From Chitinilyticum piscinae (GTDB lineage: Bacteria; Pseudomonadota; Gammaproteobacteria; Burkholderiales; Chitinibacteraceae), in the NCBI RefSeq assembly GCF_015223195.1, contig NZ_JADFUA010000003.1:124001-188000 (forward strand): a DNA stretch of 64,000 bases, given 5' to 3'. Shown piece after piece: positions 1 through 64,000 of the stretch. Each line of letters opens with the position of its first letter. The first letter of the stretch is position 1. A program made the position numbers and the translations under genes. Under the pieces are notes generated by a model that had not been told where the DNA came from, did no database searches, and saw nothing but the letters and a program-made list of their open reading frames with translations.

Positions 1-1526
1 TCCTCGACGTGCACCAGCAAGGTATGTTCATTCTTGCCCGGCTCGGCAAACAGGCGAATGTGGCCCGGGCCCAGCAGATGTGCAGTGCCATGCTTGATGG
101 CGTTTTCCACCAGCGGCTGCAGCGAGAAGGCCGGCAGGCGCGCCTGCGCGTAGATGTAGGGCAGATCGATCTCGACCTTGAGGCGCTCGCCAAAGCGCGC
201 CAGCTCGATCTGCAGGTAGGCGTTCACGTGCTCGATTTCTTCGGCCAGCGTGACTTCCTCCTCGGGACGCTTGAGGTTCTTGCGGAAAAAGGTCGACAGA
301 TGCTGCACCAGGGTCCGGGCGCGATCCGGGTCGATGCGGATCACGGCGTTGATGGTATTCAACGCATTGAACAGAAAATGCGGGTTTACCTGCGCATGCA
401 GCAGCTTGATCTCGGTCTGGCTCAAGAGGCTGCGCTGCGACTCCAGCCGTCCGGTAAGAATCTGGCGCGCCAGCAGATTGGCAATGCCCTCGCCCAGCGT
501 GCGGTTCACCCGGGCGAACAGCCGCCCTTTCGGCTCGTAAAGCTTGATCGTACCGATCACCTGTCCGTCGGCATCCTGCAGCGGAATCACCAGTGTCGAG
601 CCCAGCCGGCACTCGGGATGAATCGAGCAGGTGTAGGCGACCTCGTTGCCGTCGGCGTACACGACGCGGTTGTCGCGGATTGCTTCCAGCGTATGTGTCG
701 ATACGATCGGCGTTCCCGGCAGATGGTGGTCTGCCCCGGTGCCTGTAAACGCCAGCAGCCGCTCGCGATCGGTAATGGCCACGGCGCCGACGCCGGTTTC
801 CTCGGCAATGATCGTGGCGACTTTCTGCGCGCTCGCGGCACTCAGGCCACCACGCAGCACGCCATCGGTCCGCGCCGCAATGCGCAGCGCCCGCGCGGAG
901 AAGGCATTCGAGTATTTTTCCAGCATCGCCCGCCGGTCGAGCAAGAGACGCATGAACATCGCACTGCCAATGCTGTTGGCCGTGAGCATCGGCAGAGCCA
1001 CGGTATTCACCACGGCAAACGCGGTGGCATACGGCGTGGTCAGGGCCAGAATGATCAGCATCTGCACGATTTCCGCGGCCAGGGTCACCAGCCCGACCAG
1101 CATGGGCTGGAACAGCAGATCGACCCGCCCGCGCCGGATTAGCAGGCGGTGCACCAGCCCTCCCAGCAGACCTTCGGTCACAGTGGAAACCATGCAGGCG
1201 ATGTCGGTTGGCCCGCCCATGCCATAACGGTGCAGCCCGCCGGTCAGCCCCACGGCCAGCCCCACCGAAGGCCCGCCCAGCAAACCGCCCAGCACGGCGC
1301 CGATCGCACGGATATTGGCAATGGCCTCGCCGACATGCAGACCCAGCAAAGTGCCGAGCACGCAGAACCCGGAGAACACCACATAGCAGGTGAGCTTGTG
1401 CGGCAAGCGGATCGTGACCTGCATCAGCGGGGTAAACAGCGGGGTCTTCGCCAGAATCCACGCAATCACCAGAAAGATGCAGGTCTGCTGCAGCAGCTGG
1501 AAGACCAGTGCAAGTTGCTGCGCCAT
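1..1526 (-). CDS. LytS/BtsS-type sensor histidine kinase (3' end missing)
   Basis: Membrane sensor kinase of the LytS/YehU (BtsS) family; the gene runs off the left edge, leaving 508 codons of a protein that is usually about 560 residues. The ATG at 1526 opens a multi-helix 5TM-type N-terminus (MAQQLALVF...). A central GAF-like region follows, then a His_kinase (PF06580) H-box with the motif QINPHFLFN and the N-box ENAIKHG close to the cut edge. Known family members phosphorylate a LytTR-type response regulator; BtsS senses pyruvate. The partner regulator would be expected just beyond the left edge but cannot be seen. Family assignment is firm, ligand unknown. Confidence 0.88.
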   Translation of the reverse strand, partial: MAQQLALVFQLLQQTCIFLVIAWILAKTPLFTPLMQVTIRLPHKLTCYVVFSGFCVLGTLLGLHVGEAIANIRAIGAVLGGLLGGPSVGLAVGLTGGLHRYGMGGPTDIACMVSTVTEGLLGGLVHRLLIRRGRVDLLFQPMLVGLVTLAAEIVQMLIILALTTPYATAFAVVNTVALPMLTANSIGSAMFMRLLLDRRAMLEKYSNAFSARALRIAARTDGVLRGGLSAASAQKVATIIAEETGVGAVAITDRERLLAFTGTGADHHLPGTPIVSTHTLEAIRDNRVVYADGNEVAYTCSIHPECRLGSTLVIPLQDADGQVIGTIKLYEPKGRLFARVNRTLGEGIANLLARQILTGRLESQRSLLSQTEIKLLHAQVNPHFLFNALNTINAVIRIDPDRARTLVQHLSTFFRKNLKRPEEEVTLAEEIEHVNAYLQIELARFGERLKVEIDLPYIYAQARLPAFSLQPLVENAIKHGTAHLLGPGHIRLFAEPGKNEHTLLVHVE

Positions 1527-1553
1527 CCGCTATCTCCTTCTCGTGCGCTCGAG

Positions 1554-1601
1554 CCCGTCACCGTAAGCCATTGCGCGCGCGCCGGCCATCAGCGAATACC
1601 C
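1554..1601 (-). repeat. Intergenic GGGTAT palindromic element, copy 1 (tentative)
   Basis: On the minus strand this starts GGGTAT followed by TCGCTGATGGCC, close to the family consensus GGGTATNGSSCTGYAGSC, and ends 48 bp later in GGTGACGGG. It lies in the gap between the sensor kinase start and the LysR gene end. The 3' half is poorly conserved, so membership is tentative. Confidence 0.4.
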
Positions 1602-1622
1602 CAAGCCATAATACATGCCAAT

Positions 1623-1669
1623 GTATATCCGCATGAGCCATTCAACAATTAGCCTTCACGGCAATACCC
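1623..1669 (-). repeat. Intergenic GGGTAT palindromic element, copy 2
   Basis: 47 bp, read on the minus strand from GGGTATTGCC to GCGGATATAC. It sits 1 nt beyond the stop codon of the LysR-type gene. Its two ends closely match the copy at 57573-57619, which starts with the same ten bases and ends in GGCAATATAC. Confidence 0.6.
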
Positions 1670-1670
1670 G

Positions 1671-2570
1671 TCAGGCATTCCGCTCTTCCTGTTGCAGCCA
1701 GCGGTGACAGGCCGCACGCAGGCGCTCCGCACCAGCCGTCAGGCGCTTTTCCGCGTGCCAGACCAGATAGAAACGCCGCTGCATCGCGATGTCCGGCAGC
1801 GGAATCACGGCGAATTCGTCCCGTGCCAGTTCGCGGGCAATCGAGCGGCGCGAGCCACAGGAAATCCCCAACCCCAGCCGCACCGCTTCGCGCACGGCCT
1901 CGCCGCTGCCCAGTTCCAGCAGCAGATTCATGCCGCCCAGATGCGGCAGCAGCATGGCTTCCAGCATCTGCCGCACCCCGGAACCGGCCTCGCGCATGAT
2001 CCACGGAGCGGCCGCCAGCGCGGCAAGGCTCGCTTCACCGGCCAATAAGGGGTGATCAGCGCGGGCAAACACTACCATCTCGTCGGCCAGCCAGCGCTCG
2101 CTCACCAGCTGCCGGTGCGTCAGCGGTGCCTCGATCAGGCCGATGTCGGCACGACTGTCGAGCAGCAGCTCGACCACGTGCTGCGAATTGCCGATGGCGA
2201 CCTCGTAGCGGTCTTCCGGGCGCGCCTGCATCAGCTCGCCCAGCAGCGCCGGCAGCACAAAATTGCCGATAGTCAGGCTGGCGGCGATGCGCAAGCGGCT
2301 TGGCGCCCCCGCGTCGTAGCTGGCTTCCAGTGTTTCGGCCTGTGCCAGCAGTTCCTCGGCGCGCGGCAACAGAAAGCGCCCGTGTTCATTCAGCACCACG
2401 CGCCGGCCGATGCGATCGAACAGGGTCACCCCCAGCCGGCGCTCCAGCTCGGCCAGGGCGCCACTTGCCGCCGATTGCGACAGCCCGAGCGCCGCGGCGG
2501 CGGCCGTCACGCCACCGGTGCGATTGATTGCGCAAAAGACTTCCAGTTCGCGCAGCGTCATTTTCAGCAT
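1671..2570 (-). CDS. LysR-family regulator, YeiE-like
   Basis: Transcription factor of 299 residues with an N-terminal winged helix-turn-helix (residues about 4-62, LRELEVFCAINRTGGVTAAA) and a C-terminal periplasmic-binding-like effector domain. It is transcribed away from the yeiH-type gene at 2680, the usual LysR arrangement, and shares a 109-bp control region that contains a clean palindrome at 2602-2619. The start ATG at 2570 has a strong AGGAGG ribosome site. The YeiE/YeiH gene pair is also seen in enterobacteria, where YeiE is linked to sulfite and iron responses; applying that here is inference. Confidence 0.85.
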   Translation of the reverse strand: MLKMTLRELEVFCAINRTGGVTAAAAALGLSQSAASGALAELERRLGVTLFDRIGRRVVLNEHGRFLLPRAEELLAQAETLEASYDAGAPSRLRIAASLTIGNFVLPALLGELMQARPEDRYEVAIGNSQHVVELLLDSRADIGLIEAPLTHRQLVSERWLADEMVVFARADHPLLAGEASLAALAAAPWIMREAGSGVRQMLEAMLLPHLGGMNLLLELGSGEAVREAVRLGLGISCGSRRSIARELARDEFAVIPLPDIAMQRRFYLVWHAEKRLTAGAERLRAACHRWLQQEERNA

Positions 2571-2601
2571 GGCCCCTCCTGATCGGTTTTCCCGATGACT
2601 T

Positions 2602-2619
2602 TAACGGAATTATCCGTTA
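2602..2619. promoter_or_regulatory. Probable LysR operator between yeiE-like and yeiH-like genes
   Basis: TAACGGA-ATTA-TCCGTTA: perfect 7-bp arms around 4 bp, with the T-N11-A spacing typical of LysR-type binding sites contained in it. It lies 32 bp upstream of the LysR gene start and 60 bp upstream of the yeiH-type start, so it could serve autorepression and activation of the divergent gene. Confidence 0.7.
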
Positions 2620-2679
2620 TTCAGAATATATCTTCCAGCGATAAGCTTATGCCATCGAAACCTAAGCAGGAGCACCGCG

Positions 2680-3687
2680 ATGAATGCCTCCGCACTCAGA
2701 CAACTACTTCCCGGCCTGGCACTGGTTGCCGCCATTACCGCCGTCGCCCATTTTCTCGGCGAACAATTCCCGCTGATGGGCGGCGCCGTTGCCGGCATTC
2801 TGCTCGGCCTCGCCATTCGCAGCCGCTTCAAGGTCAGCGAAACGCAACTGCCGGGCGTCCGGTTTGCCGGCAAGCAGCTGCTGCAGTGGTCGATTGTCGG
2901 CCTGGGGCTGGCGCTGCCGATCGGCGCGGTGCTCGATACCGGGCTGAAATCGCTCTCGGTCACGCTGGTCACGCTGTCACTGGCCTTTGCCAGCGCCTTT
3001 GTCTTCGGCCGGTTGCTGAAGATTCCGGCCAAGCTTTGCGTACTGATCGGCGGCGGCACCGCGATCTGCGGCGGCTCGGCGATTGCCGCGATGACACCGG
3101 TGGTGAAGCCGGATGATCACGAAACCGCGTTCTCGCTGTCGACCATCTTTCTGTTCAACATCGTCGCCGTGCTGACCTTCCCGGTACTGGGCCAGTGGCT
3201 GGGGCTGTCGGATTCCGGTTTCGGCCTGTGGGCCGGCACCGCGATCAACGACACCTCGTCGGTGGTGGCTGCCGCCTACTCGTGGAGCAAGGAAGCCGGT
3301 GACTATGCCACCATCGTGAAGCTGAGCCGTGCCATGCTGATCATCCCGGTGACGCTGATCCTGAGCTTCGTGTTCACCCGCCGCAACGCGGTAAACGTCG
3401 ACGGCACCGCCGCCAAGCGCCCCGGCATCCGCCACGCGATTCCCGGCTTCATCATCTGCTTCGTGATCGCCTCGCTGTTCAACGGCTACCTGCCGCAGGC
3501 CCTGACCAGCGCCGCGCACAGTGCCTCCACCGTCCTGATCACCGCGGCACTGACCGCCATCGGCCTCTCGACCGATCTGGGCAAGATGAAGCACACCGGC
3601 TGGCGTCCGATTGCCCTGGGCCTCCTGGTCTGGATCACCGTCGCCGCCTCCAGCCTCCTGATGCAGCACCTGGGCGGGCACTGGTAA
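2680..3687 (+). CDS. yeiH: YeiH/UPF0324 family membrane protein (putative exporter)
   Basis: Integral membrane protein of 335 residues with roughly ten hydrophobic segments, matching the UPF0324 (PSE, putative sulfate exporter) family in length and in the glycine-rich cores IGGGTAICGGSAIAAM and WAGTAINDTSSVVAAAY. The ATG at 2680 follows an AGGAG site. It is divergent from a LysR regulator of the type that controls it in other bacteria, so induction by that regulator is likely. The substrate is not established for the family; a sulfur anion is the usual guess. Confidence 0.85.
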   Translation: MNASALRQLLPGLALVAAITAVAHFLGEQFPLMGGAVAGILLGLAIRSRFKVSETQLPGVRFAGKQLLQWSIVGLGLALPIGAVLDTGLKSLSVTLVTLSLAFASAFVFGRLLKIPAKLCVLIGGGTAICGGSAIAAMTPVVKPDDHETAFSLSTIFLFNIVAVLTFPVLGQWLGLSDSGFGLWAGTAINDTSSVVAAAYSWSKEAGDYATIVKLSRAMLIIPVTLILSFVFTRRNAVNVDGTAAKRPGIRHAIPGFIICFVIASLFNGYLPQALTSAAHSASTVLITAALTAIGLSTDLGKMKHTGWRPIALGLLVWITVAASSLLMQHLGGHW

Positions 3688-3766
3688 TATCAACCCAAGG
3701 TACAAGTCAACACTAGACCGGTGGCCCCTGCGCTGCCGGTTTTGCTTTGCAGACAGGAAAGTAAAC

Positions 3767-4195
3767 GTGAATCAGGCCTACAAGTACATTGCCCTATGTC
3801 CGGAGGCCGTGCTGCCGGAGCCAGGCTCATCGATGCCGTACAAGGCAATCATATGGATTGAAAGCCCGAGCACAGCGCAATGGCGTGAAGCGGTTTGCTA
3901 CTGGTTGGTAAAGTCAGGCTGCCTGTACGCGCTCTGCGTTGGCACGGATTGCGAAATCTGGCACGACCTGATTGATGAAACCCTGCTTGAAGAATTCGGC
4001 TGGCAAGGCATTCCGGACGACCGATCAATCATGACGACCTGGCATACCGAAGAAACCCTAGGTCAGGTTTACGAATTTGCCCAACTACACGCTCGGCATC
4101 CAGCTGTTGCGCTTGATGGTCTGTCTATCTTGCATATCACCGAAAAAGTAATGCCGCCTGAACTGCTTGCCGCAGCGCTTGCGAACTGCGCGTAA
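3767..4195 (+). CDS. Small unknown protein, possibly DUF7684
   Basis: A 142-residue soluble protein without signal peptide or membrane segment. The stretch WREAVCYWLVKSGCLYALCVGTDCEIWHD followed by PDDRSIMTTWHTEE resembles a widespread bacterial family of unknown function that I associate with DUF7684, from memory only. The GTG start at 3767 has AGGAAAG about 6 nt upstream; an ATG at 3833 would lose the conserved-looking N-terminus and has no good ribosome site. The gene stands alone, ends in a shared terminator with purD, and its base composition is slightly more AT-rich than its neighbours. Confidence 0.65.
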   Translation: MNQAYKYIALCPEAVLPEPGSSMPYKAIIWIESPSTAQWREAVCYWLVKSGCLYALCVGTDCEIWHDLIDETLLEEFGWQGIPDDRSIMTTWHTEETLGQVYEFAQLHARHPAVALDGLSILHITEKVMPPELLAAALANCA

Positions 4196-4222
4196 AAAAA
4201 GCCGCTTTGCAGCGGCTTTTTT
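4195..4222. terminator. Bidirectional terminator, unknown gene / purD
   Basis: AAAAAAGCCGCT-TTGC-AGCGGCTTTTTT, a 12-bp stem with a TTGC loop and a T-run in both directions, placed exactly between the convergent gene ends at 4195 and 4241. Confidence 0.92.
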
Positions 4223-4240
4223 CATGTCTGGTGCAGCGCA

Positions 4241-5515
4241 TCACTTGCGGGCAATCGCACGCCAGCCGATGTCCTTGCGGTATTGCATGCCGTCAAAGCG
4301 AATGCCTTCGAGCATGTCGTAGGCGCGCTTCTGGGCGATCTTCACGCTGTCGCCCAGTGCGGTCACGCACAGGACGCGGCCACCGGCGGTCACGACGTCG
4401 CCGGCGGCATTCAGTGCCGTGCCGGCGTGGAAGACGTGGCCATCTTCATGCTTGGCATCCAAACCACTGATCACGTCGCCCTTCTGCGGGGTTTCCGGAT
4501 AATTGCCGGCGGCCATGACCACACCGATGGCGACGCGACGGTCCCACTCGGCCTCGACCTGATCGAGACGCCCTTCGATGCCGGCTTCGATCAGCGTCAC
4601 GAAATCGCTCTTCAGGCGCATCATGATCGGCTGGGTTTCCGGATCACCGAAGCGGCAGTTGAATTCGACCACATTGACCGTGCCATCCGGGCTGACCATC
4701 AGGCCGGCGTAGAGGAAGCCGGTGAATTCGACGCCATCCTTCGCCATGCCGGCGACGGTCGGCAGAATGACTTCGCGCATCGCGCGGGCGTGGACTTCCG
4801 GGGTCACGACCGGAGCCGGGCTGTAAGCCCCCATGCCGCCGGTGTTCGGGCCTTCGTCATTATCCAGCAGGCGCTTGTGGTCCTGGCTCGACGCCATCGC
4901 CAGCACATTCTTGCCATCCACCATGACGATGAAGCTGGCCTCTTCGCCGGCGAGGAAGCCTTCGATCACCACGCGGGCGCCGGCGTCGCCGAACTTGTTG
5001 CCTTCGAGCATCATGTCGATCGCCGCGTGCGCCTCATCCAGCGTCATGGCCACGACCACACCCTTGCCGGCCGCCAGGCCGTCCGCCTTGATGACAATCG
5101 GTGCGCCCTGCGCATTTACATAGTCATGCGCGGCTTTCGCATCGGCGAAGGTGGCATACGCAGCGGTCGGAATACCGTGGCGTGCCATGAAGTCCTTGGC
5201 AAAGCCTTTCGACCATTCCAGCTGCGCGGCAGCACGGGTGGGGCCGAAGATTTTCAGCCCTTCGGCACGGAATGCATCAACCACGCCGTTGGACAGCGGC
5301 GCTTCCGGGCCGACGACGGTGAAGGCGATGTGCTCGGTCTTGGCAAACTCGATCAGCGCGGGAATGTCATTGATGTTGACGTTGGTGAGGTTGGGTTCGC
5401 GCGCGGTGCCGGCGTTGCCCGGTGCCACAAACACCTTGGCCACGCGCGGCGACTGGGCGATTTTCCAGGCCAGCGCGTGTTCGCGGCCGCCGGAACCGAT
5501 TACCAGTACGTTCAT
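4241..5515 (-). CDS. purD: Phosphoribosylamine-glycine ligase (GAR synthetase)
   Basis: Catalyses ATP-dependent joining of glycine to 5-phosphoribosylamine, the second step of purine synthesis. The 424-residue product matches the family length: N-terminal domain opening MNVLVIGSGGREHALAWK, ATP-grasp core with PIVIKADGLAAGKGVVVA, and GLMVSPDGTVNVVEFNCRFGDPETQ in the catalytic region. Start ATG at 5515 has GAAAGG upstream. It is co-directional with pagP and purH, which also belongs to the purine pathway, but pagP lies between them with a 19-bp gap to purD. Confidence 0.97.
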   Translation of the reverse strand: MNVLVIGSGGREHALAWKIAQSPRVAKVFVAPGNAGTAREPNLTNVNINDIPALIEFAKTEHIAFTVVGPEAPLSNGVVDAFRAEGLKIFGPTRAAAQLEWSKGFAKDFMARHGIPTAAYATFADAKAAHDYVNAQGAPIVIKADGLAAGKGVVVAMTLDEAHAAIDMMLEGNKFGDAGARVVIEGFLAGEEASFIVMVDGKNVLAMASSQDHKRLLDNDEGPNTGGMGAYSPAPVVTPEVHARAMREVILPTVAGMAKDGVEFTGFLYAGLMVSPDGTVNVVEFNCRFGDPETQPIMMRLKSDFVTLIEAGIEGRLDQVEAEWDRRVAIGVVMAAGNYPETPQKGDVISGLDAKHEDGHVFHAGTALNAAGDVVTAGGRVLCVTALGDSVKIAQKRAYDMLEGIRFDGMQYRKDIGWRAIARK

Positions 5516-5534
5516 GGGTATACCTTTCTAGCTA

Positions 5535-6095
5535 TCAGAATTCAATGCGTCCGTACGTATAGATTACGGAACCGTTATTCACCCCACCCAGACTCGGGAT
5601 GTAGGTGGTGTACAGCGTGATCGGGGAAAACTTGGCCGACACCATCGGTAGAATCACCGGAAAAGGAATGCCGTTGAAAATGTCGGTGCGCGACACCAGC
5701 CCGCCGGAGAGCCCGGCCCCCAGCTGGAAGTCGCCTGCCACTTTCCAATAGGGCATCCACATATAGCCCAGATTGAACTGCGGGTCTTCATGGGAATCAG
5801 CGAACACGAAGAAGAACAGTGATTCTTCGTTGCCGTTTTCATGGGTGATGTGTTTTTCGAAACCGCCGCCGTAGGCGAATTCGTTCAGTTCGGCGAGTTT
5901 CTCGGGCGTGTATTGCCAGCGGGCATGGTAGGCATAGCCGGACACCAGCAGCCCGTTATTGCCCTGATTCCAGATCTGGCTGACCTTGCTGCAGGCCGTA
6001 TCGAAACCGGCCCACCAGTCTTCGCAGGCCGCCTGCGCAGCAGGGATAGAAAGCAACAGGGCAAGACCGGCTAGCAGGGTGCGAAATGATTTCAT
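5535..6095 (-). CDS. pagP: PagP-type lipid A palmitoyltransferase
   Basis: Outer-membrane beta-barrel acyltransferase that moves palmitate from phospholipid to lipid A, changing outer-membrane permeability and peptide resistance. The 186-residue precursor has a signal peptide ending about AAQA (residue 22). The three residues essential in E. coli PagP can be placed: His57 in YAYHARWQY, and Asp100-Ser101 in FADSHEDP. The signature GIPFPVILPMVSAKFSPITLYTTYIPS also aligns with the E. coli enzyme, and the protein ends in the aromatic residue typical of barrel proteins. It sits between purH and purD on the same strand; no PhoP-type control site was recognised. Confidence 0.88.
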   Translation of the reverse strand: MKSFRTLLAGLALLLSIPAAQAACEDWWAGFDTACSKVSQIWNQGNNGLLVSGYAYHARWQYTPEKLAELNEFAYGGGFEKHITHENGNEESLFFFVFADSHEDPQFNLGYMWMPYWKVAGDFQLGAGLSGGLVSRTDIFNGIPFPVILPMVSAKFSPITLYTTYIPSLGGVNNGSVIYTYGRIEF

Positions 6096-6375
6096 CGTAG
6101 TTGGACGAAGTAATGTGAGTGGTAAGCGCCTTTTACGCCAGATGGCGGGATCAGGCTGTTACGAAGTTATCAGCCCGGAGAAAGCTTGCTCAACATTCAG
6201 CTTCGGTGCGCAAATCCCTGCGGGATTTTCACTCCCTAAGCACGGCACCATTCGGGGCAAGCAATCACAAGCCCATTCGGCTGGGAGCCGCGCGAGGGCG
6301 CGAAACACGGTGGCGACGTGTGCGTTTGCACACGAGCCGCCGGGTGACAAAGCCATCGCGCGGCGCAGCGCCGAA
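6096..6375. other. 280-bp gap between purH and pagP
   Basis: No coding frame with support. It contains a perfect hairpin CGTGTGC-GTTT-GCACACG at 6317-6334, flanked by partly complementary GGTGGC and GCCGCC. This could end or attenuate the purH message, but there is no T-run. The pagP start codon at 6095 has no clear ribosome site. No other element was recognised. Confidence 0.4.
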
Positions 6376-7938
<1,563 letters not shown>

Positions 7939-8002
7939 TCGTTCATCTCCAGATTGAATTGCCAGTTTGCTGCGCCCCGTTTCTCACGAGGCCAATTTCA
8001 CA

Positions 8003-8050
8003 GGTATCCGCCCACAGCTCTTGCAAAGCGATGACTACGGGCGCATACCC
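8003..8050 (-). repeat. Intergenic GGGTAT palindromic element, copy 3
   Basis: 48 bp located 1 nt after the fis stop codon. The ends pair almost perfectly: GGTATCCGCCC at 8003 against GGGCGCATACC at 8039-8049 (one mismatch in 11). On the minus strand it reads GGGTATGCGCCCGTAGTC, then after the middle part CTGTGGGCGGATACC. It has the same length and the same 3' half as the copy at 24686-24733. Confidence 0.75.
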
Positions 8051-8051
8051 C

Positions 8052-8300
8052 TTAAAGCATGTCGTAGGTCTGCAGCTTCTTGCGCAGGGTGTTGCGGTTG
8101 ATGCCCAGCATGTCCGCCGCCTTGGTCTGATTGCCGCCCACTTTTTCCAGCACGATTTCCAGCAGCGGCTTTTCCACCCGAGCCAGCACCATGTCGTACA
8201 GTGCGCACGGCGCTTCGCCGTCCAGATCGCGGAAATACTCGGCCAGCGAGGCATGAATCGCATCGGCGATCTGATCGCGCGCCGCTTGTTGTTCAGTCAT
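8052..8300 (-). CDS. fis: Fis family nucleoid-associated DNA-binding protein
   Basis: An 82-residue protein whose C-terminal helix-turn-helix (KVGGNQTKAADMLGINRNTLRKKLQTY) is the Fis/NtrC-type DNA-binding domain, and whose N-terminal half has the length of Fis. Fis bends DNA and adjusts transcription with growth phase. The start ATG at 8300 overlaps the last 8 nt of dusB, so the two are translationally coupled. The dusB-fis order is the same as in E. coli. Betaproteobacterial Fis proteins are a little shorter than the 98-residue enteric one, as here. Confidence 0.92.
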   Translation of the reverse strand: MTEQQAARDQIADAIHASLAEYFRDLDGEAPCALYDMVLARVEKPLLEIVLEKVGGNQTKAADMLGINRNTLRKKLQTYDML

Positions 8301-9354
8301 TGGTTTCCCCTGTTTCGTCTTGTTGTTCTGTGTTCTGCGCAGCGCCGTCCGTTGCGGCGCTGTCGTCGTACACCAGCCGGGCGGATTGCGCCGCCAGCCG
8401 GTCAAAGAATTCGCGCGTGGCGCGCGCCTGATCCGCGCTGCTTTCCAGCGCATACATGGCCTGGCGAAAGGCATTGCCGCCCTGCAAGCCCCTGGTCGTC
8501 CAGGCAATGTGCTTGCGGGCGATGCGCACGCCGGAATACTCGCCGTAAAAGGCATACAGCGCGTCCAGGTGTTCCATCATCACCGCGCGCACTTCGCTCA
8601 CATCCGGTGGCGCCAGCATTTCGCCCGTCGCCAGAAAATGGCCGATCTCGCGGAACAGCCACGGCCGCCCCTGCGCGGCGCGGCCGATCATGATGGCGTC
8701 TGCGCCGGTGACATCCAGCACATGTCTGGCTTTCTGCGGGGTATCGATGTCGCCATTGGCGATGATGGGAATGCGGCGCGTGGCCTTGACCGCGCGGATC
8801 AGCTCATAGCGCGCGTTGCCGTTATACATGTCCTCGCGCGTGCGGCCGTGGATGGCCAGCGCGGCAATGCCGGCGTTCTCGGCAATTTCGGCCACGCGGT
8901 GGATATTTTCCTCGCCATTGCAGAAACCCAGCCGCGTTTTCAGCGTGACGGGCACCTCGACCGCCGCCACCACGCGCTCGAGGATTTCCTGCACCAGCGC
9001 TTCGTCCTGCAGCAAGGCGGAGCCGGCCAGCTTGTTGCAGACCTTTTTCACCGGGCAGCCCATATTGATGTCGACGATCTGTGCGCCGTTGGCCACCTGA
9101 TAGCGCGCGGCCTCGGCGAGCTTTGCAGGCTCCGAACCGGCAATCTGCACGGAAATGGGCGCAAGTTCGCCAGTGAAGTCGGCGCGGCGCTGGGTCTTTT
9201 TGGTCAGGCGCAGGCTCTGGTCAGCCGTGATCATTTCCGACACGGCATGGCCCGCGCCAAAGCGCTTGCACAGCTGGCGGAACGGCCGATCCGTCACCCC
9301 CGCCATGGGAGCCACGATCAGATTGTTGGCAAGCGCATAAGGCCCGATGTGCAT
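8293..9354 (-). CDS. dusB: tRNA-dihydrouridine synthase B
   Basis: FMN enzyme that reduces uridine at position 17 of the tRNA D-loop. Signatures are APMAGVTDRPFRQL near the N-terminus, DINMGCPVKKVCNKLAGSAL with the catalytic cysteine, and IPIIANGDIDTP...IMIGRAAQGRPW. The ATG at 9354 (MHIGPYALANNL) aligns with E. coli DusB (MRIGQYQL...). A TTG four codons upstream at 9366 would also be open, and neither start has a clear ribosome site. The last 30 residues are a Gln/Glu/Asp-rich tail. It is the first gene of an operon with fis. Confidence 0.95.
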   Translation of the reverse strand: MHIGPYALANNLIVAPMAGVTDRPFRQLCKRFGAGHAVSEMITADQSLRLTKKTQRRADFTGELAPISVQIAGSEPAKLAEAARYQVANGAQIVDINMGCPVKKVCNKLAGSALLQDEALVQEILERVVAAVEVPVTLKTRLGFCNGEENIHRVAEIAENAGIAALAIHGRTREDMYNGNARYELIRAVKATRRIPIIANGDIDTPQKARHVLDVTGADAIMIGRAAQGRPWLFREIGHFLATGEMLAPPDVSEVRAVMMEHLDALYAFYGEYSGVRIARKHIAWTTRGLQGGNAFRQAMYALESSADQARATREFFDRLAAQSARLVYDDSAATDGAAQNTEQQDETGETND

Positions 9355-9451
9355 GACCGGTGGCAAAGGGGGTGGGTGGAATGGGCGGCCATTCTACACA
9401 CCGCCTAAAAATTAGGCAACAACGATCCTCGCTCGCCCAAACACACCTCAT

Positions 9452-9499
9452 CCCATCCAGCCGGAGCCCTTGCTGGCACTAGGCTACAGCCCGATACCC
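9452..9499 (-). repeat. Intergenic GGGTAT palindromic element, copy 4
   Basis: 48 bp reading GGGTATCGGGCTGTAGCC at its conserved end on the minus strand and ending GGCTGGATGGG. It shares the 5' half with the copy at 15093-15140 and the 3' half with the copy at 24686-24733. It lies in the 202-bp gap upstream of dusB, which otherwise shows nothing recognisable. Confidence 0.7.
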
Positions 9500-9568
9500 A
9501 CCACAACACAAAGGGCGTCAAAGCCATCGCGACGCCAGTGGTGCACGCCCCCAAAAAAAGCAAGGATG

Positions 9569-10669
9569 TCAGTGACTAGCCGGCGAAGGGAGCACCGCCA
9601 GCGGTGATCGGCCACGCCCAAGCAGCGCCAGCTGATTGCGCAGGGGATCGTAGAGAACGATCTGGTCGCTCCCCAGCTGGAAAAGTGCAAGATTTCCGGG
9701 CAAGTGCTGAACATAGGTCACACGCCACGCCAGCACGGGACTCTCTGTCGCCAGGCGCCAGGACCGGCCCCCTGCAGTTACCAGCAAACCATCTCCCGGC
9801 CAGAAGCCACCTTGAAATGACACAGAGGATGAGGCTACCGCAGGAAACCGTGCCGCCTTCCCTGCCTGAATACGAAGTCGATCCCGAGGCCAACCAGTCA
9901 CCGATGCCCAAGGGCCGGCAAGCGGAATATTCAGCTGTTTCATACACAAAGGGTAACGGTCAAGCAGAACCAGTCTTGGCTGCGGAGTATGGTCCTCGAC
10001 TCCCAATTCAAGGCCTTTGCAATCATGCGACTCAACAGTAGCAACCTTTTGAATCCCTCTAGACTCCCACACTAGGACTTCTGTCCTATCAGCAGATAGA
10101 AAGTAGACCTGCAATCCGGCAGGCACGCGCATCGAGCCAGCCGAACTGAGCTCAGTCTGGCTCAACATCGACAGTTGCACGGGGGCTACGAACAGATAAA
10201 GCAGCAGCAAAGGCAGATAACTGATGGTTTGAATCAGGAAACTCGCCCGCAGCGCCTGCCTTCCGCTGCGCCGCAGATCGCGCAGCGCCAGCCACACGAA
10301 CGGCCATTCCAGCAGGACTGTGAACAACCAGGCCAGCGGCAGCGCCAGCCAGGCCACATACAACGCATTGTGGAGATCAACCCAGCGCCCCAAGTCCAGC
10401 AGCTGCAACACGCCAAAGCCCGCCCAGGCTGACAGGTAGTTCGCCAAGAGCAGCAGGCCGAAATTCCGTTTGTCATGCAGCCTGTCTCGCCGGACAAAGC
10501 GCTGCAGCAGCCAGAGCTCGAACAGCGCAATGAAGAAATTGCCCAAGAGCAGGTGGAATGCGCCGAGCCACATCAGCGGCGTGCCGGCGTTGGCCTGCGC
10601 CAGTGCAGGCCACAGCAAGGCAATCAGGCAAATAAGCGGTGGCAAACGCAAGCGAAAAGATCCGGGCAT
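9569..10669 (-). CDS. Unknown membrane protein with C-terminal soluble domain
   Basis: A 366-residue protein I cannot assign. It begins with a signal-like hydrophobic segment ending about ALAQA (residue 26). It continues with about four further membrane segments up to residue 170 (GTPLMWLGAFHLLLGNFFIALFELWLL, FGLLLLANYLSAW, LYVAWLALPLAWLFTVLLEW, LPLLLLYLF). A roughly 200-residue soluble, beta-rich part without recognised motifs follows and may face the periplasm. It ends 202 bp from dusB and starts 63 bp after the DsbA-like gene on the same strand. Start ATG 10669 has no obvious ribosome site. Confidence 0.6.
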   Translation of the reverse strand: MPGSFRLRLPPLICLIALLWPALAQANAGTPLMWLGAFHLLLGNFFIALFELWLLQRFVRRDRLHDKRNFGLLLLANYLSAWAGFGVLQLLDLGRWVDLHNALYVAWLALPLAWLFTVLLEWPFVWLALRDLRRSGRQALRASFLIQTISYLPLLLLYLFVAPVQLSMLSQTELSSAGSMRVPAGLQVYFLSADRTEVLVWESRGIQKVATVESHDCKGLELGVEDHTPQPRLVLLDRYPLCMKQLNIPLAGPWASVTGWPRDRLRIQAGKAARFPAVASSSVSFQGGFWPGDGLLVTAGGRSWRLATESPVLAWRVTYVQHLPGNLALFQLGSDQIVLYDPLRNQLALLGRGRSPLAVLPSPASH

Positions 10670-10732
10670 GTCGTGAGTTCGTAATGGCGAGCGAGCATCA
10701 CCTTACCACACTCATCAGCTTGAGTTGCTTAA

Positions 10733-11386
10733 TCACGCCTCCATCGGCCAGCGCACGATTTCCTGCCGCAGTGTCGCGGCGTCGGTCATGCCGCTCATAA
10801 TCCGTGCACCAATCAGCAGGCTGGGGGTGGCGTAAACCTGCAGCCGCTGCGCCAGTTGCTGCGTCGCTGTCAGCGTTGCGGCCGCCGCATCGGCCTCGGC
10901 GAGGCTGGCTTGCGTTCCGGATTGCCGCGCGATCTGCTTGAGTGCGGCAGTGGTCAGCGGCAGCGGGCCAGTCATGAGAGCGTGATGCGCGGCGCTGAAC
11001 TGCCTGGGCTGCTGCTGCCACACCCGCAGCGCGAAGGCGCTGGCCAGTGCGCTCCCCGGATCCATGATTGTCAGCAGCTTCAGCACGAAACGCGCGGGGG
11101 CATCGGCTCGTCCTGCCAGCTGTGCGATGACCGGATCGAGCTTGCGGCAGTAAGGACAGTTGTAATCGGTAAACACCAGCACGCTGCGCGTGGCGGCCGC
11201 CGGCCCGAGGACGGGGTCGAGCGGGTTGTCATAGATCGCCACCGGCGTTTCGCGCGCCAGGCGGCGCAGCTCATCCCGATAAGCAGCGCGGCGCCGTGCC
11301 GCCTCGGCCTCCAGATCGGACAGGCTGGCGCCGCTGGCCAGCACGGGCAAGCCGGCGAGAAGGGTCAAAAGCTGGCGACGCTGCAT
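10733..11386 (-). CDS. DsbA/DsbG-like periplasmic thiol oxidoreductase
   Basis: Predicted exported thioredoxin-fold protein with the redox motif CPYC at residues 77-80 (VFTDYNCPYC) and a cis-proline loop in YATPSLLIG. Residues 1-20 (MQRRQLLTLLAGLPVLASGA) form a signal peptide, supporting the ATG at 11386 rather than an in-frame start at 11455. The 217-residue size and the short helix before the fold resemble bacterial DsbA-family (Com1-like) thiol oxidases or isomerases. No DsbB or DsbD lies nearby. The exact role (oxidase versus isomerase) cannot be decided from the sequence. Confidence 0.83.
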   Translation of the reverse strand: MQRRQLLTLLAGLPVLASGASLSDLEAEAARRRAAYRDELRRLARETPVAIYDNPLDPVLGPAAATRSVLVFTDYNCPYCRKLDPVIAQLAGRADAPARFVLKLLTIMDPGSALASAFALRVWQQQPRQFSAAHHALMTGPLPLTTAALKQIARQSGTQASLAEADAAAATLTATQQLAQRLQVYATPSLLIGARIMSGMTDAATLRQEIVRWPMEA

Positions 11387-11469
11387 GGCGCAAGATTCCC
11401 GGTCAAAAGCATCCCGACCGAAATACAGAGGCGATGTTCCCCGTGAACAAATCACACCCGAAACCCACA

Positions 11470-11515
11470 GGTATCGGGCGGGGAATCAGCCAATCAAAAA
11501 GAAAAGGGCAAATAC
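11470..11515. repeat. Possible degenerate GGGTAT-family element
   Basis: A 46-bp stretch starting GGTATCGGGCGGGG on the plus strand and ending GGGCAAATAC, in the gap between the matrixin-like gene and the DsbA-like gene. It keeps the termini of the repeat family but little else and has the opposite orientation to the confident copies. Confidence 0.25.
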
Positions 11516-11531
11516 AAGTAAAGGTATTCGG

Positions 11532-12080
11532 CTAGCGAAAGCGGTAGCGCGCTCTGCAACGCGCCAGATCGTCGGCACTGGGGCGCACGGTGCCGACCGA
11601 CACCGAATCGTCAAACAAAATGGAGTCACGGCTGGGGCTGTGCTGCACCAGACCGATGCCGTGGCCGACTTCGTGCACCAGTGCAGCCATCAGCCACTCG
11701 CGGCTGCGGATACCGCTGGCGGATAGCGCGATGTCGGCGTCGGTGAGGATGCGGCGGAACTGGCGGGTTTCGGTGTGCGCCAGCGCACCGGGCAAGGCGG
11801 GCACCCAGCCGATGACGTTTTTGCCATCGTGCTCCAGACCCAGTTTCGTGTAGCCGGCGAACTCGATCTTCACCCCGCACGGCGCCCAGGCCTCGCTGGC
11901 GGCGATCATTGCGTCGAGGATGTCGCTGTCCCGGATTGTGGCAGGGGCGCCGGAGGGGTTGTACAGCAGCACGTAGGTCTTGTTCTGCCAGACCGGATCA
12001 TCGCGCTCGTCCAGCGCCATTACCGGTGCAGCCAGCCCACATACCCAAGCCAGCATGGCGATGAATGCCATTATTTTCAT
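11532..12080 (-). CDS. Matrixin-like zinc metalloprotease, exported
   Basis: A 182-residue protein with a signal peptide (residues 1-22, MKIMAFIAMLAWVCGLAAPVMA) and the metalloprotease helix HEVGHGIGLVQH at residues 136-147. His136, Glu137 and His140 are the expected zinc ligands and base. The third ligand of the usual HExxHxxGxxH pattern would be residue 146, which is Gln, with His147 next to it. A Met-turn is not obvious; SILFDD follows where SIM is common. The start at ATG 12080 has GGTGGA upstream; an open ATG at 12158 would place the ilvD terminator inside the gene. Substrate unknown. Confidence 0.72.
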   Translation of the reverse strand: MKIMAFIAMLAWVCGLAAPVMALDERDDPVWQNKTYVLLYNPSGAPATIRDSDILDAMIAASEAWAPCGVKIEFAGYTKLGLEHDGKNVIGWVPALPGALAHTETRQFRRILTDADIALSASGIRSREWLMAALVHEVGHGIGLVQHSPSRDSILFDDSVSVGTVRPSADDLARCRARYRFR

Positions 12081-12110
12081 AGATTCCACCCATATACCCC
12101 CTGCAAATAC

Positions 12111-12139
12111 AACAAAGGGTGGCAGAGCCACCCTTTGTT
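12111..12139 (-). terminator. ilvD terminator
   Basis: A perfect 13-bp stem AACAAAGGGTGGC with loop AGA and its complement, ending in TTTGTT on the minus strand, 20 bp past the ilvD stop. It separates ilvD from the protease gene. Confidence 0.85.
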
Positions 12140-12158
12140 CACCAGCGAGCCGGAACAC

Positions 12159-14018
12159 TTAGTCCTTGCGCTCGACCTGCGAGACGTCGCGCACCGCCCC
12201 GGTATCGGCCGAGGTGGTCATGGCGGCGTAGGCACGCAGCGCGGCGCTGACAAAGCGCTCGCGATCAACCGGCTTCCAGGCATCCTTGCCCTTGGCTTCC
12301 ATGGCAGCACGGCGAGCGGTGAGCTCTTCGGCGCTGACCAGCAGATTGATCGTGCGGTTCGGGATGTCGATTTCCAGCTGGTCACCCTCTTGCGCCAGAC
12401 CGATCGCGCCACCTTCGGCGGCTTCCGGCGAAACGTGGCCAATGGATAAACCGGACGTCCCGCCGGAAAAGCGGCCATCGGTCAGCAGCGCACACGCCTT
12501 GCCCAGGCCCTTGGACTTCAGATAGGACGTCGGATAGAGCATTTCCTGCATGCCCGGGCCGCCCTTCGGGCCTTCGTAGCGGATCAGCACCACATCACCG
12601 GCAACGATCTGGTCGTCCAGAATGCCGGCCACCGCGTCATCCTGCGATTCGAAAATGCGCACGCGACCGGTGAACTTGAGAATGGAATCATCCACACCCG
12701 CGGTTTTCACGATGCAGCCGCGCTCGGCAATGTTGCCGTACAGCACCGCAATGCCGCCGTCCTGCGAGTAGGCGTTTTCCTTGTTGCGGATGCAGCCGCC
12801 GGCACGATCCAGATCGAGATCCGGATAACGCATCGACTGGCTGAAGGCGATGGTGGTTGCCACGCCGCCGGGCGCCGCGCGGTAGAAGTGGTGCGCCAGA
12901 CTATCCTGGGCATTCTTCACCACATCCCACTTGTCCAGACCTTCACCGATGGTCTTGCTGTGCACGGTGGGCACATCCCGGTGAATCAGGCCGGCGCGAT
13001 CGAGCTCGGCCAGAATGCCGATCACGCCACCGGCGCGGTGTACGTCTTCCATGTGATATTTCTGCGTGGCCGGCGCCACTTTCGCCAGACACGGCACTTT
13101 GCGGCTCATGCGGTCGATGTCGGTCATCTTGAACGGCACGCCGGCTTCATTGGCGGCGGCCAGCAGGTGCAGCACGGTATTGGTCGAGCCGCCCATGGCG
13201 ATGTCGAGCGCGATGGCATTTTCGAAGGCTTCGAAGGTACAGATATTGCGCGGCAGGACCGAGGCATCGTCCTGCTCGTAATAGCGCTTGGCAAGCTCGA
13301 CGATGGTCTGGCCGGCCTGCAGGAACAGGTTTTTGCGGTCGGCATGCGTGGCCAGCACCGAGCCATTGCCCGGCAGGGACAGGCCCAGCGCTTCGGTCAG
13401 GCAGTTCATCGAGTTGGCGGTAAACATGCCGGAACACGAACCACAGGTCGGGCAGGCGGAGCGCTCGACCGCTGCGACTTCTTCATCGCTGACATTCGGG
13501 TTCGCCGCTTCAACCATCGCGTCGACCAGATCCAGCTTGCGGATCTCGCCCTGCCAGTTGACCTTGCCGGCTTCCATCGGGCCGCCGGACACGAAGATCA
13601 CCGGAATGTTCAGGCGCAGCGCGGCCATCAGCATCCCCGGGGTGATCTTGTCGCAGTTGGAGATGCACACCAGCGCATCGGCGCAATGCGCGTTCACCAT
13701 GTACTCAACCGAATCGGCGATCAGGTCGCGTGAGGGCAGCGAATACAGCATGCCGCCGTGACCCATGGCGATGCCGTCATCCACCGCGATGGTGTTGAAT
13801 TCCTTGGCGATGCCGCCGGCCTTTTCGATTTCGCGGGCGACCAGCTGGCCGAGGTTGTGCAGGTGCACGTGCCCCGGGACAAACTGGGTGAAGGAGTTGG
13901 CAATCGCAATGATGGGCTTGCCGAAATCGCCATCCTTCATGCCGGTGGCTCGCCACAGGGCGCGCGCGCCGGCCATGTTGCGGCCGTGGGTGGAGGTACG
14001 GGAACGGTATGCGGGCAT
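12159..14018 (-). CDS. ilvD: Dihydroxy-acid dehydratase
   Basis: Fe-S enzyme of valine, leucine and isoleucine synthesis that converts dihydroxy-acids to 2-keto acids. The 619-residue product matches the E. coli enzyme length. Cluster cysteines are visible in [12 protein letters not shown] and [17 protein letters not shown], and the C-terminal [23 protein letters not shown] is diagnostic. The start ATG at 14018 ([22 protein letters not shown]) has AGGAT upstream; the frame stays open to 14183 but the extension is not family-like. It is divergent from lgt and ends in a strong hairpin. Confidence 0.97.
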
Positions 14019-14221
14019 GGTCGTAATCCTGTTACGTAATTCTGGTGGCCAGAAGGGCTGAGACCGGCACCGGCCCGGAATGTTTCGGGCGGGCGACGGC
14101 CGGAAATGCAGACCCCGATCAGGGTAAATACTGCACAGCAGCAGCGGACAGGCTATTGGCTTGCGGCGCGCGGCTCGATTCATGGGATAATGCCGCGATT
14201 TTATTCCAAAACCGCCCGCCC

Positions 14222-15088
14222 ATGCTCGTTCATCCGCAATTCAATCCGATCGCCATCCAGCTCGGCCCCTTCGGCATTCACTGGTACGGGATCATGTACC
14301 TGCTGGGATTCGCCCTGTTCCTGATCCTCGGTCGCTGGCGCATTGCGCACAGCAACCCGCCCGGCTGGCACAAGGGCGAACTGGACGATCTGCTCTTTTA
14401 TGGCGTGCTCGGCGTCATTCTTGGCGGGCGGCTGGGCTATGTGTTTTTCTACAAGCCCGAATTCTACATGGCCAACCCGCTGGCGATCTTCAAGCTCTGG
14501 GAAGGCGGCATGGCCTTTCACGGCGGCTTTATCGGCGTGCTGCTGGCGATGTGGTTCTTTGCCCGCAAAACCGGCCGGCGCTTTTTTGAAGTCACCGACT
14601 TCATCGCCCCGCTGGTGCCACTGGGCCTGGCTGCGGGGCGCATGGGCAACTTCATCAACGGCGAACTGTGGGGCCGCATTACTGCGCCGGAAAATTTCTG
14701 GGCCATGCTGTTTCCGCAAGCACGCAATGCCGACCTGCATGCGGTCAATACCCACCCCGAGCTGCTGAACTGGCTGCATAATGAAAGCCTGCCGCGTCAC
14801 CCGTCGCAGCTGTACCAGTTCGCCCTGGAAGGCGTGCTGCTGTTCCTGATCCTATGGTTCTACTCGCGCAAACCGCGCCAGACAGGCCAGGTCTCGGGCT
14901 TGTTCCTGCTGGGCTACGGGCTGTTCCGCTTCATCGCCGAATTTGCCCGCGAGCCGGATGATTTTCTCGGTTTGCTGCAATGGAGCCTGTCGATGGGACA
15001 ATGGCTGAGCCTGCCGATGATCCTGCTCGGCGCACACCTGTTCTGGTGGTCTTCGCGACAGGCGCCGAAACGCGCCAGCCGATACTAA
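14222..15088 (+). CDS. lgt: Prolipoprotein diacylglyceryl transferase
   Basis: Inner-membrane enzyme that attaches diacylglycerol from phosphatidylglycerol to the lipobox cysteine of prolipoproteins. The 288-residue protein has about seven membrane segments and the family signature [18 protein letters not shown] with the essential arginine, plus FHGGFIG containing the conserved histidine and [13 protein letters not shown]. The ATG at 14222 matches the common [12 protein letters not shown] start; no clear ribosome site precedes it. It shares a 203-bp divergent region with ilvD, where GATAAT at 14186 could be a -10 element. Confidence 0.96.
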
Positions 15089-15092
15089 GCCC

Positions 15093-15140
15093 CCCATGAG
15101 GCTGCACGCACTATATTTAAAAGCCTACAGCCTTATACCC
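15093..15140 (-). repeat. Intergenic GGGTAT palindromic element, copy 5
   Basis: 48 bp, conserved end on the minus strand GGGTATAAGGCTGTAGGC, starting 4 bp after the lgt stop. The first 19 bases match the copy at 9452-9499 at all but a few positions, while the inner part is AT-rich and different. Confidence 0.65.
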
Positions 15141-15199
15141 AGACACGAACCTTTTCCTTCGCGCGCACTCCAAGCGACTCTGCCCTTTATGGAGCCGCC

Positions 15200-15703
15200 A
15201 TGTTCGACTTTCTCGCCGACCCCGCCAGTCTGTGGTTTGTCTTCGCCTTCCTGCTGATGGGCGTGGGACTGGCCGGATCGGTACTGCCGGTCTTGCCCGG
15301 CAGCCCGCTGATTTTTGCCGGCGTACTGATCGCCGCCTGGCAGAACCACTTCGAACGGCTGGGCTGGCCGACCTTCATCCTGCTGGGCTTGCTGGTGCTT
15401 GTTTCGCAGATCATCGACTACATTGCCGGCGCGGCCGGCGCCAAAGCCGTGGGCGCCAGCAGGCAGGCTGTCTGGGGCGCGCTGGCCGGCTCGATCATCG
15501 GCCTGTTCTTTGGCCTGCCCGGACTGATCCTGGGTCCCTTTGTCGGCGCGGTACTGGGCGAACTGCTCGCGCAATCCTCGCTGGGCCAGGCTGGCAAGGT
15601 GGGCATCGCCAGCTGGCTGGGCTTTATTGTCGGCTCGATCCTGAAGCTGGTGCTGGCCGCAGCCATGCTGGTGGTAGCAGCACTGGGCTGGTGGGTATTC
15701 TAG
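15200..15703 (+). CDS. DUF456 family membrane protein
   Basis: A 167-residue, glycine-rich integral membrane protein of the DUF456 type. It has about four hydrophobic hairpins, including LPVLPGSPLIFAGVLIAAW, and a glycine-zipper stretch GSIIGLFFGLPGLILGPFVGAVLGELL. Start ATG 15200 has GGAG 6 nt upstream. Function unknown in the family. It converges on corA with only 7 bp between the stop codons and no terminator, so the two messages probably overlap at their 3' ends. Confidence 0.82.
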   Translation: MFDFLADPASLWFVFAFLLMGVGLAGSVLPVLPGSPLIFAGVLIAAWQNHFERLGWPTFILLGLLVLVSQIIDYIAGAAGAKAVGASRQAVWGALAGSIIGLFFGLPGLILGPFVGAVLGELLAQSSLGQAGKVGIASWLGFIVGSILKLVLAAAMLVVAALGWWVF

Positions 15704-15710
15704 GCAGAAG

Positions 15711-16820
15711 CTACATCCAGCGGCGGTTGCGGAACAGCAGCGTCAACACCGTCGTGATCAGCGCCATTGCCAGCATGGTCGCCCCGAAACCCCACTGCCA
15801 TTTCAACCCGGGCATGTGCTCGAAATTCATACCGAAGATGCCGGTAATCAGCGTCAGCGGCATGAACACGATGGTAATGACGGTCAGGCGGCGCATCTGC
15901 AGATTGAGTTTGTGCCCCTGCAGGGAGTGGTAAGTATCCTGCTGGCCGGCCAGCGCTTCGCGCAGCGTTTCCACCGTTTCGATCAATTGCACCGAGTGAT
16001 CGTACACATCGCGCAGATAGAGCTGGGTCTCGTCATGAAAGTAATCCTGCTCATCGCGCTGCAAGGTATTGATCAGCTCGCGTAACGGCCACAGGCCGCG
16101 GCGCATGCCCTGCAGGCTGCGCCGCATCTGCTGCAGCCGGCGCAACTGGCCCGGCTGGGTACCGGATTCGAGCATTTCGTCTTCGAGGTCATCGCTGATG
16201 TCGCCCAGCCGTTCCAGCACGGTGAAATCGCGATCGACCAGCTTGTCGAGGATCGAATACACCAGATAGTCGGCGCCGAACCGGCGCACCAGGGATTCCC
16301 CGCGCCGCAGCCCTTCGCGCAGACCGGCAAACGTGCCGGTCGGCTTTTCCTGAAAGGTCAGCACAAAGCCGCGCCCGAGCACGATGCTAACCTGCTCCCC
16401 CTCCAGATTGCCGTTTTCATCGAGCGAGTGCAGCCGTACCGTAATGAACAGGTAGTGCGGGTAGGCTTCGACCTTGGGGCGCTGCTGGGTGTTGAGGATG
16501 TCCTCCAGCGTCAGCGGGTGCAGGCGGAAACGCTCGCCAACCAGCTGCAGCAAGGCCTGGTTTTCCAGCCCGTGCAGATTCAGCCACAGCACCGGGTATT
16601 TCGGCTGATAGACCCGGCCCTGCTCGACAGCGGTAAACTGGGTTTCGACAAAATCGCCGGGCTCGGGGCCGTATTCGATCAGGGTGGCCAGCGTGGGCTG
16701 CGCCTCGCGCTGGCCGACATACAGCAGCGTTCCCGGAGCAGCCCCCGCCTTGTCGGCACGCAGGTGTTTCTTCACAGGCCGAGCGCCGGCACCGTGAGCG
16801 TGATGCCGATGGTTTGCCAT
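15711..16820 (-). CDS. corA: CorA family magnesium/cobalt transporter
   Basis: Pentameric divalent-cation channel. The 369-residue product has a large cytoplasmic N-terminal part, a long helical stalk and two C-terminal membrane helices. The first helix carries the selectivity motif GMN in LITGIFGMNFEHMP, and the short tail RNRRWM is basic. The ATG at 16820 has GAGGA 9 nt upstream and lies inside the end of the ppx/gppA frame (49-nt overlap). A GTG at 16775, overlapping the ppx stop as GTGA, is an alternative that would shorten the protein by 15 residues. Confidence 0.93.
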   Translation of the reverse strand: MANHRHHAHGAGARPVKKHLRADKAGAAPGTLLYVGQREAQPTLATLIEYGPEPGDFVETQFTAVEQGRVYQPKYPVLWLNLHGLENQALLQLVGERFRLHPLTLEDILNTQQRPKVEAYPHYLFITVRLHSLDENGNLEGEQVSIVLGRGFVLTFQEKPTGTFAGLREGLRRGESLVRRFGADYLVYSILDKLVDRDFTVLERLGDISDDLEDEMLESGTQPGQLRRLQQMRRSLQGMRRGLWPLRELINTLQRDEQDYFHDETQLYLRDVYDHSVQLIETVETLREALAGQQDTYHSLQGHKLNLQMRRLTVITIVFMPLTLITGIFGMNFEHMPGLKWQWGFGATMLAMALITTVLTLLFRNRRWM

Positions 16821-18253
16821 AACGCTTGTTCCTCGTGCAGCGCCTGAACAATCAGTGGCGCGTCATTCAACCAGGCCTCGGGCAGTGCCAGCTCGTAATG
16901 CCGGCCATCCTCGCCCGCGCCGCAGCGCCAGCCGTCCGGCCAGACGCAATCGCTGCGCGCACGCGCGAGCAGCACAGCCAGTCGCAACGCCAGCAGGGCG
17001 GCGCGGTCATCCGGGCTGCTGCGCGCCAGCTCGGGCAAGGGGCCGCTTTGCGAGCCGGTCAGCCACGACAGCCACGCCTGCTCGCGCTCGGAAAATCCCA
17101 GCATGTCCGACCACGCCAAGATGTAAGCCGTATGCCGGTAATAATCATGGTGAGCAATCGCGCGACCGATCTCGTGCAGTGCCGCAGCCATGCCAAGGCG
17201 ATGCAGGATTTCCGGCGAACCGGGGCGGAAGTGCCCGAAAATATCCTCGGCGAGAAGACGCACCCGCTCGGACTGGCCGACATCGGCCTGGAAGCGGCGC
17301 ACGAAATTCGCCACGGTACGGTCACGCACGTCCTGGCTGGCCGCGCGCGCCATCAGGTCATAGAGAATGCCATCGCGCAACGCGCCATAGGTCACGCCCA
17401 TGCGCTCGATGCCGAACATGCCGAAAGCCGCATTCATGATGGCGAATCCGCCGGGCAATACCGGCCGCCGATCCGGGCGCAGACCATGCAACTGGATGGC
17501 ATCGATGTGCCCTGCCCCCAGCATGATCTCGCGCAGGCGGTCCAGCCCCTCGCGGGTAATCCCCATGCGCGAGAAGCCATTGAGCTCCAGCAAGTCAGAG
17601 AGCGAGCGCGCCGTGCCCGAGGTGCCGACCGCACGGTGCCACTGATCAGCCCGGAATTCCGGTACCAGCGGCAGCAGCGTGCCGCGAGCTGCCAGTTCGG
17701 CTGCAGCCAGTCGCTCGGCATTGATGATGCCGTCCGGAAAGTAGCGCATGCTCCAGGCCACGCAGCCCAGTTGCACGCTTTCGGTGACATAGGCGCGCAA
17801 GCCGCTGCCGATGATCAGCTCGGTCGAACCGCCACCGATATCCAGCACCAGCCGCCGCTCGCGCGTCGATGGCAGGCTGTGCGCCGCACCGATGTAGATC
17901 AGCCGCGCTTCTTCGCGGCCGTTGATGATGTCGATGGGGTAACCCAGCGCCGCTTCGGCCGCCGGCAGGAAATCCTGCCGGTTACTCGCCACCCGGAAGG
18001 TATTGGTGGCCACGGCACGCACGCAGGCTGGCTGAAAATGCGCCAGCACCTCGCCAAAGCGCCCGAGCGCCTCGATGAGTTCGGCCTGTGCCGCAGGCGT
18101 CAGACGGCCTGTGCGGTCCAGCCCGGCGCCGAGACGCACGGTTTCCTTGCGTGTTTCCAGCGGAAAAACCTCGCCGTCGACCACACGGGCGACTTGCAGG
18201 CGAAAGCTGTTCGAGCCCAGATCGACGGCGGCAATCACAGGCGAATCAGACAT
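16772..18253 (-). CDS. ppx: Exopolyphosphatase / pppGpp phosphohydrolase (Ppx/GppA)
   Basis: Hydrolyses inorganic polyphosphate or pppGpp, linking phosphate reserve and stringent response. The 493-residue protein has the actin-like ASKHA fold: VIAAVDLGSNSFRLQVARV at the start, LVLDIGGGSTELIIG as the second phosphate loop and GTSGTARSL, followed by an HD-like helical C-terminus (HEIGRAIAHHDYYRHTAYIL). The ATG 18253 (MSDSPVIAAVDLGSN) is preferred over an in-frame start at 18442. It is followed by corA in an overlapping arrangement and is divergent from gltB1. Ppx versus GppA cannot be separated by eye. Confidence 0.9.
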   Translation of the reverse strand: MSDSPVIAAVDLGSNSFRLQVARVVDGEVFPLETRKETVRLGAGLDRTGRLTPAAQAELIEALGRFGEVLAHFQPACVRAVATNTFRVASNRQDFLPAAEAALGYPIDIINGREEARLIYIGAAHSLPSTRERRLVLDIGGGSTELIIGSGLRAYVTESVQLGCVAWSMRYFPDGIINAERLAAAELAARGTLLPLVPEFRADQWHRAVGTSGTARSLSDLLELNGFSRMGITREGLDRLREIMLGAGHIDAIQLHGLRPDRRPVLPGGFAIMNAAFGMFGIERMGVTYGALRDGILYDLMARAASQDVRDRTVANFVRRFQADVGQSERVRLLAEDIFGHFRPGSPEILHRLGMAAALHEIGRAIAHHDYYRHTAYILAWSDMLGFSEREQAWLSWLTGSQSGPLPELARSSPDDRAALLALRLAVLLARARSDCVWPDGWRCGAGEDGRHYELALPEAWLNDAPLIVQALHEEQALWQTIGITLTVPALGL

Positions 18254-18574
18254 TTGGCATTTCCGCAACAAGGCTCTGGTTGACAGGAGTGGGGGGATGA
18301 TAGCCGTTGCACGCCGCCAGCGGCAATGTTTCTCGGTGCGACGCAGCATGCGCGCCCGTAGCACTGACGCCGTCTGCACGAAAATGATCTTGGTTAAAAA
18401 AAAGCGATTTGACACAAACGCCGCCGGCATCCTCTGGCACAATCATCAGGGAATTCCCCCATAGCCGCAGCCCCAGGCCCGGCGCGGGTGAACAGGAGTG
18501 CCCGGAGCTGGCAGATGCCGGCTTTTTTTGACCGTGCGCGACGCACACGAAGACATCAGCGAAAGGTAGAGGGT
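18254..18574. promoter_or_regulatory. ppx / gltB1 divergent region with promoter and attenuator-like hairpin
   Basis: 321 bp without a gene. A consensus -35 hexamer TTGACA lies at 18409-18414 in the gltB1 direction, but no matching -10 is obvious at 16-18 bp. Closer to gltB1, 18506-18529 forms a 7-bp hairpin (one G-T pair) with an AGAT loop followed by seven T, which is an intrinsic-terminator shape inside the gltB1 leader. A GTG at 18488 is in frame with gltB1 but would run through this hairpin. Confidence 0.5.
18506..18529 (+). terminator. Terminator-like hairpin in gltB1 leader (possible attenuator)
   Basis: AGCTGGC-AGAT-GCCGGCT followed by a T-run, 45 nt upstream of the gltB1 ATG. No gene ends on this strand upstream, so it is placed to cut the gltB1 message short rather than to end another one. 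A competing antiterminator fold is possible with the GC-rich stretch at 18470-18490 but was not proven. Confidence 0.5.
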
Positions 18575-23218
<4,644 letters not shown>

Positions 23219-24682
23219 ATGGGCAAGCCTACCGGTTTCATGGAATTTGCTCGCGTCAAGGAAGGGTATGCGCCGGTTGCCGAGCGCATCCAGCACTACC
23301 GCGAATTCGTCCCGGCGCTGAGCGCTGACGAAGCGAAAACGCAAGGGGCGCGCTGCATGGATTGCGGCATCCCCTTCTGCAACAACGGCTGCCCGGTGAA
23401 CAACATCATTCCGGACTGGAACGACCTGATCTACAAGGGCAAGGCAAAGGAAGCCATTTCGGTGCTGCACAGCACCAACAACTTCCCCGAGTTCACCGGC
23501 CGCATCTGCCCGGCACCGTGCGAAGCGGCCTGTACACTCGGCATCAACAGCGATCCGGTCGGCATCAAATCGATCGAGCGCCATATCGTCGATACCGCCT
23601 GGGATAACGGCTGGATTGCGCCGCAACCGGCTGCGGTGAAAACCGGCAAACGCGTCGCCGTCGTGGGTTCTGGCCCCGCCGGCCTGGCTGCGGCGCAACA
23701 GCTGGCGCGCGTCGGTCACGACGTGACGGTCTTCGAGAAGAACGACAAGGCCGGCGGCCTGCTGCGCTACGGCATCCCCGACTTCAAGCTCGGCCAGGAC
23801 GTGATCGACCGCCGCCTGGAACAGCTGAAAGCCGAGGGTATTGTCTTCAAGACTAATACCGTCGTCGGCTCCGGCGACATACCCAAGGGCATCGTTAACG
23901 ACGCCACCACAGTAGTCACACCGGAACAGCTGCGTGGCGAATTCGATGCGGTGGTGCTGGCCGGCGGCGCGGAAGTCCCGCGCGACCTGCCTGTTCCGGG
24001 GCGCGAACTGGCCGGCATCCACTTTGCACTGGAGCTGCTGATCGCGCAGAACAAGCAGGTGGGCGGCGGAGCCGCCAACCCGATCAGCGCGGCCGGCAAG
24101 CATGTGGTGGTGATCGGCGGTGGCGACACCGGCTCGGATTGCGTGGGCACCAGCAACCGCCATGGAGCGGCCAGCGTTACGCAACTCGAACTGATGCCGA
24201 TGCCCCCCGAGCAGGAAGACAAGCCGCTGGTATGGCCGTACTGGCCGGTGAAGCTGCGCACGTCCTCCAGTCACGAAGAAGGCGTTGATCGCGATTTCGC
24301 CGTGCAGACCCAGGAATTCGTCGGCGCCAATGGCCAGGTCAAGGCCGTGAAGCTGGTGAAACTGGACTGGTCTTCCGGCAAGCCGGTTGTCGTTCCGGGT
24401 AGCGAATTCGAACTGCAGGCCGATCTGGTATTCCTGGCGATGGGCTTCACCAATCCGGTAGGCAGTGTCATTGACGCGTTCGGCGTGGAAAAGGATGCCC
24501 GTGGCAACGCGCGCGCCACCACTGACGGGGAAGGCTGCTACGCAACGAACGTTCCTGGCGTATTCGCTGCCGGCGACGTGCGCCGCGGCCAGTCACTGGT
24601 GGTGTGGGCGATCCGCGAAGGGCGCCAGGCCGCACGCGAGGTCGATGCCTTCCTGATGGGCAGCTCGACCCTGCCACGCTAA
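23219..24682 (+). CDS. gltD: Glutamate synthase small subunit, first copy
   Basis: FAD- and Fe-S-containing NADPH dehydrogenase partner of GltB. The 487-residue protein has two N-terminal cysteine clusters ([29 protein letters not shown]), a Rossmann FAD motif [17 protein letters not shown] and a second nucleotide motif [13 protein letters not shown]. The ATG follows the gltB1 stop directly, so expression is coupled. It ends 4 bp before a GGGTAT palindrome and 56 bp before a strong terminator. It belongs to a different sub-type from the second GltD, which resembles the E. coli protein. Confidence 0.96.
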
Positions 24683-24685
24683 ACA

Positions 24686-24733
24686 GGTATCCGGCCACAG
24701 CCTCTTCTGCCAAAGGCACAAAGACCGATACCC
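24686..24733 (-). repeat. Intergenic GGGTAT palindromic element, copy 6
   Basis: 48 bp just after gltD1. The plus strand opens GGTATCCGGCCACAGCC and closes GACCGATACCC, so the ends are inverted repeats. The opening is nearly identical to that of the copy at 8003-8050 (GGTATCCGCCCACAGC). This and copy 3 are the best palindromes of the family. Confidence 0.75.
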
Positions 24734-24737
24734 ATTC

Positions 24738-24764
24738 AAAGCCAGCCTTCGGGCTGGCTTTTTT
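24738..24764 (+). terminator. gltB1D1 terminator
   Basis: AAAGCCAGCC-TTCG-GGCTGGCTTT with a continuing T-run: a 10-bp stem with the stable TTCG loop, 56 bp downstream of gltD1. Confidence 0.93.
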
Positions 24765-24882
24765 CATGATCATCCCGCAGCAACGGCAGATTTGTCGCAA
24801 TCCGCGGCTTCAGCGATTGACAGCGCCGCAATTCGGACTAGAATCTTGCTTATTCCTTATGATTTTTTTACAAATTTAAAAC

Positions 24883-25656
24883 ATGGCTGCAATAGTGGCT
24901 GACAATCAGGAGCTGGAAGCACTGATCACAGCACTGGATGCCGAATACGCGCAACCAGGCTACCCGCTCGCGCATGGGGCGCCGGATGCCGGGCTCCTCA
25001 ACAGTATGGCCGGGCTTGCCCCGCTGTTCCTTGAGCCAGCCCGGCTGCAGCGCTTCTATTTCCACCGCCTGCGCAAGCTGAGCTGGCCGGGGGCGGAATG
25101 CAGCCGCAGTTATGCCAGCCTCGAAGCGGCGCATGACGAACTCTGCCTGCTGCGACGCACCGACTCGGGCTGGCTGACACAGCGCAGCCAGCTGCAACGC
25201 CTCGAGTCCTTGTGGGTGTTCGGCCATGACGGCCTCACCCGCCTCGGCAGAAACAGCGATGCCAGCCACTATTTGCGCCACCTGAAAGCGCTGCAGCAGA
25301 CGGATCGCTGTGCCAGCCTGCCGGAACTGCTGGCCCGTCCGGCGGTGTTTGCCGAACTGGCAGCCGACGAAGCCCTGATCGAACGCCTCAGTGCCAGCTT
25401 GCTGGCACTGGAGTTCCGCCATGATGACTGGTACGACCCTGATGGCCCCGAGGCGGCATACAACTGGACCAGTCTGAAGTTCTGGGGCGCCATCTATCTG
25501 CTGCTCTTCAGCGAAGCCTCCTGTGCGCGGGACTGCATCGTGCGCTTCACACTGGCGGCCTCGCTACCGCATTACCGCAAGCAGATGGAAACCCTGCAGC
25601 GCATGGCCAGGGCAGCAGAAAGCTACCGGATGACCCGGCACGCCTACGCCTTCTGA
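24883..25656 (+). CDS. Unknown 257-residue soluble protein
   Basis: I do not recognise this protein. It is predicted to be soluble and mostly helical, with no signal peptide. Conspicuous stretches are WLTQRSQLQRLESLWVFGHDGLTRLGRN and FRHDDWYDPDGPEAAYNWTSLKFWGAIYLLL. The start ATG at 24883 follows an AT-rich stretch with a TATTCCTTATGAT promoter-like region but no clear ribosome site. It is flanked by the gltD1 terminator and the convergent formate/nitrite channel gene, so it is probably transcribed alone. Confidence 0.6.
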   Translation: MAAIVADNQELEALITALDAEYAQPGYPLAHGAPDAGLLNSMAGLAPLFLEPARLQRFYFHRLRKLSWPGAECSRSYASLEAAHDELCLLRRTDSGWLTQRSQLQRLESLWVFGHDGLTRLGRNSDASHYLRHLKALQQTDRCASLPELLARPAVFAELAADEALIERLSASLLALEFRHDDWYDPDGPEAAYNWTSLKFWGAIYLLLFSEASCARDCIVRFTLAASLPHYRKQMETLQRMARAAESYRMTRHAYAF

Positions 25657-25663
25657 GGCTAGC

Positions 25664-26431
25664 TCAATCGCGCTCGGTCGGATTGATGTAGGCAAACGGC
25701 AGCCCCAGCAAAACCGCGCCGCCAACGATATTGCCCAGCGTGCTGAAGAAGAGGTTGAATCCGGCCTCTTCCAGCGTGATCGTGCCATTGCCCAGCAGAG
25801 AAATGGCAAACGTGCCCATATTGGCGATCGAGTGCTCGAAGCCCAGATACAGGAAGATGAACACCACCGGGATGATGACCATGATCTTGGCCACATCCTC
25901 CTTGCAGCGCAGCGCCAGACGCACCGCCAGGCAGACGACCCAGTTGGCCAGAATGCCCTTGAAGAAGATAGCCTGTGCACTCTGATGCACCTTGTGGGCG
26001 GCGCCGTCGAACAGCGCGTGACCCGCCGGCAGCGCGGCGATCACGCCCGCTCCCTCGAGCAAGCCGGCCACGATCAGCGCACCGACGAGGTTTCCCAGAA
26101 AGCACACGCCCCACAGGATCGCCGTCTGTTGCCAGCCCGTCTTGCCCTCGGCCGTCGATACCGTCATGTACATGGTATTGCTGGTAAACAGCTCGGCATT
26201 GGTAAACACAATGATGGTCAGCCCCACACCGAAGAACAGCGATGCCAGCACCTTGCCAAACGGTGACTCGTGCAGATTGTGCACCAGCGTCCAGTAGGTC
26301 AGCACGGTGATGGTCAGATACATGCCCGCCAGAATCGAGCGCAGCGTGTAGCGCAGCGGGTCGGTCTGCAGCAAGGTGAGTTTGGTGAGGCCGCTATCGG
26401 CGGCTTTTTCCACATAGGATCGGTCGAACAT
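25664..26431 (-). CDS. Formate/nitrite transporter family channel
   Basis: Pentameric FNT-type anion channel of 255 residues with six membrane segments. Family features are FFGVGLTIIVFTNAELFTSNTMYMTV in the first half, and KGILANWVVCLAVRL with FLYLGFEHSIANMGTFAISLL, which carries the central histidine region, in the second. The ATG 26431 (MFDRSYVEKAADSG) with GGAG upstream is preferred to the open frame start at 26527, whose extension is not family-like. No formate or nitrite metabolism gene is adjacent, so the transported anion cannot be named. Confidence 0.88.
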   Translation of the reverse strand: MFDRSYVEKAADSGLTKLTLLQTDPLRYTLRSILAGMYLTITVLTYWTLVHNLHESPFGKVLASLFFGVGLTIIVFTNAELFTSNTMYMTVSTAEGKTGWQQTAILWGVCFLGNLVGALIVAGLLEGAGVIAALPAGHALFDGAAHKVHQSAQAIFFKGILANWVVCLAVRLALRCKEDVAKIMVIIPVVFIFLYLGFEHSIANMGTFAISLLGNGTITLEEAGFNLFFSTLGNIVGGAVLLGLPFAYINPTERD

Positions 26432-26504
26432 GCGCAGGCTCCGTATCAGCAGGCCTGAATTGTAGCAGCCGCACCGCAGGCAGCCATGCGCCACGTCAGA
26501 ATGG

Positions 26505-26801
26505 CTAACGCTGGCGGAAACGGGCAATCAGCATCACGGTGACGAGCACAAACAGCAGATTGGACGACGCCGAGAATACCAGTGCCCAGCCCGTACCATG
26601 CAACAGCAGCTGCACGACGGCATAGACGGTGGCGATCAGCGAAGAAAGACTCCACACCGCCCAGGAGCCCAGCGCAATATTGGCACTCGAGCGGGTGCGC
26701 AGCAGCGTTCGCCACTGCGGCAGATAGGCCAGCAAGGACAGTACGCCCACCGTGGCCTGCAGATAGGTCACCCCTTCCACCACCAGCCTGTTGATACCCA
26801 T
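26505..26801 (-). CDS. Small PQ-loop (SemiSWEET-like) membrane protein
   Basis: A 98-residue protein with three membrane helices and a PQ-loop in the first (LSLLAYLPQWRTLLRTRSS). This is the architecture of SemiSWEET half-transporters, which work as dimers and move small solutes such as sugars. The rest (GSWAVWSLSSLIATVYAVVQLLLHG and LLFVLVTVMLIARF) fits two more helices. Start ATG 26801 has GGAG 6 nt upstream. It lies 73 bp upstream of the formate/nitrite channel gene on the same strand and could share its transcript. Confidence 0.72.
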   Translation of the reverse strand: MGINRLVVEGVTYLQATVGVLSLLAYLPQWRTLLRTRSSANIALGSWAVWSLSSLIATVYAVVQLLLHGTGWALVFSASSNLLFVLVTVMLIARFRQR

Positions 26802-26873
26802 TGCTGCTCCGCCCTGGCGTTATTCCAGTCTGGGATGACCGGCAGCAATCGTGCAGGTTCAGGCGGTGGGCGT

Positions 26874-26918
26874 GGTACTTTTCACATCCGCGCTGCCGGA
26901 CGAAAGAGCCCGATACCC
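26874..26918 (-). repeat. Intergenic GGGTAT palindromic element, copy 7
   Basis: 45 bp, conserved end GGGTATCGGGCTC on the minus strand, other end GGTACTT on the plus strand. It lies in the gap between lapD and the PQ-loop gene. Slightly shorter than the other copies. Confidence 0.55.
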
Positions 26919-26972
26919 CCCACCCCTATCGGGTCAAGAGCCTTTCAAAAAAGATCGCCCGCAACATACGCC

Positions 26973-28883
26973 TTACACTTTGCGTTCCGCGGTAAACGGC
27001 CCGGTATAGCCATCAAGCGCCAGCTCCCGCAGCGTCTGCCATTCGGCCTCGCTGCGCACCAGTTCGGCATATACCTTGCAGCCCAGTGGCCTGGCCATGC
27101 CGAGCAAAGCCTTGATCAGTTGCTGGTTGCCGGCATGCGCATTGATATCGTGGATATAACTGCCGGCGATTTTCAGATACGCCAGTTGCAGGTCGTACAG
27201 CCGCGGCATACTGCCGATCTGACGACCGAAATGCTCGATGCCCACACGCACCCCCAGATGCTGCATCTCGGCGGCAAAGGTTGCCAGCGTCTCCTGGTCT
27301 TCGCTGAGCGCCTGTTCGGGCACTTCGAAGCAGAGACGCTGGCAATGCGTCGCAGGCACCCCCTGCAGCAAGCGCTGCAGCTCGCGGCGGAAGCCCAGGT
27401 CGTGCAGCGATTGCGGCGAGAGGTTGATGGCGATGTCTTCCGCACTGGCGAGCAGCTCCCGCACGCCAAGCCGCACGGCGGCCAGATCCAGCTGCGGCAA
27501 CAGGCCAAAACGGGCAGCAAAGGGGATGAAGGTGCCTGCCGGATAAAGTGCGCCGCTGGCCGGGTCAGCCAGGCGCAGCACCAGTTCGCGATGAACCCGG
27601 TGCCCGGCAAAATCCAGCACGTCGAAACTGGCCGCCGCAAACCCGTCAGTCGCAATTGCATCCTGCAACCACTCGCGCCATTGCTCGCTGGGCCTGCTGC
27701 TGCGGCGCCCGCTGGCGAGCGCGATGCGCAGCGGATTGGCCACATCACTCTCGGCCTGCACCAGCGCCGTGTCCGCCCGCGCCAGCAGACTGCCCACCGT
27801 ATCCCCCTGCTGGTAGTCACAGCACCCCAGACACAGCAGATCGGCGCGCTCGGGCAGCAGGGCCAGCACTTGCGCCAGCAGGTGGCGTGCGAACGGCTCA
27901 TCCGCCTCCTGCCCGGCGGCCAGCAGGGCAAAATCGGCACCATTCAGTCGTGCAGCCTGCCAGTTGTCCTGCTCATCAGCCAGCCCGGCCAGCGTTACCG
28001 CCAGCTCGGCCAGCAACCGATCCGTTGCCTGACGCCCCAGATCGCGATTCACTCCGGCCAGATCCTTCAGCCGCAGCAGATACAGCATTCCTTCGGGGCG
28101 GCTGTCCTCATCGCCCAGTTCACTGCTCAGGCGTCCAATGAAATAGGCGCGGTTTGCCAGCCCGGTTACCGGATCATGGTTCGCATCCTTCTCCAGCTGC
28201 TCGATCTGTGCCGACTGTTCCTCGAGCATGCCCTTCACCCGCTCGACCATGCTGTTCATGGCCGCAGCCATGGGGCGCAGTTCGACATAGGCTGGCATCG
28301 GCACATGAATGAAACGCCGTTCACTGATCGCCACTGCCTGCTGCATGATCTGCAGCATCGGCTGGCGCACGGCCCGCAGAACGAAGTGCATCAGCAAGCC
28401 GGTCAGTACTCCCCCCAGCAGCATCCAGAAAAACAGCCGTCTGGCGCCCTGCCACAGGGATTCATAGGCAAAACGGGAATGCGCGCGAATTTCCACCTTG
28501 CCAGCCTGTTTCCAGCCACTGCTGATCATGGCTTCGCCGGCTCTCACCGCAATCGGAAAGCGCGCGATGAACCACTGCGGCACCGCCTGCGGTAGCTCGC
28601 GATTGCGCAGATCCAGCAGGACCTTGCCCCGCGGGTCTTTGATCACGATCTGCTCGAAATGCCCGGAGTCGAACAGCGCATTGGTCGTCAGCGCCAGCAT
28701 TTCCGGATCCGCTGCATGCTGCGACAGCGACAGCGCCAGGGCGGTGGCATTGTCGCTGCTCTGCGTGTAGAGCTGCGTCTGCAGGTAGTCGCGGGCACTG
28801 TAGGTGCTGACTGACAACGCCACGATAAACGCGAGCAGCGCCGACCCGAGAATCATCAGCCAGACCTGCCTGAATAGTGACAT
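26973..28883 (-). CDS. lapD: LapD-type c-di-GMP receptor (degenerate GGDEF-EAL)
   Basis: Inner-membrane receptor that, when bound to c-di-GMP, holds the protease LapG in the periplasm and so keeps surface adhesins attached. The 636-residue protein opens MSLFRQVWLMILGSALLAF, has a periplasmic output domain between two membrane helices (about residues 6-26 and 150-172), and a HAMP linker. The GGDEF domain signature is NGADF (residues 314-318), and the EAL domain reads ELVLRL where EAL is expected. Loss of both catalytic motifs is what LapD proteins show. The ATG 28883 with GGGAG upstream is preferred to 28994. It lies 13 bp after lapG. Confidence 0.9.
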   Translation of the reverse strand: MSLFRQVWLMILGSALLAFIVALSVSTYSARDYLQTQLYTQSSDNATALALSLSQHAADPEMLALTTNALFDSGHFEQIVIKDPRGKVLLDLRNRELPQAVPQWFIARFPIAVRAGEAMISSGWKQAGKVEIRAHSRFAYESLWQGARRLFFWMLLGGVLTGLLMHFVLRAVRQPMLQIMQQAVAISERRFIHVPMPAYVELRPMAAAMNSMVERVKGMLEEQSAQIEQLEKDANHDPVTGLANRAYFIGRLSSELGDEDSRPEGMLYLLRLKDLAGVNRDLGRQATDRLLAELAVTLAGLADEQDNWQAARLNGADFALLAAGQEADEPFARHLLAQVLALLPERADLLCLGCCDYQQGDTVGSLLARADTALVQAESDVANPLRIALASGRRSSRPSEQWREWLQDAIATDGFAAASFDVLDFAGHRVHRELVLRLADPASGALYPAGTFIPFAARFGLLPQLDLAAVRLGVRELLASAEDIAINLSPQSLHDLGFRRELQRLLQGVPATHCQRLCFEVPEQALSEDQETLATFAAEMQHLGVRVGIEHFGRQIGSMPRLYDLQLAYLKIAGSYIHDINAHAGNQQLIKALLGMARPLGCKVYAELVRSEAEWQTLRELALDGYTGPFTAERKV

Positions 28884-28896
28884 GCTTGGAATCTCC

Positions 28897-29580
28897 CTAG
28901 AAAACGATGCCGTCGCTCTGCATGCGCAGCAACACGTCTTTCCAGCGGGAAAGACGGTCGACCGATGCCGATGGCTGGGTGCCCGCGCCGGCAAAAATGC
29001 CTTCGCTGCTGAAACTGAAAACCGGAACCAGATCCGGGCGGCGACTGGCCGGGCGGATTTCGTTGATCAGATTGTCGAGCACCAGCGGCTCGGCATCCGG
29101 GGACGGGTAATAGGTCAGCACCATGTGCGCTTGCGTGACACTGCTGCCACTGCCGCCAATCCGCGCCTTGACGTAGCTGAGCCGCAACTTTTCCGCGCTG
29201 ATTCCCAGTTCCTTGAGCGCAAAATACTTGATGATGGTGAAGTCTTCGCAGTCTCCGGCGCCCTTGCCGATCATTTCCAGCGGCGTGGCCCAGTAATCCG
29301 CCTCTTTCCAGAGCGCGCTATCGTCCTGGAACTGCAGGCGGCGATTAAAAAAATCGTTCACCCAGCGCAGCTTGTCCTGCTCGGACTGATTGCGGGCGCC
29401 TGCCAGCATCTGCTGCGTATCTGCCAGCAGCCGCGCCGCCGTCGCCCCGTAGCGTTGCTGCGCGAGCCGCAGCAGCTTATCGAAATCCCAGCCGGCGCGC
29501 GCAGGCAGATACAACAGTGTCGTGCCCAGCAGCACCACCAGCACGACCCGCCACCATCCTGATCGAATCCGCTCCGCCAC
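28897..29580 (-). CDS. lapG: LapG-type periplasmic cysteine protease
   Basis: Transglutaminase-like cysteine protease (DUF920/peptidase C93) that clips the N-terminus of giant adhesins and releases the cell from surfaces when c-di-GMP falls. The 227-residue protein has a signal or anchor segment ([19 protein letters not shown]) and the catalytic triad Cys111 (GAGDCEDF), His152 (TQAHMVL) and Asp169 (LVLDN). It starts with GTG at 29580, with GGAGG upstream. It is co-transcribed with lapD. No LapA-like adhesin or LapBCE exporter is in the window, so the substrate must be encoded elsewhere. Confidence 0.9.
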
Positions 29581-29901
29581 GCCTTCGGCGCCCCTCCGCG
29601 AGTAACAGTCAGGCCGGATGACAATACCGGCCGCAATCCACTGTATCCCAGCCGGATGTGCGCGACAAATCCCGGATCAGTCCGGCGCCGGCGGGAAGCC
29701 GGCAGCGCATGGCTAACCACACCGCTTTGCACAGCAAAATCAGGGGGATTTCGCAACCCTGACAAGTGCGAAAGCCTGTTGCAACAAGGGTCTAGGGTTT
29801 TTCCCGATTGCCCGGCCAAGGGGATTTCCGGTTGCGAATTAGCACCTGAAACAGATAGAATCAAGCCCTTTCGCTTGATTTTCCGCAAGGGTGTCTCAGA
29901 A
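29581..29901. promoter_or_regulatory. lapG / gltB2 divergent control region
   Basis: 321 bp without a gene. In the gltB2 direction a plausible sigma-70 promoter is TTGCGA (29832-29837), 18 bp, TAGAAT (29856-29861). A perfect inverted repeat TCAAGC-CCTTTC-GCTTGA at 29861-29878 overlaps the expected transcription start, where an operator or leader hairpin would act. On the lapG side no promoter stands out. Confidence 0.5.
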
Positions 29902-35810
<5,909 letters not shown>

Positions 35811-35821
35811 GCCATTCCACT

Positions 35822-35853
35822 GCAAAAAGCCCCGCCCTGGCGGGGCTTTTTGC
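35822..35853 (+). terminator. gltB2D2 terminator
   Basis: GCAAAAAGCCCCGCC and its exact complement around a 2-nt centre, a 15-bp stem with five T on its 3' side, 12 bp after the gltD2 stop. Confidence 0.93.
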
Positions 35854-35855
35854 AT

Positions 35856-35900
35856 GTATATGGCAAGAAACCTTTAAATAAATAGCGCATCAGGATATAC
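35856..35900. repeat. Possible degenerate GGGTAT-family element
   Basis: 45 bp with GTATAT at one end and ATATAC at the other, directly after the gltD2 terminator. The end GGATATAC resembles copy 2 (1623-1669). Interior not conserved, so membership is weak; it also overlaps the likely promoter of the TPR-GGDEF gene. Confidence 0.25.
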
Positions 35901-35906
35901 ATAGTC

Positions 35907-37466
35907 ATGTATATCAAAAGAATGCCAAGCAAGACCCCATATCTTGCAGCGCAACGCCATCCGGCGCATGATGCATCCTTGCCGCCCGAACAGCACCCCA
36001 TGATGAATGCGCAGCACCCCTCTACCCCGCACGCGGAAAGCGGCTTTGCGGCCCTGCTTGGCGAAGCCCGGCACGCTTTCGAACGGGGGGACACGGTCAA
36101 GCCACTCCTGACCAAAGCCACCAGAGTCGCCCGTGATCCGGTACAGCTGGCGCAGCTGGCACTGTTGCGCGGCGAGCTACTACTGCGCGAGGGGCAGCGT
36201 ACTCGCGCCCTGCATTGCTGGCTGGATGCCCAACAGCAGGCCCAGCTTGCCTGCCACTTCCGGCTGATGTCCCAATCCTGGCAACTTATCGCCAGCTGGC
36301 ACTTGCTGGCCGGCCAGGCCGGTACGGCGCTGCGGCTGGCCAGCCATGCGCTGGACCTGGCCCGGCAGGCAGCCAGCCGCCCCCTGCAGGCCCGCTGCCT
36401 GCTGACACTGGCTCGTGCAGCCTACCAGCAGGGAGACACAGTCACCGGCCAGATTGCCCAGCAGCATGCCATCCGCCTACAGGCACAGGACACGAGCAGC
36501 GTCGACCCCGGCTGGCATCAGGAGCTGGCCGAGCTGTACTGGCAAACTGGACAATTTGATGCTGCCCGCGACGTCCTTGAACAACTACTGCCGGTGCTGG
36601 TCAATCAGGCCAGACAGGCCGTGCTGCTCCGGCTGGGGAGAATTGCGCTGGCGACCGGCGATCACATGGCGGCGCTGACCCTGCTGGAAGAAGCCGACCG
36701 CAGCGGCAGCGTGACACCGGATCCGGACCGGCACGCACTGAAAGATGCGCTAGTCAGCGCACTGGCACAGAACGGCCGCACCGCCGATGCCGTGGCACTG
36801 CTGCTGCAGACCCGTGCCCAGCGCCAGAAGCCGCGCCGCCGCACCCGCGAACAGACGCGACTGGCGGCGCTGGAACTCAAGCTGCAGCTACTGACCTCCG
36901 AGCTGGAAGTCGCACAGCTGCGCCGTGAAGCGGAAGCCGAGCGGCAGAAGCTGCAGCTGCTGGAAACCGGAGCCTATCGTGATCCGCTGACCGGCCTGCC
37001 GAATCGCAGCTACCTCAACGAACGCCTGCCGGAATTGCTGGCCGCGGTGAGCGAAGGGCTGCCACTGAGCCTGCTGCTGATCGATTGCGACCAGCTGAAG
37101 GAGCACCGGGAGCGCTTCGGCGACGAAACCGCGGAACGGATTCTGGCTACCGTGGCGAACTTCCTAGCAGACAGCTATAGCGACACTGCTATACTGGCCC
37201 GCCATGACCAGCAGACTTTCATTCTGCTGCTGCAGGGCATTCCGCCGGCCACGGCGCTCCGGCTGGCCGGCCAGATCCGCCAGCGCATTGCTGGCAGCGA
37301 CTGGGGCGGCATTGCGCCGGGGCTGGCCCTGACCGTCAGCATCGGCCACGCGGCAGCCCATGCCGATGACACCATGGATATTCTGTTGCTGCGTGCCGAT
37401 CTGGCCATTTTCCTGGCACGCCGCCAGGGGGGCAACTGCGTGGCCGACGGAGACGAAACACCATGA
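35907..37466 (+). CDS. TPR protein with degenerate GGDEF domain
   Basis: A 519-residue cytoplasmic protein: TPR-like helical repeats (about residues 60-330), a charged coiled coil (RLAALELKLQLLTSELEVAQLRREAEAERQ), then a GGDEF-type fold from about residue 363 (DPLTGLPNRSYLNERLP, LLLIDCDQLKEHRERFGDETAERIL). The GGDEF signature is replaced by DQQTF at 434-438 (ARHDQQTFILLL), so diguanylate cyclase activity is not expected and a receptor or scaffold role is likely. The start ATG 35907 has AGGA 11 nt upstream; 36001 is an alternative. It overlaps the next TPR gene by ATGA. Confidence 0.75.
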   Translation: MYIKRMPSKTPYLAAQRHPAHDASLPPEQHPMMNAQHPSTPHAESGFAALLGEARHAFERGDTVKPLLTKATRVARDPVQLAQLALLRGELLLREGQRTRALHCWLDAQQQAQLACHFRLMSQSWQLIASWHLLAGQAGTALRLASHALDLARQAASRPLQARCLLTLARAAYQQGDTVTGQIAQQHAIRLQAQDTSSVDPGWHQELAELYWQTGQFDAARDVLEQLLPVLVNQARQAVLLRLGRIALATGDHMAALTLLEEADRSGSVTPDPDRHALKDALVSALAQNGRTADAVALLLQTRAQRQKPRRRTREQTRLAALELKLQLLTSELEVAQLRREAEAERQKLQLLETGAYRDPLTGLPNRSYLNERLPELLAAVSEGLPLSLLLIDCDQLKEHRERFGDETAERILATVANFLADSYSDTAILARHDQQTFILLLQGIPPATALRLAGQIRQRIAGSDWGGIAPGLALTVSIGHAAAHADDTMDILLLRADLAIFLARRQGGNCVADGDETP

Positions 37467-38542
37467 TGGACCCGGTAGCACTGCTGCAGGCCGAGCTTTC
37501 CCCGCTGGCACGCGAAGCCGCTCATGGCTCACCCAAAAGTCCGCGGATCATCGAGGCATTACTGGTCAGAGCCCGCCAGCTGGATTATCAGCCCCTGGAG
37601 GCCCTGGCCCTGGTCACGCTCGGGCATGCCTGGCAGCATGTCGGCAAAGCTCGCCAGGCACATCAGGCATTCCGGCGTGCGGCCGAGCTCTACCACCAGC
37701 TCGGTGATGGGCACGCCCGCATCGAGGCGCTGGTCGAGCTAGGGCGCTCGCATTATGCGTTCGGTGATCCGGCTCGGGCGCTGGCGATCTGGTCACGCAC
37801 CCTGGAGCTGGCTCGTGGCAGCCACGACATGCGCAATTGCGCGCGCATCTGTCTGGGTGTCGGGCAGCTGTATGTCGCGCAGGGAGATCACCCGCGCTCG
37901 CTGCGCTATCACGAGCTGGCACTCAGCCTGGCACGACCACTGGGGGAAGAACACCTCTGTTGCGAGGCACTGCTCAATGTGGCTGGCGATGCATACCGCT
38001 GCCGCGATTTCACCCGGGCGCAGGACGCGCTGGCCGAAGCCGAACGCCTGCTGGCCGGCCCGGTGCAGAACCGCGTCTGGTCAGCCGAAGTGGTCAACTA
38101 TCGCGGCCTCATCCACTACGAGCAGGGCGAATACCGTACGGCCGTGGCAACGCTGGACGTGGCCTTCACCCTGCATGACAACAACGACAATCTCTGGGGA
38201 CGCGGGCACGCGCTGTTTGCCCTGGGCAAGGCACATCTGGCGCTGGAGGAGCTCGGTGCCGCGCACGACTGCTTCGCCGCCGCGCTGGACATGGCACAGC
38301 AGGGAAAACTGGGCAGCCTCATCATCCAGTGCGCCGAGCAGCTTGCCACCATGGCACTGGAGGCCGCGGATCACCGCAGTGCATTGCAATACCTGAGGCT
38401 GAGCGAAGCACTGGAACAAGGACAGCCGGAACACGCGATAAGACTACGGCCGCTCGCCGCCCCGCTGCGCCAGAAGCTGGATGAACTCGAAGCCGGCAGC
38501 CGCACGGCCCTGCTGCACCGGCAGCTCTTGCTCGCCGGCTAG
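37463..38542 (+). CDS. TPR-repeat protein, coupled to degenerate GGDEF gene
   Basis: A 359-residue soluble protein built almost wholly of tetratricopeptide-like helix pairs (ALVTLGHAWQHVGKARQAHQAFRRAAELYHQLGD, ALVELGRSHYAFGDPARALAIWSRTLELA, and others). The start ATG overlaps the stop of the preceding gene as ATGA, implying coupled translation and probably a physical complex. It has no enzymatic domain. It resembles the convergent TPR protein at 38553-39614 in length, repeat order and wording, which suggests paralogy. TPR arrays of this kind commonly precede GGDEF domains, so it may be a cyclase sensor half without an output domain; that is inference. Confidence 0.72.
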   Translation: MMDPVALLQAELSPLAREAAHGSPKSPRIIEALLVRARQLDYQPLEALALVTLGHAWQHVGKARQAHQAFRRAAELYHQLGDGHARIEALVELGRSHYAFGDPARALAIWSRTLELARGSHDMRNCARICLGVGQLYVAQGDHPRSLRYHELALSLARPLGEEHLCCEALLNVAGDAYRCRDFTRAQDALAEAERLLAGPVQNRVWSAEVVNYRGLIHYEQGEYRTAVATLDVAFTLHDNNDNLWGRGHALFALGKAHLALEELGAAHDCFAAALDMAQQGKLGSLIIQCAEQLATMALEAADHRSALQYLRLSEALEQGQPEHAIRLRPLAAPLRQKLDELEAGSRTALLHRQLLLAG

Positions 38543-38552
38543 CGGGGTAATT

Positions 38553-39614
38553 TCAGCAGCCAGCCAGCCGCGCTTCGCGCGCCAGAAACTCCCGCCCGAG
38601 CTCATCAGCCAGCATCAGGACCCGATGCTGGCGGGCCTCCTGCTCGATCCGCCCCTGCAACAGACTCGAGCGCTGGCGGAATAGCTCGGCCTGCTCGGGG
38701 CGCCCGGACAGCAGTGCATAGGTTGCCGCCTGCGCGGTCAGCCGCGCTTCGAGCTGGCGCAAACCATCGCTGCGGGCGATCAGCAGTGCCCGCTGGATGG
38801 TATCCAGGGCCTGCGGCAAGAGGTTCTGCCGGAACTGAACCTCGGCCAGTGTACCCAGCACATTGACCTCGCCCCAGTGGTAAGGCGTATCCAGCAGGAT
38901 ATCCAGTGCCCGCTCCAGCAACAGCTGCGCCGCTTCCGGCGGCTCGCCGGCATGCAGCAGCAGTTCGGCCTGTCGCCAGAGCGTTTCCGCCTCATGATGG
39001 GGAAAGCCATGCTGGCGACAGAGCGCAAGCGCGCTATCCAGACAGGTGCCGGCCTCGGCAAAGCGCGCCAGCCGGATCAGATTAGTGCCCAGATTGATAC
39101 GGATGGCGGCCAGGACGAAGGGATCATCCAGCAGCTGCGCCACCCGGTCGGCCAGCTGATGCAGCTCGACCGCACGGGCTGGCTGGCCAAATGCATCGCA
39201 GATCTGCCCCAGCCCCAGCAGCGCACGCGCCTTGCAGCCCTGCAAGTCCGGCGCGTCGGCAGCCAGACGCACCGATTTTTCCCAGGCAGCCAGAGCCTGC
39301 GGATAGTGCCCGCGGGTGTAATTGCAACGGCCGATCTGCTCCAGCACCTCTGCCTCCCACGCCGCAAGGCCATGCGGTGCCAGCAGGGCCAGCGCCTCCT
39401 CGAGCAGCGTGAGGGCCTGGCCGGTTTCACCAAGCTGATCCTCGATATAGGACAATTTCAGTGCAGTCTGGACAAAGGCGGCGTGATCGTGGCCGCGCAC
39501 ATGCGTCAGCAGAGCCACACAGGCATCGCGGGCGGCAGCGGGACGGGTAAACAGGATGGCATCAATCGCATGCAGACGGGCCGCGTGCGCGTCAGAAGTA
39601 GCGGGCTGGCTCAT
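38553..39614 (-). CDS. TPR-repeat protein, convergent paralog
   Basis: A 353-residue soluble TPR protein: TALKLSYIEDQLGETGQALTLLEEALALL, EVLEQIGRCNYTRGHYPQALAAWEKSVRLA, LLGLGQICDAFGQPARAVELHQLAD, and a helical tail RQRSSLLQGRIEQEARQHRVLMLADELGREFL. It converges on the TPR gene at 37463 with a 10-bp gap, and the two appear homologous over most of their length. Start ATG 39614, no clear ribosome site. Role unknown; the local cluster suggests a regulatory assembly around the degenerate GGDEF protein. Confidence 0.7.
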   Translation of the reverse strand: MSQPATSDAHAARLHAIDAILFTRPAAARDACVALLTHVRGHDHAAFVQTALKLSYIEDQLGETGQALTLLEEALALLAPHGLAAWEAEVLEQIGRCNYTRGHYPQALAAWEKSVRLAADAPDLQGCKARALLGLGQICDAFGQPARAVELHQLADRVAQLLDDPFVLAAIRINLGTNLIRLARFAEAGTCLDSALALCRQHGFPHHEAETLWRQAELLLHAGEPPEAAQLLLERALDILLDTPYHWGEVNVLGTLAEVQFRQNLLPQALDTIQRALLIARSDGLRQLEARLTAQAATYALLSGRPEQAELFRQRSSLLQGRIEQEARQHRVLMLADELGREFLAREARLAGC

Positions 39615-39733
39615 GGTGTGCTGCTGGTGTAGGCACTATGGTTCAGCATGACACATGTGCGCCGGTTTTGCCGGCCGATCCGGCTGCGGAAAACCCCGAT
39701 GGCAACGCAGGCAACGCCCAGTACACTGCAGAC

Positions 39734-40339
39734 ATGGATTCCACCAGTTTTCTCTCGGCCTTCGTCCTGCTGCTGATGGTCACCGACCCATTCGGCGGCA
39801 TACCGCTGTTCGTCTCTCTGATGAAGCAGGTGCCGCGCCAGCGCCGTCTGGCACTCATCGTCCGCGAGGTCAGCGTCGCGTTTGTGGTGCTGCTGGCCTT
39901 CATGCTGTTCGGTAGCCAGTTCCTCGCACTCATGCATCTGTCACAGACCTCGCTGGGTATCGCCGGCGGGGTAATCCTGTTCCTGATCGCCTTGCGCATG
40001 GTATTTCCGCGCCCTGACGGCGTGTTTGGCCACACCACCACTGGCGAACCCTACATCGTGCCGCTAGCCATCCCCCTGCTGGCAGGGCCTTCGGCACTTG
40101 CAACGGTGCTGCTGCTGGTCGCCCGCGCACCGGACAAGCTGGGGCTGTGGATTGGCGCCCTCGCGCTCACCATGCTGGTCTGCGGGCTGACGCTGGCGTT
40201 TTGCGAAACCATCAGCCGCGTACTGGGCGAGCACGTCACGACGGCCTTCGAGCGCCTCATGGGGCTGATCCTGACCGCCATCGCCGTGCAGATGCTGCTC
40301 GATGGCATCCGGGCCTGGCTGATCGCTCTGCCGCACTAA
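39734..40339 (+). CDS. MarC family membrane protein
   Basis: A 201-residue integral membrane protein with six predicted helices and the MarC/YhgN signatures LLLMVTDPFGGIPLFVSLMKQVP at the N-terminus and PLAIPLLAGPSALATVLLL in the middle. Function in the family is unsettled; MarC itself is no longer thought to give multidrug resistance. The ATG 39734 (MDSTSFLSAFVL) is chosen over 39638 because the extension is hydrophilic and unlike the family. It lies 119 bp from the divergent TPR gene. Confidence 0.85.
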   Translation: MDSTSFLSAFVLLLMVTDPFGGIPLFVSLMKQVPRQRRLALIVREVSVAFVVLLAFMLFGSQFLALMHLSQTSLGIAGGVILFLIALRMVFPRPDGVFGHTTTGEPYIVPLAIPLLAGPSALATVLLLVARAPDKLGLWIGALALTMLVCGLTLAFCETISRVLGEHVTTAFERLMGLILTAIAVQMLLDGIRAWLIALPH

Positions 40340-40350
40340 ATACCCAAACA

Positions 40351-40398
40351 CCTATATATCACTAGACAAACCGCGAAGCAGCCCACAGCAACATACCC
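40351..40398 (-). repeat. Intergenic GGGTAT palindromic element, copy 8
   Basis: 48 bp between marC and rpiA, reading GGGTATGTTGCTGTGGGC on the minus strand and ending TATATAGG. A second ATACCC at 40340-40345 lies just outside. Confidence 0.6.
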
Positions 40399-40461
40399 AG
40401 GCAACCCCTGGCAAAGCATCGCCTGTTTGACGCGCGGCAAGCCAGTCGTCAGCCTGCGCGC

Positions 40462-40566
40462 TACAATGCGTTCCGGGATAAGGCAGCGCCGCTGCCTTGC
40501 AGCCTGCGGCACGCAGGTCTAACAGGGAATCCGGGACAGGCCGCGCACCGCAGCCCCCGCCAGCGC
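40462..40566 (+). promoter_or_regulatory. Structured 5' leader of rpiA, cobalamin-riboswitch-like boxes
   Basis: After a -10-like TACAAT at 40462-40467 the leader folds into AAGGCAGC-GCC-GCTGCCTT (40480-40498) and CCTGCG-GCA-CGCAGG (40503-40517). Next come AACAGGGAATCC (40521-40532) and CCCCCGCCAGCG (40554-40565). The last two resemble, in order and spacing, conserved boxes of cobalamin riboswitches. The terminal B12 box is absent because the rpiA ribosome site follows at once, so this is either a truncated or divergent switch or a chance likeness. Confidence 0.3.
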
Positions 40567-40578
40567 ATGAGGATCAGC

Positions 40579-41235
40579 ATGAACCAGAACGAACTGAAAG
40601 AAGCCGTCGGCCGCGCCGCCATCCAGTATGTACCCGATGACTGCATCGTGGGCGTTGGTACCGGCTCGACCGCCAACTATTTCATCGACGCACTGGGCGA
40701 GATCAAGGGCCGCATCCAGGGCGCCGTGTCCTCATCGGTCGCCAGCATCGAGCGACTGAAAAAGCACGGGATTCCGGTGTATGACCTCAACGCGGTCGAC
40801 CGCATCCCGGTTTATGTTGATGGCGCGGATGAAATCAACCGTCAACTGCAGATGATCAAGGGCGGCGGCGCAGCGCTGACGCGCGAAAAAATTGTCGCCG
40901 CCGTGGCCGACCAGTTCGTCTGCATCTGCGACGAATCCAAGCTGGTCGACGTGCTGGGCAAGTTCCCGCTGCCGGTGGAAGTCATCCCGATGGCCCGCTC
41001 CTACGTCGCCCGCGAACTGGTCAAGCTGGGTGGCCATCCGGTCTACCGTGAAGGCGTGGTCACCGACAACGGCAACGTCATCCTCGACGTGCACGGCTTG
41101 CAGATCACCGAAGCGAACAAGCTGGAAACCGCGATCAATGAGATTGTCGGCGTCGTCACCAACGGTATTTTCGCCCACCGCCGCGCCGACGTGCTGCTGC
41201 TGGGAACGGCCGACGGCGTGAAGACCTTCAAGTAA
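40579..41235 (+). CDS. rpiA: Ribose-5-phosphate isomerase A
   Basis: Interconverts ribose-5-phosphate and ribulose-5-phosphate in the non-oxidative pentose phosphate pathway. The 218-residue protein has the family landmarks [34 protein letters not shown], the catalytic [14 protein letters not shown] loop and [20 protein letters not shown]. The ATG 40579 has GAGGA 6 nt upstream; an ATG at 40567 in the same frame has none. A strong terminator follows. The unusual structured leader suggests RNA-level control. Confidence 0.97.
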
Positions 41236-41255
41236 CGCGGCTGCAACGCTACAAT

Positions 41256-41289
41256 CGGCAACGGGAGCTGCGGCTCCCGTTGCCGTTTT
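41256..41289 (+). terminator. rpiA terminator
   Basis: CGGCAACGGGAGC-TGCG-GCTCCCGTTGCCG with four T: a perfect 13-bp stem 20 bp after the rpiA stop. It isolates phoU from rpiA. Confidence 0.93.
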
Positions 41290-41307
41290 GCCAGCCGAGG
41301 CCGGCAC

Positions 41308-41341
41308 TTGCAACATGACTGCAACAAATCGCTGCTAGGAT
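41308..41341 (+). promoter_or_regulatory. phoU: Candidate Pho box and -10 of phoU
   Basis: Two TGCAAC copies with an 11-bp period (41309-41314 and 41320-41325) followed by TAGGAT at 41336-41341. PhoB boxes are 11-bp direct repeats placed where a -35 would be, with the -10 about 10 bp beyond, as here. The repeats deviate from the CTGTCAT consensus, so this is a proposal. Confidence 0.45.
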
Positions 41342-41369
41342 TGCGCCCTTACCCTGCCGGAGTACCGTA

Positions 41370-42080
41370 ATGACCGAACACATTTCCAAACAATTTGACG
41401 CCGAGCTGGAAGCCATCCGCTCGCAAGTGCTGGGCATGGCCGGTCTGGTCGAACAGCAGGTGCGTCAGGCCATGGAAGCACTGGCCAGCGCCGACACGGC
41501 GATCATTAATCATGTGATCGAACAGGAAGAGCTGGTGAATGCCATGCACACCAAGCTCGACGACATGTGCGTGCACATGATTGCTCGCCGCCAGCCGGCA
41601 GCCAGCGACCTGCGTCTGGTGATGGCCGTGATCAAGTCGGTCGAAGACCTCGAGCGCATCGGCGACAAGGCGGCCAGCATCTGCAAGCGCGCCAAGACCC
41701 TGTTCGAAGGTGGCAAGATGCAGGTGCCGCGCCTGAACGACATCAAGCACATCGCCAATCAGGCCCTGGACATGCTCGCCCAGTCGCTGGACGCCTTCGC
41801 CCGCATGGATGCCGTCACCGCCAGCGAGGTCAAGCGCATGGACAGCCAGCTGGATACCGAATACCGCGCCCTGCAGCGCCAGCTGATCACCTTCATGATG
41901 GAAGACCCCCGCACCATTACCATGATGCTGGACATCCTGTGGGTGGCCAAGGCGATCGAGCGCATCGGCGATTACGCCGTGAGCATCTCGGAGCAAGTGA
42001 TCTACATGGTCAAGGGCCAGGACGTGCGCCACAAGAGCCAGGACGAAGTCGACGCCGTCGCCAAGGCCGAGCGCCCCTGA
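41370..42080 (+). CDS. phoU: Phosphate-specific transport system regulator PhoU
   Basis: Cytoplasmic negative regulator that links the Pst transporter to the PhoR kinase and curbs phosphate uptake. The 236-residue all-helical protein has the two PhoU repeats with metal-binding motifs E/DxxxD, visible in VIKSVEDLERIGDKAASICKRAK and ILWVAKAIERIGDYAVSISEQV. The ATG 41370 has GGAG 8 nt upstream. Unusually it is not next to pstSCAB or phoBR; phoBR lies 19 kb away in this window. Confidence 0.97.
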   Translation: MTEHISKQFDAELEAIRSQVLGMAGLVEQQVRQAMEALASADTAIINHVIEQEELVNAMHTKLDDMCVHMIARRQPAASDLRLVMAVIKSVEDLERIGDKAASICKRAKTLFEGGKMQVPRLNDIKHIANQALDMLAQSLDAFARMDAVTASEVKRMDSQLDTEYRALQRQLITFMMEDPRTITMMLDILWVAKAIERIGDYAVSISEQVIYMVKGQDVRHKSQDEVDAVAKAERP

Positions 42081-42090
42081 TCCTGCCAGC

Positions 42091-42124
42091 CGCACCGGGC
42101 TTGCCCGGTGCGCCCCTCCGGGGG
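42091..42124 (+). terminator. phoU downstream hairpins
   Basis: CGCACCGGGC-TT-GCCCGGTGCG (42091-42112), a perfect 10-bp stem, followed by a second short CCCC-TCC-GGGG hairpin. There is no T-run, so termination would need Rho or the hairpins act as RNA stabilisers. Confidence 0.55.
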
Positions 42125-42204
42125 CGAACCGCCATCCGCCGGATGGACACTTGGCCTCTGGGCTGTAAGCTATAACGAAGTCAGTCTTTTCTGCGAAAAA
42201 TGGC

Positions 42205-42954
42205 ATGCTTCGTCCCGTACTGCTCACCCTTGTCCTGCTGCCTGCGCTGGCGCTTGCTGCGCCGCCGCTCCGGGTCATGTACGGCGTGTCCCGCCCCCCT
42301 TTTGTCGATGAACGCACGGGGACCGGCATCTCCATCGAGCTGATGGAAGAAGCGCTGGCGCGCATGCAGCAATCCTCGCAGCGCCTGCACGCCAGCAACC
42401 GCCGGCTGGAAGCCGAACTGAAGGAAGGCAGCGTCGACATTGCCGTCGAAGTGCAACCGGGCGACCCGCGCCTGTATTATTCGCAGCCTTTTATTGCCTA
42501 TCGCAACTACGCCGTCAGCAAGGACGGGCAACACTACCCGGACTGGCGCAGCATGCAAGGCAGGCAAGTGTGCGCATGGCAGAATGCCCGCGAGAACCTA
42601 GGTACCGACTTTGCGACAGCCACGCGGGAATTCGGCGGCTATCGCGAGTTTCCCGAGCAAATCAAACAGGTGCTGCACTGGCTCACTGGCCAGTGCGACA
42701 TCATCCTCATTGATGACACCCTGCTGCGCCAGCACCTGCGCACGCTGCGCGGCAGCGTGCCCGAAGCCGCCACCATGGACGAGAGCAGGCTTACGCTGAC
42801 GCCGCTACCGGTCAGGCATCAGTTGTGGTGGTACGTTGGTTTTCGTAACAAGGCACTGCGCGACCGTTTCGACCAGACGCTCAGCGCGATGCAGGCCGAC
42901 GGCAGCTACACCCGCATCCGCGAGCGCCCCAACCAGCCGCCGCGCACGCGCTGA
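42205..42954 (+). CDS. Periplasmic solute-binding protein, family 3
   Basis: A 249-residue exported protein with a signal peptide (MLRPVLLTLVLLPALALA) followed by the SBP_bac_3 fold: LRVMYGVSRPPFVDERTGTGISIELMEEAL, AELKEGSVDIAVEVQPGDPR, YSQPFIAYRNYAV, and a C-terminal FRNKALRDRFDQTLSAMQADGSYTRI. Such proteins usually capture amino acids for ABC uptake or feed ligands to sensor kinases. No permease or ATPase gene is adjacent, so it may be a stand-alone binding protein. The start ATG 42205 lacks a clear ribosome site. Confidence 0.8.
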   Translation: MLRPVLLTLVLLPALALAAPPLRVMYGVSRPPFVDERTGTGISIELMEEALARMQQSSQRLHASNRRLEAELKEGSVDIAVEVQPGDPRLYYSQPFIAYRNYAVSKDGQHYPDWRSMQGRQVCAWQNARENLGTDFATATREFGGYREFPEQIKQVLHWLTGQCDIILIDDTLLRQHLRTLRGSVPEAATMDESRLTLTPLPVRHQLWWYVGFRNKALRDRFDQTLSAMQADGSYTRIRERPNQPPRTR

Positions 42955-42961
42955 ACAGCAA

Positions 42962-43837
42962 TCAGCGCAAGCCCAGTGCCAGTGCCAGCGGCACAAACAG
43001 CAGCGACAGCAATGTGCCCGCCACAACAATCGCCGCCACCAGTTCCGGATCCTGCCGGTACTGCTCGGCAAACAGGTAATTGATCACCGCCGGGGGCAAG
43101 GCGCCGTACAGCAGCAGAATCCCGGCCTGTGCATGACTGAACTCCCACAACTGCACGCACAGCCAGGCCAGCAGCAAGCCGCTGACCGGGCACAGCAGCC
43201 CTGCCAGCAGGCCGGCGCCCCAGCGGGTGACGCGGAACTGCGCCATTCGCACCCCGAGCGAAAACAGCATCAGGGGTATCGCCATGGAGCCCAACATTTC
43301 CATTGGCTTGAACACCCATATCGGCATGGGTATTGCCAATTGCTGCACGGCAATCCCCGCCAGCAGCGCCCAGACCATCGGCGTGTTGAGCATGCTGGCA
43401 AGGGGTGCTCCGCGGTTGAACAGGCGGATGCCAACGGTGAAGTGCAGCAGGCTCAGCGTCACGAAGATCACCACCGCCGCGGCAAACTCCTGTGCACCGA
43501 AGGCAAACAGCCATAGGGGCAAGCCCATATTGCCGGTATTGGTGAACATCTGCGGCACCACAAAGGCCGGCACATTCAGCCGCAGCAGGCGCGCCACCAG
43601 CCAGGCCAGCAGGCCGCTACCGATCGTCACCACCAGTACTGCCAGCAGCAGCGGGCCGTAAGCGCCCCAGTGCACCGGCCGCTGCGTCATCGCGGTAAAT
43701 ACCAGCAGGGGCGACAGCAGCTCGATATTGAGGCGATTCAGCGCGGCGAGGTCAATGCTGCGCCAGCGTGCATAGGCCCAGCCGGCCAGCGCCAGCAGCA
43801 GCACTGGCGCAATAATGGAGAAAATCTGGTAGGGCAT
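42962..43837 (-). CDS. AEC family transporter (auxin-efflux-carrier type)
   Basis: A 291-residue membrane protein with about ten helices in two similar halves of the bile/AEC fold. Recognisable parts are NRLNIELLSPLLVFTAM near the N-terminus, FVVPQMFTNTGNMGLPLWLFAFG in the centre and GALPPAVINYLFAEQYRQDPELVAAIVVAGTLLSLL at the end. Bacterial members move small carboxylates such as malate or malonate. It converges on the solute-binding protein gene with 7 bp between stops. Substrate unknown. Confidence 0.87.
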   Translation of the reverse strand: MPYQIFSIIAPVLLLALAGWAYARWRSIDLAALNRLNIELLSPLLVFTAMTQRPVHWGAYGPLLLAVLVVTIGSGLLAWLVARLLRLNVPAFVVPQMFTNTGNMGLPLWLFAFGAQEFAAAVVIFVTLSLLHFTVGIRLFNRGAPLASMLNTPMVWALLAGIAVQQLAIPMPIWVFKPMEMLGSMAIPLMLFSLGVRMAQFRVTRWGAGLLAGLLCPVSGLLLAWLCVQLWEFSHAQAGILLLYGALPPAVINYLFAEQYRQDPELVAAIVVAGTLLSLLFVPLALALGLR

Positions 43838-43903
43838 GGCGGCTCGCTGCGAGAACGATGACTGACCTTACCATGCCAGCCCATATCCGCACGTGACAGC
43901 CTG

Positions 43904-45112
43904 TCAGCCCGTAGCGCTCTCGCTGCCGGCCGCGGCGTCGCTTTCTTCTTCCGGCTCTTCGTCAGGAATCAGGCTGAGCGAATCCAGCCGGCTGCTGGCG
44001 GCCGCGGCCGATTCGGCAGGCTGCGCCAGCTTGCTTTCCAGCTTGATCTTCAGCCGCAGCTCGTTGAGCGAATCGGCATTACGCAGCGCGTCTTCCATGC
44101 CGATTTTGCCGGCTTCATAGAGTTCGAACAGCGCCTGATCAAACGTTTGCATGCCCAGCTCTTTCGACTTGGCCATGATGGCCTTGATCGCGCCAATGTC
44201 GCCCTTGAAGATCAAGTCAGCAATCAGCGGTGAATTGAGCATGATCTCGATCGCCGCGCAGCGCCCCTTGCCATCCATGGTCGGGATCAGCCGCTGCGAA
44301 ATCATGCCGCGCATGTTCAGGCTCAGGTCCATGTACAGCTGCGGATGGCGTTCTTCCGGGAAGAAATTGACGATGCGCTCCAGCGCCTGGTTGGCACTGT
44401 TGGCATGCAGCGTGCCCATGCACAGGTGGCCGGTTTCGGCGAAGGCCATCGCGTACTCCATGGTTTCCTTGTCGCGGATTTCGCCGATCAGGATCACGTC
44501 GGGGGCCTGGCGCAGGGTGTTCTTCAGCGCGGCAAACCAGTTGTGCGTATCGCGGCCGACTTCGCGATGGGTAATCAGGCAGTTCTTGCTCTTGTGCACA
44601 TACTCGACCGGATCTTCGATGGTGATGATGTGGCCGTGGGTACTGCGGTTGCGGTAGTCGAGCATCGCCGCCATGGTGGTCGATTTGCCGGAACCGGTCC
44701 CCCCCACCAGCAGCACCAGCCCGCGCTTGGCGCTGACCACGTCTTTCAGGATCGGCGGCAAGCCCATTTCGTCGAAGTCGGGAATCTTGGTGGTGATGGT
44801 GCGCAGCACCATGCCGACCTTTTCCTGCTGCACGAACACATTGACGCGAAAGCGCCCGATACCCGGCGGACTGATGGCGAAGTTGCACTCGAGTTCGCGC
44901 TCGAACTTGGCGCGCTCGTCCTCGCTCATCAGCGCGTAGGCCATCGCCCGTGTCTGCTCGCCATTGAGTTTGTTCTGCCCCACCGGCGTCAACTTGCCGT
45001 GGATTTTCATCGCCGGCGGAAAATCGTCGGAGATGAACAGATCGGAGGCATGGTGCTGCAGCATCATCTGCAGCAGCTGAGTCATGAATTTCTGGGCTTG
45101 TTCGACTTGCAT
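43904..45112 (-). CDS. pilU: Type IV pilus retraction ATPase PilU
   Basis: Hexameric motor that assists PilT in pulling in type IV pili for twitching and DNA uptake. The 402-residue protein has the PilT-type N-terminal domain (HASDLFISDDFPPAMKIHGKL), Walker A GGTGSGKST, the Asp box ITIEDPVEYVH, Walker B ILIGEIRDKETM and the His box ETGHLCMGTLHANSA. The N-terminal wording and length match PilU rather than PilT. An acidic, alanine-rich tail of about 40 residues is an extra. No pilT is adjacent, although the two often sit together. Confidence 0.88.
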   Translation of the reverse strand: MQVEQAQKFMTQLLQMMLQHHASDLFISDDFPPAMKIHGKLTPVGQNKLNGEQTRAMAYALMSEDERAKFERELECNFAISPPGIGRFRVNVFVQQEKVGMVLRTITTKIPDFDEMGLPPILKDVVSAKRGLVLLVGGTGSGKSTTMAAMLDYRNRSTHGHIITIEDPVEYVHKSKNCLITHREVGRDTHNWFAALKNTLRQAPDVILIGEIRDKETMEYAMAFAETGHLCMGTLHANSANQALERIVNFFPEERHPQLYMDLSLNMRGMISQRLIPTMDGKGRCAAIEIMLNSPLIADLIFKGDIGAIKAIMAKSKELGMQTFDQALFELYEAGKIGMEDALRNADSLNELRLKIKLESKLAQPAESAAAASSRLDSLSLIPDEEPEEESDAAAGSESATG

Positions 45113-45305
45113 GGTTTCAACACCAGTTTTGCGGGTGTCCTGAAACTTAGCAAGTTGCGGCCGCTTTACAAGTCAGCCTGCATGCAACAGCTGCCCGCTG
45201 TCCATCCTGATTTGCTTGCATGGCAGGCCACCGCGCGCCTAGGCTAGGCGCTGATAAAAAGAATGATTCTCCGGCCTGCGCCGGAGACAGCGAGGATTGC
45301 GCATT

Positions 45306-48300
45306 ATGTCCCTCTGGCTGGCCGGCTTGTGCATCGGCGCCTATTTCTGCCTGATTTTCTGGTTTGCCCACCGCATCGACCACCGTCCGGCACGTCCCCA
45401 GCCCGCCTGGGTGTACTCGCTATCCCTTGCGGTGTTCTGCACCAGCTGGACTTTCTACGGCAGCATCGGCCGGGCAGCCAGCAGCGGCTGGAGTTTCCTG
45501 CCGATCTACGTCGGCCCGGCGCTGGTTTTTCTCTGCGCCCAGCCTTTTCTGCAACGACTCTTGCATGTGTGCAAGAGCGATCACCTCACCAGCATTGCCG
45601 ACCTGATCGCAGCCCGACATGGCAAAAGCCCGCTGGTCGGCGCCGCTGTCACACTCATGGCGCTGGTCGGCGTGGTTCCCTACATCGCGCTGCAACTCAA
45701 GGCCATGAGCGACAGCGTGGAGATTCTCAATCACTACCCGCTGACCCGCGCACTGCAGCATCCGGAGCACTTCTGGCAGGACATTGGTTTCTGGGTTGCA
45801 CTGCTGATGGCGGCCTTCGTCATCCTGTTCGGCACCCGGCAAACCGACGCATCCGAACAGCATCGCGGGATGGTCGGCTCGGTCGCCCTGGAGTCCGTGG
45901 TCAAGCTGCTGGCCTTTGTGTTAGCTGGCGGACTGATCCTGTACGCGGCCGGCGGATGGGAAGGACTGAGCAGCCGCTTGGCCGAGCAGCCGCAACTGCA
46001 GCAGCGTACCGATCCGGCGGTGCTCTTTAGCGGCAACTTCTGGTTGCTGAGTCTGCTCGCAGGGCTGGCGATCTTCTGCCTGCCGCGACAGTTCCAGGTC
46101 GGCATCGTCGAGAACACCGATCCGGCACATCTGCGCGCCAGCCGCTGGCAATTTCCGCTCTACCTGCTGCTGATCAATCTGCTGGTGATGCCGCTCGCAC
46201 TCACCGGACTATCCGTCTTCGGCAGCAGCCAGCAGGCGGACGGCTACCTGTTGGCATTGCCGCTACAACAGCAGCAACCGCTGGTGGCACTGCTGGTCTT
46301 TCTCGGCGGGGTGTCGGCCGCCACGGCGATGATCATCGTTGAAACCATCGCGCTGGCAACCATGGCCAGCAACAACTTGCTGCTGCCGTTACTGATTCGC
46401 CGGCATCTGGCTCAAGATGGCGCGCCGCACGAACTGGCCCGCCTGATTCGTCCGGTGCGCCAGCTCACCATCCTTCTGGTCGTGCTGGCCAGCTATGCCT
46501 TCATGCGACTGGTTGGCGCCAGCTACAGCCTGGTCAGCATCGGGCTGATTTCGTTTGTTGCCGTCGCGCAGTTTGCGCCGGCCATCCTCGGTGCGCTGTA
46601 CTGGCGACAGCGCCAGCGCAACGGCGCACTGGCCGGCTTGCTGGGTGGCTTTAGCGTCTGGGCTTACACCCTGCTACTCCCTGCCGTTGCGCATTCCGGC
46701 GGCCCCGGCGCCGACATTCTGGCGCAGGGTCTCTTCGGCCTGTCCTGGCTGCGCCCCGAAGCACTGTTTGGCGCAAGCTGGCTGGAGCCGGCCACCCATG
46801 CACTGGTGTTCAGCCTGCTTTTAAACAGCAGCCTGTATATCGCTGTACCACTCATATTCAAAAACCCTGCGGCGAATAGCCCGACTCAAAATAAGCCAGC
46901 CCCCCTGGGCAGCAATGCCCACCTGCTGAACGAACTGGCACATTTCTTTCCAGCAGAGCGCCTGCAAGCGGCCCAACAGGAGCTTGAAAAGCGCCGCGGC
47001 CAGCCTCTGGCTGCTGACGAGCCGCCAGATGAACTCACCCGACGCTGGGCAGAAACACAGCTCACTGGTCTGCTCGGGCCGGCCATGGCACGTGTCGTCA
47101 TCGCCGCCACGCTGGCGCGCCACGAACAGCAGGCCGACACCCACGCCCTGCTCGATGCGGCCTCACAGGCCATCCAGGCCAATTGGGATGCGCTGCGCAC
47201 CACGCTGGACCATCTTGGTCAGGGTGTCTGCATGTTTGATGCCGAGCAGCGGCTGGCAGTATGGAATGCGCGCTTTTTCGAACTGATGCAGTTCCCGCTC
47301 GCGCTGGAGCGTGTCGGCACGGCACTGGAGGAGTTTATCCGCCATGAAGCCGTGCGCGGCGGGCTGGGCGCAGGCAAGCCCGAAGCATTGATCCAGGAGC
47401 GACTGCATCAGCTGGCCGAGCGCTTTGCCATTCTCAAGGGCAACCGCACCCTCAGTGATGGGCGCATTGTCGAATGGCAATGGCGGCCAGTCGCACATGG
47501 CGGCCTGGTGGGAACCTTTACCGACGTCACCACCCAGAAGCGTGCCGAACAATGGCTGGAGGAAAAAGTCACCGAACGCACCGAAGCTCTGCGCCAATCC
47601 GAGCGCCGGCTGCATGATTTTGCCAGCTCGGCCTCGGACTGGTTCTGGGAAACGGACGCCGAATTCCGCTTCACGCATGTCAGTGAGCGCTTTTTCGACT
47701 ACAGCGGCATGCATCCCGACCAGGTACTGGGGCAAACCCGCTGGTCGCTGGCCGGCCATGCCGACTCCGTGCCGCTACCGCCCCATCTCGCGCAGCACCA
47801 GCAGGCCATGCACCGGCAGGAAGCGATCCGCGATTTTGAATATCAGCTGCAGGGCAGCACTGGCAAAGAGCTGCATCTGCGGGTATCCGGCCAGCCCTGG
47901 TATGACAGCGATGGGCGTTTCTGCGGCTACCGCGGCACCGGCAGCGACATCACCGAGCTGGTGAACCAGCGCAACGACCTGCTGCGCTCGGAACGCATGG
48001 CTACACTGGGCGGACTGGTGGCCGGTGTGGCTCATGAAATCAACACGCCGATTGGCGTGAGCGTGACCGCCAACAGCGTGCTGGAGGACGAGCTGAAACA
48101 TATCCGGGATAGCTTCGACAGCGGTAAGCTGGGCAAACAGCAGCTGGGACGCTTTCTGGATCTGGCCGACGAGAGTGTCTCTGCGACCAGCCGCAATCTG
48201 CAACGCGCCGCCGAGCTAGTGCGCAGCTTCAAGGAGGTTGCCGTTGACCAGACCACCGATGAGAAACGCCGCATCGAAGTCGGTGCGTACCTGGAAGAAA

Positions 48301-48725
48301 TCCGCGCCAGCCTGGTACCGGCACTGAAACGCAGCCGGCATCAATTCCGCATCGAATGCCCGGAACTCATTCAGCTGGAAACCTACCCCGGAGCGCTGGC
48401 GCAAATCGTCACCAATCTGGTCAACAACAGTTTGCTGCACGGGTTTGATAACCGCGAAGAAGGTGACATCACATTGCGCGTGCTGCGCGATGCCCGCGGG
48501 CAGGTGCATTTTGACTATCAGGACAATGGCCACGGTATGGATCCTGCCACAGCCAGTCGCATCTTCGACCCCTTCTTCACTACCCGCCGTGGCAGTGGTG
48601 GCAGCGGACTGGGCATGCATATTGTCTACAATCTGGTCACGCAGAAACTGGGCGGCAGCATCCGGGTAGACAGTGCTCCCGGCCTGGGATGCCGAATAGC
48701 GTGGGACGCCGCCAGCGCCAGCTAA
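45306..48725 (+). CDS. Large sensor histidine kinase with symporter-like N-terminus
   Basis: A 1139-residue hybrid sensor. The first 520 residues or so form about 13 membrane helices of the sodium:solute symporter (SLC5) fold (AVFCTSWTFYGSIGRAASSGWSFLPIYVGP, LTSIADLIAARHGKSPLVG). A linker, two PAS domains (GVCMFDAEQRLAVWNARFFELM; DWFWETDAEFRFTHVSERFFDYSG) and a kinase core follow, with phospho-acceptor His910 in GVAHEINTPIG, N-box TNLVNNSLLHG and G-box FDPFFTTRRGSGGSGLGM. The layout resembles CbrA. The ATG 45306 has GAGGA 9 nt upstream; TTG 45297 is less likely. No response regulator is adjacent. Confidence 0.9.
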   Translation: MSLWLAGLCIGAYFCLIFWFAHRIDHRPARPQPAWVYSLSLAVFCTSWTFYGSIGRAASSGWSFLPIYVGPALVFLCAQPFLQRLLHVCKSDHLTSIADLIAARHGKSPLVGAAVTLMALVGVVPYIALQLKAMSDSVEILNHYPLTRALQHPEHFWQDIGFWVALLMAAFVILFGTRQTDASEQHRGMVGSVALESVVKLLAFVLAGGLILYAAGGWEGLSSRLAEQPQLQQRTDPAVLFSGNFWLLSLLAGLAIFCLPRQFQVGIVENTDPAHLRASRWQFPLYLLLINLLVMPLALTGLSVFGSSQQADGYLLALPLQQQQPLVALLVFLGGVSAATAMIIVETIALATMASNNLLLPLLIRRHLAQDGAPHELARLIRPVRQLTILLVVLASYAFMRLVGASYSLVSIGLISFVAVAQFAPAILGALYWRQRQRNGALAGLLGGFSVWAYTLLLPAVAHSGGPGADILAQGLFGLSWLRPEALFGASWLEPATHALVFSLLLNSSLYIAVPLIFKNPAANSPTQNKPAPLGSNAHLLNELAHFFPAERLQAAQQELEKRRGQPLAADEPPDELTRRWAETQLTGLLGPAMARVVIAATLARHEQQADTHALLDAASQAIQANWDALRTTLDHLGQGVCMFDAEQRLAVWNARFFELMQFPLALERVGTALEEFIRHEAVRGGLGAGKPEALIQERLHQLAERFAILKGNRTLSDGRIVEWQWRPVAHGGLVGTFTDVTTQKRAEQWLEEKVTERTEALRQSERRLHDFASSASDWFWETDAEFRFTHVSERFFDYSGMHPDQVLGQTRWSLAGHADSVPLPPHLAQHQQAMHRQEAIRDFEYQLQGSTGKELHLRVSGQPWYDSDGRFCGYRGTGSDITELVNQRNDLLRSERMATLGGLVAGVAHEINTPIGVSVTANSVLEDELKHIRDSFDSGKLGKQQLGRFLDLADESVSATSRNLQRAAELVRSFKEVAVDQTTDEKRRIEVGAYLEEIRASLVPALKRSRHQFRIECPELIQLETYPGALAQIVTNLVNNSLLHGFDNREEGDITLRVLRDARGQVHFDYQDNGHGMDPATASRIFDPFFTTRRGSGGSGLGMHIVYNLVTQKLGGSIRVDSAPGLGCRIAWDAASAS

Positions 48726-48735
48726 TACCCATTGC

Positions 48736-48783
48736 CATATAGCCTCGTAGCTATTGATCATATTCAATTTCAGCCACATACCT
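48736..48783 (-). repeat. Intergenic GGGTAT palindromic element, copy 9 (AGGTAT variant)
   Basis: 48 bp after the large sensor kinase, minus strand AGGTATGTGGCTGAAATTG to GGCTATATG. An outer AATACCC at 48724-48730 repeats the arrangement seen beside copy 8, giving both a 59-bp span. CTCGTAG and CTACGAG in and beside it form an extra inverted pair. Confidence 0.5.
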
Positions 48784-48867
48784 ACGAGCTGCAACATCTG
48801 CCCCCCCTCTTGCGGGTCGGCTCGCTCGCGTATTAGCCTAGCCACATCCCGCTTGCAAACGATCATC

Positions 48868-50067
48868 ATGACTCCGTCATTTCAGTTTCCCGGCCCTTGG
48901 CAAACCCTGCTGTTCGTACTGCTCCTTCTGGGAGTACCGGTTGCGGCCTTTTTCATCAACGCGCACTTCGACGAGCCGCTAGACAGCGCTACCCAGCAAT
49001 GGCTGGACTGGCAGCTGCCCGCCGTCGCCACAATGGATAATGGCTATCTCGATCTGGTCGCACTGGAAGCCACTGCGCCAGATCGCCTGCAATTGGCCGC
49101 GACAGCATTGGCGCGGCAGGTCGAGATCGCCAGCCTGGCTGGCGGCGATCACGCCAAGCTCTATGCCGAAGCGTTCCAGCCATTGCAAATCCAGAACCAG
49201 CAAATCAAGCTACCGGAAGGGCTCTGCGGCAAGGATGCCACGCACTGCCTACCCGCCCTGCATGAACACGCCGCCCTGCTGCAAAGCCTGCGCGCAGCAA
49301 ACCGCGAGCCGCTGCAACGCTATCAGCAGATGCTATCGCGCCCTGCCTATGCGGAATTGCTGCCACCGGATCTGACTGTGCCGATTCCGGGATATGCTTA
49401 TCCGATGCAGCTCAGCAAGCTTAACGCCAGCCAAATCGCCGATCTGGCAGCTGCGGGACAGTTCGACGCTGCGCTGGCCTTATGGAATAAGGAGCAGCAG
49501 TTCTGGCTGCGGGCGGCCCATGGTTCACGCACGCTGATCAACCTGATGGTAGCGGCTGCGGGGCTCCGACGCGGCACACTGTTGCTTGCCGATCTGCTCG
49601 ACACCTACCCGCAACTGGCAACGACTGAGCTGAATGCAACCCGCAGGGTGCTTGAAGAGAGCCTGCAGCTGCGACCGCTCTTGCTGCAAGGAGCAATGTA
49701 CGAATTCCAGGGGGTGGCGTACATCATTCGCCATCCAGAAGTAAACGCCCCGGCAGGCAAGGCGCTGGATCCTGGCGACAAGGTGCTGCTGAGCATGATC
49801 AAGCCGCATGCATCGCTCAACCTCCAGCAGCGGCTGCAGCAAAAACAACTGCAACAACTGGGTATCCCCATCCCGTCCGCACTAGCCAACAACAAGGCGG
49901 AAGCAGAATCCACCTGCGACAGTGAGCGCCCCTGGCTGAGCTTCAACAATCCGGGCGGAAAGCTGCTGGCCTGCATAGCCGAGCCGGATTTCAGCAGCTA
50001 CCGTGACCGGCTGGCCACCGTCGAAAAGGACAGCCAGACTCTGCTGAACCGGCTGCAGGCACAATAA
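48868..50067 (+). CDS. Unknown membrane-anchored protein
   Basis: A 399-residue protein I cannot place. An N-terminal signal anchor (PWQTLLFVLLLLGVPVAAFFI, residues about 8-29) is followed by a helical, probably periplasmic part with four cysteines in two close groups (LCGKDATHCLPAL; CDSERPWLSFNNPGGKLLAC). These may form disulfides, and the last group precedes a C-terminal helix. The ATG 48868 is preferred to 48754, which would add a non-hydrophobic stretch. It lies 142 bp downstream of the large sensor kinase on the same strand, so it may work with it. Confidence 0.6.
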   Translation: MTPSFQFPGPWQTLLFVLLLLGVPVAAFFINAHFDEPLDSATQQWLDWQLPAVATMDNGYLDLVALEATAPDRLQLAATALARQVEIASLAGGDHAKLYAEAFQPLQIQNQQIKLPEGLCGKDATHCLPALHEHAALLQSLRAANREPLQRYQQMLSRPAYAELLPPDLTVPIPGYAYPMQLSKLNASQIADLAAAGQFDAALALWNKEQQFWLRAAHGSRTLINLMVAAAGLRRGTLLLADLLDTYPQLATTELNATRRVLEESLQLRPLLLQGAMYEFQGVAYIIRHPEVNAPAGKALDPGDKVLLSMIKPHASLNLQQRLQQKQLQQLGIPIPSALANNKAEAESTCDSERPWLSFNNPGGKLLACIAEPDFSSYRDRLATVEKDSQTLLNRLQAQ

Positions 50068-50081
50068 ATCCGTGTCGTTAA

Positions 50082-50113
50082 ACAACAAAGCCTCCTTGCG
50101 GAGGCGTTGTTGT
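50082..50113 (+). terminator. Terminator after the membrane-anchored protein gene
   Basis: ACAACAA-A-GCCTCC-TTGC-GGAGGC-G-TTGTTGT, a 14-position stem with one A/G mismatch, between the convergent ends of this gene and prfA. Likely works in both directions. Confidence 0.75.
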
Positions 50114-50148
50114 GTCTTGCCGATCATCCGGCATGCGCCACGGCGGGA

Positions 50149-51225
50149 TCAGTCACCGAGTTGCGCCAGCAGCTCGGCCTGCTGCTCGTTGATCAGCGCC
50201 TGGGTCAGCTCGTCCAGATCGCCATCCATGATGAAATCCAGCTTGTAGAGCGTCAGGTTGATGCGGTGATCGGTCATCCGCCCCTGCGGGAAGTTGTAGG
50301 TGCGGATACGCTCGGAGCGGTCGCCGGAACCGATCAGGCTCTTGCGTTCGGCCGCTTCCTTGGCCTGCTGCGCCTGCAACTGCGCATCCTTGATGCGTGC
50401 GGCGAGCACGGCCAGCGCGCGTGCCTTGTTCTTGTGCTGGCTGCGGTCGTCCTGGCACTCGACGACGATACCGGTCGGGATGTGCACGACGCGCACCGCC
50501 GAATCGGTCTTGTTGATGTGCTGGCCGCCCGCACCGCTGGCGCGGAAGGTGTCGATGCGCAGATCCGCCGGATTGATGTCCACCTCGCCCACTTCGTCCG
50601 CTTCCGGCATCACGGCCACGGTGCACGCGGACGTGTGGATACGCCCCTGCGTTTCGGTCACCGGCACGCGCTGCACGCGGTGCCCGCCCGATTCGAACTT
50701 CAGCCGCGAATACGCGCCGAAACCGGCGATGCGCGCGATGATTTCCTTGTAGCCGCCCAGATCGGATTCGTTGGCCGACATGATCTCGACCTGCCAGCGG
50801 TTGCGCTCGGCGTAGCGCGAATACATGCGGAACAGGTCGGCGGCGAACAACGCCGATTCGTCACCACCGGTGCCGGCGCGGATTTCCAGAAAGATATTGC
50901 GCTCGTCGTTGGGATCCTTGGGCAGCAATGCTTTCTGCAGCTCGATATCCAGCTCTTCGATGCGCGCCTTGCCGGCCGCAATTTCTTCTTCGGCCATGTC
51001 CTTCATGTCCGGATCGGCCAGCAATTCCTGCGCGGTTGCGAGGTCCGCCTCGACTTGCTGGAACTGGTGATAGAGCTCGACCACGGGGGTCAGCTCCGCG
51101 TGTTCGCGGGTGAGCTTGCGGTACTGGTCCATGTCACGGGTAGCGTCTTCGCTGGACAGCAGCATGCCGACTTCTTCAAGACGATCGGCAAGTTGGGCGA
51201 GTTTGGCGGCAATACTGGGTTTCAT
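50149..51225 (-). CDS. prfA: Peptide chain release factor 1
   Basis: Recognises UAA and UAG stop codons and triggers peptide release. The 358-residue protein has the catalytic GGQ loop in [20 protein letters not shown] and the class-1 release-factor body ([25 protein letters not shown]). Its start ATG overlaps the stop of the upstream small exported-protein gene as ATGA. In most relatives prfA follows hemA directly; here that small gene separates them. Confidence 0.97.
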
Positions 51226-51671
51226 TTCTTGAACGCTGAATTGAATTTGTCTTCGTTTAAATAATTGGCAAACTGGCCGAGTGCCGCATTTACGGCAGGA
51301 TCGGCCATGATTTCCCGCATTGCCACTTGGCCAAGCATGCCAAAGGCTTCCTTGAATGCGTTACCACCATCCTGTTCCAGCGCTAGCCTGGCGGATTCCC
51401 TGCATCGCTCCACAACCAATGTTTCAACCATGGCGGCAAGCTGTTTATCGATTTTCACGCGATCATTATCAGACAGGCGGGAGTAGGGTTGAATTTCCGG
51501 GTGTATTGCCATGGACGAGAAAATCCATCGCGCCAGATCCTTGCGATCCTTACCAGTCGTATTATCTGCCATGCACGCAGCCAGGGCAGTGGATGCCGGG
51601 CTGGCCATTACGGCTGGCGCCACGCAGCCAAGCAACACCAGTGCAGCAATTGAATGCACTACCATTTTCAT
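51222..51671 (-). CDS. Small exported protein between hemA and prfA
   Basis: A 149-residue unknown protein with a signal sequence [23 protein letters not shown]. It can be read either as a lipoprotein signal with LLGC or as a signal-peptidase I site after VMA. The mature part is helical and has [28 protein letters not shown], a motif style seen in small periplasmic unknown proteins, plus a second cysteine in [13 protein letters not shown]. The ATG 51671 has GGAGA 7 nt upstream and is better than 51701. It is coupled to prfA by ATGA overlap and starts 26 bp after hemA. Confidence 0.72.
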
Positions 51672-51697
51672 CCCTGTTTCTCCCGCGTTCATTGAAA

Positions 51698-52951
51698 TCA
51701 ATCCAGCTCATGCAGCCGGTATAGCCGGCGCACGGTATCGACCAGCTCGGCCTGCTGTTCACCCTGCGCGGCATTCAGCGCTGCCAGCGGGGTATGCAGA
51801 AATTTGTTGCTCATCTGGCGCGCAAGTTCTTCGAGCACCTGCTCGGCCGCCATGCCGCTGGCGAGCTGCTTTTTCGCGCGCTCCAGCTCCTTGCGCTGGA
51901 TGCGCTCGGCATGGTCGCGCAGCTCGCGGATGGTGGGCACCAGCGCCCGCCCGGCGAGCCATTGGCGGAATTCGTCGATGCGCTCGGTGATCATCGCCTC
52001 GGCCAGCGCGGCTTCGCTCTGGCGCGATTCCAGCCCTTCGCGAACCACTTCAGCCAGATCATCGACGGTGAACAGGTATACGTCTTCGAGTTTGCTGACT
52101 TCGGGCTCGACATCACGCGGTACAGCCAGATCGACCATGAACACGGGCCGGTGTTTGCGCGCCTTGATGGCCCGCTCCATCATGCCCTTGCCGACAATCG
52201 GCAGCGAGGCCGCAGTCGAGGTAATCACGACATCGAATTCGTGGATGCGCTGCGGCAACTCGGCCAGCAGCATCGCTTCGCCGCCGAGAGCACTGGCGAG
52301 TTTCTCGCCCCGCTCCAGCGTGCGGTTGGCCACGGCAATCGCGCGCGGCCGTTGCGCGTGCATGTGCGTGGCACACAGCTCGATCATTTCACCGGCACCG
52401 ATAAAGAGCACCCTGCACTCGGCGACCGAGGGAAAAATGCGCTCGGCCAGCCGCACGGTGGCGGCTGCCATCGATACCGACGCGGCACCGATGCGTGTTT
52501 GCGATCGCACATCCTTGGCTACGCCGAAGGCACGCTGGAACAGGCCGTTGAGCAGCACGCCCAGTGTGCCGGCATCGCGCGCGCTGCGCTCGGCGTCTTT
52601 CAACTGGCCGAGAATCTGCGTTTCGCCCAGCACCATCGAATCCAGCCCGCACGCCACACGGTAGGCATGGCGCACCGCGTCGTGATCTTCGAACAGGTAA
52701 AGGTAGCCGTCGAGTTCGTCGGGCTGGCGATGGCGCAGCGCAGCCAGCCAGCGCACCAGCTCGGCGCCGCTGTCCGCGTTGCAGTACAGCTCGGTGCGGT
52801 TGCACGTCGAGACAATCATCGCCTCGTGCACGCCAGGACAATCGACCAGCTGCTGCAGTGCGCCACCCAGCTCGTGCGGCCCGAAGGCCAGCAGCTCGCG
52901 CACCGCCAGCGGGGCGGTGTGGTGGTTGAGTCCCAGCACGATCAGTTTCAT
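51698..52951 (-). CDS. hemA: Glutamyl-tRNA reductase
   Basis: First enzyme of the C5 route to haem: reduces glutamyl-tRNA to glutamate-1-semialdehyde. The 417-residue protein has GLNHHTAPLAVRE at the start, the catalytic Cys50 in STCNRTELY, the GLDSMVLGETQILGQLK stretch, the NADPH-binding VLFIGAGEMIELCATHM and the C-terminal dimerisation helices. The ATG 52951 (MKLIVLGLNHH) is preferred to an open frame start at 53083. It heads an operon with the small exported-protein gene and prfA. Confidence 0.97.
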   Translation of the reverse strand: MKLIVLGLNHHTAPLAVRELLAFGPHELGGALQQLVDCPGVHEAMIVSTCNRTELYCNADSGAELVRWLAALRHRQPDELDGYLYLFEDHDAVRHAYRVACGLDSMVLGETQILGQLKDAERSARDAGTLGVLLNGLFQRAFGVAKDVRSQTRIGAASVSMAAATVRLAERIFPSVAECRVLFIGAGEMIELCATHMHAQRPRAIAVANRTLERGEKLASALGGEAMLLAELPQRIHEFDVVITSTAASLPIVGKGMMERAIKARKHRPVFMVDLAVPRDVEPEVSKLEDVYLFTVDDLAEVVREGLESRQSEAALAEAMITERIDEFRQWLAGRALVPTIRELRDHAERIQRKELERAKKQLASGMAAEQVLEELARQMSNKFLHTPLAALNAAQGEQQAELVDTVRRLYRLHELD

Positions 52952-53030
52952 GGAGTGCGGTGCGATGTCAAAACCTTGGATTTTAACCCGAAAGCAGGCG
53001 CAGCGGCGGCCAGCGGCAACTACCGTCGAC

Positions 53031-54050
53031 CTACCACCAGACTGGCTCGGCTTCGAGTTCGACGCCGAAGTGCTGCCGCACATCGGCCTGCACCGCCTGC
53101 ATCAGCGCCGTCACGTCAGCACCGCTTGCACCACCGTGGTTGACCAGCACCAGCGCCTGTTTTTCGTACATGCCCACCGGCCCCAGCCGGCGGCCCTTCC
53201 AGCCACACTGATCGATCAGCCAGCCGGCGGCCAGCTTCATCAATCCGATACCTGCAGGGTATGCAACCAGACCCGGGTACTGTTGCTGCAAAGCAGTACA
53301 TACATCAGCAGGTACTACCGGGTTCTTGAAAAAACTGCCCGCATTACCGATCACCGCCGGGTCCGGCAATTTGCGGCGGCGCACATTGATCACCGCCTGT
53401 GCGACCCCCTGCGCCGTGCGCGGCAGGCCAGCCCCGGTCAGCTCGGTTTCGATATCCCCGTAGGCGGTATTCAGCGCATGCTGCTTGGGCAGGCGGAACA
53501 CCACCTCCGCGATCAGCCAGCGGCCGGCCTCCGCCTGCTTGAACACGCTGTCGCGATAGGCAAACTGGCAGGTATCACTGTCAAACCGGCGAATTTCATC
53601 GCCGTCCAGCGCATACCCGGTCAACTCAAAAAAATGGTCCTTGATCTCGGCACCGTAGGCGCCGATGTTCTGCACCGGCGCCGCCCCCACCGTTCCGGGA
53701 ATCAGCGACAGGTTTTCCAGCCCTGCGTAGCCCTGCGCCAGCGTCCACTGCACAAAGTCGTGCCAGTTCTCGCCCGCGCCGGCAGCTACATACCAGGCGG
53801 CGTCATCCTCGCGCACCAGCCGGCGCCCCATGATCTCGACCTTCAGCACCAGCGCGGCCACATCGCCCCCCAGCACCAGATTGCTGCCACCACCGAGCAC
53901 ACGGCACGGCAAGCCGGCAGCCCGCGGATCGGCCAGAACAGCAAGCAGATCATCACGCGAGGTGATGCGCGCCAACCATTGCGCACGCGCGCTGACGCCC
54001 AGTGTATTGCACGGCTGCAGGGAAAAATCGGGCAATAGTCGGTCAGTCAT
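53031..54050 (-). CDS. murB: UDP-N-acetylenolpyruvoylglucosamine reductase
   Basis: FAD enzyme that makes UDP-MurNAc for peptidoglycan. The 339-residue protein (type I, E. coli-like length) shows QPCNTLGVSARAQWL at the start, RVLGGGSNLVL and SLIPGTVGAAPVQNIGAYGAEI for flavin binding, the RRRKLPDP loop and GNAGSFFKNPVV with the catalytic serine. The ATG 54050 (MTDRLLPDFSLQPCNT) fits the family; 54062 is also open. It is co-directional with hemA (79-bp gap). Confidence 0.95.
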   Translation of the reverse strand: MTDRLLPDFSLQPCNTLGVSARAQWLARITSRDDLLAVLADPRAAGLPCRVLGGGSNLVLGGDVAALVLKVEIMGRRLVREDDAAWYVAAGAGENWHDFVQWTLAQGYAGLENLSLIPGTVGAAPVQNIGAYGAEIKDHFFELTGYALDGDEIRRFDSDTCQFAYRDSVFKQAEAGRWLIAEVVFRLPKQHALNTAYGDIETELTGAGLPRTAQGVAQAVINVRRRKLPDPAVIGNAGSFFKNPVVPADVCTALQQQYPGLVAYPAGIGLMKLAAGWLIDQCGWKGRRLGPVGMYEKQALVLVNHGGASGADVTALMQAVQADVRQHFGVELEAEPVWW

Positions 54051-54102
54051 GCCGGGAACCATAGTCAGAAAACGGGATTATCGCGCGAAGCGGGCACAGG
54101 CG

Positions 54103-54573
54103 TCAGGGGCGATTTCCCAGATGCCAGCGGGCGCAGTACCACTTCACCTGCTCTTCGTTGGTGCCGGTTACCGGCACCAACACGCTGCCCATTTTGGAGA
54201 GGTAGCGCGGATAGGGGCCGGGCAAGGACTCAAAGGTGTAGCCCAGCCGCTGTTCGATATTCTTGCGTACGGTGTCGACCTTGCCCTTGACCAGCGCGCC
54301 GACCATGCGCACGCCGGAATCGGGCAGCTCGACCCAGACCTCCAGCGCCGGATTGCCGGCAAGCTGCGCTTTCTGCGCGTCGAACCATTCGGCTTCGCCC
54401 CACACACGCAGCGGCTGGCCGAGATACTGGCGGAAATAGCTGCGCCAGTAATCGGTCGACCACTCGCCGCGACAGGACAGCTGCGCTTCCATCTGGTCGC
54501 CGAAATGGCTGGGAATCTTGCCGGCTGCACTCAAGGAGAGCAGTAGCGCACAAAGCGACAAAGGCCAGCGCAC
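54103..54573 (-). CDS. Unknown small exported protein
   Basis: A 156-residue protein starting at GTG 54573 with a signal sequence (RWPLSLCALLLSLSAAG). The body QLSCRGEWSTDYWRSYFRQYLGQPLRVWGEAEWF and VWVELPDSGVRMVGALVKGKVDTVRKNIEQRLGY is not a family I recognise. The cysteines at LSCRGEW and WYCARWH may pair. An in-frame ATG at 54648 would put the start inside ppc and before the signal sequence, so it was not used. It follows ppc on the same strand. Confidence 0.6.
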   Translation of the reverse strand: MRWPLSLCALLLSLSAAGKIPSHFGDQMEAQLSCRGEWSTDYWRSYFRQYLGQPLRVWGEAEWFDAQKAQLAGNPALEVWVELPDSGVRMVGALVKGKVDTVRKNIEQRLGYTFESLPGPYPRYLSKMGSVLVPVTGTNEEQVKWYCARWHLGNRP

Positions 54574-54605
54574 GGTAATGCGCTGACCTTTGCGGGGGCG
54601 GCTGC

Positions 54606-54624
54606 GGCGGGCATTCCGCCCGCC
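54606..54624 (-). terminator. Hairpin after ppc
   Basis: GGCGGGC-ATTCC-GCCCGCC, perfect 7-bp stem, 17 bp beyond the ppc stop codon. No T-run, so its strength as a terminator is uncertain. Confidence 0.4.
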
Positions 54625-54640
54625 ACAAGCTGCTGCCGTG

Positions 54641-57400
54641 TTAGCCACTGTTGCGCAGACCCGCCGCGATACCGTTGATGGTCAGGTGCACGGCATGGGC
54701 AACGTCTTCGCTTTCGTCACCGCTACGCATGCGCTTGAGCAGCTCGACCTGCAGATGGTTCAGCGGATCGAGGTAAGGCAGTCGGTTGGCCAGGCTGCGC
54801 GCGAGCATCGGGTTGTCACCCAGCAGCTCGTTGTGTTCGGTGATCGCCAGTACGGCGTCCACCGCACGCTGCCATTCGTCCTTGATGCGACCGAAGATGC
54901 GCTGTGCCAGCTGCTGGTCGTTGACCAGCTCGGAGTAGCGCGCGGCGATCGCGATGTCGGACTTGGCCAGCACCATTTCCATATTGGAAATCGAGCTGGT
55001 GAAGAACGGCCAGGTCTGGTACAGGTGGCGCAGCGTCTTGAGGCCTTCCTCGCCGGAATCCTTCAGGTATTCGGCAATGGCGGTACCAAAGCCATACCAG
55101 CCCGGCAACATCAGTCGACACTGCGACCAGGAGAACACCCACGGAATCGCACGCAGGTCGGCGATGCTGTTGGTGGCCTTGCGGGCAGACGGTCGCGAAC
55201 CGATGTTCAGGTTCGGGATTTCGCCGATCGGCGTGGCTTCGCGGAAGTAGGTCACGAAATCCGGTGTTGCGTACACCAGATCGCGGTAGGCCTGATAGGC
55301 GCGTACCGACAGCTTTTCCATCAGGTCGCGACGCGGTTGCGGGTCAACGCCCTCTTCCCACTTGGCAAAGCTGGCTTCCAGCGTGGCAGCCACCAGGATT
55401 TCCAGATTGCGGCGACCGACTTCACGGTCCGCATACTTCGCGGCAATCACTTCGCCCTGTTCGGTAATCCGGATCTGCCCGTTCACCGAGCCTACCGGCT
55501 GCGCCAGGATCGCGTCGTAAGCCGGACCACCACCACGACCGACGGTACCACCGCGACCATGGAACAGGCGCATCTTGAAGCCGAACTTGTTGAACACATC
55601 CACCAGCTTCAGCTCGGCCTTGTACAGCTCCCAGTTGGAGGTCAGGTAACCGCCATCCTTGTTGGAATCCGAATAGCCCAGCATCACTTCCTGCACACCA
55701 TCGCGGCAGGCCAGCAGCTGGCGCCACTGCGCGATGCTGAACAGCTCGGTCATGATCGTATCGCTGCCACGCAGATCGGGAATGGTCTCGAACAGCGGAA
55801 TGATGTTGACCTTGCTGCGGATCTGCGGCGCCAGGGACACGAGGCCGACATCATTCAGCAGAACGGCGACTTCGAGAATATCGGACACCGAATCGCAGTT
55901 GGAGATGATGTAGTTCGGCAGTACTTCCTCGCCATACTGCGCCTGGATCTCGGCAGCAGCCTTGAGGATGTTCAGCTCCTTCTGCACGTCTTCGCTGTAT
56001 TCGACATCGTACGGGCAGATCAGCGGACGCGGGCTGGCCAGCTCGCGCAGCAACACCACGCGACGGGAATGCTCGTCCAGCGACTGGTAGTCTTCCAGAC
56101 CGGCGCGGTTGAACAGCTCGGAAATGACCTTCTCGTGCATGCCGGAATGCTGACGCATGTCGATCGGCGCCATGTGGAAACCGAACACGCTCACGGCACG
56201 CTGCAGGCGGCGCAGACGGCCGGCGGCAATCTTGGCGGCGCCATGCGCCTTCAGCGAATTGGCAACGACGGCCAGATCAGCAGCCAGCTCCTGCGGCAGC
56301 TCGTAAGCGGGGGCATGCGCCACATCGTGCAGGGTGTGATGGAACGTGCCAATCTTGGCCGCAGTCGCGAACACGCGCGCACGGATGGCGGACATGGCCA
56401 GACGGTAGGGCTCGCCACCCTTGCGTGCCACATCATCGGTCGCGCTTTCAGCCAGCGCCTGCAGCGACTGGTCAACCTGCACCAGGCGGGCCGACATCGA
56501 CAGTTCGTTTTCCAGCTTCTGGCATTGCTGGTAGTAATAATCCAGCACGACACCGGCCTGGCGCGATACGGCGTAGCGCAACACGTCGGCAGTCACGAAC
56601 GGGTTGCCGTCACGGTCGCCGCCGATCCAGCTGCCGACGTGAATGAAGTTCGGCAATTCGACCTGCTGGCCGGACAACTCGGCCAGACGGTCTTCCAGAT
56701 CAACGTACAGACGCGGAATTTCGTGCAGGAAGGTATTGCGGAAATAGGTCGAGCCGTTTTCGATTTCGTCCTGCACCTTCAGCTTGAAGGTACGGATTTC
56801 GCGGGTCTGCCACAGGGTCTGCATGACGCGTTCGAGCGCGTCCTGATTGGCCTTCTGCTCTTCCGGCGTCATCTGCACACGATCGCGCTCGGTCAGCAGC
56901 TCGGCCAGGGCACGGTGGCAATCCAGAATGGTCTTGCGCTTCACTTCGGTCGGATGCGCGGTCATCACCGGAGCAATGAGCGTCTCGTTGAGCAGCGCCA
57001 GCATTTCGGCCGGCTTGTGGCCCTTGGCGGTCAGATCGGCAATCGCGGCAGCCAGGCTGCCGCGCTGGGCCGCCGAGCCCATCATCTTGTGTGCGCGGCG
57101 ACGGCGGTTGTGATGCAGGTCTTCGGCGATGTTGGACAGGTGCGAGAAGTAGCTGAACGCGCGCACCAGCGAAATCGTCGCCGGCAGCTCCAGCGAGGAC
57201 AGCGTGCGCGACAGCGCCTGACCGGCAGCGGCATCGTGCTCGCGCACATAGCGCACGGCCATGTCGCGAATGGATTCGATCTGATCGGAGGTCAGCACGC
57301 CGGCCTGTTCACGGATGGTGTCGGCAAGCAGCTCAGCCAGCAGGTCTAGGTCGCGAGTAAGCGGCAGGTCTTTCTCGGCAATCGGTTCGAGTACGGCCAT
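54641..57400 (-). CDS. ppc: Phosphoenolpyruvate carboxylase
   Basis: Carboxylates PEP to oxaloacetate to refill the TCA cycle. The 919-residue protein has the conserved motifs VMTAHPTEVKRKTIL (catalytic histidine), VGSWIGGDRDGNPFVT, the second catalytic region MLGYSDSNKDGGYLTSNW, and FHGRGGTVGRGGGPAYDAIL. It ends in the family-typical NGIAAGLRNSG. The ATG 57400 has GTGGA upstream. It stands as a single gene between ubiB and the small exported-protein gene. Confidence 0.97.
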   Translation of the reverse strand: MAVLEPIAEKDLPLTRDLDLLAELLADTIREQAGVLTSDQIESIRDMAVRYVREHDAAAGQALSRTLSSLELPATISLVRAFSYFSHLSNIAEDLHHNRRRRAHKMMGSAAQRGSLAAAIADLTAKGHKPAEMLALLNETLIAPVMTAHPTEVKRKTILDCHRALAELLTERDRVQMTPEEQKANQDALERVMQTLWQTREIRTFKLKVQDEIENGSTYFRNTFLHEIPRLYVDLEDRLAELSGQQVELPNFIHVGSWIGGDRDGNPFVTADVLRYAVSRQAGVVLDYYYQQCQKLENELSMSARLVQVDQSLQALAESATDDVARKGGEPYRLAMSAIRARVFATAAKIGTFHHTLHDVAHAPAYELPQELAADLAVVANSLKAHGAAKIAAGRLRRLQRAVSVFGFHMAPIDMRQHSGMHEKVISELFNRAGLEDYQSLDEHSRRVVLLRELASPRPLICPYDVEYSEDVQKELNILKAAAEIQAQYGEEVLPNYIISNCDSVSDILEVAVLLNDVGLVSLAPQIRSKVNIIPLFETIPDLRGSDTIMTELFSIAQWRQLLACRDGVQEVMLGYSDSNKDGGYLTSNWELYKAELKLVDVFNKFGFKMRLFHGRGGTVGRGGGPAYDAILAQPVGSVNGQIRITEQGEVIAAKYADREVGRRNLEILVAATLEASFAKWEEGVDPQPRRDLMEKLSVRAYQAYRDLVYATPDFVTYFREATPIGEIPNLNIGSRPSARKATNSIADLRAIPWVFSWSQCRLMLPGWYGFGTAIAEYLKDSGEEGLKTLRHLYQTWPFFTSSISNMEMVLAKSDIAIAARYSELVNDQQLAQRIFGRIKDEWQRAVDAVLAITEHNELLGDNPMLARSLANRLPYLDPLNHLQVELLKRMRSGDESEDVAHAVHLTINGIAAGLRNSG

Positions 57401-57572
57401 GGCATTCCACTAAAGCTAAGAAAATCGGACGGAAAATAGTCCGGCATTTTAGCAGAAGATGCGGGAACTGACTCGATTTCTGACAATCAGAAGCCGAGCG
57501 AAATCAGGCAAATCCCCAATCCGCGCAGGCCAATCCATCCTTTGGGCTACGCAAACACCCAAGCTTGCCAGT

Positions 57573-57619
57573 GTATATTGCCGCAAGCAGCACAATAAAA
57601 CGGCTGCAGGGCAATACCC
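57573..57619 (-). repeat. Intergenic GGGTAT palindromic element, copy 10
   Basis: 47 bp in the 245-bp gap between ppc and ubiB, 26 bp past the ubiB stop. Minus strand GGGTATTGCCCTGCAGCC to GGCAATATAC, so the ends pair (GTATTGCC with GGCAATA-TAC). The first 14 bases closely match copy 11. Confidence 0.65.
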
Positions 57620-57645
57620 CGAAATCACGCCATCAATGCCAGTCG

Positions 57646-59175
57646 TCAGGCGAGCCTGGCCACCAGCAACCATAGCCCCCAGACCGCACCGCCAAGCAGC
57701 ACAGCGATCAGGGCCAGCCAGTAATTGCGTTTTTTCTGCTCCCACAGCAGGCCCTTGTAGCCAGCCAGCAGCAGCTCGGTCGGATTCTGCCCGAGCAGGT
57801 CATTGAGCTTGCGCGGCAGGCCCGGCAGCAGCGTCGCCCATTGTGGCGCCTCATGCTTGAGATTGGCCAGGAGGCCGCGCCAGCCGATCTGCTCGTTCAT
57901 CCAGCGCCGCAGGAAGGGATAAGCGGTCTGCCACAGATCGAGCTCGGGATCAAGCTGCCGCCCCAGCCCTTCGATATTGAGCAGTGTTTTCTGCAGCAAT
58001 ACCAGCTGCGGCTGGATTTCGACATTGAAGCGCCGCGACACTTCGAACAGGCGCAGCAGCACGACGCCGAAGGAAATCTGCGCCAGCGGCTTGTTGAAGA
58101 AGGGCTCACAGACCGAGCGCACGGCCGACTCCAGCTCCTCGACACGTGTGTCTTTGGGCACCCAGCCACACTCGATGTGCGCAGTCGCCACGCGTTTGTA
58201 ATCGCGCTCGAAAAAGGCGATGAAATTGATCGCCAGATACTGCTTGTCATGCTCGTTGAGCGAGCCGACGATGCCGAAATCCAGTGCAATGTAGCGATTG
58301 TCGGCCGCAACCAGAATATTCCCCGGGTGCATGTCGGCATGGAAAAAGCCGTGCCGGAATACCTGGGTGAAAAAAATCTCGACGCCATAGCGGCCCAGCT
58401 TTTTCAGGTCGATGCCGGCTGCGCGCAATTCGGCAATGCGGCCAACCGGAATGCCGTCCATCCATTCCAGCGTCAGCACCTGTCGCGCAGTCCAGTCGTA
58501 GAACACTTGCGGCACGATCAGCTGATCGGAACCAACAAAGTTGCGATGCAGCTGGGACGCGTTACCCGCCTCAATCATCAGATCCAGCTCGTCGTGCAGA
58601 TATCGGTCGAACTCGGCCACGACTTCCTGCGGACGCAGGCGCTTGCCATCGGCAAACAGCTTTTCCACCAGCGCGGCCATTACGCGCATCAGCGCCAGAT
58701 CCGCTTCGATCACCGGCAGAATGCCGGGGCGCAGCACCTTGACGGCCACCTTGCGCCCGTCCGGCAAACGCGCCGCGTGCACCTGCGCGATCGACGCCGA
58801 GGCCACCGGCGCACGATCGAACTCGGCGTAGAGTTCGCCCAGCGGACGCCTGAGCTCGGACTCGATCACCGCAACGGCGACCTCACCGGAAAACGCCGGC
58901 ACACGATCCTGCAGGCGCGCCAGTTCGTCGGCGATATCGGGCGGCATCAGATCGCGCCGGGTGGAAAGCACCTGCCCGAACTTGACGAAAATCGGCCCGA
59001 GATCCTCCAGAGCCAGACGCAGGCGCTCTCCGCGCGGCGCAGCAAGATTGCGCCAGAAAAACAGCGCGTGCAGTACCGCCGCCAGGCCGCGTACGCGCTC
59101 GTGACCAAGCAGGAATTCGTCCAGCCCGTAGCGGACCACCACCCGGGCGATTTTCAGCAGGCGCAGGATGCGCAT
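57646..59175 (-). CDS. ubiB: Ubiquinone biosynthesis kinase-like protein UbiB
   Basis: Atypical kinase/ATPase (ABC1/ADCK family) needed for coenzyme Q production. The 509-residue protein has the KxGQ motif ([16 protein letters not shown]), [11 protein letters not shown] as the alanine-rich loop replacing a P-loop, VAVKVLRPG with the lysine, and [12 protein letters not shown] and IALDFGIVG as catalytic motifs. Two membrane helices close the chain ([20 protein letters not shown]). It starts 3 bp after the ubiJ stop, with AAGGAA upstream. Confidence 0.96.
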
Positions 59176-59178
59176 CAG

Positions 59179-59751
59179 TTATTCCTTTATTCCGGCCTTG
59201 TGCTCGATACGCTGCAGCCGCTTCTCCAGGCGCGCCAGATCATCGCGCAGCGCATCGACCGCGGCGTAATGCTGCACCGCTGCCGGCTTGTCCAGCAGCA
59301 ATGGCGCCTCATCGCGCAGGTATTCCACCCAGGCCAGCAGCAGGCGCGAGCCGATGGCCCCCGGAATGCCGCCAACCTTGCCGGCCAGCCAGACAATGCG
59401 CCGTGCCGCCACGTCACCGACCAGCTGCGAGAGCTCTTCAGCCGCGTCCCAGCGCAGCTTGCCCAACACATTGCCAAGTGCGGCCCCCAGCTCGGGATCC
59501 CCATCGAGCACCACCTGCCTCGCAGCAGCCTGCGGATCCGCCATGCGGGTATAGAAAAACGCCAGCGGCAGATCGAGTACGGCCTCGGGCTCCGCCTGAC
59601 TGTGCGCCAGCCGGCCATCGCCGGTTACCACCAGCACGGCCGAAGTCAGCGGCACACTGATTTTCACCGTGCGACCGGCCAGCCGCAGCAGTTCATCGCG
59701 CCGCTCCGGCGCATGCTTGAGCAGTCGATTCAGCGCGGTGGCCAGCAGCAT
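59179..59751 (-). CDS. ubiJ: Ubiquinone biosynthesis accessory factor UbiJ
   Basis: Lipid-binding SCP2-domain protein that organises the cytosolic Ubi complex. The 190-residue length and the order ubiE-ubiJ-ubiB are as in E. coli. The N-terminal half is the SCP2 fold (LTSAVLVVTGDGRLAHSQAEPEAVLDLPLAFF); the C-terminal part is a coiled coil (DALRDDLARLEKRLQRIEHKAG). Its start overlaps the ubiE stop by one base (TGATG). Confidence 0.9.
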   Translation of the reverse strand: MLLATALNRLLKHAPERRDELLRLAGRTVKISVPLTSAVLVVTGDGRLAHSQAEPEAVLDLPLAFFYTRMADPQAAARQVVLDGDPELGAALGNVLGKLRWDAAEELSQLVGDVAARRIVWLAGKVGGIPGAIGSRLLLAWVEYLRDEAPLLLDKPAAVQHYAAVDALRDDLARLEKRLQRIEHKAGIKE

Positions 59752-60488
59752 CAGAATTTGGTTCCTTTATGCAGCGCAACCACGCCACCAGTCATGTTGT
59801 GATAGTCGACACGGCCGAAACCGGCGTCGAGCATCATCTGCTTGAGTGTTTCCTGATCCGGGTGCATGCGGATCGACTCGGCCAGGTACTGGTAGGAATC
59901 GGCATCATTGGCAACCAGCTTGCCCATGAAGGGCAAGAGCTTGAAGGAATACAGATCATAGGCCGGCTTCAGCGGCGCCCAGACCTTGGAGAATTCCAGC
60001 ACCAGCAAGCGCCCTCCCGGCTTGAGCACGCGCAGCATTTCCTTCAGCGCGGCATCCTTGTGCGTCATGTTGCGCAGGCCGAACGCCACCGACACGAGAT
60101 CGAAATAGTTGTCGGGGAAGGGCAGCTTTTCCGCGTCACACTGTGCGGCCGGCACCGTGAAACCGGCATCCAGCAACCGGTCGCGGCCGACGCCCAGCAT
60201 CGAGCTATTGATGTCGGTGAGCCAGACCTGCCCGGTCTTGCCCACCTTTTTGGCAAAGGCCTTGGAAAGGTCGCCAGTGCCACCGGCAATGTCGAGCACG
60301 CGGTCGCCCGCCTTCACGCCGCTGGTCTCGATGGTGAAGAACTTCCAGGCACGGTGCAGACCACCGGACATCAGGTCGTTCATCACGTCGTATTTCTGCG
60401 CCACCGAATGAAACACCTCGGCAACCTTGTGCGCCTTTTCCGATTCGTTGACGGTCTTGAAACCGAAATGCGTTTGCTGTTCGCTCAT
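59751..60488 (-). CDS. ubiE: Ubiquinone/menaquinone methyltransferase UbiE
   Basis: SAM-dependent C-methyltransferase of quinone synthesis. The 245-residue protein opens [43 protein letters not shown], binds SAM with [12 protein letters not shown] and ends [16 protein letters not shown], all family hallmarks. The ATG 60488 is preferred over an open start at 60551 that would enter the repeat element. First of the three ubi genes, which are tightly packed and surely co-transcribed. Confidence 0.97.
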
Positions 60489-60500
60489 GATATGCCCCAA

Positions 60501-60549
60501 GGGTATAACCCTGAATGCTTTGAAAATTATACGCCGCAGCGCAATACCC
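60501..60549 (-). repeat. Intergenic GGGTAT palindromic element, copy 11
   Basis: 49 bp between the DUF971 gene and ubiE, 2 nt past the DUF971 stop. Both ends are GGGTAT: minus strand GGGTATTGCGCTGCGGC, plus strand GGGTATAACCCTGAATGC, so both match the family's conserved end. Confidence 0.65.
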
Positions 60550-60551
60550 AA

Positions 60552-60926
60552 TCAGGCATCACGCGAACCACCCTCGGCGGCCAGTCGCTCCAGATACAGC
60601 TGCCAATAGGCATCGTGCTTTTGCCCCAGTTCGAACAGGTATTCCCAGGAGTACAGGCCGGACGAGTGGCCGTCATCGAAAACCAGCTTGACGGCATAGT
60701 TGCCCACCGGCAGGACATCCTCGATCGCCACGTTGCGCTTGCCGGACTGGAGAGTGCCGGGCCCAACGCCATGCCCGCGCACCTCGGCCGACGGGCTGTA
60801 GACCCGCAGGTATTCACACGGCAGCGCGTAGCGCGTGCCATCGGGATACCCCAGCACCAACTGCCGTGACTGGGCTTCGAGGATGATTTCTTCGGGGATC
60901 GGCGTTGTAGCGCTAAGACCGGCCAT
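60552..60926 (-). CDS. DUF971 family protein
   Basis: A 124-residue protein of the DUF971 family (the N-terminal domain of gamma-butyrobetaine hydroxylase-like proteins). Matching parts are LVLGYPDGTRYALPCEYLRVYSPSAEVRGHG, VAIEDVLPVGNYAVKLVFDDGHSSGLYSWEYL and the helical end. The start is ambiguous between ATG 60926 and GTG 60941, neither with a clear ribosome site. In many proteobacteria this gene precedes ubiE, as here, which hints at a quinone or Fe-S link, but no function is established. Confidence 0.85.
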   Translation of the reverse strand: MAGLSATTPIPEEIILEAQSRQLVLGYPDGTRYALPCEYLRVYSPSAEVRGHGVGPGTLQSGKRNVAIEDVLPVGNYAVKLVFDDGHSSGLYSWEYLFELGQKHDAYWQLYLERLAAEGGSRDA

Positions 60927-61022
60927 AAGCTGTATCTGCACGGAAGTTCTGGATCAAGGCGTAATCATACCCTGCCTTGCGACGACTGTTGCAGCAGAAC
61001 GCAGCGCAGCCCTCGTCAGCAA

Positions 61023-61057
61023 CTTGTCATATTATGTTCACAAAGACGCCTTATTCT
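61023..61057 (+). promoter_or_regulatory. phoB: Candidate Pho box and -10 of phoB
   Basis: CTTGTCATATT-ATGTTCACAAA at 61023-61044 has TCA repeated with 11-bp period (61027 and 61038) and one perfect TGTCA half-site. A -10-like TATTCT follows at 61052-61057. This is the expected layout for PhoB self-activation. Confidence 0.55.
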
Positions 61058-61091
61058 CGCAATATCGCTGCAACCCTCTCAAGGACCCTCC

Positions 61092-61778
61092 ATGCCCGCC
61101 AATATTCTCCTGGTTGAAGACGAACCGGCCATCCAGGAACTGATTGCCTTCAATCTCACCCAGGCCGGGCACCACGTGATGCGCGCCGACACCGCCGAGA
61201 GCGCCCAGAGCATCGTCCGCAACGCCCTGCCCGACCTGATCCTGCTGGACTGGATGCTGCCAGGCATGTCCGGTATCGATTTTGCCCGCCGCCTGCGCGG
61301 CGACGAGCGCACCAAAACCATTCCGCTGATCATGCTCACCGCGCGCTCCGACGAACAGGACAAAATCGCCGGGCTGGACACCGGTGCGGACGACTACATC
61401 ACCAAGCCATTCTCGCCGCGCGAGCTGCAGGCCCGCATCAAGGCGGTACTGCGCCGCCGCGCCCCGCAAGCCACCGATGATCCGGTCGAGATCAAGGGGC
61501 TGCGCCTGGATCCGGTCACCCACCGCGTCACCGGCAACGGCCTGCCACTGGACCTTGGCCCGACCGAATTCCGCCTGCTGCATTTTTTCATGACCCACGC
61601 CGAACGCGTCCATTCCCGCGCCCATCTGCTCGACCAGGTGTGGGGCGACCATGTGTTCGTCGAGGAACGAACCGTTGACGTACATATCCGCCGCCTGCGA
61701 TCCTCACTGGAAGGCACGGGCCATGACACCCTGATCCAGACCGTACGCGGCTCGGGTTACCGCCTGTCCGCCAACTAA
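61092..61778 (+). CDS. phoB: Phosphate regulon response regulator PhoB
   Basis: OmpR-type regulator that turns on phosphate-starvation genes. The 228-residue protein has a receiver domain with the acidic pair in LLVEDEPAI, phospho-acceptor Asp53 (LILLDWMLPG) and Lys in DYITKPFSPREL, then a winged helix (LGPTEFRLLHFFMTHAERVHSRAHLLDQVWG, VHIRRLRSSL). The ATG 61092 has AAGGA 6 nt upstream. It precedes phoR by 50 bp. Confidence 0.97.
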   Translation: MPANILLVEDEPAIQELIAFNLTQAGHHVMRADTAESAQSIVRNALPDLILLDWMLPGMSGIDFARRLRGDERTKTIPLIMLTARSDEQDKIAGLDTGADDYITKPFSPRELQARIKAVLRRRAPQATDDPVEIKGLRLDPVTHRVTGNGLPLDLGPTEFRLLHFFMTHAERVHSRAHLLDQVWGDHVFVEERTVDVHIRRLRSSLEGTGHDTLIQTVRGSGYRLSAN

Positions 61779-61828
61779 CGCTGGCGCGGCCGGCCACTAG
61801 CCGGCTCGCTCCTCACAAGGTTTACATC

Positions 61829-63115
61829 ATGCTCTGGCTGCGTTCAGTCATCTATTATCTTTTCCTGACACTGATCGCGCTGTTCATCGGCGGCATCGGC
61901 GGTGCCGCCTGGGGTCTGGGTTTTGCACTCGGCGCGACCCTGCTGAGCCTGTGGTTCCACCTCTACAACCTGGGCCGCCTGCACCACTGGCTGCAGCACC
62001 CCAATGTCGATACGGTGCCGTCGAGCTTCCTGCTGTGGCAGGAGGTGTTCGACAAGTTGTATGACCAGATCCGCCTGCAGAAAAAAGCCAAGGAGCGCAT
62101 CTCCTCGACCCTGGAGCGCTTCATGAGTGCCGGCGAGGCACTGCCCGATGGCGTGATCATTCTGGACGAATTTGACCGCATCGAATGGTGCAATCCGGCC
62201 GCCAGCCAGCATCTGGGCCTGAACCCGATTGCCGATGTCGGGCAGCAGGTCACCCACCTGGTGCGCCATCCGCAGCTGCGCGAATACCTGAAAACCCAGG
62301 ATTTCAGCCATCCGCTGCAATTGCGCCTGAACCGTCAGCAGGAGCAGCTGCTCTCGATCCAGCTGGTGCCTTTCGATTCGACCCGCAAGCTGCTGCTGAC
62401 GCGCGACATTACGTCACTTGATCGCGTGCAGACCGTGCACCGTGATTTCGTTGCCAATGTGTCGCATGAGCTGCGCACGCCACTGACCGTGGTGGGTGGC
62501 TTCATCGAGACCATGCAGGATCTGCCGGACATGGATGTGAACACCCGCAACCAGCAGCTGCAGCTGATGTACGAACAGACCCAGCGCATGCAGCGTCTGG
62601 TTGAGGATCTGCTCACGCTGTCCAAGCTGGAAAGCGGACAGCAGCTGCGTGAAGAGGAAGTCGATGTTCCGCAACTGCTGCAATTGCTGCTCACCGAAGC
62701 CAAAGGGCTGTCGCAGGGTCGACACACCGTCAGCATTGCCAGCAGCGCCCGCGCCAAGCTGATCGGCAATCACGACGAGCTGCATTCGGCCTTTGGCAAT
62801 CTGGTTTCCAACGCCATCCGCTACACGCCAGCCGGCGGCAGCATTTCGCTGGCCTGGGAGTTGCGCAATGGCCAAGGCTGCTTCTGCGTGCGCGACACCG
62901 GCATCGGCCTTGCTCCCGAGCACATTCCGCGCCTGACCGAGCGCTTCTACCGCGTCGATCGCGGCCGCTCGCGCAATACCGGCGGCACCGGGCTGGGACT
63001 GGCGATCGTCAAGCACATCCTGCAGCGCCACCAGGCCCAGCTCGCCATCCAGTCGCAACTGGGGCAGGGCAGCGAATTTGCGGTGAAATTTCCGCTGCAG
63101 CGCACGCTGGACTAA
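61829..63115 (+). CDS. phoR: Phosphate regulon sensor kinase PhoR
   Basis: Inner-membrane kinase/phosphatase for PhoB. The 428-residue protein has an N-terminal hairpin of two membrane helices (residues about 8-45), a short linker, a PAS domain (ALPDGVIILDEFDRIEWCNPAASQHLGL), HisKA with His213 in FVANVSHELRTPLTVVGGF and the HATPase domain (NLVSNAIRYTP, VRDTGIGL, TGGTGLGLAIVKHIL). The 428 residues and the lack of a sizeable periplasmic domain are typical of PhoR. Confidence 0.96.
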   Translation: MLWLRSVIYYLFLTLIALFIGGIGGAAWGLGFALGATLLSLWFHLYNLGRLHHWLQHPNVDTVPSSFLLWQEVFDKLYDQIRLQKKAKERISSTLERFMSAGEALPDGVIILDEFDRIEWCNPAASQHLGLNPIADVGQQVTHLVRHPQLREYLKTQDFSHPLQLRLNRQQEQLLSIQLVPFDSTRKLLLTRDITSLDRVQTVHRDFVANVSHELRTPLTVVGGFIETMQDLPDMDVNTRNQQLQLMYEQTQRMQRLVEDLLTLSKLESGQQLREEEVDVPQLLQLLLTEAKGLSQGRHTVSIASSARAKLIGNHDELHSAFGNLVSNAIRYTPAGGSISLAWELRNGQGCFCVRDTGIGLAPEHIPRLTERFYRVDRGRSRNTGGTGLGLAIVKHILQRHQAQLAIQSQLGQGSEFAVKFPLQRTLD

Positions 63116-63352
63116 GCCGAGCCGCCATTGCGCAGTCATGGATGGAAAGCGATTGCCAATTGTTTGCAATAAGCACGGGGAATGCCACTACAATAGCCGG
63201 ATTCCCGCCGGCGGCTCCGCCTCACCGGTGACGGCATGTTTGCGCCATCGCAAAGGCCGGATTAAGCGAACGGCGCATAATCCGCCCGAATACTGATGAG
63301 CGGGGCCGGCTGTTTGCCCCATCCAATCCACTGACAAGAAGGTCCGACTTCC

Positions 63353-64000
63353 ATGAGTAGAATCGCTGCCATCCGTCCTTTCGGCCAGACCATCTGGCTG
63401 GACAACCTGTCCCGTGGCCTGATCAAGGCTGGCACCCTGCAAAAGCTGTTTGACGAAGACAAGATTGCCGGTGTGACCTCCAACCCGGCCATTTTCTACA
63501 AGTCCATCTCCAGCGACCCGCTCTACATCGAACCGCTGAACGAACTGAAAAAAGACGCCAGCCTCAGCGCCGAACAGCGTTATGAAGCACTGGTGATCCC
63601 GGACGTTCAGGCCGCCTGCGACCTGACCATGGCCATGTACAAGGACAGCCAGGGCCAGGATGGTTACGTCAGCCTGGAAGTTTCCCCGACTCTGGCCAAC
63701 GACGCCCAAGGCACAATCGACAACGCCAAGCGCCTGTGGGCCGCGATCAACCGCCCGAATGCCATGATCAAGGTTCCGGCAACGGCGGCTGGCTGCATCG
63801 CTTTCGAAGAACTGATCGCCTCCGGCATCAACGTCAACATCACCCTGATGTTCAACCTGAAGCACGTTGACGACGTCCTCACCGCCTACATCCGTGGTCT
63901 GGAAGCCCGTGCAGCTGCTGGTCTGCCGGTTGATGGCGTTCGCGCTGTTGCCTCCGTGTTCCTGTCCCGCGTGGACAGCCTGATCGATCCGAAGCTGGAT
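63353..64000 (+). CDS. tal: Transaldolase (3' end missing)
   Basis: Pentose phosphate enzyme that moves a dihydroxyacetone unit through a lysine Schiff base. The visible 216 residues include GQTIWLDNLSRGLIKAGTLQKLFDEDKIAGVTSNPAIF, VSLEVSPTLANDAQGTIDNAKRLW and the catalytic lysine in NAMIKVPATAAG, which with VNITLMFNLKHV indicates the longer Tal sub-type (about 350 residues). The ATG 63353 has AGAAGG about 10 nt upstream. The gene continues past the right edge. Confidence 0.95.
   Translation, partial: MSRIAAIRPFGQTIWLDNLSRGLIKAGTLQKLFDEDKIAGVTSNPAIFYKSISSDPLYIEPLNELKKDASLSAEQRYEALVIPDVQAACDLTMAMYKDSQGQDGYVSLEVSPTLANDAQGTIDNAKRLWAAINRPNAMIKVPATAAGCIAFEELIASGINVNITLMFNLKHVDDVLTAYIRGLEARAAAGLPVDGVRAVASVFLSRVDSLIDPKLD

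Follow-up and report, generated by a model that had tools for sequence, protein, structure and literature searches.

An rcbBA-like gene pair of Chitinilyticum piscinae whose GGDEF domain lacks catalytic residues and is under purifying selection

Two overlapping genes in a 64,000-nucleotide stretch of the Chitinilyticum piscinae genome (the window) are, to judge from their sequences, an rcbBA-like pair: ORF1, a TPR–GGDEF protein that has lost its catalytic residues (here termed ‘dead’), followed by ORF2, a TPR-only partner. The pair is most likely a cyclase-free regulatory complex, with a target that we infer. The explanation that we prefer, giving it about an even chance, is a two-gene module whose cyclase subunit has turned into a pseudo-diguanylate cyclase kept by selection, and which would act as a TPR–TPR complex without making c-di-GMP. 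The RcbAB system itself is known; what is new is the occurrence in five genera of dead ORF1 orthologs whose GGDEF domain is under purifying selection, with ORF2 kept, along with degenerate GGDEF domains on partners of live cyclases.

Results

Architecture of the pair

ORF1 (35907..37466, forward strand, 519 aa) is rcbB-like, with a TPR array joined by a long helix to a GGDEF fold. Pfam placed the GGDEF domain at aa 356–510 (E 2.6e-25) and matched TPR models as well; in the AlphaFold2 model, aa 41–307 form 14 helices, i.e. seven TPR pairs, followed by a 43-residue helix (314–356) and then the GGDEF fold, which Foldseek aligned to the GGDEF domain of SadC (4wxw) with a TM score of 0.92 by target length and an rmsd of 1.5. 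In most pairwise ortholog comparisons, no stretch is better conserved than the linker helix (approximately aa 315–356, 36849..36974, forward strand). The start codon is uncertain, and aa 1–40 were modelled at pLDDT <50. Upstream, a terminator-like stem lies after gltD (35834–35846); such stems are as many as chance predicts.

The GG(D/E)EF signature is replaced in ORF1 by DQQTF (aa 434–438, 37206..37220, forward strand), as the preliminary description had read it, and the accompanying statement that ORF1 cannot be a normal cyclase holds past this signature too. In terms of PleD numbering and residue roles, N335 and D344 are substituted (N335R, D344E), and SDTA stands in place of the RxxD inhibition site (37179..37190, forward strand); ORF1 retains the first metal Asp and the Lys. 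ORF1 does not carry the GG(D/E)EF signature with metal and GTP residues that is seen in an active diguanylate cyclase. No EAL or PilZ domain was detected by Pfam in ORF1, ORF2 or the neighbouring ORF3. The maximum 19-residue hydropathy mean was 1.61 for ORF1 and 1.05 for ORF2, compared with 2.41 for a MarC-like membrane protein, and on hydropathy alone both proteins are cytoplasmic.

The start of ORF2 (37463..38542, forward strand, 359 aa) overlaps the stop of ORF1 in the ATGA noted earlier, with the ATG at 37463 and the TGA at 37464–37466. ORF2 matches TPR models in Pfam, and its AlphaFold2 model has 16 TPR helices (eight pairs, against seven in ORF1) and, at the C-terminal end, a single 26-residue helix, with no structured C-terminal region as in RcbA. 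By dN/dS analysis, ORF2 is constrained.

Conservation and selection

Orthologs of the pair were present in 26/37 family genomes examined and not found in 11/37. ORF2 adjoins ORF1 in all 26, with a stop–start overlap in 24. Catalytic residues were lost in 19 of the 26 ORF1 orthologs, spread over five genera: N335 is missing in 19/19 and the metal Asp in 17/19, and RxxD occurs in 0/19. All 19 have intact open frames. Outside the ORF1 orthologs, the census contains 84 full TPR+GGDEF frames, all with their catalytic residues; together with the seven live ORF1 orthologs they make up its 91 live rows. For four of these no partner is shown: in L063, L068 and L106 a partner was seen, its open frame running far upstream and hence filtered out, while the L207 frame at 1303 (393 aa, with a weak 87-bit GGDEF match) is probably not a TPR protein. 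The GGDEF profile was built from an alignment of matches, and ‘pseudoG’ at downstream neighbours in the census signifies the presence of a GGDEF domain and nothing more.

Wider searches returned little. A class-wide search with an ORF2 profile (E ≤ 1e-10) matched 4/369 genomes, including the genome itself, and in the other three no GGDEF match was found in the stretch read; among plasmids, ORF2 matched 19 records, not one from Vibrio, and a scan of genome contigs with ORF1 found no relative.

As far as sequence comparison goes, the dead GGDEF domain of the ORF1 lineage is under purifying selection. Its dN/dS was 0.24 in Chitinilyticum and 0.06–0.09 in another four dead pairs, with one more saturated, and in 11/11 dead pairs the domain was more identical than its own TPR arm, which evolves fast between Chitinilyticum species (dN/dS 0.61). 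The linker and the C-terminal RADLAxxLAxR motif are retained in dead members. The fact that the pair has been kept in several genera, yet without catalytic residues, suggests a role as regulator or scaffold rather than enzyme.

Relation to RcbAB

The preliminary description knew of no system with this layout, a claim overtaken by RcbAB of Vibrio vulnificus, described in 2025, in which a TPR-only and a TPR–GGDEF protein make c-di-GMP (PMC12282931), and which has reported homologs in Chitinibacteraceae, the family of the present genome, with the order rcbB–rcbA in Jeongeupia and some Chitinibacter (PMC12282931). RcbA binds RcbB via TPRs, the partner lifting TPR-mediated autoinhibition of the cyclase; RcbA self-association is independent of its TPRs, its C-terminal region helps RcbB activation, and both proteins are polar (PMC12282931). 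Seven TPRs are reported for almost every RcbA homolog and for the majority of RcbB homologs (PMC12282931).

ORF1–ORF2 shares with RcbAB the overlapping, adjacent and co-directional genes for a TPR and a TPR–GGDEF protein, the seven TPR pairs of the GGDEF protein and the absence of a predicted membrane segment. The gene order in ORF1–ORF2 is rcbB–rcbA; the partner, TPR-only or TPR-plus among RcbAB pairs, is TPR-only here; a short helix stands in place of the RcbA C-terminal region; and the GGDEF domain is dead in ORF1, whereas that of RcbB is catalytically competent. The homologous rcbAB loci were compared on Vibrio records L169–L172, the Vibrio loci having been retrieved with the partner protein of another pair as query. 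A Vibrio RcbB homolog matched ORF1 at 30% over 197 aa, covering linker and GGDEF; the match of an RcbA homolog to ORF2 was weak (22% over 200 aa), and ORF2 matched RcbB TPRs equally well.

The rcbBA/rcbAB pairs of Chitinibacteraceae (L087, L088, L173, L181 and L182 in the genome itself, and those of relatives) belong to the same family, with adjacent genes and the same domain order, and differ from ORF1–ORF2 in the live state of every full TPR+GGDEF frame in the census that is not an ORF1 ortholog. Live TPR–GGDEF paralogs were present in 16/19 genomes carrying a dead pair, with five such paralogs in the C. piscinae genome; none was detected in Jeongeupia (3/19) at E ≤ 1e-60.

In the census, 11 live cyclases have an upstream partner subunit that carries a degenerate GGDEF domain, and profile comparison by hhalign suggests that the unassigned C-terminus of Vibrio RcbA is such a domain too. 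Even with the Pfam cut-off relaxed to E 10, two Vibrio RcbA homologs showed no GGDEF domain, and L182 and L183 also lacked a Pfam GGDEF match; among four single Vibrio sequences, one scored 20.0, the noise level, in the profile comparison, and RcbA had no direct match to the L173–L177/L179 partners (0.8%). We tentatively extend this to a proposal that we think rather less likely true than false: that a dead GGDEF domain is a general working part of TPR/TPR–GGDEF complexes, carried by partners (Vibrio RcbA, L173, L174) and, in the ORF1 lineage, by a former enzyme, and that the enzyme-free module would regulate live cyclases or other targets through nucleotide-free GGDEF–GGDEF and TPR–TPR contacts. 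A literature search for dead-GGDEF heterodimers gave no paper, and PMC7577485, considered as an antecedent, proved to have no bearing on the question.

Discussion

ORF1 and ORF2 would form a TPR–TPR complex in which the dead GGDEF domain and the long helix may provide a dimerisation or docking surface, and which would act without c-di-GMP synthesis; in the simplest case it would pair with, titrate or position live TPR–GGDEF proteins that paralogous pairs encode in that cell. Consistent with this are the dead sites (19/26) without RxxD (19/19) beside 84 live frames, the constraint on the dead domain, the retention of ORF2 (26/26), linker and RADLAxxLAxR, the seven TPR pairs modelled in ORF1, as reported for RcbB, the live paralogs in 16/19 dead-pair genomes, and the degenerate GGDEF matches on the partners of 11 live cyclases and, by hhalign, in RcbA. 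Against it count the lack of an RcbA C-terminal domain in ORF2 and the TPR-arm dN/dS, which would be odd if a TPR–TPR interface were fixed. Moreover, an RcbB GGDEF mutant is inactive in V. vulnificus (PMC12282931), so catalysis is the point there. Jeongeupia, with no live paralog found at E ≤ 1e-60, also counts against it, and indicates that not every dead pair can work by regulating such paralogs.

The Jeongeupia genomes speak for a pure scaffold, whereby the pair would position a different client, at the cell pole for instance, the link to c-di-GMP being gone and the GGDEF fold re-used as a binding surface. Loss of catalytic and I-site residues while fold, linker and partner are retained favours this reading, as does the polar location of RcbA and RcbB (PMC12282931); against it, 16/19 dead-pair genomes hold live paralogs of the same architecture, with which such a protein might be expected to interact. 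We consider this reading unlikely, though less so than the other alternatives.

Like ORF1, PopA, PelD, LapD and CsrD have a GGDEF fold that does not act as a cyclase; c-di-GMP is bound at the I-site in PopA and PelD and by the EAL domain in LapD, both of which are absent from ORF1. PopA and PelD, together with the first metal Asp and Lys kept in ORF1, speak for a degenerate receptor whose ligand would be c-di-GMP, GTP or some other nucleotide and which would relay the signal to ORF2. With N335 gone from all dead orthologs, the metal Asp from most, and no EAL or PilZ domain in ORF1–ORF3, such a receptor is improbable, and an I-site receptor was rejected on the absence of RxxD from 19/19 dead orthologs.

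Equally improbable is a three-part complex in which ORF3 (38553..39614, reverse strand) would be a further TPR arm. ORF3, a TPR-only protein matching Pfam TPR models, converges on ORF2 across 10 bp (38543–38552), and the three closely packed TPR proteins of the preliminary description are indeed there. ORF3 is homologous to ORF2 (28% over 244 aa), constrained (dN 0.28, dS 1.0) and part of a tight arrangement that the two Chitinilyticum genomes share. However, it lies on the opposite strand, adjoins the pair in only those 2/26 genomes, and belongs to another TPR family; in the seven other loci with ORF3 relatives that were read (L091, L093–L098) no adjacent GGDEF gene was found. Some of its closest relatives stand near gltD. 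ORF3 is thus a paralog of ORF2, as had been proposed, but since it has far nearer relatives than ORF2 it is a distant one and not a recent copy. ORF3 is probably a neighbour outside the pair and was rejected as a subunit. The earlier idea of a signalling scaffold with separate sensor and dead-cyclase subunits fits the conserved pair. The synteny survey called for then shows conservation for ORF1–ORF2 and, for ORF3, none beside the pair beyond the genus; three TPR proteins as one unit are not supported.

Decay of ORF1 towards loss, to which accelerated evolution on dead branches and the 11 genomes without the pair might point, is very improbable and was rejected, given that dN/dS of the dead domain is clearly lower than 1, a constrained ORF2 and retention of open frames across five genera.

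If the preferred reading of a selected pseudo-diguanylate cyclase module is true, a second-messenger enzyme would have turned into a long-kept non-enzyme regulator within an operon type described in 2025, and the live and dead orthologs within one family (Andreprevotia versus Chitinilyticum) would offer a natural experiment on enzymatic versus scaffolding roles of the GGDEF domain.

Gene layout and predicted structures

ORF1, the rcbB-like TPR-GGDEF protein gene (35907–37466, + strand, 519 aa), is followed by its TPR-only partner gene ORF2 (37463–38542, + strand, 359 aa) and by ORF3 (38553–39614, − strand, 353 aa), a convergent TPR-only neighbour of another TPR family. The three are flanked by gltB-gltD-like genes on one side and marC-rpiA-phoU-like genes on the other, in a genome of 3.65 Mb. 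Pfam TPR models match all three, and a GGDEF domain is matched at aa 356–510 of ORF1 (89.5 bits). The AlphaFold2 model of ORF1, built on 18 aligned orthologs, comprises fourteen TPR-like helices, a helix at 314–356 and a GGDEF fold (mean pLDDT 84.2, aa 1–40 <50), with the arrangement of the arms unsure because pTM was only 0.52; its top Foldseek matches were SiaD and PleD. ORF2 was modelled as sixteen helices plus one terminal helix (mean pLDDT 91.8) and best matched LGN-type TPR domains, with MalT and Rap proteins lower in the list.

Two glutamate synthase large-subunit genes (18488–23218 and 29656–34335) lie approximately 6 kb apart in the window. Also present, less than 10 kb from ORF1, is a second degenerate GGDEF protein, this one of known kind: a LapD-like protein (26973–29580, − strand; LapD_MoxY_N, a GGDEF domain reading NGADF, and EAL), overlapped upstream by a Peptidase_C93 (LapG-like) gene.

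Loss of catalytic residues among ORF1 orthologs

Active-site residues were compared in a single HMM alignment of 70 TPR-GGDEF domains, for which we take residue numbers (N335, D344) and the roles of aligned ORF1 positions from PleD. ORF1 has DQQTF in place of GGDEF, R at N335, E at D344 and SDTA at the I-site, while retaining the first metal Asp and the Lys. With the signature, the first metal Asp and N335 as criteria, 19/26 ORF1 orthologs are dead, that is, lack catalytic residues: all those of Chitinilyticum (2/2), Chitinibacter (6/6), Deefgea (5/5), Iodobacter (3/3) and Jeongeupia (3/3). The seven counted as live come from Chitinolyticbacter (2), Chitiniphilus (3) and Andreprevotia (2), one of them with an SGEEF signature and without the Lys. 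In a tree of 70 TPR-GGDEF proteins, one branch (SH-aLRT 95) separated the dead orthologs from all the rest, and the same taxa grouped weakly in the ORF2 tree (support 81/68). A single loss is the simplest history, albeit not a proven one, since long branches may attract.

The census of loci, picked by ORF2 similarity (among the matches listed) or by TPR-GGDEF profile at E≤1e-60, so that weaker relatives go uncounted and pairs found through a TPR partner are favoured, yielded at least 110 distinct frames with full TPR+GGDEF architecture. These are the 26 orthologs and at least 84 others, all of these others being live among the loci read. A same-strand TPR neighbour was detected by script for 19/19 dead and 87/91 live frames; of the remaining four, three do have a partner and one is probably not a TPR protein.

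Selection on the dead domain was estimated from Nei-Gojobori counts, with dS near or above 1 in most comparisons and only that of loci L074 and L077 (dS 0.24) clear of saturation. In the comparison of the two Chitinilyticum genomes, the TPR arm of ORF1 had a dN/dS of 0.61, its linker 0.19 and its dead GGDEF 0.24, and ORF2 had 0.26; the dead GGDEF gave 0.061, 0.092, 0.074 and 0.090 in four of five further dead pairs, the fifth being saturated. GGDEF identity exceeded TPR-arm identity in 11/11 dead pairs and likewise in 5/5 live pairs.

Conservation, synteny and live paralogs

An ortholog of the ORF1-ORF2 pair was found, among the matches listed, in 26/37 Chitinibacteraceae genomes examined; for the remaining 11, the best listed ORF2 match was not an ortholog. 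The stop codon of ORF1 and a start codon of ORF2 share bases in 24/26 pairs (ATGA, TGATG or TAATG); in the two Andreprevotia pairs the start lies 0 or 1 base beyond the stop. Half of the pairs (13/26) sit between gltB/gltD and marC, in Chitinilyticum (2), Chitinibacter (6) and Deefgea (5); the other 13 sit elsewhere. Only in Chitinilyticum, represented by the C. piscinae genome and one other, does ORF3 adjoin the pair. Two Chitinolyticbacter have ORF3 relatives between gltD and marC, and two Andreprevotia have them near gltD. The gltD-marC stretch is a TPR-gene interval.

That interval holds ORF1-ORF2 in Chitinibacter and Deefgea, ORF3-like genes in Chitinolyticbacter (two in tandem: L093, 6093–8323; L094, 6795–9011) and both kinds in Chitinilyticum. 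Elsewhere in the C. piscinae genome, an 820 aa TPR-GAF-histidine kinase (L092, 6196–8658) has a TPR arm resembling ORF3, and similar TPRs turn up repeatedly within the family in frames of ∼800–830 aa.

Five further pairs in the same genome carry GGEEF: L087 (contig C11, adjoining a PTS enzyme I-like gene), L088 (C3), L173 (C4, whose partner bears a degenerate GGDEF, Pfam 50.5 bits), L181 (C23) and L182 (C18). Live paralogs accompany the dead pair in 16/19 genomes; a profile search (E≤1e-60) found none in the three Jeongeupia. At Jeongeupia locus L137 (2414–5874) there are two genes for TPR-only proteins; in other genera, genes of this kind precede a live TPR-GGDEF gene, and here the stretch read yielded no GGDEF gene.

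Relation to RcbAB

According to the available text of PMC12282931, RcbA and RcbB of Vibrio vulnificus bind via their TPRs; the RcbB cyclase is repressed by its own TPRs, RcbA relieves this through both of its parts, and a GGDEF mutant of RcbB is inactive. RcbA self-association is independent of its TPRs, and two-hybrid assays gave no RcbB self-interaction. Chitinibacteraceae are listed there among homolog holders, the gene order being reversed in Jeongeupia and in some Chitinibacter; in that text ‘degenerate’ occurs twice, never of RcbB, and no mention of degenerate RcbB homologs was found (PMC12282931). Searches on RcbA/RcbB, degenerate GGDEF with TPR, and Chitinibacteraceae c-di-GMP, with subscription journals mostly outside their scope, returned no further paper on the pair.

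Four Vibrio loci (L169–L172) have rcbAB architecture and gene order and are taken as putative rcbAB on homology and layout. The C-terminal 170 residues of their RcbA homologs aligned to a GGDEF profile with an hhalign score of 40.7 (probability 84%, 51 columns), against a best of 22.6 in 200 column shuffles and 21.1 for the best window-protein segment, the GGDEF-bearing ORF1 and LapD-like proteins left out. The partner proteins in two live pairs of Chitinilyticum, L182 and L183, link RcbA to GGDEF: RcbA matches them at 95.2%, and they match GGDEF at 95.1%. Among seven long Chitinibacteraceae partners, four pass the Pfam GGDEF cutoff (L173, L174, L179, L139), L180 falls below it, and L182 and L183 show no Pfam GGDEF. 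On profile similarity, the RcbA C-terminus (∼170 aa), whose function is reportedly unknown, resembles a GGDEF domain that has degenerated strongly.

The ORF1-ORF2 module is of an already known type; its dead-cyclase lineage is new. The likeliest reading is that the pair works as a complex, in which TPR-TPR contacts would hold the two proteins together and the helix and GGDEF surface, kept by selection, would contribute to the hold.
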